IMG/VR virus record: IMGVR_UViG_3300045971_000012
Coordinates: 1-32,938 of that record
Reading direction: 5' to 3' (one strand)
DNA length: 32,938 bases
From: a virus
Part shown: positions 1 to 32,938 of the stretch, piece after piece
Position numbering within the stretch: the stretch's first letter is position 1
Layout of the letters: each line of letters opens with the position of its first letter
The notes under the pieces: model-generated
What the model was told of the DNA's origin: nothing
The model's database searches: none
What the model saw: only the letters and a program-made list of their open reading frames with translations
Position numbers and translations under genes: made by a program

Positions 1-174
1 TCAACCATAACCTCTATCATTGCAGGTAGTTGTTACGAGCATGATGAATCTTACATGAGTTCTCAAGGGAATAAACATTGGAGAGGGTTTATTATGTTAC
101 ATGAAATTAAAGACGGTTCTTTTGATGAAATGTGGGTGTCACTTGACTACATCAACAAACGCTACTCTAAGTAA
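1..174 (+). CDS. Metallophosphoesterase, C-terminal end (partial, cut by window edge)
   Basis: An open frame runs from base 1 to a TAA at 172-174 with no start inside the window, so this is the last 57 codons of a gene beginning outside. The visible residues include GSCYEHDESYMSSQGNKHW, then GFIMLHEIKDGSFDEMW and VSLDYINKRYSK. This resembles the C-terminus of phage calcineurin-like metallophosphoesterases, which end in a Gly-Cys-aromatic stretch, a 'W.RG....H...DG' beta hairpin and a 'VSLDYL' motif. The catalytic metal-binding motifs would lie upstream and are not visible. The 3' 74 bases are overlapped in another frame by the next gene. Assignment is from motif memory only. Confidence 0.6.
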   Translation, partial: STITSIIAGSCYEHDESYMSSQGNKHWRGFIMLHEIKDGSFDEMWVSLDYINKRYSK

Positions 175-547
175 ACTATGTAAAAGCTGTAATACTGTTA
201 AGTATCTAGAATACTTTTCCCCTAATTATAAGGGGTTATATGGACGAGCACAGAAATGTAGAATATGCTCTGCCAAAGTATCAGCAGAAAATAGAAACCC
301 AATAAAAGAAGCTGTCTATAAATACAAAATAACAGAAGAACGTGCTTTAGAACTAAAAGCCCATACTTCATGTTTTATTTGTGGATTACCTAATCGAGAA
401 AATAAAGCTCTTTGTATAGATCATAATCATACTACTGGAAAAGTTAGAGGTATGCTTTGTGATGACTGTAATTTGAGTTTAGGTAAAATGAAAGATAGTA
501 AAGAACTCCTACAAAAAGCAATTGATTATTTAAAACAATATGACTGA
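101..547 (+). CDS. HNH endonuclease, recombination endonuclease VII family
   Basis: Endonuclease VII-type nucleases cut branched DNA, and many phage copies are free-standing homing-type enzymes. The 148-residue product has a CFIC pair at 91-94, the active-site stretch CIDHNHTTGKVRG at about 105-117, and a second pair CDDC at 120-123. This C-x2-C / D-H-N-H / C-x2-C layout is the family's zinc-bound beta-beta-alpha-metal fold. A separate N-terminal set of pairs (C27, C30, C53, C56) looks like an extra zinc finger. The start is uncertain: ATG 101 and ATG 125 both lie inside the upstream metallophosphoesterase frame and neither has a well-placed ribosome-binding site. Its stop overlaps the next gene's ATG by 8 bases. 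Family call is strong; the biological role (resolvase or homing) is inferred. Confidence 0.8.
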   Translation: MKLKTVLLMKCGCHLTTSTNATLSKLCKSCNTVKYLEYFSPNYKGLYGRAQKCRICSAKVSAENRNPIKEAVYKYKITEERALELKAHTSCFICGLPNRENKALCIDHNHTTGKVRGMLCDDCNLSLGKMKDSKELLQKAIDYLKQYD

Positions 548-746
548 TCTAGTAAACCATCCACCACATTACACCAGCCATAAAAGTGGAGTAGAATGTA
601 TTCAGATTACTGAGCATATGGACTTCCTAATGGGAAACGCCATGAAGTATCTATGGCGTGCTGATCTAAAGAATGGTCTAGAGGATTTGCGTAAGGCAGC
701 TTGGTATATACAACGGGAGATTGAGAAGCGTGAACGAGGAACTTAA
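540..746 (+). CDS. DUF3310 protein (SaV-like)
   Basis: The 68-residue product has the DUF3310 signature almost end to end: VNHPPHYTS near the N-terminus, GVECIQI, then GNAMKYLWRADLKNGLEDL and RKAAWYIQREIE. Members are very common in phage early regions, often annotated as nucleotide-kinase-like, but no reaction is established. Its length is typical of single-domain phage members. The ATG overlaps the stop of the upstream endonuclease gene, and its own 3' end overlaps the next small ORF by 17 bases, so it sits in a tightly packed early operon. Family assignment is confident, function unknown. Confidence 0.85.
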   Translation: MTDLVNHPPHYTSHKSGVECIQITEHMDFLMGNAMKYLWRADLKNGLEDLRKAAWYIQREIEKRERGT

Positions 747-879
747 ACTATTAATTGCTGCCAATCTAGACGTTGCAGATTTCCTAGATATTATCGGCTA
801 TGAACTAGCTGATCTACTTGAAGTATTAGGTGATGAACTTGAAGAATACCGGCAAGAACTACTGGCAGCCTGTGGCTGA
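730..879 (+). CDS. Small acidic protein, 49 residues
   Basis: A GTG-initiated frame overlaps the 3' end of the DUF3310 gene and ends at TGA 877-879. The product begins MNEELKLLIAANLDVADF and continues with DIIGYELADLLEVLGDEL. It is strongly acidic, leucine-rich and predicted helical, with no cysteines and no membrane segment. The balanced codon use and tight packing suggest a real small phage gene. I do not recognise a family. The alternative is a chance frame, because it partly overlaps the next small ORF too. Confidence 0.5.
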   Translation: MNEELKLLIAANLDVADFLDIIGYELADLLEVLGDELEEYRQELLAACG

Positions 880-1027
880 GCAGCATTATAAGAAAACCTA
901 CCTTGTACGTAAAGCACAAGAAATAGAAGCAGAGAAAGAAATTGAACGATACGAACGTGAAACCGATCTATATCCGTCACCAACCTCAGAGGTGCCCTAT
1001 TCACAAGACGTGGATGCGGAAGGGTAA
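833..1027 (+). CDS. Small charged helical protein, 64 residues
   Basis: ATG at 833 (an in-frame GTG lies just before, at 830) opens a frame to TAA 1025-1027. The middle of the product, KTYLVRKAQEIEAEKEIERY, is a highly charged helix and the C-terminus is short and acidic. It overlaps the upstream 49-residue frame and the downstream zinc-binding frame, so at least one of these three may not be translated. The ribosome-binding site is weak. No family is recognised. Confidence 0.4.
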   Translation: MNLKNTGKNYWQPVAEQHYKKTYLVRKAQEIEAEKEIERYERETDLYPSPTSEVPYSQDVDAEG

Positions 1028-1124
1028 GTGTGAGCCTTGTATGCTTGCAGAAGATCGACGTAGACGAGCAGCAGAATTGGAAGCTGGCATCGTTAAACAA
1101 CCAATAAAAATAGGTAAATTGTAA
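942..1124 (+). CDS. Small CxxH/CxxC putative zinc-binding protein
   Basis: The frame opens with TTG at 942 or, more economically, GTG at 957 and ends one base before the ribonucleotide reductase start. The product holds RCPIHKTWMRKGKCEPC, i.e. a CPIH pair about 12 residues before a CEPC pair, a compact zinc-knuckle arrangement. A basic helix (AEDRRRRAAELEAGI) follows. A basic helix next to a zinc knuckle is compatible with nucleic-acid or protein contact, but that is inference. Its immediate coupling to the reductase gene suggests co-translation. No named family is recognised. Confidence 0.6.
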   Translation: MNDTNVKPIYIRHQPQRCPIHKTWMRKGKCEPCMLAEDRRRRAAELEAGIVKQPIKIGKL

Positions 1125-1125
1125 A

Positions 1126-2766
1126 TTGTCAAATGAATTTAGAAACTCCTTCGCAGAAAATGTATTCCGATTCAAGTACGCCCAAGGACCGGGCGATACA
1201 TGGTCTAAGCTCTCTGAAAGGCTTGTCGAGGACGTTGCGGGAACTAGAACTGGAACGACAAGTTCTCTTATGTCAGCAGCAGATCGTGCAGAGCTTACAG
1301 AACACATTCGATCTATGCGCTTCCTACCCGGAGGTCGCTACTTGTACTATGCAGGACGACCCTACAAAGCCTACAATAATTGCTACCTTTTGCGTGCAGA
1401 GGAAGATACTAGGGAAGAATGGAGCAACGTAACATGGCGAGCTATGTCCTGTCTAATGACAGGTGGAGGAATTGGAATTGACTACTCTCGACTTCGAGCG
1501 TCTGGTAAGGCGCTTTCAAGAACTGGAGGAACAGCTTCGGGGCCAATCCCTCTCATGTCAGCAATCAATGAAATTGGACGAAATGTTATGCAGGGTGGCT
1601 CTCGCCGCTCGGCTATCTATGCGTCTCTCAACTGGCAACATGAAGACATTCACCAATTCCTTGGAATCAAGAACTGGTCAGATGTAGTCAAGGCAGAGAA
1701 GCTTAAAGACTTCAATTTCCCCGGCCCTCTAGACATGACCAACATTTCGGTAAACTACGATGACGCTTCCTTGGTTGGTGGATTGGATAGTAACTCAGTA
1801 TTCCTTACAAACGTTCGTCAAGCAATGGAGACAGGGGAACCGGGATTTAGCTTTAACTTTGGCAGTAAACAAAATGAGACATTACGTAATGCTTGCACAG
1901 AGGTTACGTCGGAAGATGATTCAGACGTGTGTAATCTTGGTAGTGTCAACCTTGCTAACATTGATTCTATTGCTCAACTACAGCGAGTTGTCGAGTTGGG
2001 GTCGAAGTTTCTTGTTTGTGGCACCCTCCGCGCTGATCTACCTTACGATAAGGTATATCAAGTTAGGGCAAAGAATCGACGACTTGGATTGGGACTTATG
2101 GGAATCCATGAGTGGCTTCTCAAGCGACACTATTCCTACGAGGTAACCCCTGAACTACATGAATGGCTAAAGGTATATGAATCAGAATCTAAACGAAGTG
2201 CAGACGAACACTGTGACCGCTTCTTTATCAGCCGCCCAGTGGCATATCGAGCAATTGCCCCCACAGGAAGTATCGGTATCCTTGCTGGAACAACTACTGG
2301 AATTGAACCTCTCTTTGCAGTTGCTTATAAACGACGCTTTCTTACAGAGGGGACGAAGTGGAAGTATCAATATGTCGTTGATGGAACGGCTGACCTCCTC
2401 ATCAACAAGTTCGGAGTCAAACCAGATTCCATCCAGTCAGCCATTGATCTAAGTGACAACTATGAAAAACGCATTAAGTTCCAAGCCGATGTACAAGATT
2501 ATATTGACATGTCAATCTCGTCAACCATTAATCTCCCAGAATGGGGGACAGCTAGAAATAACGAAAAAGAAGTTGGAGCATTTGCAGCTACACTTGCAAA
2601 GTATGCTCCACGACTTCGTGGATTTACGTGTTACCCAAATGGCAGTCGAGGAGGTCAACCTTTGACAGCAGTACCATACGAGGAAGCATTGAAACATAAG
2701 GATGTAGTTTACGAAGAGAACGACATTTGTGATATTAGTGGAAAAGGAGGTTCTTGTGGCGTCTGA
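1126..2766 (+). CDS. nrdJ: Ribonucleoside-diphosphate/triphosphate reductase, probably class II (adenosylcobalamin-dependent)
   Basis: Makes deoxyribonucleotides for phage DNA synthesis. The 546-residue chain carries the ten-stranded-barrel core: NNCYLLR with the first redox cysteine C86, the active-site NACTE with N255, radical cysteine C257 and E259, then VCNLGSVNL with the second redox cysteine C269. The phosphate-binding turn APTGSIGILAGTTTGIEPLF is at about 378-397, STINLP at about 466-471, and a C-terminal cysteine pair at C535 and C544 passes reducing equivalents. The 'GTTTGIEPLFA' form, the lack of an ATP-cone, the lack of paired radical-transfer tyrosines at the C-terminus and no small-subunit gene in view favour class II over class I. 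The start is TTG 1126; an in-frame stop lies just upstream at 1111-1113 and no ATG or GTG start intervenes. The chain is short for the family. A small-subunit gene outside the window would overturn the class call. Confidence 0.85.
   Translation: MSNEFRNSFAENVFRFKYAQGPGDTWSKLSERLVEDVAGTRTGTTSSLMSAADRAELTEHIRSMRFLPGGRYLYYAGRPYKAYNNCYLLRAEEDTREEWSNVTWRAMSCLMTGGGIGIDYSRLRASGKALSRTGGTASGPIPLMSAINEIGRNVMQGGSRRSAIYASLNWQHEDIHQFLGIKNWSDVVKAEKLKDFNFPGPLDMTNISVNYDDASLVGGLDSNSVFLTNVRQAMETGEPGFSFNFGSKQNETLRNACTEVTSEDDSDVCNLGSVNLANIDSIAQLQRVVELGSKFLVCGTLRADLPYDKVYQVRAKNRRLGLGLMGIHEWLLKRHYSYEVTPELHEWLKVYESESKRSADEHCDRFFISRPVAYRAIAPTGSIGILAGTTTGIEPLFAVAYKRRFLTEGTKWKYQYVVDGTADLLINKFGVKPDSIQSAIDLSDNYEKRIKFQADVQDYIDMSISSTINLPEWGTARNNEKEVGAFAATLAKYAPRLRGFTCYPNGSRGGQPLTAVPYEEALKHKDVVYEENDICDISGKGGSCGV
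2744..2750 (+). promoter_or_regulatory. Strong Shine-Dalgarno inside the end of the reductase gene
   Basis: AAGGAGG lies inside the reductase 3' end, five bases before GTG 2756. It selects that GTG over the upstream in-frame GTG at 2729 as the start of the zinc-ribbon gene. Confidence 0.75.
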
Positions 2767-2956
2767 GTACGTTGCTGTACCACCTAAGAAAGCAGAGTTC
2801 ATTCCTAAAGCCGTTTACTGTAACAAGTGTGGTGATGGAATCTTCTCTGCCTTTGAAGGGCAGTTTGTAACATGTAGTTGTGGTGCTATCTCTGTAGATC
2901 AGACTCAGTACTACACAAGATTTATTGGTAACCCAGAGGACTTCAAACGTGAATAA
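2756..2956 (+). CDS. Small zinc-ribbon protein (DUF7695-like)
   Basis: The 66-residue product has YCNKCGDGIFS followed by FVTCSCGAISVDQTQYYTRF, giving two close cysteine pairs (CNKC and CSC) that form a small zinc ribbon. This matches a widespread phage and bacterial family of unknown role, in which 'CKCGAISVDGG' precedes a conserved aromatic patch. The GTG start is fixed by a strong ribosome-binding site five bases upstream. The gene overlaps the reductase stop by 11 bases, so the two are translationally coupled. A link to nucleotide metabolism is only suggested by position. Confidence 0.75.
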   Translation: MASEYVAVPPKKAEFIPKAVYCNKCGDGIFSAFEGQFVTCSCGAISVDQTQYYTRFIGNPEDFKRE

Positions 2957-3035
2957 TATTTCAGAAGCAGAATGGTTTTTGTTTAACACAGCAATGTGGT
3001 ATGACCGAGAGATTGACTGTGGTTATCATCCTTGA
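2949..3035 (+). CDS. Tiny ORF, 28 residues
   Basis: GTG 2949 is preceded by GAGGA with an eight-base spacer, and the frame ends at TGA 3033-3035. The product is MNNISEAEWFLFNTAMWYDR followed by eight residues. It overlaps the stop of the zinc-ribbon gene and the start of the next small ORF, a typical pattern for phage micro-genes. The ribosome-binding site is its best support. No family recognised. Confidence 0.4.
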   Translation: MNNISEAEWFLFNTAMWYDREIDCGYHP

Positions 3036-3156
3036 ACTAATTAACGGTATAGTGTTCGGCATAGAGCATGTGCCCGGTGATGAAGAGGACGACTTCAACT
3101 GGTTAATCGGAGTACACTTCCTATGCTTTAGGTTTTGTTTCTACAATAATAAATAG
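3001..3156 (+). CDS. Small hydrophobic protein, 51 residues
   Basis: ATG 3001 to TAG 3154-3156. The product has a hydrophobic helix (LTVVIILELINGIVFGIEH), an acidic break (GDEEDDFNW) and a second hydrophobic stretch (LIGVHFLCFRFCFY). The 'hydrophobic, GIEH, acidic, hydrophobic' pattern recurs among small phage proteins of unknown function. Internal TTG 3013 or GTG 3019 could be the true start. It is the last gene of the rightward arm, eight bases before the terminator stem. Confidence 0.5.
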   Translation: MTERLTVVIILELINGIVFGIEHVPGDEEDDFNWLIGVHFLCFRFCFYNNK

Positions 3157-3163
3157 GCAAAAG

Positions 3164-3201
3164 AAAGCCCCCATATCCGTAACAGGACTGGGGGCTTTTT
3201 T
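3164..3201 (+). terminator. Rho-independent terminator between convergent arms
   Basis: The arms AAAGCCCCCA (3164-3173) and TGGGGGCTTT (3189-3198) form a perfect 10-bp stem with a 15-base loop, followed by T residues to 3201. It ends the rightward early transcript. On the other strand the stem is followed by TTTCTTTTG, so it may also stop the leftward late operon. The endolysin stop codon (3200-3202) lies at the base of the stem. Confidence 0.85.
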
Positions 3202-3616
3202 ACGTCCCTTGGAATTGGGACTTCTCTGAATTGCGTCTTGACGTTATCTCAGGTGGTATGTGCCACTTGTCAAACTCTGCTGCTGCTTCTCTCATTTTAC
3301 CTTGGTTAATAAACCTCAACATAGTGGACCGCCTAAAGGCATTAACACCCACGTTGAAGATGAAGCTACAAAGAGCATCAACTTGATCCTGTCCCAGCAA
3401 CACAACAACATTGTCATCTAGACACTTTTCTGTAATGGCAACATCCTTGCGTAACTGGTCCATAATCTGCTGGTCAGACCAGACTAAACCCTTAACCACT
3501 TCGGGGCCTGTATGACCCACACCAATTGTCCAGATACCTTTAGTATCTTGGTAGGCATTATGGCGTGAGCCTTCTCTAAGCATTAGGAGTTTGAGTCCTG
3601 AGTCTGACATTTTCAT
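3200..3616 (-). CDS. Endolysin, T4/lambdoid-type lysozyme (glycoside hydrolase 24)
   Basis: Cleaves the MurNAc-GlcNAc bond of peptidoglycan to release progeny. The 138-residue chain has the GH24 triad: E15 in LREGSRHNAYQD, D24 eight residues later, and T30 in WTIGVGHTG. FIFNVG and the C-terminal 'TSRRNSEKSQF' also match family signatures. Length is close to the minimal family size. There is no signal peptide or anchor, so export needs a holin. The start ATG overlaps the TGA of the upstream 1875-residue gene (ATGA), making it translationally coupled; ATG 3610 is an alternative. It is the last late gene, far from the holin candidates at about 15.3 and 19.5-20.2 kb. Confidence 0.92.
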   Translation of the reverse strand: MKMSDSGLKLLMLREGSRHNAYQDTKGIWTIGVGHTGPEVVKGLVWSDQQIMDQLRKDVAITEKCLDDNVVVLLGQDQVDALCSFIFNVGVNAFRRSTMLRFINQGKMREAAAEFDKWHIPPEITSRRNSEKSQFQGT

Positions 3617-6600
3617 TTTGGCATATTCCTATAACGCATGATGGATTGCATCACAAGTAGTTTCTTGGCATCGGCAATTTGTTGATCTGACCTAGACATA
3701 TACTGACGAGGGATACCATTGTTAATGGCTTCATCAATACGTTTAGATTCAGGGTCAAGCTTCATGTATGCCATTGTGTAATCAGCCATCTGCTTAGTGT
3801 CACCACGATGGTAGGCACCGAGCAAACCTTCTATATTACCCTGTAAGGCGTTCTTGATTCGCATATCCTCTTGTCCACTGCGATACCAATTCTGCTTAAG
3901 GTTACCCTCATTAGTTGATACAGCATTCCACTTACGCTTGGCTTCATCATCTGCATTACGAGCATAAGGCATAGTCCTAGGGTTGTTCATGTCATTAGGG
4001 TTAATGAACACTTGGTGACCCGGAGTATTGCCTTGCTTGATGTTAGGCAGATACTCTTCCATTGGGCCTTTAGCGCCCGGAAGATTCTTGTATGCAGCTT
4101 CAGTAGCAGAACTCTTGTTAGGATGGATAGCCATCTTACCAATAGAACCCCATTCCTTTGCCTCTTGGGCCATAACAGCGCCGGGGAAATTATTCCCTAG
4201 ATGCTCTGTGTCCAAGATTTGAGGACTAATGTGGGGTGCTATAGCCAGCCCTGTTGCTTCACCAGCAAGACCGTTTGTAGCTACACTCTTAGCAGACATT
4301 TGACGGAATACCTTGGTATCAGGCAAACTATTGATAAGTTTATCCCTGAGGTCAAAGTCCCGTAGAGCAGGAGAGTACAAGTCAGGCTTGAACTTAGATA
4401 CCATGTCCTTGCCAAAGTTAATCAAACCATCTAGTTCCTGCATACCCGGAACGTTCATCATACCTGTACCCAAACCGTAAGCAATCATCAAAGCAGCAAT
4501 AGGTTTAGGGTCACCTCGACCAAGCATACGGAAAGCCGCGTTCAAGGTGTGGTAGGACTGAAACTTGAAGGACTGATAAACATATCCTGCTTGTCCCAAG
4601 GCTCCTAGCTTGTCAACCATCATGGGTCTATCAAACGACTTAAACGAACTCAATGCCCGGTCTGAGTAGATTTCAGCTTCATGGAACAAGGCTTTAGTAT
4701 TGCCATGAAAGGCTCCAGAAGCGTCTAGGTGATGCACAAAGGACATGAACGACATCATACGAGCAATCTGTTCAGGCTTACCAATAGTCCAGCCTAAGCC
4801 TGCTTGTACCTTATCCATTGGAGTGTGCTGACCAACACTACGCGATTCATCAAAGATGTTACGCTTGATGTAGCCAGAGTCTTCCATATATTTCAAAGCC
4901 TCTTGTCCAATCTTAGTCATACCTGACGTGGACACAAATCCTTCAACAGTGTTTGAACCCATCTCATGTGCCATGTGTGCCATGATACCAGCAGTAGCAT
5001 CAGTCATACCAAATGCCATAGTCTTCAAGGCACCAGTAACACCTGTCTTGTAACCACCTTCAGAACTCATTACCATGTGCATCATTGGTCCTGTAACCAT
5101 GAACTGCAAAGGCGTAGCCAATGAGTACATGGGGTTTAGACCAAGGGTTTGCAGGTAAGTCATACCTTTAATGTCACCGACAAAGCGTAGTACTGAGTTA
5201 CGACTAACACCAAACACTTCAGCAATACCATTTTCAATTGGTGCTACAATGTTAATGTCAAGTCCTAGTTCACGGTTGATGATATGTTGTGCCAGAGACA
5301 CAGCATTGGGTTTCATCTCCATGACCTTGGGATCGGATAGTACTTGCTTGGCATTAGCCACAGTTTCCTGTAGGTTGGCCCAACGGATAGCATTCTTCAG
5401 ATAGTCAACCTGAGCCTTAGTACCAGCCTTTGCAGACTCCTCAGGAGTGAGCCAAGGAGTATCACCAGCAAAACCACGTACACCAGCCTTGTGCTCAAAG
5501 TGCTTGCTCTGACCTAGGTTAGAATAACCCTTGGCAGTAGTATAACTCTCCATTGCTTCCTTGATGGCAGCAGTGGTTTCAGGAGCATCCTTGAAGAAGC
5601 CCATCATATCCCTATAAGCGCCAGCAACATCGTGTGGAGCATTGGGGTTACGATTGTTACCCATGTACTTAGGCTTAGTATCCTTGTCGATGTTCAACTC
5701 AGGGAAGTTTTCCTTAAGGTGAGCAATGGCTTGAATATTCTCAGCACGACTAGTTGTACGTACAAACCACACAACATCTTGCTTAGGCTTGTTTGTCTCA
5801 GGGTCCATAACCACCTTACCACTAGCATCCTTGCGGTCTTTAGTGACAATGGTGTGGTAATCTCCAGACCAGCGTGACGAGTAGTAATAGTCATCACGAG
5901 ACAAAGGCTTCTCACCCATCTTTACCAACTGTTCATTCTGCAAGGTATAAGCTGATTCATAAGCCTTACGTTGCATCTTGTAGGCAGCTAGTTGCTTATC
6001 ATCCATACCAGCAGCACGTAGTTGATCGTCGGTAAAAGCTTTTCCATTCTTCTGCTCACGCTGCAACACACCATCATGGGTAACCATTTCCTCAGGGCTA
6101 AGATGGTTAATCATCTTAGTCAAAGGAACAACCATCTGAGAAATCTGGTAGTTGGTACGAGCTAGTCCATTGTTCAGGAAGTTCTGAACTCCACGGATAA
6201 CAGGTTCTTCTTTGAACTTGAGTGCAGCCATGTTAAGACCTGATTGCACTGACTCAGAAATACCACCATACTTAATGGAACGCTTTGTGAAGGGAATCTT
6301 GAAGGTTGCATCTGGGTTCAGAGGAATGTCTGTAGAACCCGGAGCAGTAGCCCTAGCAATCACATCAGAAGGAGCAACTACCTTACCAATAGCATCTTCT
6401 GCTTGTTTAGCAGAGGTAAAGCTATTAGCCAGATATTCCTTAGAAGCTGTGTTAGGATCGAAAGCCTTCTTACCAAAAGCTGCAGCAGCATCAGTAAGGG
6501 TCTTCATGGCACCATCCAACGTATCCCGCATTGCTTTGGGAAGTGGGAGGCCACCATGTAGTTCAGTTACGCCATTAGCATCAGCACCAAACAAGTTAGC

Positions 6601-9240
6601 TTCTTTAGCCTTAGCAGTATTGACTTCATCCCCAACCATAGGGTGAACTTCACCTTCTGTAGGCTTGTAGATAGATTGGAAGTTATCAGGATTCCAAGTT
6701 ACAAAGGAAGTAGGATGTTGATAAGTATCAGCCCTACCTTTACCTCTACCTATTACTTCTGACCTAATAGACTCAGCAGAATTCTTGTAGAAGAATCCAT
6801 CAATGTCAGCCTTCTTAAGAACATTAGTCAAAGCTGCATTACGGGCATCATCGCCTATAGCGTTCTCAACGTAGTTACGCATGGACTTAATATTTTCAGG
6901 ACTAAATCCCTTATCCCCAAGTGCCTTATTAAGTACGTCAATGAAACGACGATCATTCATTAAAGAACGAGGATTCCATCCACCCATATCTACAGGAATA
7001 AAAGGATAGTTACCCTTCTTAATGGCTACAGGATGGATTTGAGCATTTACTTTTGTATTTTCAGGACGATGGATTTCTTTAGGAAGGGTATTATATCCAC
7101 CAGAAACTCTAGCAAAAGGCTGGTCCCGTAATGGTACTGATCCTCTAGCTGAGTTGGTGATAAAAATGTGTGGACTTGTGGTAAAGCCAGCATGAAAACC
7201 TTCTGATTTACCGCCTATCTCACCCTTAATATCTTTTGTCGTTCCATGTAACATAACCAAAGGAGTTCCATCCCCATTGGTCATCCACTTGTCTTTACTG
7301 AAACGATTCTTCAACCAAGGTTGATCCGTAAGTTTAGAAAGTGCCGAAGTAAGTTTACGGTAGCCTTCTTTGAATACTTGAGGATCAATGGCTCCGCCTT
7401 GCTTACTACGACTTACGGATTTTTTTGCTGCACCACCTGTCTTACCTGAGAAGCGTTCATTCACTGCTTTGACAGCAGCAGCACGTTCCTTAGAGCCAGC
7501 CGGATGGCTAATCTCTTGCAAGGCATGTTGCTTGGCAATGTTAGCAAGAGCCTTATCACGTTTAGCCTTATCCTTAGCAAGAGCTTCTGCTTCAGCACGT
7601 AGCTTGGCAGCATCCTGAGCAGCTTTGGTTGTCTCAGCAGTGTTAGATTCATTACGTTTAGCAATGGCTTCGTGTGCGTCAGCTTGAGCTTGACGAGTAC
7701 GAACCTCAGACTCAGTGTGCTGATCGCGCAGCTTCTGAATCATCTCCTCATTAGCAGCACGTTGTTCAACTATGCGCTGCTTTTCAGCAGCTAGTTCAGC
7801 CTTGGCTTCAATGGCTACTTGTTTCTTGGACTTAGTAGGAGCTTCCTCTTGCCTACGGCGTAACTCAGCTTCAGCAGCCAAACGAGCAGTCTTAGGACCA
7901 CCTTCAGCGGTCAAGGCACGTATGCCCTCATGCTGACTCTTAACACCACTCATAGAGTCATCTATGGCCTTCTGACGGGCTTCTACAGAAGCTTGTGAAG
8001 CTTCCAATTTAGCCTGTTCATCCATAGCCCTAGCGTGGGTTTCCTCTAGGTGTGTACGGTGCTGTTCTTCAGCAGCAACGTGATCTAGGTGAGCCTTAGC
8101 TGCCTCAGAAGGAGTGGACCTTTCGTTAAGAGCTTGAGCCTTAGCAGCAGCATCTTGTGCAGCATAACCTTGGTCAGCATTGGGGATGTTAGCAGCTTCC
8201 CAATCTGCTCTACGAGCAGCCAAATCCTGAGCGATCTTGTCATGTTCAGCATTACGAGCATCAATTACATCTTGTGCAGTAAAGGCTTTAGACGAGCTTA
8301 CAGGTTTAGTAAGAGAATCAGCAACATTACCCATAGGGGTAGAAGGGTCAATACCTGCTTCACCGGGTTCAGCACCTAGTTGACGGGTCATCCGTTCCAT
8401 TGGAGTTTCTTTAGCAAGACCTTCCAATGCAGGATTAACCTGACCTTCATCACCAATACGATTGAATGCTGATTGACGAGCCAACTCCTGCTCACGCAGG
8501 GCTTGCTCATAAGCCAGCTTACTCTTGTCCAGACTTGGACGAGTATCTACCAAAGGTTCACCAGCAGGAGCTATAACAGGCTCTTCCTTAGTGTGAGCAG
8601 CATCTAGAGCATCTAGGATAGCGTTACCAGAAGCCTTAGGCTTAACATCTGCTGCCTTAGCAGGAGTCTTATGTCCCAACATGGGAGTAAGCATAGACAG
8701 GTCAGGAGCAGCTTGCATCAAGCCAGAAGCTACACCCCCTAGATGGGGTTCTGTAGCTACACTTTCAGGCATGAAGGGAATAGCCCTAAGAGTGTTCTGG
8801 ATGTTCTGTGGGTCTTTAGCGTACTCTGTAGCACCCAGCAAGAAGTCACCAATACCCTTTTGAATACGTTGACCCGAAACAGTTTGTGGAGCTAGCGCAG
8901 AATCAGTAGCTTTTGCAAAGTTCTGTGCCCATCTATTTCCAGTTTCAGCAGCAGTTTGTCCGGGTGTCAAAGCACCTTTAATACCACCAGCAGCCTTAGC
9001 AGCTACACCGCCAAGAGCTTGAGCTACACCAGTAGTCCCTGTTTCCAGAATACCTAGGGGTAAGTCCCAATCTACACCCACAGGCATTGGGGGCAATGGC
9101 GCAGCAGGAGGAGTTGGAGCAGAAGGTTGGGTTGGAGTATCGGATTGGCCCAGATGTGTCTTTATCTTGGCAATAGCTTCATCATTGGATAAGCCATCAG
9201 GCAAATCGTAATGTTGACCTTGATATTGGTAAATGGGCAT
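3613..9240 (-). CDS. Giant internal virion protein / polyvalent protein with ADP-ribosyltransferase-like domain
   Basis: A 1875-residue protein, by far the largest product, placed where podoviruses encode ejected internal proteins. It opens with a small module (YQYQGQHYDLPDG..., 1-32) common to phage internal proteins, then a proline-rich linker, Gly/Ala-rich hydrophobic stretches (about 60-95) and a long Ala/Glu/Lys/Gln coiled coil (about 320-597). Residues about 640-860 look like an ART-PolyVal domain: LVMLHGTTKD with H665-G666-T667, the strand IHPVAIKKGNYPFIPVD, ADIDGFFYKN, and SFVTWNPDNFQSIY around W849. The remaining kilobase-scale C-terminal part resembles large polyvalent-protein-associated regions, with hydrophobic segments around 1360-1610. 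RBS AAGGA precedes the ATG. The catalytic third-motif acid is not obvious, so ART activity is inferred. Likely injected with the DNA. Confidence 0.75.
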   Translation of the reverse strand: MPIYQYQGQHYDLPDGLSNDEAIAKIKTHLGQSDTPTQPSAPTPPAAPLPPMPVGVDWDLPLGILETGTTGVAQALGGVAAKAAGGIKGALTPGQTAAETGNRWAQNFAKATDSALAPQTVSGQRIQKGIGDFLLGATEYAKDPQNIQNTLRAIPFMPESVATEPHLGGVASGLMQAAPDLSMLTPMLGHKTPAKAADVKPKASGNAILDALDAAHTKEEPVIAPAGEPLVDTRPSLDKSKLAYEQALREQELARQSAFNRIGDEGQVNPALEGLAKETPMERMTRQLGAEPGEAGIDPSTPMGNVADSLTKPVSSSKAFTAQDVIDARNAEHDKIAQDLAARRADWEAANIPNADQGYAAQDAAAKAQALNERSTPSEAAKAHLDHVAAEEQHRTHLEETHARAMDEQAKLEASQASVEARQKAIDDSMSGVKSQHEGIRALTAEGGPKTARLAAEAELRRRQEEAPTKSKKQVAIEAKAELAAEKQRIVEQRAANEEMIQKLRDQHTESEVRTRQAQADAHEAIAKRNESNTAETTKAAQDAAKLRAEAEALAKDKAKRDKALANIAKQHALQEISHPAGSKERAAAVKAVNERFSGKTGGAAKKSVSRSKQGGAIDPQVFKEGYRKLTSALSKLTDQPWLKNRFSKDKWMTNGDGTPLVMLHGTTKDIKGEIGGKSEGFHAGFTTSPHIFITNSARGSVPLRDQPFARVSGGYNTLPKEIHRPENTKVNAQIHPVAIKKGNYPFIPVDMGGWNPRSLMNDRRFIDVLNKALGDKGFSPENIKSMRNYVENAIGDDARNAALTNVLKKADIDGFFYKNSAESIRSEVIGRGKGRADTYQHPTSFVTWNPDNFQSIYKPTEGEVHPMVGDEVNTAKAKEANLFGADANGVTELHGGLPLPKAMRDTLDGAMKTLTDAAAAFGKKAFDPNTASKEYLANSFTSAKQAEDAIGKVVAPSDVIARATAPGSTDIPLNPDATFKIPFTKRSIKYGGISESVQSGLNMAALKFKEEPVIRGVQNFLNNGLARTNYQISQMVVPLTKMINHLSPEEMVTHDGVLQREQKNGKAFTDDQLRAAGMDDKQLAAYKMQRKAYESAYTLQNEQLVKMGEKPLSRDDYYYSSRWSGDYHTIVTKDRKDASGKVVMDPETNKPKQDVVWFVRTTSRAENIQAIAHLKENFPELNIDKDTKPKYMGNNRNPNAPHDVAGAYRDMMGFFKDAPETTAAIKEAMESYTTAKGYSNLGQSKHFEHKAGVRGFAGDTPWLTPEESAKAGTKAQVDYLKNAIRWANLQETVANAKQVLSDPKVMEMKPNAVSLAQHIINRELGLDINIVAPIENGIAEVFGVSRNSVLRFVGDIKGMTYLQTLGLNPMYSLATPLQFMVTGPMMHMVMSSEGGYKTGVTGALKTMAFGMTDATAGIMAHMAHEMGSNTVEGFVSTSGMTKIGQEALKYMEDSGYIKRNIFDESRSVGQHTPMDKVQAGLGWTIGKPEQIARMMSFMSFVHHLDASGAFHGNTKALFHEAEIYSDRALSSFKSFDRPMMVDKLGALGQAGYVYQSFKFQSYHTLNAAFRMLGRGDPKPIAALMIAYGLGTGMMNVPGMQELDGLINFGKDMVSKFKPDLYSPALRDFDLRDKLINSLPDTKVFRQMSAKSVATNGLAGEATGLAIAPHISPQILDTEHLGNNFPGAVMAQEAKEWGSIGKMAIHPNKSSATEAAYKNLPGAKGPMEEYLPNIKQGNTPGHQVFINPNDMNNPRTMPYARNADDEAKRKWNAVSTNEGNLKQNWYRSGQEDMRIKNALQGNIEGLLGAYHRGDTKQMADYTMAYMKLDPESKRIDEAINNGIPRQYMSRSDQQIADAKKLLVMQSIMRYRNMPK

Positions 9241-9248
9241 GTTTTTCC

Positions 9249-10124
9249 TTAATCCAGTTTGTAGGGATTGGCAGCAGAGCCATCGCCTTGGGAACCATCC
9301 GCGTTTCTACGCAATCTACCGTCTTGCAAAGCAGGAAGGTTAACAGCAGTACCATAGCCCGGATTAGCAATTTGCATGATTCGTTGAATTTGTGCAAGTT
9401 CTTCTTTGGGTGGCAACTTCATTGCTTTGATAGCTTGAAGAGCCTCATTTTGCAACTGCTGATGTAGTTGAGCTTGAAGCTCCTTGGCACGCTCTTGAGC
9501 ATCTGCACCATATCTAGTAGCCGATTGAGCACCACCAGCAATCTCCAGATTGGTACGATTGGTAGCTTGGTTCTCCAATAGACGAGCAGAATTATTGAGT
9601 TCAGCAATGCCCCGAGTATTAGTACGTTCAGCAACATTCTTACCAGCACTACCATTCAAGAAGGCTAGCATAGGTTCTGTCTGAGCAATCTTCTCAGGAT
9701 CACCACTCTTGATGTTGTCAAGATGACTACGTAAGATAGTATTACTCAAATTGTTATACTGAGCATCCCCAAGACGTGTCCGCAATTCTTCTCGTTGTGC
9801 ATCTAGTGTATCAGGGGCAAGAGCTTGCTTCTGTCCCAAATCAATACCAGCAGAAGCGTTGGAAATAGCTTTACCACTATTGCCCAAGCTAAGTCCAGTG
9901 TTTGTCAAACCCTTCTCAGCTAGAAGCAAGGGATTCATCTGCACTGCTTGGTCATTCTTCAAAGCACCTTCAGTAACAGTGTTCTGATTGTTCTTGTAAG
10001 CTTGATCGCGGAACTGTGCAGCTAGGTCTTGGTTCTGCTGTCCTTGCATATAGGACATTGGATTCCAAGCACCGTACAGACTATTGAGGTCTGCTTGTGA
10101 GGGGAGATTAGAGGAATCCATCAT
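9249..10124 (-). CDS. Putative internal virion protein, Gln/Asn-rich
   Basis: The 291-residue product is rich in Q, N, A and S, mostly helical, with a coiled-coil segment (QERAKELQAQLHQQLQNEAL) near the C-terminal third and no transmembrane span. Its ATG overlaps the stop of the upstream gene (ATGA), and the giant polyvalent gene begins eight bases downstream. This position, between connector genes and the giant protein, is where T7-like and P22-like phages encode internal/ejection proteins. No sequence family is recognised directly; the role is inferred from context and composition. Confidence 0.55.
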   Translation of the reverse strand: MMDSSNLPSQADLNSLYGAWNPMSYMQGQQNQDLAAQFRDQAYKNNQNTVTEGALKNDQAVQMNPLLLAEKGLTNTGLSLGNSGKAISNASAGIDLGQKQALAPDTLDAQREELRTRLGDAQYNNLSNTILRSHLDNIKSGDPEKIAQTEPMLAFLNGSAGKNVAERTNTRGIAELNNSARLLENQATNRTNLEIAGGAQSATRYGADAQERAKELQAQLHQQLQNEALQAIKAMKLPPKEELAQIQRIMQIANPGYGTAVNLPALQDGRLRRNADGSQGDGSAANPYKLD

Positions 10125-10954
10125 AGTTGATATTCATCCAAAAAGTTAGTTCCTGCACCGTTGTTCTGATAAGGTTGTGGAGCATAATCAGTTTGTGGTT
10201 GATATACACCAGAACCCATTGAGCCACTAGAGGCAGATGGATTAAAAGAACCATCATAGGAGCTATTATTATCCCAAGGAATGTCAGAACCTTGACGATC
10301 CATGAAACTCTGTTGAGGAGTATTCACATTAGAGCCAGCATTGCTAGGACCATTCCAAGATGGGAACATATCTCCTAGTCCTGTTTTCATCTTATCAATG
10401 TATGGTTGAGCCATATTAGAGATACCTTGGTTCAGGGCAGGAAGGAGTCCTGACTTCTCACCTAGGTTGAACAAACTACCTAGCTGTTGACCTTGTACCT
10501 GAGCTTGTCCCGTTGTAGCATTGACTCGCTGTGTATTGGCATTAGAACGTGCCGTGTTGTACGCCTGAGCCATTGCAGCTTGCTGTTGGGCATACTGGCT
10601 ACCCTTGTCTGCCAGCATAGCTTGTAGCTGTACTGCACGAGGACCATACTGGCTATTACGACCAGAGGCTGCATCCTTACGAGCAAGAGTCTGAGCCATC
10701 TGTGTAGCGTAGGAACTATTAGGACCATACATGTCTGCCAAGGTAGGCATATTGTCCATTTGACTACGTAGGGTGTTGGCTTGACTCTCTGCATCAGAAG
10801 CAGAAGCTCCATAGGCATCTGCTACCTTGTTCCCATTAACATAGGCACCAATCGCACCTCCAAGGGCACCTGTTGTGCCATAATCTGTTTTCTTTAAGTC
10901 TTGGAGGTGACTTAGAATCTGCTGTACGATGTCTGAATTATTAGCTGTTGCCAT
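10121..10954 (-). CDS. Putative internal virion protein
   Basis: A 277-residue product with a Gly/Ala-rich patch near the N-terminus (GALGGAIGAYVNGNKVADAY), a Gln/Ala helical middle (SQYAQQQAAMAQAYNTARSN) and a low-complexity Ser/Gly/Asn/Gln C-terminus. The hydrophobic Gly/Ala patch is similar to membrane-interacting segments in ejected proteins. It lies in a three-gene run of similar composition ahead of the giant polyvalent protein. No family recognised; role inferred from neighbours. Confidence 0.5.
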   Translation of the reverse strand: MATANNSDIVQQILSHLQDLKKTDYGTTGALGGAIGAYVNGNKVADAYGASASDAESQANTLRSQMDNMPTLADMYGPNSSYATQMAQTLARKDAASGRNSQYGPRAVQLQAMLADKGSQYAQQQAAMAQAYNTARSNANTQRVNATTGQAQVQGQQLGSLFNLGEKSGLLPALNQGISNMAQPYIDKMKTGLGDMFPSWNGPSNAGSNVNTPQQSFMDRQGSDIPWDNNSSYDGSFNPSASSGSMGSGVYQPQTDYAPQPYQNNGAGTNFLDEYQL

Positions 10955-10955
10955 A

Positions 10956-11990
10956 TTATTTCCTTAAAGAGCTACTGCGGCTCATCTGTTGACCAAGTGA
11001 TCTACCAAACATCCCGCCTAAGGGACCACCAATGGATTGTCCTGCAAATTGACCAGCAAGACCTCCAAGGGAGGGAGCTACATTCTTTCCAGAAGCAAAA
11101 TCAGCACCAATACCAGCTAGAGAAGCTGTAGGGCCAGTAATACCATTCTTCGCTAGGCCACCTGTTACAGCAGCCCCATAGTTGCCATTGTACATGTTAG
11201 CCAAGGCCCCTGCATAGCCCGGAAGGGCACTAGCACCTGTGGCAATGGCTTTGCCTATATCCCTGTTAGGATCGGCTTGGTAGCCTTTGTAGGCATTATA
11301 TCCAGCTAGTCCTAGACGAGCTATAGGAGGCATGGCAGCACTAACCAAAGCCTTACCTAACATCCCAATACCATCCGAAACATTACCAGCAGCAATCATG
11401 TGGTCAACACTTTGCCCTGTTAGATTGTTTGGGTTAGCTCCGTACAAACTACCATAACCAGCAGTAGCTAGTGAGTGTAACCCAGAGTTATCTACCTCAT
11501 GTCCTAAGATACCAGAAAGATTCTGTCCAGAGTCCTTTGCATACTGACCTAGTTGGGAGTAACTAGTAACACCTAGTTTAGCTAGAGAAGCCCTATCTGT
11601 AGGAGATAGATCAGTTACACCCATTACATCTGGAGAAGAATTCGTAAGTTGACTTAGGCTATCTGTTACTCCGGGCAATTGAGCTTGTGCCTGAGCAAAC
11701 TCTGGATTCTTTGCATTGAACATATCACTCAACTCTTTAAGTCGAGCAAACTGATCTGTTCCAGCAGCAGGACTGTAGGTTCCAGTAGACTGTCCTGTAG
11801 ATTCTGTATAATCCCCAGCGGGTTGTCCTGCACCTCCAGAAGACCAGTTAATGTTTCCTGTGGTTGGGTCAGTAGTTACAGAGCCAGTTGAGTCACTCCA
11901 AGTTCTAGTAGTACCAGTATTGTCAGATGTTGTTGTGGTATTACCTCCATAGGTACTATTACCAGAATCTGAATTTTGATTTTCACTCAT
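10956..11990 (-). CDS. Putative internal virion protein, Gly/Ser/Thr-rich with membrane-active-like C-terminus
   Basis: The 344-residue product starts with about 85 residues of Ser/Thr/Gly/Asn low complexity (NSTYGGNTTTTSDNTGTTRT). It passes through a folded-looking middle (FARLKELSDMFNAKNPEFAQ) and ends in a Gly/Ala-rich hydrophobic region with repeated GG/AG spacing (about 205-335, e.g. GGLAGQFAGQSIGGPLGGMF). The C-terminus resembles glycine-zipper segments that insert in membranes. It is the first of three similarly composed genes upstream of the giant protein. A part in the DNA-ejection conduit is plausible but inferred. Confidence 0.5.
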   Translation of the reverse strand: MSENQNSDSGNSTYGGNTTTTSDNTGTTRTWSDSTGSVTTDPTTGNINWSSGGAGQPAGDYTESTGQSTGTYSPAAGTDQFARLKELSDMFNAKNPEFAQAQAQLPGVTDSLSQLTNSSPDVMGVTDLSPTDRASLAKLGVTSYSQLGQYAKDSGQNLSGILGHEVDNSGLHSLATAGYGSLYGANPNNLTGQSVDHMIAAGNVSDGIGMLGKALVSAAMPPIARLGLAGYNAYKGYQADPNRDIGKAIATGASALPGYAGALANMYNGNYGAAVTGGLAKNGITGPTASLAGIGADFASGKNVAPSLGGLAGQFAGQSIGGPLGGMFGRSLGQQMSRSSSLRK

Positions 11991-11993
11991 AGT

Positions 11994-12563
11994 TTATCCT
12001 AGTAATAGAACATTGTTTGGTGCAGCTTGCATAATGACCCAGTTAGTTCCATCAGAAACCAGTGTAGCCCAATTACCAACCACACCTAGTAAGATAGCTG
12101 TACCTGCTGTAGTGCTATCCAAAGGAACTACATTGGCACTAACGGAGTTTACTAACTGAGCTTGCATATTCTTAATAGTAACTTCTCTACCGGGCCACAG
12201 AGATGCAGCAGGGAAGGTAACCGTACAGGCAGAACCTGCCTTGTTATTGATGATCCAAGTCTCATTATCAGCTAAGGTAAAGTCTGCTGTCTTGGTAACA
12301 GGAGAGTGCCATGCTGTAGATAAGCTAGCATGTTCAGCAGCAGTTAAATGATAGTACTCGTTAGAAGTACCACCCTGCATCCCCGTAAGCAGGTTGTGAG
12401 CGTGGTTAGCAAGGTCAGCAATAGAACTGCCAGCCTTATTAACTAAAGCCCAAGAAACGCTTCCTGATGTAGACAGCATTGTGTACAACTGATTATACCA
12501 AGCTGTCCAAGCAAAGTCACCATTAGCTGCTCTTGTAGGAGGAGGAGGAAGTCCGCCAGCCAT
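11994..12563 (-). CDS. Tail/virion-associated protein
   Basis: The 189-residue product contains HNLLTGMQGGTSNEYYHLTA at about 75-94, a segment common in phage tail fibre and tail-tip proteins. After it comes a beta-rich C-terminus (TIKNMQAQLVNSVSANVVPL, then NWATLVSDGTNWVIMQA) resembling a fibre head-piece. It starts directly at the end of the gp10-like gene (shared base at 12563) and precedes the internal virion genes. It may plug or decorate the connector; no exact family assigned. Confidence 0.55.
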   Translation of the reverse strand: MAGGLPPPPTRAANGDFAWTAWYNQLYTMLSTSGSVSWALVNKAGSSIADLANHAHNLLTGMQGGTSNEYYHLTAAEHASLSTAWHSPVTKTADFTLADNETWIINNKAGSACTVTFPAASLWPGREVTIKNMQAQLVNSVSANVVPLDSTTAGTAILLGVVGNWATLVSDGTNWVIMQAAPNNVLLLG

Positions 12564-14209
12564 TACTGATTACCTTTATTCAGATCAACCTCAAAAGCTT
12601 CTAATCGAAGTAAGTATGGTTGGGAATAGTTAACCCGAAAAGCTCGTCTGCGAAAGCGTCCCAATTGAGCAATGCAAGGAAAATCGTTGTCAAAAGACAA
12701 GTCACGATCTGTAATCCATGTTTTGTAGTCATCATCGCTCCAAGAGATTTGAAGAACGTTACCTGCACCGGAGGTAGTAGGAACATCACCAATCAGAGTA
12801 AACCTAGACATGAACTTTGCATTGAAAGTATCAAAGTCATACTTAGGAGTAATGATTTGACACATGAAAGCATCACCATGATCTGTATGGTTGTCTTCAC
12901 TAATCGTGTAGATGTCTCCATCAGTAGCATGTTGGATGTAGGCCATACCATTAGGACCATCTGTACCAAACCTACCAATAAAAGCTAAGGTGTTAGTAGA
13001 ACCAGAGTTCCAGTAACTCCACATCTTAGTATCAAAACTGTAGACAAGAGTTTGTGACGTTAGGTTGATAATGTACAACTTCTGTCCAGATACTCGTGTG
13101 CAATGAGCTACAGCGTTAATTAGATTAGCTCCTTCTGCACGTAGGACAGAACGAATGGCTGGAGTACCAATCTCATTCTCTTTGAATCCATCAATGGTCC
13201 AAACAGTGTGTCCACCATTTCCTGTCTCACCTACCATGATGACTTCCTTCTCAGTCTGAACAACGGTAGAAGGAGCAGCAGTACCAAACTGTTGCACAGC
13301 AGAGTCATGTCGAGCTAAAGGAGAACCTGTAGCTACACCAGCATCATAAAAGTACTCAACAGAATTAGCACCAACAGCATACACATAATTGTTATTCTTA
13401 GAGAGAGCTACAATTTTATCTGGATACATCTCAGCAGAAATGTAATCCCCCGGAGTCCATAGAGCAGGGTTGTCTAGGTCTGAGTTGTAAATGTCTTGTG
13501 TGTTAGCCTTAGCTACAAACAAATAGCCATCCAAGAAGATTGGCATAGGTACGTGTGGAGTGGGGAAGTTGCACAAACCACAAGTCCAAGTGACTGTACC
13601 ATCTACAACAGTAAGACCAACGGTAGTAGGCCATGTGGGTTCTGCTGCACCTGTTGTACCTGCTGTTGTGGCTGTGTAAACAAACCCATTAGCTACTGTA
13701 GGACGTCTACGGGTACTTAGAGCTAGTGCTGTTAATGTAGACCATATAGGTTCAGCCGTATCGTCTATGACTGTTCCTGCTGCTGTGGGGCTAGCAAAGA
13801 CATAGCCTTTAGTACCATCTAGCATGACTAGAGTGGTAGTTGCAGTAGAAGATACATGCTCTGTGAAACCACAGGAACCAGTAGAAGTAGTAATAGTCTG
13901 TAAAAGTGTTCCGTTGGAATAAACCTTGTTACCTACCACCGAGATTACATAACCTACACCAGACACAACCCAGTAGTAACACCCACGTCCTGTACCAGCA
14001 GTTGTAGCATAGGCTAGAGCCAAACCGGGTCTACTCTTAGCAAAGATTCGTTGATTGGTGTTGTTAGGGGTTTCTACAACCTCAACAATCATGTTGACTA
14101 ACTTGGCATCCTTGTTTAGCAAAGAGCCACTACGCTGCATGGGGTTAATTACAAAGTCAACTCGCTTTGTCTCATAAGTAGAAACTGTAGGGGATTTGCT
14201 ATAAGCCAT
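12563..14209 (-). CDS. Packaged-DNA stabilisation / tail hub protein, P22 gp10-like
   Basis: A 548-residue beta-rich protein. The N-terminal layout ('...N..MQRSGSLLNKDAKLVNMIVEV', then 'AKSRPGLALAY') and repeated short strands with VWT/YVY motifs resemble P22 gp10, the ring that closes the head after packaging and holds the tail needle and spikes. Examples of the repeated strands are GYVFASPTAAG, GYLFVAKANTQDIY, NYVYAVGANSVEYFYDAG and HTVWTIDGF. The gene directly follows the gp4-like gene in transcription, the same order as P22. No catalytic motifs. The fold call is from pattern and synteny, so moderate. Confidence 0.65.
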   Translation of the reverse strand: MAYSKSPTVSTYETKRVDFVINPMQRSGSLLNKDAKLVNMIVEVVETPNNTNQRIFAKSRPGLALAYATTAGTGRGCYYWVVSGVGYVISVVGNKVYSNGTLLQTITTSTGSCGFTEHVSSTATTTLVMLDGTKGYVFASPTAAGTVIDDTAEPIWSTLTALALSTRRRPTVANGFVYTATTAGTTGAAEPTWPTTVGLTVVDGTVTWTCGLCNFPTPHVPMPIFLDGYLFVAKANTQDIYNSDLDNPALWTPGDYISAEMYPDKIVALSKNNNYVYAVGANSVEYFYDAGVATGSPLARHDSAVQQFGTAAPSTVVQTEKEVIMVGETGNGGHTVWTIDGFKENEIGTPAIRSVLRAEGANLINAVAHCTRVSGQKLYIINLTSQTLVYSFDTKMWSYWNSGSTNTLAFIGRFGTDGPNGMAYIQHATDGDIYTISEDNHTDHGDAFMCQIITPKYDFDTFNAKFMSRFTLIGDVPTTSGAGNVLQISWSDDDYKTWITDRDLSFDNDFPCIAQLGRFRRRAFRVNYSQPYLLRLEAFEVDLNKGNQ

Positions 14210-14212
14210 TTA

Positions 14213-14920
14213 TTATTTCCAATCAGAACTTGGCATAAAGAACAAACTACCTTCTTCCGTTCCGAAGGAAAGAGCCTTTTCATGGAAGAATTCAGCAACC
14301 TTCTGCAACTCTTGTCTGTCTAGTATTGGAGTACCATACTCATAAGAGAGACGCCATGCAAGTCCATAAACCAAAGCTTCTGTCCAGTAGGCAGGGAAGT
14401 CAAAGTCGTCAGTGGCTGAATTCATGTCCTCAAAAGGACGTTGGTAAGTAAGTTGTAGGACAGTATTTGAGTCGATTGGCGTAGGCCAAACAGACAGAGT
14501 ACCATAGGTAGAGAAGGGTTGGTAGAACACATTAACTGGTTCTCCTGCAGAAGCATTAACTGGCAAGAGGTTGAAGTCGTAGTGTGTCTTGATTTCCATA
14601 GGAACATTGACTGCTCCTGTGGATTCAACCCTAGCTGCCTGTAGCAACTTCAAAGGCATTGGTGTGTTTACAGCTTGACCTGAGCCTATATTGTAAGTGG
14701 GTTGTCCTGCTATAGTAGTTATAGAGTAGTCCTTAATAGCCCATACTGGCATACCATCTACCTGAAACCCTTTAATCATTGCATTCAATGCTTCAGCAGC
14801 ATAGGTAACTTCAAAAGTTGCAGGTGAACTTCCACCAGATAAAACTACTAGCTTTCGCATTGCTGAGTTAATAACAGCGTCACGTTTAAGTGACCAAATG
14901 GAAGTTCCTGATGTGCTCAT
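14213..14920 (-). CDS. Head-to-tail adaptor, P22 gp4-like tail accessory factor
   Basis: The 235-residue chain has the mixed helical and beta pattern of gp4-like adaptors. An N-terminal helix pair (RDAVINSAMRKLVVL and AAEALNAMIKGFQVDGMPVW) is followed by a beta region with PTYNIG and LQLTYQRPFEDMNSATDDFD. It ends with FPAYWTEALVYGLAWRLSYE and a helical end. The 'LN.M..GFQ.DG..VW' and 'P..W..AL..GLA.RL..EY' motifs recur in this family, which bridges portal and tail. It sits immediately before the gp10-like gene, as in P22-like phages. Confidence 0.7.
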   Translation of the reverse strand: MSTSGTSIWSLKRDAVINSAMRKLVVLSGGSSPATFEVTYAAEALNAMIKGFQVDGMPVWAIKDYSITTIAGQPTYNIGSGQAVNTPMPLKLLQAARVESTGAVNVPMEIKTHYDFNLLPVNASAGEPVNVFYQPFSTYGTLSVWPTPIDSNTVLQLTYQRPFEDMNSATDDFDFPAYWTEALVYGLAWRLSYEYGTPILDRQELQKVAEFFHEKALSFGTEEGSLFFMPSSDWK

Positions 14921-14921
14921 G

Positions 14922-15224
14922 TTAATACTTTACAAAATCTACTACACAGTTTACTGGAACTGCTTCTGAGAATGTTACAGACGTTGTTGATGTTTCTGTA
15001 TAACTGGTCCCTAGGATTTGATTAATACCACTAATATAGACAACCAATTCCAGAGAACCGGGAACATATGCAAATGGAACTGTAAACACTGTTTGTCCAG
15101 ATGTTGCTGTAACAGAACCCCGTGCCCTAAGGTTAGGGGCTGTTCCATACACAAAGTTGTTTACATCATTAAGCCAAGCGGCTGTAATAGGTGTAATTGT
15201 ATCAATGAAAGTTGTATTTGCCAT
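14922..15224 (-). CDS. Small tail-fibre anchor/adaptor-like protein
   Basis: The 100-residue product begins TFIDTITPITAAWLNDVNNF; the WLNDVNN element is also at the N-terminus of tailspike 2 (about residues 18-24 there) and in many phage tail-fibre anchors. The rest is a small beta domain (TVFTVPFAYVPGSLELVVYI) typical of podovirus fibre heads. It may be a free-standing adaptor that attaches a fibre or spike to the tail. The ATG is fused to the stop of the upstream membrane protein gene (TAATG). Confidence 0.55.
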   Translation of the reverse strand: MANTTFIDTITPITAAWLNDVNNFVYGTAPNLRARGSVTATSGQTVFTVPFAYVPGSLELVVYISGINQILGTSYTETSTTSVTFSEAVPVNCVVDFVKY

Positions 15225-15424
15225 TATTTATCAGCTAGTGCTGTGGTAGTAACTTCACGAAGAACGAGCATCAGGACGGGCCAGAACAGCGGAATGTAGG
15301 GTCGCACTTCAAGTGGAAAGTACTGACTGAAGAACCCACTGGAGGCGTCCATCCCGGTGAGCAGGGCACCGATAATAGCTACCCAATAGGTCTTGGATTT
15401 GAGGCGTTGGAGAATTATGTTCAT
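15224..15424 (-). CDS. Small membrane protein, holin-like
   Basis: The 66-residue product has a basic N-terminus (NIILQRLKSKTYW), a hydrophobic segment (VAIIGALLTGM), a short loop and a second hydrophobic segment (IPLFWPVLMLVL) before REVTTTALADK. This two-helix plan and the 'KSKTYW..IIGALLT' and 'VLREVTTTAL' stretches resemble small phage holin or lysis-accessory proteins. It is translationally coupled to tailspike 1 upstream (ATGA). The other holin candidate in the window is at about 19.5 kb; which one triggers lysis cannot be decided here. Confidence 0.55.
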   Translation of the reverse strand: MNIILQRLKSKTYWVAIIGALLTGMDASSGFFSQYFPLEVRPYIPLFWPVLMLVLREVTTTALADK

Positions 15425-17157
15425 GCTAAGTTACCTGTTGATCTCCAATTGGTTGACCCAGTGGTGGAGATATTTATCCACCCCATAGGTTGCCCGGTTG
15501 TGGGCGCACTAGTTGTGATGGATGAACCATTGGCACAACCATTTCCCTGTGTTGCTTGGACAGTGCCAAAATTGGTTGTATTTTGGAAATAATCCAGCCC
15601 ACTGGGAGAAACTAACCCGGAAATAAATAGTCTTGATAGAGCAGTCGTATCTAAGTTTCCTTGCGTAAATCCATAGGTAACGCTGTCGAGGACATTATTC
15701 CTATAGAGAACGTAACTAGACCCTGCACAGCTTCCATATCCATTAAACAATGGACTAGCAATGTGGCTAAACGTGTTCCCTTGAATAAGGATATTATAGC
15801 CAGCGGTAGATGAGTATTGTGTTTCAAGCATGTACCCAGCCAATACAGTCGCGCTGTCTGAACGGAATACGTTATTACTTACAGTAATCTGATGGGCCAA
15901 ATAGTAATCGGCCTTCAAATAACCAAGCACAATACGATTAGCGCTTGCGTTTGCGGGTAGCGCGGAGAATTCAAAGGTGTTGCCAGTTACCTGAAGCTCA
16001 CCTTGCCCACCGAACATCAATACAGAAACATTCTTAAACTGGTTTCCGCTGATGGTGACTTTTGAGCCGCCGCCCATTGTCAAAGAACTGTAGCTTGTCA
16101 GCGTACCCGGTAATTGAGAAACATGGTTGTTGACTATGTTCAGATCACCATACATAACCGTGCCGCTTGGTGCGGGGCTTGAACTTCCTTGCAAGAAGAA
16201 CAGCGCATTAAGTTTCAATGTCACCACATTGTTGCTGATTGTGATGTTGTCCCACTGATAAAACAGGCCGAATGGTTTGCTTGTATTGTAGATGGTGTTC
16301 GCATCAGCGATACAGTTCTTACAATTCTCAAAGTCAATGCCTTCACCCGTACCACCACCCATGTCGAGGTTGTTACCACTAATAACTGTTTGATCGGCAG
16401 CGTACAAAGCTATCCCAGCTTGTGACTGGCACTTAATAGCATTAGAGTGAATCCGACCAAGCACCGATCCGTAATTGGATGTATTGATTGTTGCTCCCGG
16501 CGATCCACCCGCGATGCCCATAGCATAGATACCAGTCACATCAAATACATTGCCTGATATTTCATATCGAGACATGAAGTAGGTATAGATAGCTTGTGCG
16601 GTCTTGACGGCGTATACCTTCACCTTATTGTGACTAAAAACAAAATCACTATAACGATAGGCTTCAGTCCAGCTATCTTGTAAAGTGCCGTATTGGACCC
16701 ACTCGGTTGTAAAAGCACAAATCTCATTGAAGTAGCAGTCTTCAATCCGAATGTTAGTGCATGGAACACCCGTAGCCAATCCTGATGTTTTAGTAAAGAA
16801 TAGTGCATAGTTATTGAACCAAGTTACGCCAACATTATCGTAGAGCGTACCAGTAGTAGTGAACTCAATTCCACGGATGCTTACATTATTGACACTAGAG
16901 AATCTAAATATGTTTTGTACGTTCGTACCCGTGATCGTGATGATAGTTCCCGGCTCCCCAACAATCGCTATATTTGAGACTGTTACGGTAAGAGGAGCCG
17001 ATATGGTGTAAGTTCCTTTTGGGAGGAATACAGTGCCACCAGTACTTGATAGTGAGTTGATCGCTGCAGGTATTGAGGTGTTGGCATCTGATCCAAGGTC
17101 AGTCACATTAACTGAGGCCCCTTGGATCATTGAGTAGGTTACTTTAGTGAGGGACAT
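15421..17157 (-). CDS. Tailspike 1, pectate-lyase-like right-handed beta-helix
   Basis: The 578-residue product starts with a short attachment segment (SLTKVTYSMIQGASVNVTDL). It then enters a classic beta-helix: AINSLSSTGGTVFLPKGTYT, followed by many 20-30-residue rungs of the form 'I.GN.F.....' (SGNVFDV, SGNNLDM, SNNVVTL, SGNQFKN, TGNTFEF, SNNVFRS, QGNTFSH). Such spikes bind and often cut surface polysaccharide. The C-terminus (after about 510) is a small Gly/Ser/Thr-rich cap. It lacks the WLNDVNN anchor of spike 2, so it may dock through another protein. Catalytic residues cannot be chosen without a structure. Confidence 0.8.
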   Translation of the reverse strand: MSLTKVTYSMIQGASVNVTDLGSDANTSIPAAINSLSSTGGTVFLPKGTYTISAPLTVTVSNIAIVGEPGTIITITGTNVQNIFRFSSVNNVSIRGIEFTTTGTLYDNVGVTWFNNYALFFTKTSGLATGVPCTNIRIEDCYFNEICAFTTEWVQYGTLQDSWTEAYRYSDFVFSHNKVKVYAVKTAQAIYTYFMSRYEISGNVFDVTGIYAMGIAGGSPGATINTSNYGSVLGRIHSNAIKCQSQAGIALYAADQTVISGNNLDMGGGTGEGIDFENCKNCIADANTIYNTSKPFGLFYQWDNITISNNVVTLKLNALFFLQGSSSPAPSGTVMYGDLNIVNNHVSQLPGTLTSYSSLTMGGGSKVTISGNQFKNVSVLMFGGQGELQVTGNTFEFSALPANASANRIVLGYLKADYYLAHQITVSNNVFRSDSATVLAGYMLETQYSSTAGYNILIQGNTFSHIASPLFNGYGSCAGSSYVLYRNNVLDSVTYGFTQGNLDTTALSRLFISGLVSPSGLDYFQNTTNFGTVQATQGNGCANGSSITTSAPTTGQPMGWINISTTGSTNWRSTGNLA

Positions 17158-17165
17158 AGTGATCC

Positions 17166-18014
17166 TTAAGTAGTCAGGTACGTGAACGAAAAGTAGATAA
17201 ACGGAGTTGCCGCTATTGCAGTAATCGCATAGAGTGTGAGGTTATAAGAATGAAGAACATAACCTGCATCCGCAGTATAGTTTGTTGCAGTTCCGCATTG
17301 ATAACCATTGGAGTAATCAGCAACGAAGGGCAGCCCCGACAGTAGTGCACTGACCGCTGTACAGGCAATTGATGTTGATCCAGCAAGCATTCCTGTAACA
17401 GTTACCTGCTTGCCTATGCGTATATATTTTGCGCTAGAACTATATGTTCCAACCACTGTTACCCCTGCACCCTGCATGGGAGTCCAAGTCCCCTCTTCAT
17501 AGTTACTCAGCACCTTGCTCGTCATTCCAGCAGCAGCGGTCACTGCGGAGAAGTCGATGCCTTTGCCACTTACTGTGGGTACAAAATTATCACTCGATTT
17601 AGTAAGTCCTGTTACCTCATGTCCGGTAGCACTGGTTATTGTTATGGGAGTCCCATTAACAACATGCCTGACGGTACGACCAGCAGGAACAGAGATACCA
17701 AAGGCGTAAGCACTGCCGAAATAACCCCCTGTGCTGCGATCCACACCTAGTGAATAAGTGCCCCCGCCATTGGTGAATTGGTAGAGAGTAGCGTTGGTTC
17801 CAGATGCTACTGCTTGAGTTGCTGCGGCTTCTGTATTGGTTGTTACGCTTGATGTTCCTGTGACCGTTAGGTTCCCAGTAGCAACTGCACGACCCACAGT
17901 TAGATTGGCTACAGACACATAGTTCGTAGCCGACCCATTCCAGATAGGTATGACCTCAGTCCCTGCGAGGGGAACTGTTATTGCCCCCAAGTTGGGGATT
18001 GTTTTGTTGGTCAT
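17166..18014 (-). CDS. Tail fibre-like structural protein
   Basis: The 282-residue product opens with TIPNLGAITVPLAGTEVIPI, a start seen in phage fibre proteins, followed by NYVSVANLTVGRA. Ser/Thr/Gly-rich beta strands and a C-terminal module containing SNYEEGTWTPMQ follow. The 'YEEGTWTP' motif is common in receptor-binding fibre tips. It sits between the two tailspikes and starts at the last base of spike 2's gene. Probably a receptor-binding or chaperone-like tail component; not an enzyme by visible motifs. Confidence 0.6.
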   Translation of the reverse strand: MTNKTIPNLGAITVPLAGTEVIPIWNGSATNYVSVANLTVGRAVATGNLTVTGTSSVTTNTEAAATQAVASGTNATLYQFTNGGGTYSLGVDRSTGGYFGSAYAFGISVPAGRTVRHVVNGTPITITSATGHEVTGLTKSSDNFVPTVSGKGIDFSAVTAAAGMTSKVLSNYEEGTWTPMQGAGVTVVGTYSSSAKYIRIGKQVTVTGMLAGSTSIACTAVSALLSGLPFVADYSNGYQCGTATNYTADAGYVLHSYNLTLYAITAIAATPFIYFSFTYLTT

Positions 18015-19480
18015 TACTTACCGATCACTTGCCAGTTAACTGTGGAGACACCAGTACCATTTACATTCAAGGTCATGGTGGTTGTCGAAGGTCCGGTGAA
18101 GAATGCCACATTAGCATTAGAGGCAGGAGACTGCATTCCAGTAGTCACGCTATAACAAGCTGTAGAAAAGGCTTTAGGCCAAGTCACCGTAAGTGGTGTA
18201 CCTGCTGTTACAGAAGACGTACCCCATTGCATCAACATACCGTTGGGCAATCTTGTGTAACCCGGAGTAGCTTGCGAGAATGAGGTCTGGTTTGACACAG
18301 ACCCGTAGATGTTGGTGCAACCTGTAAAACTGTTTCCAGATTCAAATCCATCAATGGTCCCAGCAGTGGCACCGAAGGCCACAGCAGTCACCAGCCCATC
18401 AAAGTTGTTACCAGTAACAGAGTATCCGTGTACCGAATCAAAAGTTATGCCAGTACTGTTTGGAATGGTTCCACCAATGATCCTGTTGCCAGAGACATTG
18501 ATGCCGTTACCAAAAATAGTGAGCCATGAGCTTGCACCAGAAGTTGCATCTCCACACCAGTTGCCAATGAATGAAAATCCATTTGCGGGGGTTAATGTAG
18601 TGTTGAGGAAAGCCCCGGCAACTCCAGTAGACCTCTGCTCAAAAGTGTTGTTGAGGAAAGACCAAGCTTCACCACCGTACAGAACTGGAGCGCTTACGCT
18701 GTTCACAAACTGGTTCTGCATGATGGTGATCTGGTTGCTGTAAGAGCTACCAGCACTACTTTGTCCTGTGATAGCAGAGGCACCACCAGCAAAGCTACAC
18801 CCCATGATCATCACTTCAATGGCTTTGTCTAGCTTAATACCGTTACCCGTAGTCCGAGCACCAGTGTCACTGCCAACATAGCAGTTGATGACTTGACCAA
18901 ATGCAGAGTCATTGGCAGAGGCAGCATGTGAGAAGTCGATTAGATCACCAGTAAATGAAGCACTGCTAAACTGAATCTCTAAGTCATTCAAAGAGCACCC
19001 GTAAGAACTTTTTAGTGAAATGAACGTGGTCCCTGTTCCTGTGTAACGTAATGTGGACCCGTTAGTATACCCACCCACGTTTCTGCCCCCTGCACCTTGG
19101 ATAGTTACATTAAATAAATTATCTAGTACAAGTCCTGTTGCAAAAACATATAGGCCGGGAGGAACATTCACCACGCCACCTACCGTGCTAACCGCAGCGA
19201 TGGCTTTGGTGAATGCTGATTGACTATCAGTTGCTCCGGTAGCATCAGCCCCGAAATCCAAGACACTCACATTTTCGCGTAGCTTGGTCTGGACCGTAGT
19301 TCCAACAGCACCAGTACCAGCCGGTGTGTAACCAACAAGATTAGAATTAGCCACACTACCCGGCAATGCAGACAAGGCTACAGAACCATCCGAAAAGGTT
19401 TTATTGTAGGTAGTGTTATTTACATCATTCAACCAACCAGAATCAATAACGACTCCTGAGGTAAAAGTTTTACTTGTCAT
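18014..19480 (-). CDS. Tailspike 2, pectate-lyase-superfamily beta-helix with fibre C-terminal domain
   Basis: The 488-residue product has three parts. An N-terminal anchor carries SGWLNDVNNTTYN. A beta-helix opens with VSVLDFGADATGATDSQSAF and GGVVNVPPGLYVF, with rungs such as GNNFDG and QNQFVN. The C-terminal domain, LPNGMLMQWGTSSVTAG...TWPKAFSTACYSV, matches the gp53-like tail-fibre C-terminal fold, a trimerisation and receptor-binding tip. The 'VSVLDFGADATG.TD' opening is the standard marker of pectate-lyase-type spikes. Likely recognises or degrades host polysaccharide; substrate unknown. Confidence 0.85.
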   Translation of the reverse strand: MTSKTFTSGVVIDSGWLNDVNNTTYNKTFSDGSVALSALPGSVANSNLVGYTPAGTGAVGTTVQTKLRENVSVLDFGADATGATDSQSAFTKAIAAVSTVGGVVNVPPGLYVFATGLVLDNLFNVTIQGAGGRNVGGYTNGSTLRYTGTGTTFISLKSSYGCSLNDLEIQFSSASFTGDLIDFSHAASANDSAFGQVINCYVGSDTGARTTGNGIKLDKAIEVMIMGCSFAGGASAITGQSSAGSSYSNQITIMQNQFVNSVSAPVLYGGEAWSFLNNTFEQRSTGVAGAFLNTTLTPANGFSFIGNWCGDATSGASSWLTIFGNGINVSGNRIIGGTIPNSTGITFDSVHGYSVTGNNFDGLVTAVAFGATAGTIDGFESGNSFTGCTNIYGSVSNQTSFSQATPGYTRLPNGMLMQWGTSSVTAGTPLTVTWPKAFSTACYSVTTGMQSPASNANVAFFTGPSTTTMTLNVNGTGVSTVNWQVIGK

Positions 19481-19483
19481 TTA

Positions 19484-20002
19484 TTATCCTTGATTGGGGG
19501 TTGAGTTAGCAAGGAGAACATCCTTTTCTTTAGACCCTTGACTAGAGCCAAACCAATATTGTAAAACAGCTTTCATTTCTGAAACAGCATATCCAATTAA
19601 TGTTCCTGCTAGCACAGAGTCTGCATGGGCATAGCCAAACAACACACTCCACATCATAGCTCCACCACCTATTAGAACACCATACGAGAGTATCGTAGGT
19701 GTACTAGACTTAGTGGCTATCTGCATCTGTCGAGCAGAGTCTACATCCTTGTAAGCTAATTCAGCATACTTGAATCCACGTTCCTTTTCATTGTCCTGAT
19801 ATTGAAGTTCAAGTTTACGGATTTCAGCTAAATGGTCTGGAGTAATTTGACCATCTTGGAACATCTTAGAGATAGAATCTTGAGTCGGCTGAGACATACC
19901 CAAAATACCACCTATGGCAGATACTGCTGCTCCAGCCAAAGGCCCACCTAGTGCTGTTGCAACTGTTGGGGCTAAGGATTTGAGTGTGTCAATCCAATTC
20001 AT
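19484..20002 (-). CDS. 3TM holin-family protein (GTA_holin_3TM-like)
   Basis: Expected to make the inner-membrane lesion that releases the endolysin. The 172-residue chain has a Gly/Ala-rich hydrophobic N-terminus (APTVATALGGPLAGAAVSAI, about 11-30) and a charged middle (ELQYQDNEKERGFKYAEL, KDVDSARQMQ). Two membrane segments follow (TILSYGVLIGGGAMMWSVLF at about 103-122 and the region around about 130-150), and the end is YWFGSSQGSKEKD. The 'FGSS.GSK.KD' tail and 'D..SARQMQ' are hallmarks of the family. It overlaps the next upstream gene by 4 bases, forming a likely lysis pair. Confidence 0.75.
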   Translation of the reverse strand: MNWIDTLKSLAPTVATALGGPLAGAAVSAIGGILGMSQPTQDSISKMFQDGQITPDHLAEIRKLELQYQDNEKERGFKYAELAYKDVDSARQMQIATKSSTPTILSYGVLIGGGAMMWSVLFGYAHADSVLAGTLIGYAVSEMKAVLQYWFGSSQGSKEKDVLLANSTPNQG

Positions 20003-20235
20003 TTGTCTGCCTTATGATCTAGTTTTTCAAATATTGCTTTAAGCATTTCTTTTAACTCATCACCCAACCGATTAAAATCATTACGGGGTACATAATCTTT
20101 CGCTATTTCAACTCGTAGGTTGCCTAGGTCAGATTTAAGCTCTTGTACTGCATCCCATAGTGTTCTAGCAAACCAGCCTCCAGCAGCGATGAATACTCCT
20201 GCTACAAGGTTGATTATTGATTGGAAGTCATTCAT
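19999..20235 (-). CDS. One-TM coiled-coil protein, lysis-module partner
   Basis: The 78-residue product has one N-terminal membrane helix (IINLVAGVFIAAGGWFARTL) followed by a charged coiled coil (WDAVQELKSDLGNLRVEIAK, then NRLGDELKEMLKAIFEKLDH). This is the plan of spanin-like or XhlA-like lysis accessory proteins, but no lipobox or proline-rich region is present. The coiled-coil proteins next to 3TM holins in many phages look alike. Coupled on both sides by 4-base overlaps. Function inferred from position. Confidence 0.55.
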   Translation of the reverse strand: MNDFQSIINLVAGVFIAAGGWFARTLWDAVQELKSDLGNLRVEIAKDYVPRNDFNRLGDELKEMLKAIFEKLDHKADK

Positions 20236-20612
20236 GGTCGTGTTACTCCGGGGATTGATCGAGAAGCAATGGCTATACCAGCAATTGCAAGGGGATTAAA
20301 AACATCTATTAGAATGGGTATAGATGTATTACCCCCTACTGTAGCACAATCGGCAGAACCAAAGTCCGCCATCGGAGAGCTACTCCATAAATCACAATAG
20401 AATAGGAATTGATCTACAGCTTCCGGACGTGGGATAGGAACTTGCTGTTTATCTCCACGTACCTTTAAGGACAACTGGGGATGTTTAACTTCAAAGTCTT
20501 CTTTACAGACTAGTAAGCCATCCCACCTCTTTCGCATGGTAGAGGCTTTGAACTTTCTACCACAACTGTCACAGATAACATTGTAGTCACCTAGTTTAAG
20601 CCAGTTTTGCAT
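20232..20612 (-). CDS. Phage zinc-ribbon protein of unknown role
   Basis: The 126-residue product starts with YNVICDSCGRKFKASTMRKR and continues with WDGLLVCKEDFEVKHPQLSL, a zinc-ribbon-like CDSC pair plus a third cysteine and a His. KVRGDKQQVPIPRPEAVDQF follows. Such 'ICD.CG.KFK.S..RK.W.GL.VC..D...RHPQ' proteins are widespread among phage structural and lysis modules without known function. The C-terminal half is hydrophobic and Ser/Ile-rich. Confidence 0.6.
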   Translation of the reverse strand: MQNWLKLGDYNVICDSCGRKFKASTMRKRWDGLLVCKEDFEVKHPQLSLKVRGDKQQVPIPRPEAVDQFLFYCDLWSSSPMADFGSADCATVGGNTSIPILIDVFNPLAIAGIAIASRSIPGVTRP

Positions 20613-21577
20613 TATAGCACCATTACAAAATTAAGTCCTAAAGGAAGAACGAGAGAACCTGTAGCCAGTTCTAAACTATAGGGAGGTTGTAGGAAGTAAT
20701 ATTCTACTCCGGTTGGTCCCCAAGTCAAATCCGTTACAGTTCCATTGGTTCCAGTTAAGTGAGCCGTGTTACCAGCTTGAGTAGCATTAATAACCCCTGT
20801 GAAGCTGTTCAGAACAGTCCCAGTGAGGCTAGCAGTGTTAGCTGCTTGGGTAGCACCCACAATACCACTGAACGTCTCTGAAGACGTTATGGAGGCTGTG
20901 TTATTTGCCTGTGTAGCTACAATAACAATGGAGTATGTTTCTGTACCAGTTACACTAGCTGTATTACCAGCTTGTGTTACAGACAATGTACCTACAAAGG
21001 TTTCTACTCCAACCAATGCGCCAGCATTGGAATCCTGCGTAGCAGAGATGGTTCCTGTAGTACCTGCACCTGAAACTGTACCTGTAAGGGTAGCTACATT
21101 GCTATTTTGCGTAGCACTAATGGTTCCACTGAATAACAACGTACCTGTCAGGGAACTTGTATTAGCAGCTTGAGTAGCAGCAATCGTTCCTGAGAATGTT
21201 TCATTACCAGTAACAGTAGAAGTATTACTTCCCTGTGTAGCAGAAACAACTCCAGAGAAAGACAACACGCCAGTTACTACTGCTGTGTTGTTTCCTTGTG
21301 TTGCGGCTATGGTTCCAGTAGTTGCTAGAGCAGTAACTGTACCAGTTAGTACAGCAGTATTACCAGCTTGTGTGGCGGTAATGGTGCCTGATATAGCACC
21401 ACCAGAGACTGACCAAGTTGTTAAACCTAGTACAGCATCTACTGGCTGTGCTGTAGCAGAAGCACCAGTTGCAAACTGGGAATGGGTTAAACCATCAAGT
21501 AGAACAAAAGTTCTTGCACTTGCGGCAGTGGCAAAGGTGTCATTGGCGATAACACCGTCAATGAGCGTGAATGCCAT
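20612..21577 (-). CDS. Tandem-repeat beta-rich structural protein ('ATQ..NTA' repeats)
   Basis: The 321-residue product is built around ten degenerate repeats of 20-25 residues, each close to 'FSGTI.ATQA.NTASLTGT' (residues about 62-278). The ATQ tripeptide or its variant recurs at 68, 92, 113, 133, 154, 179, 200, 221, 242 and 265. The repeated Thr/Ser/Ala-rich strands suggest a fibrous or solenoid structure, as in decoration or fibre shaft proteins. The flanks are non-repetitive, with an aromatic C-terminal segment (VEYYFLQPPYSLELA). No enzyme motif. Repeat number can change by slippage or recombination. Confidence 0.7.
   Translation of the reverse strand: MAFTLIDGVIANDTFATAASARTFVLLDGLTHSQFATGASATAQPVDAVLGLTTWSVSGGAISGTITATQAGNTAVLTGTVTALATTGTIAATQGNNTAVVTGVLSFSGVVSATQGSNTSTVTGNETFSGTIAATQAANTSSLTGTLLFSGTISATQNSNVATLTGTVSGAGTTGTISATQDSNAGALVGVETFVGTLSVTQAGNTASVTGTETYSIVIVATQANNTASITSSETFSGIVGATQAANTASLTGTVLNSFTGVINATQAGNTAHLTGTNGTVTDLTWGPTGVEYYFLQPPYSLELATGSLVLPLGLNFVMVL
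20744..21394 (-). repeat. Ten in-frame degenerate tandem repeats of about 60-75 bp
   Basis: Each unit encodes a variant of 'SGTIxATQxxNTAxLTGT', with unit lengths (in residues) of 24, 21, 20, 21, 25, 21, 21, 21 and 23 between ATQ motifs. Units differ at many positions, so the array is old or selected for divergence. Confidence 0.75.
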
Positions 21578-21585
21578 GGCTTACC

Positions 21586-22257
21586 TTAGTTGAACTCGAA
21601 CCATGCCCCGTTACACATGATCTTGCGGTTGGCTGTAGTTACTGCAAGCGTTGAGTAAACAACAATGCCTTCACCGGCTGCCAGAATTAGCTCATCATCT
21701 TCGTCTTGTGGATTCCACTCATCAGACATTGGATTCCAGTGCCCACCACCGCCAGTTACCAAATCCATTGTCTGGCCCATGAACGACCAAGCATTGCCAA
21801 CTAAGGTAACTGTCAATCCGGTCATCGCAGTAGCAATCAAACCCTGTGCCGCAGCATCTGCTGATGCCCGTTTAACGGGAGTTGTTGCTGTTGCCGACAA
21901 GGTGCCTGTAAATGAAATTCTTGCTACATGAATCAATGGCGCAATCAAGTCCACTGCAAGAGTCGTAGAAAACCCATGCTTGAATGAAAGTCTGTCAACG
22001 GCGATCTTGACTGTGGATGTCAATGGGTTGATCAGGTACATCAAGCCAGTGGTTGTTCCTGTATGTGCCGCAGTGGGAATCGCCTGCGCCGGAATAACGT
22101 ATTTGTATTGACCAGTTACTGAACGTTCCGATGAAGGAATGAAGAAATATTCTTCAACCGTATTAGCACCAACTACAGACTCTTTTGTTCGAATCTTTTT
22201 ACCAGTATTACCCGAGTCTGTAGGTAGGATAATAACTTGATCGGTCTTAGCTGCCAT
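21586..22257 (-). CDS. Structural protein of unknown role
   Basis: The 223-residue product is beta-rich, Thr/Ala-rich and acidic near the C-terminus (HWNPMSDEWNPQDEDDELIL). Its ending LAAGEGIVVYSTLA resembles 'aG.gi.v.S.....' segments in virion proteins. No cysteine cluster apart from one near the end. It lies between the repeat protein and a conserved small structural gene, sharing a TAATG junction with the latter. A virion component is likely; no family recognised. Confidence 0.5.
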   Translation of the reverse strand: MAAKTDQVIILPTDSGNTGKKIRTKESVVGANTVEEYFFIPSSERSVTGQYKYVIPAQAIPTAAHTGTTTGLMYLINPLTSTVKIAVDRLSFKHGFSTTLAVDLIAPLIHVARISFTGTLSATATTPVKRASADAAAQGLIATAMTGLTVTLVGNAWSFMGQTMDLVTGGGGHWNPMSDEWNPQDEDDELILAAGEGIVVYSTLAVTTANRKIMCNGAWFEFN

Positions 22258-22652
22258 TATGCATTACCTGCTGCAATTGTATGTGCTGTAATGGACACTG
22301 TGGCACCACTAGAGATGACAGCACTGTTAAGTTGTAAATCACCACCACCACCTGTGGCACTAGCTGAACCATCCATTACAAATGCAGCCGCACTCGTAGT
22401 GATCCGATACCAAGTAGCAGTACCGCTAAGGAGAGCAGTGACGTTAGCAGGCAAAGTCGGAGAAAGACTTCCAGCAGCAGCAGCGGCAGCAAAAGGACTA
22501 CCCAGAGTAAATTCCGCCAGTTTATTAGTTGCTGCACCACCTGTAGCAGGTCGCGTACCATCATAGATTTGAAGTTTTCCTGCTGCACCTACTGCCGTTG
22601 TGATGGCATCCAGTTGAGCATTGCGTAGGGTTGTTACATAACCTAATGCCAT
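22257..22652 (-). CDS. Conserved small phage structural protein
   Basis: The 131-residue product opens YVTTLRNAQLDAITTAVGAA and continues with GKLQIYDGTRPATGG, ATWYRITTSAAAFVMDG and GGDLQLNSAVISSGATVSIT. This 'LRN..LDAITTA.G..GKL.IY.GTRPATGG' pattern is a widely distributed phage structural protein, often next to tail or head genes. Its exact place in the virion is not known to me. The stop overlaps the next ATG (TAATG). Confidence 0.65.
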   Translation of the reverse strand: MALGYVTTLRNAQLDAITTAVGAAGKLQIYDGTRPATGGAATNKLAEFTLGSPFAAAAAAGSLSPTLPANVTALLSGTATWYRITTSAAAFVMDGSASATGGGGDLQLNSAVISSGATVSITAHTIAAGNA

Positions 22653-22661
22653 TTGTATTCC

Positions 22662-22904
22662 TTAAGAGTAACTGAGAGAAGCACGATTGGTCCAGATGTT
22701 AGCATTGGAATCATTTCCATTTGCCCACTCAGTTATCACCAACGTTCCAGAGAATGTGAGACGTTTAATACTCCATGTGGGATCAGAGTCCAATGTTCCA
22801 AAGGGAGCAGTTGCCACGTACACAGTAGTTGTCAAATTGTCAATCCTTTGTGCAGAAGGTTGTGCATAGCCATTGGCTAGATACGAAACATTGGAGATAC
22901 TCAT
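22662..22904 (-). CDS. Small conserved phage protein, 80 residues
   Basis: The product has PTWSIKRLTFSGTLVITEWA followed by NIWTNRASLSY. 'W.IKR......W..G....N.W.NRASLSY' is a recurring motif of small phage proteins next to the conserved structural gene just downstream. It is probably a virion component. RBS AAGGAA variants precede the neighbouring starts. Function unknown. Confidence 0.6.
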   Translation of the reverse strand: MSISNVSYLANGYAQPSAQRIDNLTTTVYVATAPFGTLDSDPTWSIKRLTFSGTLVITEWANGNDSNANIWTNRASLSYS

Positions 22905-22906
22905 GG

Positions 22907-23380
22907 TTAACCCATTGCCTCACGGAGTTTAGCAAGACGAGCATCAACTTCTTGTTGTTTACTAGCTAGATCGGCAAGATCAGCTTGGAGTTGCACTCGG
23001 GCTGCATTAAGAGATTTCTCACCTTGACTTAGTTCATTAGAACGAAAAGCAAGTTGATTCTTAATGGTGTTGTAGTCAGCCAGAGCTTGATCGGCTACAA
23101 CTTCACGAGCTTGAAGCTCTGTATTTCGTTTATCAAAGGCTGTTTGAGCACCTGTGATAATTGCTTGAGCTTGTTTAGTTGCATCAGCAACTGCAGCTTG
23201 AGCTTGTGCTAGTTTAGCATCAGCTTGAGCTTGTGCCTTAAGCACATTATCCACAACACCCATTTGTTTGATAGCTGCGTTAATTGCATCTTCACGAGCT
23301 TGCAATTCAGCAACCTTAGCCTCATATTGGGCAGGGTCTTTGAGAAGGTCAACTACCTTCAGGAAGTCATCGAATTGCAT
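22907..23380 (-). CDS. Coiled-coil protein, 157 residues
   Basis: Almost the whole product is Ala/Gln/Asp/Lys-rich heptad-like helix (AQAQADAKLAQAQAAVADAT, KRNTELQAREVVADQALADY), starting with a short DDFLKVVDLLKDP segment. It resembles small phage coiled-coil structural or scaffolding-type proteins. It touches its neighbours by one base at 23380. No catalytic motif and no membrane segment. Role unknown. Confidence 0.55.
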   Translation of the reverse strand: MQFDDFLKVVDLLKDPAQYEAKVAELQAREDAINAAIKQMGVVDNVLKAQAQADAKLAQAQAAVADATKQAQAIITGAQTAFDKRNTELQAREVVADQALADYNTIKNQLAFRSNELSQGEKSLNAARVQLQADLADLASKQQEVDARLAKLREAMG

Positions 23381-23694
23381 TAACGTAGTCCTTGGATAAT
23401 AGTCATAGCAACAACGGGGGCTACACCAGCCGTTACGTTAAGACGTAGGGCTTTAATGGGAGCAGCGTAGTTGCCATCTTTGTTTGTTGTAACTGCAGCA
23501 ATTGTTGCGTTAGCGAAAGCCACTGGGGTTACCGTCGAGTCAAAGATGTCATCAAAGGTATGTTCTACTGAATAAGTAGCTGTACCTGAGACAATGACAC
23601 AACCGATACCAACATTGAACGGGGCTTGCTTGTTGTCCATAGGAATCCACGCAGAGGTGCCTGTTCCAGTGACTGTAATTTTCTTTGCGCGCAT
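23380..23694 (-). CDS. Small beta-rich structural protein
   Basis: Translation most likely starts at ATG 23692-23694 with AAGGA seven bases upstream, rather than ten codons further up where the terminator stem would be included. The 104-residue product begins MRAKKITVTGTGTSAWIPMD and carries ATYSVEHTFDDIFD, then IKALRLNVTAGVAPVVAMTI. 'TYSVEHTFDD' with a later 'LR.NVTAG' recurs in small phage head/tail accessory proteins. It is the first gene after the strong internal terminator. Confidence 0.6.
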   Translation of the reverse strand: MRAKKITVTGTGTSAWIPMDNKQAPFNVGIGCVIVSGTATYSVEHTFDDIFDSTVTPVAFANATIAAVTTNKDGNYAAPIKALRLNVTAGVAPVVAMTIIQGLR

Positions 23695-23708
23695 TAGAAA
23701 TTCCTTAG

Positions 23709-23746
23709 AAAAAAAAGGGGACATCTATTAAGATAATCCCCTTTTC
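23709..23746 (-). terminator. Intra-operon rho-independent terminator
   Basis: On the - strand the arms AAAAGGGG and CCCCTTTT (23738-23745 with 23713-23720, extended by one A-T pair) are separated by a loop of about 15 bases and followed by a T-run; the + strand shows eight A residues at 23709-23716. It sits between the last capsid-region gene and the next structural gene, so it probably reduces downstream transcription. Confidence 0.8.
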
Positions 23747-23762
23747 TACCCAATCGGGTAAG

Positions 23763-24224
23763 TTATCGAACGTATTCGATTGCCAGATACAACTCACCGG
23801 AGGTGGGGATACCTGTGGTTGCCAAACCAGACACCCAAATATCAATATCAGTTCCATAAGGAATGTTATAGTTTTGGAAGATGTTAGTTACAGCAGGCAT
23901 TGTAGTGTACGTACCAGCAGTACCGAAGGCCAGTGCAGAAGCACTAACAAACTGTGTACCAGCAGAAGCAGAACCAATGCTCAACGTGGCAGCAGTGATA
24001 CCACCACCAGCCAACTGAGTTTTAACCCAGAGTTTCAGACACAAGATCGTTGCGTCGGCAGGAAGCCGTGCAACCATTGTATTAATAGCCGTTGTAGAGA
24101 AGTTAGCAGACGTAAGTTTAACCGCCTTAACTACAATGTCTTTAATGTTACTGGTTGTACTCGGCCCTGTGCCAGCAGCGGGATCAGATACAGCGACCTG
24201 ACCGGGAGTGACAAGAATTGCCAT
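23763..24224 (-). CDS. Head-associated structural protein
   Basis: The 153-residue product begins AILVTPGQVAVSDPAAGTG. Its beta-rich body includes KAVKLTSANFSTTAINTMVA, ARLPADATILCLKLWVKT and PYGTDIDIWVSGLA, ending ELYLAIEYVR. The 'LPA.A.I..L.LWVKT' and 'Y..G.DID.WVSG' strands suggest a jelly-roll-like accessory or decoration protein. It is the gene immediately after the capsid gene, bounded by a hairpin upstream and a terminator downstream, so it is probably made at high level with the capsid. No exact family. Confidence 0.6.
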   Translation of the reverse strand: MAILVTPGQVAVSDPAAGTGPSTTSNIKDIVVKAVKLTSANFSTTAINTMVARLPADATILCLKLWVKTQLAGGGITAATLSIGSASAGTQFVSASALAFGTAGTYTTMPAVTNIFQNYNIPYGTDIDIWVSGLATTGIPTSGELYLAIEYVR

Positions 24225-24240
24225 ATTATTCCTTTAGAGA

Positions 24241-24266
24241 CAACCCCCTGTTTTACGAGGGGATTG
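24241..24266 (-). other. Hairpin just after the major capsid gene (attenuator or RNA-processing site)
   Basis: On the - strand CAATCCCCT and AGGGGGTTG pair around an 8-base loop with one mismatch, 11 bases past the capsid stop. There is no T-run, so it is not a standard terminator. It may stabilise the capsid mRNA 3' end or attenuate transcription. Confidence 0.5.
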
Positions 24267-24276
24267 TGATGGTCAA

Positions 24277-25185
24277 TTAAGCGCCAGCAGAGCCGTACAG
24301 GGCACGAGGATCAGTCCAACCGAACGAGTAACGTGCGGTAGCCTTGAACTTAGCGTTCTCAGTATCCCAATCGTTATCCATGTCGAAGGAGTCACCACGA
24401 CGTTCCATATACTTCATACCATTCTGCACGTTAGTCTTGATAAACCAAGCATCGGTGTCAGTCAGGAAGTGATTGGTAACCACGGTAGGAATAGAACCCA
24501 GAGTGCGGATTGCATTCAAATCGTTGTTATCAGTACCAACGCGACCTTCAGTACCCAAAATACGCTTTGCTTCAAAAATCAACTGGCGAGGAATCACCAG
24601 AGTTTCAGGACGCACAGCGATGAGCAGACCAGCATCATTGGTGAAACCAGCAATGTCGATGCAAGCTTGTTCAAGAGAAGCTTCGGACAAGTCAGCCAGA
24701 GTTGCAATCTGATTAGACCAAGTACCACCCTTAATATTAGGGTGGGAAGCACTAATCAAAGAAACACCATCACCCCCAGTATAAGCACTATTGAAAGCAC
24801 GGTTATACACGTTAGCAGCGATAACTTCCTTGGTTTGACGCATAGAGAAGGCAAGACCTTCAGCTTTACGCTTACCGATGATGTCATACTGGTCATCTTC
24901 CATCATTTCACGAGTGATGATGAAACCGAGGGCATACACTGCGTGTTGGTAACGAGTGATGAAACCTTGACGTTCCGAATCATAAGAGATCGGTGCGCCT
25001 TCAGATTTCTGCACTGCAAGACCAAACGAGCTTACACCAACGTCTTCTTCAAACGCTTTGGTAGAAGTTTGCTTGTCGAAGAGTTTTGTGTACTCTTCAG
25101 GATATGCGTCATAGGCACGGCCATACCATGCGTTGACACCGGGCCATAGGGCCTTGGCAAATGAGCCACTAGTAATTACGGACAT
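24277..25185 (-). CDS. Major capsid protein (HK97-fold type)
   Basis: The 302-residue product forms the icosahedral shell. It carries ITRYQHAVYALGFIITREMM, GLAFSMRQTKEVIAANVYNR, DGVSLISASHPN, then LEQACIDIAGFTNDAGLLIA and RPETLVIPRQLIFEAKRIL, and ends with a beta strand and SFGWTDPRALYGSAGA. 'RQTKE..AANVYNRAFN' and 'DGVSLIS..HP' are typical of one widespread phage capsid lineage. An AAAGGAG ribosome-binding site lies six bases before the ATG, the clearest in the operon. It follows the scaffold and decoration genes. No protease gene or cleavage signal is seen. Confidence 0.9.
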   Translation of the reverse strand: MSVITSGSFAKALWPGVNAWYGRAYDAYPEEYTKLFDKQTSTKAFEEDVGVSSFGLAVQKSEGAPISYDSERQGFITRYQHAVYALGFIITREMMEDDQYDIIGKRKAEGLAFSMRQTKEVIAANVYNRAFNSAYTGGDGVSLISASHPNIKGGTWSNQIATLADLSEASLEQACIDIAGFTNDAGLLIAVRPETLVIPRQLIFEAKRILGTEGRVGTDNNDLNAIRTLGSIPTVVTNHFLTDTDAWFIKTNVQNGMKYMERRGDSFDMDNDWDTENAKFKATARYSFGWTDPRALYGSAGA

Positions 25186-25203
25186 TTATTGCTCCTTTAT
25201 TGA

Positions 25204-25827
25204 TTAAACGCCAGTCTGACCAGTACCAGTGCTATTGGTCGAGCTATTGAGCTTGACATAGTAACTGAAATAGGTATCACCGGGGACGTTATCAGGACGA
25301 TTGGGGAAGCCAACCACTTTGAGGGGCAATGTAGCCGTAGTTGCAGACAGAGCAGCAATGGACATACCAGAAGTACCTGCGGTTGTGGAACCAGCAGTTA
25401 CATCCCAGCTACCATTGAGGCCGACGTTAGCAGTGATGGTAGCACCAGCAACTGAGGTTGTCAGATACTGAGCTTCATACACAACACTAGGATCAGTACA
25501 CACCAGAACATAACGATCTGTAGATGCACGACGATACACGGGGGTATTCAGGTCAGTGACAGGAGGGACATTTTGAAGGTCGCCTACGCCAGTGAAAAGA
25601 ATACCAACAACAATACCAAATGGAATGTCGCCAGCGGCAGACACACGAGTAACAGTGGGGGCACCTGTTGGGCTACGGGCATCACCCAGTAGCTTAACAG
25701 CGTCACCAACCATCACAACTGAGGAGTCGGAGGCGGGGAGAAACGCTACTTCACCTTGCCCATTATAAGGGGCACCAGTGATAGTTTTAACGGGACGAAA
25801 GCCGTTAAGACGAGAAACACTTGACAT
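25204..25827 (-). CDS. Capsid decoration / head stabilising protein
   Basis: The 207-residue product opens SRLNGFRPVKTITGAPYNGQ and continues with VMVGDAVKLLGDARSPTGAP, then GDIPFGIVVGILF and RYVLVCTDPSVVYEAQ. 'NGFRPVK...G.PY.GQ', 'VGDAVKL.G.A', 'G.IVG' and 'V...DP.VVYE.Q' are the pattern of decoration or cement-like proteins that precede the capsid gene in this lineage. The gene is 19 bases upstream of the capsid gene and likely co-expressed with it. Confidence 0.7.
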   Translation of the reverse strand: MSSVSRLNGFRPVKTITGAPYNGQGEVAFLPASDSSVVMVGDAVKLLGDARSPTGAPTVTRVSAAGDIPFGIVVGILFTGVGDLQNVPPVTDLNTPVYRRASTDRYVLVCTDPSVVYEAQYLTTSVAGATITANVGLNGSWDVTAGSTTAGTSGMSIAALSATTATLPLKVVGFPNRPDNVPGDTYFSYYVKLNSSTNSTGTGQTGV

Positions 25828-25881
25828 TAGTAATACTCCAAATAGTCAAATTTGTGGGATTCCTAATGGCAATAGAATAGA

Positions 25882-26289
25882 TCAGTCTCGCTTAATATCG
25901 AGAGTTCCATAATTACCATCAAGAGCTTTTTCTTTGATGGAGGCTTCTTGGAGGTTCACGAAAGCTTGTTTATTACGTTGATCTTCTTCATACAATTCCC
26001 GAGGGATTCGCATCAAGTGGCCTTTTACGCCTTGACCTACAGAAAACACTTTCTTGGAACCAACACTTGTACCTTGAGATACACGCTTGTCACCCACATC
26101 AACAGAAGCCTTGTCAACGAGTTCATACCCGCCGTCAAGGAATTGCGCGATGCGATCTTCTGTATCGTTCACGACTCGGTATTCATAGTTTGGGTCTTTA
26201 CCCTTTACCGTAAGGATGTTACGCTGGCTTACGGGCACTCGCGTAACGCGGCTCACTGGAGCCTTAGAAATTGCTTCTTTTTCAGACAT
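25882..26289 (-). CDS. Head-module protein of unknown function
   Basis: The 135-residue product is charged and contains RNILTVKGKDPNYEYRVVND, then EDRIAQFLDGGYELVDKASV and GHLMRIPRELYEEDQRNKQA. This 'L.VKGKDP.YEYR.VND...RI..F...GYE.V', 'LM.IP.E.Y.ED' arrangement is a conserved phage protein between scaffold and capsid genes. It is probably a minor head or assembly factor; mechanism unknown. A 54-base gap separates it from the decoration gene, with no convincing promoter in it. Confidence 0.6.
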   Translation of the reverse strand: MSEKEAISKAPVSRVTRVPVSQRNILTVKGKDPNYEYRVVNDTEDRIAQFLDGGYELVDKASVDVGDKRVSQGTSVGSKKVFSVGQGVKGHLMRIPRELYEEDQRNKQAFVNLQEASIKEKALDGNYGTLDIKRD

Positions 26290-26293
26290 TATG

Positions 26294-27058
26294 TTATCCT
26301 CGAACTTTCTTAAGCTGCTCTACGTATTCTTTTTCCGTCATAACGCCTTGGCGTACAAACTTATTCATAACAGAGCGTTCTTCATCTGAGAGGGTGAACT
26401 TGCCTGATGTAGAAACACCACGACCAGCACCACCTTCTACGGCTCCTGCTTTATCCTGATTAGGATTGCGGAATTTATTAGGGAACTCTTTACGCACTTC
26501 AGCAGCTACTTTCTTAAGCACTTCTGAAGGGCTATTCCCTGCCCTAGCTAACTCTTGTCCCAAAGCATCAGCGAATGCTTTCATGGGAGTAGAGGATTTA
26601 TACCAGTTATTCTGTTCCGTCCATGCAACGAATTCAGGATGTTCTGAACCTTCATCTGATTGGGCAACAGGAGATTGACGCTGCATCTCTTTCTGTTGTT
26701 CCTTAACCATGTCGATTCGATCATCCGCAGCAATAACTGCATCGGCGTCACCGTCCTCGAGAGCAGCTTTCTTTTGTGCTTTTAGAGTGTCTAGGGCGCG
26801 CTTATACTCAACTTCTTGGATTTGTCCGTTGAGTTTTTTCATCTCATTCAAGGCAGAACGTACATCCTTGAGTTGTTTACCTTGGTCCTCAATCTTCTTG
26901 AAAAGTTCACCACGGCGCAAGAATTCTCCTGCTTCAACCCATTTGTGTTCATCACCTTGAAAGTCTTCCTTCGGAACCCAGCCAGATTCAATGGCTTTAA
27001 GTTCCGTAGGAGTGTGTTCTACTGGGGCATCTGCCTCAGGGATTAGTTCATCAGCCAT
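26294..27058 (-). CDS. Scaffolding protein
   Basis: The 254-residue product is highly charged and helical: IESGWVPKEDFQGDEHKWVE near the N-terminus, FLRRGELFKKIEDQGKQLKD, a coiled coil over about 60-140, and a basic, Lys-rich C-terminus. Scaffolds guide procapsid assembly and use a basic C-terminal helix to bind coat. The 'SGW.PK.DF.GD..KW..A.EF..RGELF.KIE' segment marks a podovirus scaffold family. Position before the head protein, decoration and capsid genes fits. RBS AAGGA lies six bases before ATG. Confidence 0.75.
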   Translation of the reverse strand: MADELIPEADAPVEHTPTELKAIESGWVPKEDFQGDEHKWVEAGEFLRRGELFKKIEDQGKQLKDVRSALNEMKKLNGQIQEVEYKRALDTLKAQKKAALEDGDADAVIAADDRIDMVKEQQKEMQRQSPVAQSDEGSEHPEFVAWTEQNNWYKSSTPMKAFADALGQELARAGNSPSEVLKKVAAEVRKEFPNKFRNPNQDKAGAVEGGAGRGVSTSGKFTLSDEERSVMNKFVRQGVMTEKEYVEQLKKVRG

Positions 27059-27059
27059 T

Positions 27060-27386
27060 TTATTCCTTAGTCAGTATTGCTACTACGTCTTCATCATTAA
27101 GAGCGACGTATTCTTCTTCATCTGTTGGGTCAACAATTACCTTACCGCTAAACCTAGCGAAAGCTACTGTATCTCCAATGCTAATAGGGCAAGGCACATT
27201 GAAATCTCGATAAGCCGTTGGGCCAATAGAGATAACAACACCCTTATCTACTCCTGCTTGAGCGCGCTTAGTATCCTCATGTTCGGGGATGTATAAGCCC
27301 ATTGCTTCAGCACGTTTGTAGTCCTTATTTATCTCGGCAAGCTTATGTTGCTTGACGATGATGCGATGTAGGAGTGGTGCAATCAT
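27060..27386 (-). CDS. GroES-like co-chaperonin
   Basis: The 108-residue product follows the GroES plan. An N-terminal strand PLLHRIIVKQ (4-13) equals the family's 'PL.DRV.VK'. A loop holds GLYIP (30-34), like the mobile-loop tripeptide that docks to GroEL. KGVVISIGPTAY (49-59) corresponds to 'G.V..VG.G', GDTVAFARFSGK (71-82) to 'GD.V.F..Y.G..', and LNDEDVVAIL (96-105) to 'SE.DILAI'. The mobile loop is longer than in bacterial GroES, as in phage co-chaperonins such as T4 gp31. It lies between the portal and scaffold genes, so assisting host GroEL to fold the capsid protein is the likely role. The 4-base overlap with the upstream gene gives coupling. Confidence 0.8.
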   Translation of the reverse strand: MIAPLLHRIIVKQHKLAEINKDYKRAEAMGLYIPEHEDTKRAQAGVDKGVVISIGPTAYRDFNVPCPISIGDTVAFARFSGKVIVDPTDEEEYVALNDEDVVAILTKE

Positions 27387-27589
27387 ACTTGTGTTTCCTC
27401 AAACCAATCAACATCCGTAATATCACGTAAAGCTGCAATGGCCCCTCGTTTAACAGCGTCCCATTTGGGATCATCTGCAGCACTTTGGGCTAGCTCCTCT
27501 TTCAATAGCTCAATACGATTGGTAATGGCTAGAAAGTAGGCTTTAGTGATTGGTTGTGATTGCCAATCTTTGAAATCCTGACGATTCAT
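27383..27589 (-). CDS. Small helical protein between portal and co-chaperonin, 68 residues
   Basis: The product has NRQDFKDWQSQPITKAYFLA, a charged helix NRIELLKEELAQSAADD, and AAL.DI....F near the end. Similar small proteins, beginning 'DF..W...P.T..' with a helix of the same type, are found directly after portals in podovirus-like genomes. They are sometimes thought to act in head assembly, but the role is unproven. It overlaps the co-chaperonin gene by 4 bases (ATGA). Confidence 0.6.
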   Translation of the reverse strand: MNRQDFKDWQSQPITKAYFLAITNRIELLKEELAQSAADDPKWDAVKRGAIAALRDITDVDWFEETQV

Positions 27590-27595
27590 TTTACT

Positions 27596-29797
27596 TTATT
27601 TCCCTTTGGAAGGTGGCTTTTGTTTGGCAGCCTGTTGCCGTTGAACGTGCCCCATCTGCTCGGTTTGTCGTACCTTCTGCACATGTCCTACGTGCTTCTG
27701 TACAATGTCCTGCTGATGTGCCGCATGATTCTGCATCATTGTCTGGTTAGCTGCCTGTTGATCCGTAGCGGTCTTCATATTGGCAGAGTGGATTTGAATT
27801 GCTTCCTCAAGCTTTGCTATCATTGCTTTGTTTTGTAGCTCTTGCTGCGCCATTTGTGCAGCCATAGCTTGCTTAAACTGAGCACTTTGCTGTTCCATTT
27901 GCATCTTAGCTGCAGATTCCTGCTGCTTGATTTGGGACACTTGTGCAATAGCTTGGACCTTAGCCTGACTCTCTTGGAGCTTAGGATCAGGTCGTTGTGG
28001 CAGTTGTCCTGTTTGGGCAACTTGAGGATTGAGTAGGTCTTGGATGTTGTGTTGCTCTTGAGCTTCCAACATACGCATCGCCACTTTAACTGGGTCCAAG
28101 ACTCCCATCGGGAGCATCTCTTGAAGCCCTTGTGCTTTGATTAGCTTTTCAGTTTGACTGATAGCTGAGGGGTCCGCACCCGGACAAATCTTATACTGCT
28201 TCTGTGAGAAATCAGCAGGACCAATGGTGACATTAATCACATCTTGGTAGGTATTGGGGTTTAGATACGCTGCATTCAACTCAAAGAGTTTCTGGAATTC
28301 CTCAGCTAATGAACGGTAGATACGCTTATAAACTGCAGTGAAAACCTTCATCCCTTGGTCAATGGTAGCCATTGTCGTTGTAGCAGGGGTATTCTGTCCG
28401 GGCATCTTACCTACGAAAATCTCAGCCACAGACGCCAACTCCTTACCAGATGTAATCATTGAACCCATCAGTTGAAACAAAACAGCAGAAGGTTCTTTGC
28501 TAGGCAAAGGAACAATCTGTTGCTTCAGATCACTACCTGTAGAGTTTACAGCTTTCCATTCTCCGGGCATAAACTTAGTTTCACCAAGTCGGACTTTAAG
28601 ACCTTTTCCAAGGAATCCAGACTGCAGGTTGTTAAGTGTGCCGCTGTCGATAAGTTGGTTGATAAGAGAGTTAACTGCCTCGTTAATAGGTCCGAGGAGA
28701 ACACCAAATCCCAGATCATAGAAGCTACCATCGGGGTTGGGAATAAATCCAAATTTGGTGAAGTACTCAATTGGTTCAATCTTAATGACCTTCTTCCCCT
28801 CGTCATCATGCGTAATGGTGTTCTCATCAAACCTTGCAGCGATGCGAAGTACCTTACCAGTTTCAAGGTGAAAGGTTACAATGTAGGGTTCAGGATACTC
28901 ATCGTCATCCAAGTCCAGATAAGTGTGCTGCTCGATAATGGTATAAGGAGTAGTCTTATCGTTTGGAGGGACGTTCTCACCTTTACGATTCTCGGGAGTT
29001 GGAGCAGAACCTAGTTCAATATCTAGGAACACTTCAGCCAGTTGACGTTCTTTAAGAATCCGAGGACTCATCTCAATCACTTGAGAGACTCGCTCTGCTT
29101 CTTTCAAACTCTTAGCCCAATAGTTAACCACCAAGTTTTTAGGTAGTATAACGTCAGACTTAACTTTCTTTGTAATCGAATCCCAGTAGGTCTTCTTGAA
29201 GATGGTTCCTACGACAGGAAGCATAATGAGAAGCTTGTCCATTCCTTCTTCCCAGCCAACCATCTCATGCATAATCTGATAAGACATGTACATGGAGACG
29301 CGATCAGCTTGGGCATACTTGGAACCGTCTGGGTCTTTACCAATGACGGAGGATTTTACAAGTTTACCATCACTAGGAATAAGGCTAGGATAGGACCGAG
29401 CAGCAAACTGCATAGCAGCAGTAGTGAGAAGAGGGTATTTAACATTGGAAGCCTTAGGCCAAGGGTAGGTTTTGTCTTCACGATGTTGAGTAGCCAGTTT
29501 GGTCCACTCTTCCATAGCTTGTTCCCAAGCCTTACGAGATTCTATGTCCTGTTGGAAACCTTCTAGAGCATTAGCTCCAATGGTATGCAACTTGTCATCA
29601 TCCAAATCTTTGGCAATGTTCTTAGACTCGATGATACCACGAAGTTTGTCAGAAGGTTCCTGTTGGACAGGAGGTGGGAGAGGCTGTGTACCCATTTGGT
29701 TGGGTAGAGCTTGAGGAGAACTAGGCAGTTGACTAGTATCCTGTTGTTGCTGACTGCCCGGTGCTTGCTGACTCGCCATTCCTGAGTTCGGCATCAT
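27596..29797 (-). CDS. Portal protein, P22-type
   Basis: A dodecameric portal through which DNA enters and leaves. The 733-residue chain has a Pro/Gln-rich N-terminus (to about 50) and then the portal core: DLDDDKLHTIGANALEGFQQ, DKTYPWPKASNVKYPLLTTA, ARSYPSLIPSDG and KLLIMLPVVGTIFKKTYWD. The C-terminal 130 or so residues are a Gln/Ala/Met-rich coiled coil (about 600-733), like the long barrel of P22-family portals. The RBS GAGGA precedes ATG 29797. Its 5' end overlaps the terminase gene 3' end by 65 bases in another frame. Confidence 0.9.
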   Translation of the reverse strand: MMPNSGMASQQAPGSQQQQDTSQLPSSPQALPNQMGTQPLPPPVQQEPSDKLRGIIESKNIAKDLDDDKLHTIGANALEGFQQDIESRKAWEQAMEEWTKLATQHREDKTYPWPKASNVKYPLLTTAAMQFAARSYPSLIPSDGKLVKSSVIGKDPDGSKYAQADRVSMYMSYQIMHEMVGWEEGMDKLLIMLPVVGTIFKKTYWDSITKKVKSDVILPKNLVVNYWAKSLKEAERVSQVIEMSPRILKERQLAEVFLDIELGSAPTPENRKGENVPPNDKTTPYTIIEQHTYLDLDDDEYPEPYIVTFHLETGKVLRIAARFDENTITHDDEGKKVIKIEPIEYFTKFGFIPNPDGSFYDLGFGVLLGPINEAVNSLINQLIDSGTLNNLQSGFLGKGLKVRLGETKFMPGEWKAVNSTGSDLKQQIVPLPSKEPSAVLFQLMGSMITSGKELASVAEIFVGKMPGQNTPATTTMATIDQGMKVFTAVYKRIYRSLAEEFQKLFELNAAYLNPNTYQDVINVTIGPADFSQKQYKICPGADPSAISQTEKLIKAQGLQEMLPMGVLDPVKVAMRMLEAQEQHNIQDLLNPQVAQTGQLPQRPDPKLQESQAKVQAIAQVSQIKQQESAAKMQMEQQSAQFKQAMAAQMAQQELQNKAMIAKLEEAIQIHSANMKTATDQQAANQTMMQNHAAHQQDIVQKHVGHVQKVRQTEQMGHVQRQQAAKQKPPSKGK

Positions 29798-31250
29798 ATT
29801 CGTCTTCCTCTATTTCTTCTTTAGTAGGGGCCTCTATGAGTTTGTCAAGCATCAGACCTAGATAAGCAAATGCATCTACTTGGTCATCATGCTTACCACG
29901 AGGAAAGGTTAAACATTCGTTCTCAAAGATGGGATACCAATCCGCTTCTTTGTTAAACTTAACACTGTGGGCGCGCATACGCGCTTGGATGGAGCGAGAA
30001 CGTGTAATTTTATCCTTACCCCCATGCTTTAGGGGCACAAGACTAAGGTAGTTGTTATTTTTAATCATCTCTTCCCGTAGGAAGGGGCCAATCGACTTAG
30101 AAACCTGCATATCTTCGATCCCAACTGCCTCTGGATCATATACCTGATTCATAAACAGCAAATTATCAACGATTTGGCGTCCATCTAGGCGCTCTCTGAT
30201 GACATCTTTGATATGAATAATCTTGTTTTCATCCACTCCAGCAAGAATAAACACTGAATAGTCAGCTTTTTCTGATTCTGAAATGGCTAAGTCGGCTGTG
30301 ACATAGTGATGCATCTTCATTTGACGATCTTCTTGCGTAGTCGCCAAGAAATCACTCTTCTTAAAGAAGGTCACAGACTCATCAAGAGGCACATTCAAAT
30401 ACTCTTGTGAGTAAATGTCAGTTGTACCATCTCGGACTGCTTCGTTGTACATCATCTTAAATTCTTCTGCACTCTTCTTGGAGGGCCAGAGAAGGTCAGA
30501 AAAGTCTTCGTTGTGTGCACGATATTTTACTGCTTTCCACATCGACTTGCGTGTGGTGAATGTCTTAAGACCAACCCGTTGGGTTTGCTTATCAGAGTCA
30601 TTAGGCATGAACGATTCTAGCAAAGAGTCGTTGTGCAGGATGGTGCCTACGATACGGATGATGCCATTGTCAGATCGGCAAGGAAGCAGAGCACCCTTGA
30701 ACCATCTACGCATCTTATCACGACGTTCCTTGTTCATCACAAGTTCGTCGTTCTCCATGTCATCGCACATAATGATGTCAGGACGCGACCCGTTCCAGAT
30801 TAATCCACGGAGCTTCTGTTCTGCTCCCTTGGCAATGATCCGAAACTTATGTCCGTCCTCACACTCAACTATGATATCAGTTTCTGAATCTTTCACAAAC
30901 TTGACTAAACCATTTTCATTCCGCTTGATGCGGAACAAGTCAATTAACTCGTCGTTATCTTGTAACTCTTGCTTAAACGTACCTAAGAATAAGGACGCTT
31001 GGGATTCAGTATCCGAAACAAGAAGCATGAACTTACGTTCACGAAACAGCAGTGTAGACAATCCATATCCTAGCGTTACCGCTGTAGACTTAGCATGACC
31101 CCGTGGGGCTGCTATAGCAACAAACTTATCTTGACTAGTACACAACTCCCAGCACTCCTTGTGGAAGGGGGGAGTGGCACTTCGTCCATCGAATCGGTTA
31201 CCAAGAACTGAGCCGACTAGTCCGGCTATGACATCTGCTGTTAACGCCAT
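29733..31250 (-). CDS. Terminase large subunit
   Basis: Packaging motor ATPase and nuclease, 505 residues. The ATPase shows Walker A APRGHAKST (48-56), with the RGHAKS form common in terminases, and Walker B IIMCDDME (159-166). A motif III-like coupling segment VGTIL (201-205) follows. The RNase H-like nuclease has acidic D320 in VTADLAISES, E379/D380 in GIEDMQ, and D455/D456/D459 in GKHDDQVDAFAYL. All motifs are intact. The C-terminal 20 residues are Ser/Thr/Gly-rich and acidic, in the region overlapped by the portal start. RBS AAGGA lies about 10 bases from the ATG. Confidence 0.93.
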   Translation of the reverse strand: MALTADVIAGLVGSVLGNRFDGRSATPPFHKECWELCTSQDKFVAIAAPRGHAKSTAVTLGYGLSTLLFRERKFMLLVSDTESQASLFLGTFKQELQDNDELIDLFRIKRNENGLVKFVKDSETDIIVECEDGHKFRIIAKGAEQKLRGLIWNGSRPDIIMCDDMENDELVMNKERRDKMRRWFKGALLPCRSDNGIIRIVGTILHNDSLLESFMPNDSDKQTQRVGLKTFTTRKSMWKAVKYRAHNEDFSDLLWPSKKSAEEFKMMYNEAVRDGTTDIYSQEYLNVPLDESVTFFKKSDFLATTQEDRQMKMHHYVTADLAISESEKADYSVFILAGVDENKIIHIKDVIRERLDGRQIVDNLLFMNQVYDPEAVGIEDMQVSKSIGPFLREEMIKNNNYLSLVPLKHGGKDKITRSRSIQARMRAHSVKFNKEADWYPIFENECLTFPRGKHDDQVDAFAYLGLMLDKLIEAPTKEEIEEDEYDAELRNGESASTGQSATTGY

Positions 31251-31274
31251 TAATCTGTTTTCCTTCGAGATGGA

Positions 31275-31562
31275 CTACTTGTGTCCATCGTTACGCTTAA
31301 GAGAGCCATCCGAATTTCGTGAGAAACTGCGGTTTTGATGTTGGGAAACAACTCGTGTATTTGACAAAGAATTTGCTCCACCTTTTGAGAGTGGGTGGAT
31401 GTGATCGAGGTCTTTCCCGTCGCCTTTGTGCGTAATGCCTTTAGCATTAGCTTGTCTACGTAGAGTAGTCCGTTCTGATCGGGCGTGAATAGCTGCTGGC
31501 TTTCCTGCGTAGAGTTTGTATTCTTTTTTATAATCTCTTTTTCCATTGGTCATGTACGGCAA
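31275..31562 (-). CDS. HNH endonuclease associated with terminase
   Basis: The 95-residue product has RDYKKEYKLYAGKPAAIHAR at the N-terminus and the HNH core KGDGKDLDHIHPLSKGGANS. The first His of the motif is in DLDHIHP and the Asn in 'SNTRVVSQHQNRS'. HNH proteins next to terminases can assist packaging-end cleavage in some phages. TTG 31560-31562 is the likely start: AAGGAG lies seven bases upstream, whereas the in-frame ATG at 31553 is 16 bases away. One base separates it from the small terminase stop. Catalytic residues look complete but activity is untested. Confidence 0.75.
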   Translation of the reverse strand: MPYMTNGKRDYKKEYKLYAGKPAAIHARSERTTLRRQANAKGITHKGDGKDLDHIHPLSKGGANSLSNTRVVSQHQNRSFSRNSDGSLKRNDGHK

Positions 31563-31563
31563 G

Positions 31564-32115
31564 TTAACTCTCCTTCACATCCTCTACGTCAACAGTTCGG
31601 GAGGCATTTGTATTTTGTTCAATCTTCTTCGTAGCCATGTCAGCAAACTTCTCAGCAAGCTTCAGGAGTTTATCTTCAATGTGATCTTCTGTCTGTTCAG
31701 GACGTTCTGCCCGTTCTAGCTGTTCATGCTTGTCTGCCATGTCAATGGCAACCCTGTGGGCATCCTTCATGTTGACTGGCTTGCGTACCACCACACCAGT
31801 TTTCTGGTCAAATTGGAAGTCTCCATTGGTCAACCTGTCTTCGACTACAGCCAAAGCACCATCTACCAACTTACGGATTCGAGTGGAAAGTTGAACCTTC
31901 TCAGAACTCTTAATTTCAAGGACAGCATCTTTCCACCATGTCTGGGCTTTCCAAACACGAAGAGTAATCTCTGGGATGTTCAGGATTCGACTGGTCAATG
32001 CAAGGTTACCAAGCAACAGGTAGCTGTTCACAGCTTCCATTCTTTGCTTCTCAGACCAACGCAAGTTTGTCTCAGCTAGGGTAGAACGATCTTTCGTTAC
32101 AGGAACATAAGCCAT
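31564..32115 (-). CDS. Terminase small subunit
   Basis: Recognises packaging sites and feeds DNA to the large subunit. The 183-residue product (start ATG 32113-32115, AGAAGG upstream) has a helix-turn-helix-like N-terminus: LRWSEKQRMEAVNSYLLLGN, then ALTSRILNIPEITLRVWKAQ. The charged middle (LVDGALAVVEDRLTNGDFQF, then HRVAIDMADKHEQ) and acidic C-terminus are typical oligomerisation and motor-contact regions. It lies directly before the HNH and large terminase genes. A longer frame up to 32133 exists, but that extension has no start signal better than this ATG. The ATG shares a base with the stop of the upstream gene. Confidence 0.8.
   Translation of the reverse strand: MAYVPVTKDRSTLAETNLRWSEKQRMEAVNSYLLLGNLALTSRILNIPEITLRVWKAQTWWKDAVLEIKSSEKVQLSTRIRKLVDGALAVVEDRLTNGDFQFDQKTGVVVRKPVNMKDAHRVAIDMADKHEQLERAERPEQTEDHIEDKLLKLAEKFADMATKKIEQNTNASRTVDVEDVKES
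31570..31575 (-). promoter_or_regulatory. Shine-Dalgarno deciding a TTG start for the HNH gene
   Basis: AAGGAG (read on the - strand) is seven bases before TTG 31560-31562 and 16 bases before ATG 31553. It overlaps the end of the small terminase coding region and supports the TTG start. Confidence 0.65.
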
Positions 32116-32327
32116 TAAACACCTTCTCCACAATCAAGTTCACCGATGTACTGACTTCCATCAATTTGAGTGAAACGAAACTTAACAGTTCCATTGGTGC
32201 CCTTGGGACAAGCCCATTCTATCTTGGCACCATCTGCCCATTTGCCGACAAAGATTTGTAGGTCGGCAGCAATTACTGTTGTAACGAGCAGCAAAGCTGC
32301 GAGTGAAGCAATGAGTTTCTTAGACAA
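32115..32327 (-). CDS. Small exported protein with N-terminal signal peptide
   Basis: The start is TTG 32325-32327, with AAGGA seven bases upstream; the ATG at 32343-32345 would have no proper ribosome-binding site. The 70-residue product has MSKKLIASLAALLLVTTVIA, a classic basic-then-hydrophobic signal sequence with a likely cut after A20. The mature part has two cysteines (C39 and C66, able to form a disulfide outside the cytoplasm). There is no lipobox. It is the first gene of the late operon and its stop overlaps the small terminase ATG. Function unknown; a periplasmic or superinfection role is only a guess. Confidence 0.65.
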   Translation of the reverse strand: MSKKLIASLAALLLVTTVIAADLQIFVGKWADGAKIEWACPKGTNGTVKFRFTQIDGSQYIGELDCGEGV

Positions 32328-32334
32328 GATTGTT

Positions 32335-32339
32335 TCCTT
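32335..32339 (-). promoter_or_regulatory. Shine-Dalgarno for the first late gene, selecting a TTG start
   Basis: AAGGA on the - strand, seven bases before TTG 32325-32327. It lies inside the longer ATG-started frame, which indicates that the upstream ATG is not used. Confidence 0.65.
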
Positions 32340-32355
32340 AAACATGTTTTATGGA

Positions 32356-32377
32356 GCAAAACAACGCAGTTGTTTGC
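32356..32377 (-). other. 5' leader hairpin of the late transcript
   Basis: On the - strand GCAAACAAC and GTTGTTTTGC form a 9-bp stem with one bulged T around loop TGC. It begins only a few bases after the expected transcription start of the promoter just upstream, so it would be a 5'-terminal stem-loop that could stabilise the late mRNA. Confidence 0.55.
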
Positions 32378-32387
32378 GACTACCTAT

Positions 32388-32417
32388 ATTATAACACTAA
32401 TTGACTTGACAAGTCAA
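32388..32417 (-). promoter_or_regulatory. Late-operon sigma70-type promoter
   Basis: On the - strand -35 TTGACT (32412-32417) and a perfect -10 TATAAT (32388-32393) are separated by 18 bases. Transcription would start near 32381, giving a leader of about 54 bases before the first late gene at 32327. It is the only strong promoter seen for the long leftward operon. Confidence 0.75.
32401..32417. promoter_or_regulatory. Palindromic operator candidate over the -35 of the late promoter
   Basis: TTGACTTG-A-CAAGTCAA is a perfect 8-bp inverted repeat with a single central base. It fills the -35 box and upstream half of the spacer, the place where a dimeric regulator would block or aid RNA polymerase. 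Confidence 0.6.
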
Positions 32418-32457
32418 GTAGTAATAGTAAACAAGATAGTAAAGTAAATTTATTTTT

Positions 32458-32480
32458 ACAAAGTACTTGACAAAGTACTT
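32458..32480. repeat. Tandem direct repeat of an 11-bp palindromic unit
   Basis: ACAAAGTACTT occurs at 32458-32468 and again at 32470-32480, a period of 12. Each unit contains the self-complementary AAGTACTT. A TTGACA hexamer at 32467-32472 spans the junction; with TACCCT at 32490-32495 (17-base spacing) it could be a weak rightward promoter. Confidence 0.5.
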
Positions 32481-32526
32481 TTAGTATGATACCCTAATAT
32501 ATAAGTTATATAGTATTATACTTATA

Positions 32527-32550
32527 ACAAGAATACTAAGGTATTCTTGT
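32527..32550. repeat. Perfect 10-bp inverted repeat with TAAG loop
   Basis: ACAAGAATAC-TAAG-GTATTCTTGT. It could fold as an RNA hairpin or bind a dimeric protein. There is no T-run, so it is not a standard terminator. Confidence 0.6.
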
Positions 32551-32566
32551 AAGTAGTATTATTCTA

Positions 32567-32582
32567 ATACAATGTATTGTAT
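32567..32582. repeat. Perfect 7-bp inverted repeat
   Basis: ATACAAT-GT-ATTGTAT, about 16 bases after the previous inverted repeat, in the same AT-rich stretch. Confidence 0.5.
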
Positions 32583-32670
32583 GTAAGTTATATGAGTGTG
32601 TATTACGTAGCGTATTACTACCCCCATGTAAGCTTACTTGTACGCGAGCCTTAGCGAGCGACATTAACAT

Positions 32671-32717
32671 GGCCCTAGAAGGGCCTTAGAAGCCTCTGTA
32701 CGCCACGACTAGTGGCG
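32671..32717. repeat. Two GC-rich hairpins
   Basis: GGCCCT-AGA-AGGGCC (32671-32685) and CGCCAC-GACTA-GTGGCG (32701-32717), each a perfect 6-bp stem with a tight loop. They stand in a GC-richer patch after the AT-rich repeats. Neither is followed by a T-run. Possible RNA structures or protein sites near a genome control region. Confidence 0.5.
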
Positions 32718-32938
32718 GGTTGGTACTACCCCAGCTTAACCCCTGACTAATGCGTTGTAGGCCCTATAAACCATTTCTCTACCACCCCAGTATAAAAAAA
32801 TTATAAAAAACATAACAGAGTGGGTTACGTAAAATCCCTAGCCATGAAGTTTTCCCCCCACCCCCCCTCAAGGTGTAAATGTGGTGCTCTGAGTTGTGGC
32901 ATGTCCATAACATACATTTCATTCACTTAGGCGACTAG

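What the first reader, a model, noticed from the sequence alone, without database searches (positions are those of the whole stretch)
6660..7320. ADP-ribosyltransferase-like domain embedded in a giant ejected virion protein
Seen: within the 1875-residue protein, LVMLHGTTKD (H665-G666-T667), a strand IHPVAIKKGNYPFIPVD, ADIDGFFYKN and the closing SFVTWNPDNFQSIY occur in the order and spacing of the ART-PolyVal family. Known: polyvalent proteins are multi-domain phage or plasmid proteins delivered with the DNA, some carrying ART effectors. Inference: the phage may inject an ADP-ribosylating effector at the start of infection. The usual catalytic acidic residue of motif three is not obvious, so it may be inactive or use a variant triad.
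Basis: partly seen in the sequence, partly recalled or inferred. Interest (0 to 1): 0.7.

Follow-up and report, generated by a model that had tools for sequence, protein, structure and literature searches.

The report
Divergent ADP-ribosyltransferase cassette in phage protein
A very large protein of an uncultured tailed phage, probably one it injects into bacteria, carries a swappable domain related to enzymes that tag proteins with ADP-ribose; the usual catalytic acid is missing, so whether it still works as an enzyme must be tested.

Summary
The finding is real. Residues ~644-862 of the 1875-aa protein (window 6655-7311, minus strand) form a divergent member of the ART-PolyVal ADP-ribosyltransferase family. 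Pfam does not see it (0 hits). A profile of 24 relatives that excludes the window scores it at 33.8 bits; the best of 5,000 shuffles reaches 10.7. A predicted structure (pTM 0.68) matches known ART folds, all at modest Z; first, tied with several toxins, is an ART-like domain in the solved pre-ejectosome of cyanophage A4. The third-motif acid is absent (Thr844), and also in its two closest relatives (Thr, Lys). H665, H683, N820, E823 and S845 are conserved and dN/dS is low, so the domain is maintained: a variant active site or a binding/structural domain. The domain is a cassette: L214 (with ART) and L213 (without) are 89% identical directly after it. It occurs in 5 of 22 sampled family members, in two ART subtypes, in a slot often bordered by a Q(G/R)G motif. 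Virion packaging, ejection and enzymatic activity are inferred, not shown. It is a new variant of a known kind (polyvalent-protein ART).

The parts
3613..9240 (-). 1875-aa putative ejection / polyvalent protein that carries the ART domain
   Evidence: same position in the late-gene block as the 1190-aa homologue of Alcaligenes phage vB_Af_QDWS535
6655..7311 (-). Divergent ART-PolyVal domain, residues 644-862
7246..7248 (-). H665, strand-1 catalytic-type His (LHGT); invariant in 39 of 39 aligned relatives
7186..7200 (-). GFHAG, residues 681-685; H683 stands at the family's strand-2 aromatic position (His in 22, Tyr in 9 of 39)
6976..6990 (-). DMGGW, residues 751-755, the D-x-G-x-W motif of the HFGT subfamily
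6772..6801 (-). DGFFYKNSAE, residues 814-823; N820 and E823 conserved in the subfamily
6694..6711 (-). TSFVTW, residues 844-849, last catalytic strand; the acid is replaced by T844, S845 conserved
7387..7407 (-). SKQGGAI, residues 612-618, the family's Q(G/R)G motif at the N-terminal border of the cassette slot
3616..6216 (-). C-terminal ejection-protein region, residues 1009-1875; 4 of 7 family members match NCBIfam NF032893 (tail-700, PLxRFG), the window sequence itself does not
8986..9240 (-). N-terminal module (MPIYQYQGQHYDLPDGLS...), shared with otherwise different proteins in L004 and L005
3200..3616 (-). Phage lysozyme gene immediately downstream; anchor used to collect relatives

Best explanation
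The region is an ART-fold domain of the ART-PolyVal family ('HFGT' branch), carried as an exchangeable cassette inside a podovirus-type ejection protein. Most likely mechanism: the protein is packaged with the DNA and ejected at the start of infection, and the domain then binds NAD+ and mono-ADP-ribosylates a host (or defence) target, in the manner of phage T4 Alt. Its active site is a variant: H665 and H683 take the His and Tyr positions of H-Y-[D/E] enzymes, and the last-strand acid is replaced by T844/S845, so catalysis would be substrate-assisted or use the conserved E823. Shown here: family, fold (by prediction), cassette presence/absence, conservation of the pocket-motif residues. Inferred: packaging, ejection, NAD+ binding, catalysis, target.
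For: Profile without the window: 33.8 bits on the segment, best of 5,000 shuffles 10.7. hhalign 95.8% for the window alone, 98.2% for window+L214+L218. Seven of ten HFGT-type relatives scanned exceed Pfam's cut-off for PF18760 by far and one (L195) just; two are below it. AF2 pTM 0.68, core pLDDT mostly 80-93. All nine PDB chains with Z 5 or more are ART-superfamily structures or, for the top one (9k3a_B 1418-1600, cyanophage A4 pre-ejectosome), read LYHGT...GTYF...LVINP at the matched place. BFVD hits include several ART-PolyVal-named proteins. Pocket-motif residues conserved in L214 and L218; dN/dS about 0.3, with dS 1.5. L214/L213 and L227/L229 show cassette gain/loss or exchange. Nine human class-2 ARTDs lack the catalytic Glu and ARTD10 acts by substrate-assisted catalysis (PMC3508985). 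ART-PolyVal triad H-Y-D and the T4 Alt model: PMC5512222.
Against: No acid at the catalytic position of the last strand in the window (T), L214 (T) and L218 (K). No Pfam, NCBIfam or PHROG match for the window domain. Z-scores are modest (at most 5.6) and plain Foldseek against the PDB gives no significant hit. Most family members lack any ART (17 of 22), so it is dispensable. The model of the C-terminal region is too poor (pLDDT 47) to test the ejectosome role. No proteomics, no biochemistry.
Confidence: 0.55

Rival explanations
1. A catalytically dead ART-fold domain kept for binding (NAD+, ADP-ribose, protein or nucleic acid) or as a structural element of the ejectosome.
For: The last-strand acid is missing throughout the window clade (T/T/K). 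The A4 pre-ejectosome protein also has an ART-like domain with no acid directly before its last strand (GDTTLVINP), resolved inside the virion. dN/dS about 0.3 fits binding as well as catalysis.
Against: Both histidines, N820, E823 and the SFVTW strand, i.e. motif residues, are the best conserved part. A purely structural element would not be expected to come and go between phages that are 89% identical next to it.
Confidence: 0.33
2. An active NADase (NAD+ depletion) rather than a protein-modifying enzyme.
For: ART folds without a canonical acceptor-selecting acid can hydrolyse NAD+ (general knowledge); the pocket residues are conserved.
Against: NAD+ depletion would also harm the infecting phage early on; the close family is predicted to modify proteins (PMC5512222).
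Confidence: 0.08
3. The resemblance to ART-PolyVal is chance or convergent motif similarity in a helical virion protein.
For: No library match for the single sequence.
Against: Shuffle and control-ORF tests, profile-profile comparison, fold match and conservation of the same motifs in L214 and L218.
Confidence: 0.02

Closest known systems
ART-PolyVal (Pfam PF18760), ARTs of phage polyvalent proteins (Iyer et al. 2017, PMC5512222)
   Same: Strand-1 HG[TS], glycine-led strand 2, [N/G]xP strand 3, DGxxY strand, closing strand with a downstream K/Q-S; sits in a giant protein among late genes; ART fold
   Different: Below detection by Pfam; His instead of Tyr on strand 2; no Asp/Glu on the last strand; large insertions after strand 2 and before the last strand
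'HFGT' branch of ART-PolyVal (L158, L161, L164, L176, L196 and others; label coined here)
   Same: G-x-H on strand 2, D-x-G-x-W/F, GYDGIVYLN-x-x-E, S before the last strand; insertion before the last strand
   Different: Most branch members have D-S-[YW] at the last strand; the window clade has [TK]-S-F
Cyanophage A4 (Anabaena phage A-4L) gp27, PDB 9k3a chain B, residues 1418-1600
   Same: ART-like domain in a very large protein of a podophage pre-ejectosome; best-ranked solved match (Z 5.6, tied with other ARTs)
   Different: 15% identity; elsewhere unrelated to the window protein by profile; its ART lies near the C-terminus; Pfam does not call it either. The paper (PMID 40163721) was not held, so the authors' view of this domain is unknown to me
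Phage T4 Alt
   Same: Model for a head-packaged, injected ART that acts at once on the host
   Different: Different ART clade (R-S-E), stand-alone protein (PMC5512222)
Roseovarius Plymouth podovirus 1 vRNAP (CBX87992.1) ART
   Same: Prototype ART-PolyVal inside a giant podovirus virion protein (found here at residues 1023-1096 by Pfam)
   Different: Carried by an N4-type RNA polymerase, absent from the window protein

Membership tests
ART-PolyVal (PF18760) | Significant sequence-profile relationship to the family | tested here: met
   Not by the Pfam model itself, but by a profile built from relatives, most of which pass PF18760
ART-PolyVal (PF18760) | ART fold (split beta-sheet) | tested here: met
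   Predicted model only: pTM 0.68; VIA-align matches are dominated by ARTs at Z 4-5.6; BFVD matches include ART-PolyVal-like proteins
ART-PolyVal (PF18760) | Catalytic His in strand 1 | tested here: met
   H665, 39 of 39
ART-PolyVal (PF18760) | Catalytic Tyr in strand 2 | tested here: not met
   H683 instead; His is the commonest residue there in the sampled set (22 of 39), which holds many HFGT-branch members
ART-PolyVal (PF18760) | Catalytic Asp in strand 5 | tested here: not met
   T844; Asp in 19 of 39 relatives; T and K in the closest two. Hence filed as a divergent homologue, not as a proven ART enzyme
Phage polyvalent protein | Several disparate domains in one polypeptide | tested here: inconclusive
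   ART domain plus N-terminal module and C-terminal ejection region; no second enzymatic domain found
Phage polyvalent protein | Encoded among virion genes | tested here: met
   Between tail spike/fibre genes and lysozyme
Phage polyvalent protein | Packaged and injected with the DNA | not testable with these tools
   Needs virion proteomics and a translocation assay
tail-700 / PLxRFG (NF032893) | Match to the NCBIfam model | tested here: inconclusive
   4 of 7 members of the C-terminal family match (best 5.2e-16), the window sequence itself does not
T4 Alt-type ART | R-S-E active site | tested here: not met
   Strand 1 has H665 in an HGT motif

The most novel reading that the evidence does not exclude
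Podovirus-type ejection proteins of this family hold a dedicated effector slot just before the C-terminal ejection domain, bordered by Q(G/R)G motifs. Cassettes (two kinds of ART, or other domains) are swapped there, and the motif is a processing site that frees the effector after ejection; the ART cassette of the window uses an acid-less H-H active site.
Probability: 0.18. Interest if true: 0.7.

Novelty: new variant of a known kind. Interest (0 to 1): 0.47.

Why it matters
It shows that injected-effector ARTs of podophages extend beyond what Pfam detects, and that they move in and out of one slot of an ejection protein between closely related phages. If active, the clade would be a natural set for asking how an ART works with His in place of Tyr and no acid, and what a phage gains by carrying it. 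The near-identical L213/L214 pair makes the effect of the cassette directly testable.

Tried and rejected
Single-sequence Pfam, NCBIfam and PHROG scans of the protein: nothing for the ART region. tblastn of the domain against phages and plasmids: only chance hits; the Photobacterium phage PDCC-1 match was inspected and is unrelated. Direct viral-contig scan with the domain: nothing; relatives came only through the neighbouring lysozyme. Genome-contig scan for prophage relatives of the C-terminus: nothing. hhalign against alignment A4 gave 99.8% but that alignment contains the query, so it is discarded. Plain Foldseek against PDB: no hit below E 0.15; ARTs appear only in the VIA-align second look. 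AF2 of the C-terminal 955 aa: pLDDT 47, not used. The Q(G/R)G motif as a general mark of ART-bearing polyvalent proteins: rejected, 0 in 131 other ART-bearing ORFs; it was also not found in any other protein of the window, including the capsid protein. The Q(G/R)G pattern was written after seeing the sequences, so its enrichment is partly post hoc. The A4 structure paper (PMC12002296) was not held.

Full report
WHAT IS THERE. The window is an uncultured virus record of 32,938 bases. Genes run on the minus strand: terminase, portal, major capsid protein, tail genes, tail spike/fibre-like proteins, several small genes, the 1875-aa protein (3613-9240) and a lysozyme. The order and several proteins match Alcaligenes phage vB_Af_QDWS535, whose 1190-aa protein at the same place is a homologue over the C-terminal half (25-26% identity) and lacks the domain in question.

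IS IT AN ART? The window sequence alone gives no Pfam, PHROG or NCBIfam match, and a direct search with PF18760 finds nothing. I therefore built the family from real members: starting from a crAss-like phage ART (L017) I collected relatives from genomes and viral contigs. A first profile already placed the window domain at 653-852. Among the relatives is a branch with G-x-H-F-G-T on strand 2, D-x-G-x-[WF] and YLN-x-x-E, here called HFGT; eight of the ten relatives scanned exceed Pfam's cut-off for ART-PolyVal, two (L139, L080) fall just short. A profile of 24 sequences, mostly of this branch and without the window, scores the window segment at 33.8 bits against a maximum of 10.7 in 5,000 shuffles; in 251 control ORFs only the window and the published vRNAP ART stand out. 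hhalign gives 95.8% for the single sequence and 98.2% for the window with its two closest relatives.

FOLD. AlphaFold2 with 40 sequences gives pTM 0.68, with core blocks mostly at pLDDT 80-93 and poorly modelled loops. The VIA-align second look lists, at Z 4-5.6, Albireti toxin, cholix, exotoxin A, diphtheria toxin, Tpt1/KptA, tankyrase, PARPs, NatT and MbcT, all of the ART superfamily or its known relatives, with some short helical matches (Nipah/Hendra P protein) mixed in from Z 4.8 down. These Z values are modest and rows within 1 are tied. First, but tied, is 9k3a_B residues 1418-1600, from the pre-ejectosome of cyanophage A4. This chain is identical to Anabaena phage A-4L gp27, and the matched stretch reads LYHGT...GSGTYF...TTLVINP, an ART-like sequence that Pfam does not call. 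Plain Foldseek against the PDB gave nothing significant; against predicted viral structures it gave 21 hits at E 0.001 or better, some of them named ART-PolyVal-like.

ACTIVE SITE. Iyer et al. give the family triad as His (strand 1), Tyr (strand 2), Asp (strand 5) (PMC5512222). In the window: H665 is invariant (39/39); H683 is at the strand-2 position (His 22, Tyr 9 of 39); the last-strand position is T844 (Asp in 19 of 39), followed by S845 (Ser in 24 of 39). By a regular-expression count, 36 of 84 family members have no acid at either of these two positions, though misplacement of the pattern may inflate this. Across 12 aligned members the invariant residues are P660, H665, G681, H683, D751, G753, G815, Y818, N820, E823 and S845. 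So the acid is lost, but the rest of the motif set is kept. Lack of the acid does not prove inactivity: nine human class-2 ARTDs lack the catalytic glutamate and ARTD10 uses substrate-assisted catalysis (PMC3508985).

CLOSE RELATIVES AND CASSETTE BEHAVIOUR. Anchoring on the lysozyme gene gave further members of the same ejection-protein family. L214 and L218 carry the same ART (about 45-49% and 37% identity to the window domain), with T and K at the acid position. L227 and L228 carry a different ART-PolyVal that passes the Pfam cut-off. Of the 22 family members examined, 5 carry an ART: window, L214, L218, L227, L228; some of the 22 are near duplicates or cut at the N-terminus, so this is a rough rate. 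L214 and L213 are 89% identical over 890 aa directly after the slot and 51% before it, while 295 aa with the ART are present only in L214. L227 and L229 are 86% identical after the slot, with an ART in L227 and another sequence in L229. dN/dS between window and L214 is about 0.3 (dN 0.45, dS 1.53; dS is close to saturation), which speaks for selection to keep the domain.

BORDERS. A motif [KRS][KRSGN]Q[GRK]G[AGKV][VILA] occurs 17 times in the parts N-terminal of the C-terminal domain in 18 members (12 of them with at least one), against 0.07 expected from shuffles, often directly before the ART and again after it or before the C-terminal domain. It is absent from 131 other ART-bearing ORFs. 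The pattern was defined after inspection and the members are related, so the enrichment is not an independent test. It may be a processing site, a linker or simply an inherited stretch.

MECHANISM. Best reading: a domain delivered with the DNA that modifies a host target early on, after the model of T4 Alt, with a variant active site. Steps shown: family, fold (by prediction), cassette gain/loss, conservation. Steps inferred: packaging, ejection, NAD+ use, target. Main rival: a dead ART fold kept for binding or structure in the ejectosome; the ART-like domain resolved in the A4 pre-ejectosome shows that such folds can be part of the packaged machine. I put 0.55 on an active transferase, 0.33 on the dead-domain rival.

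NOVELTY. ARTs in phage polyvalent proteins are known since 2017. New here are a Pfam-invisible clade with H-H and no acid, its place in an ejection protein whose family is related to tail-700/PLxRFG, and the clean cassette gain/loss. Hence 'new variant of a known kind'.

Noticed in passing
L214 residues 586-880 versus L213 residues 582-584: Clean presence/absence of a 295-aa ART cassette between two phage proteins that are 89% identical directly after it.
   Followed up: partly
window 7387-7407 and related proteins: Recurrent Q(G/R)G(A/G/K/V) motif at domain borders of the ejection-protein family, absent from other ART-bearing giant ORFs; possible processing site.
   Followed up: partly
L211 20116-25269 (-), Anabaena phage A-4L gp27, residues about 1420-1600: ART-like sequence (LYHGT...GTYF...LVINP) in a protein solved in the A4 pre-ejectosome (9k3a_B); not recognised by Pfam and with no acid directly before the last strand.
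   Followed up: partly
L229 residues about 690-845: The slot that holds an ART in L227 holds a different sequence here, ending ...KSIGGKPVIDAQGHTWLEVPV...; no Pfam family beyond weak coiled-coil matches.
   Followed up: no
window 8986-9240, L004 7519-, L005 3919-: The first ~85 residues (MP[IV]YQYQGQHYxLPDGLS...) are shared by proteins that otherwise differ; possibly a packaging or assembly signal.
   Followed up: no
window 1126-2766 (+): Ribonucleotide reductase large subunit (PF02867, with a weak match to the B12-dependent insertion domain); in relative L003 a LAGLIDADG-like ORF lies beside the reductase gene.
   Followed up: no
window 101-547 (+): Recombination endonuclease VII family protein (PF02945).
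   Followed up: no
L004 7519-8499 (+) and 8459-9721 (-): The contig carries two opposed, near-identical stretches of an ejection-protein gene, possibly an assembly artefact.
   Followed up: no
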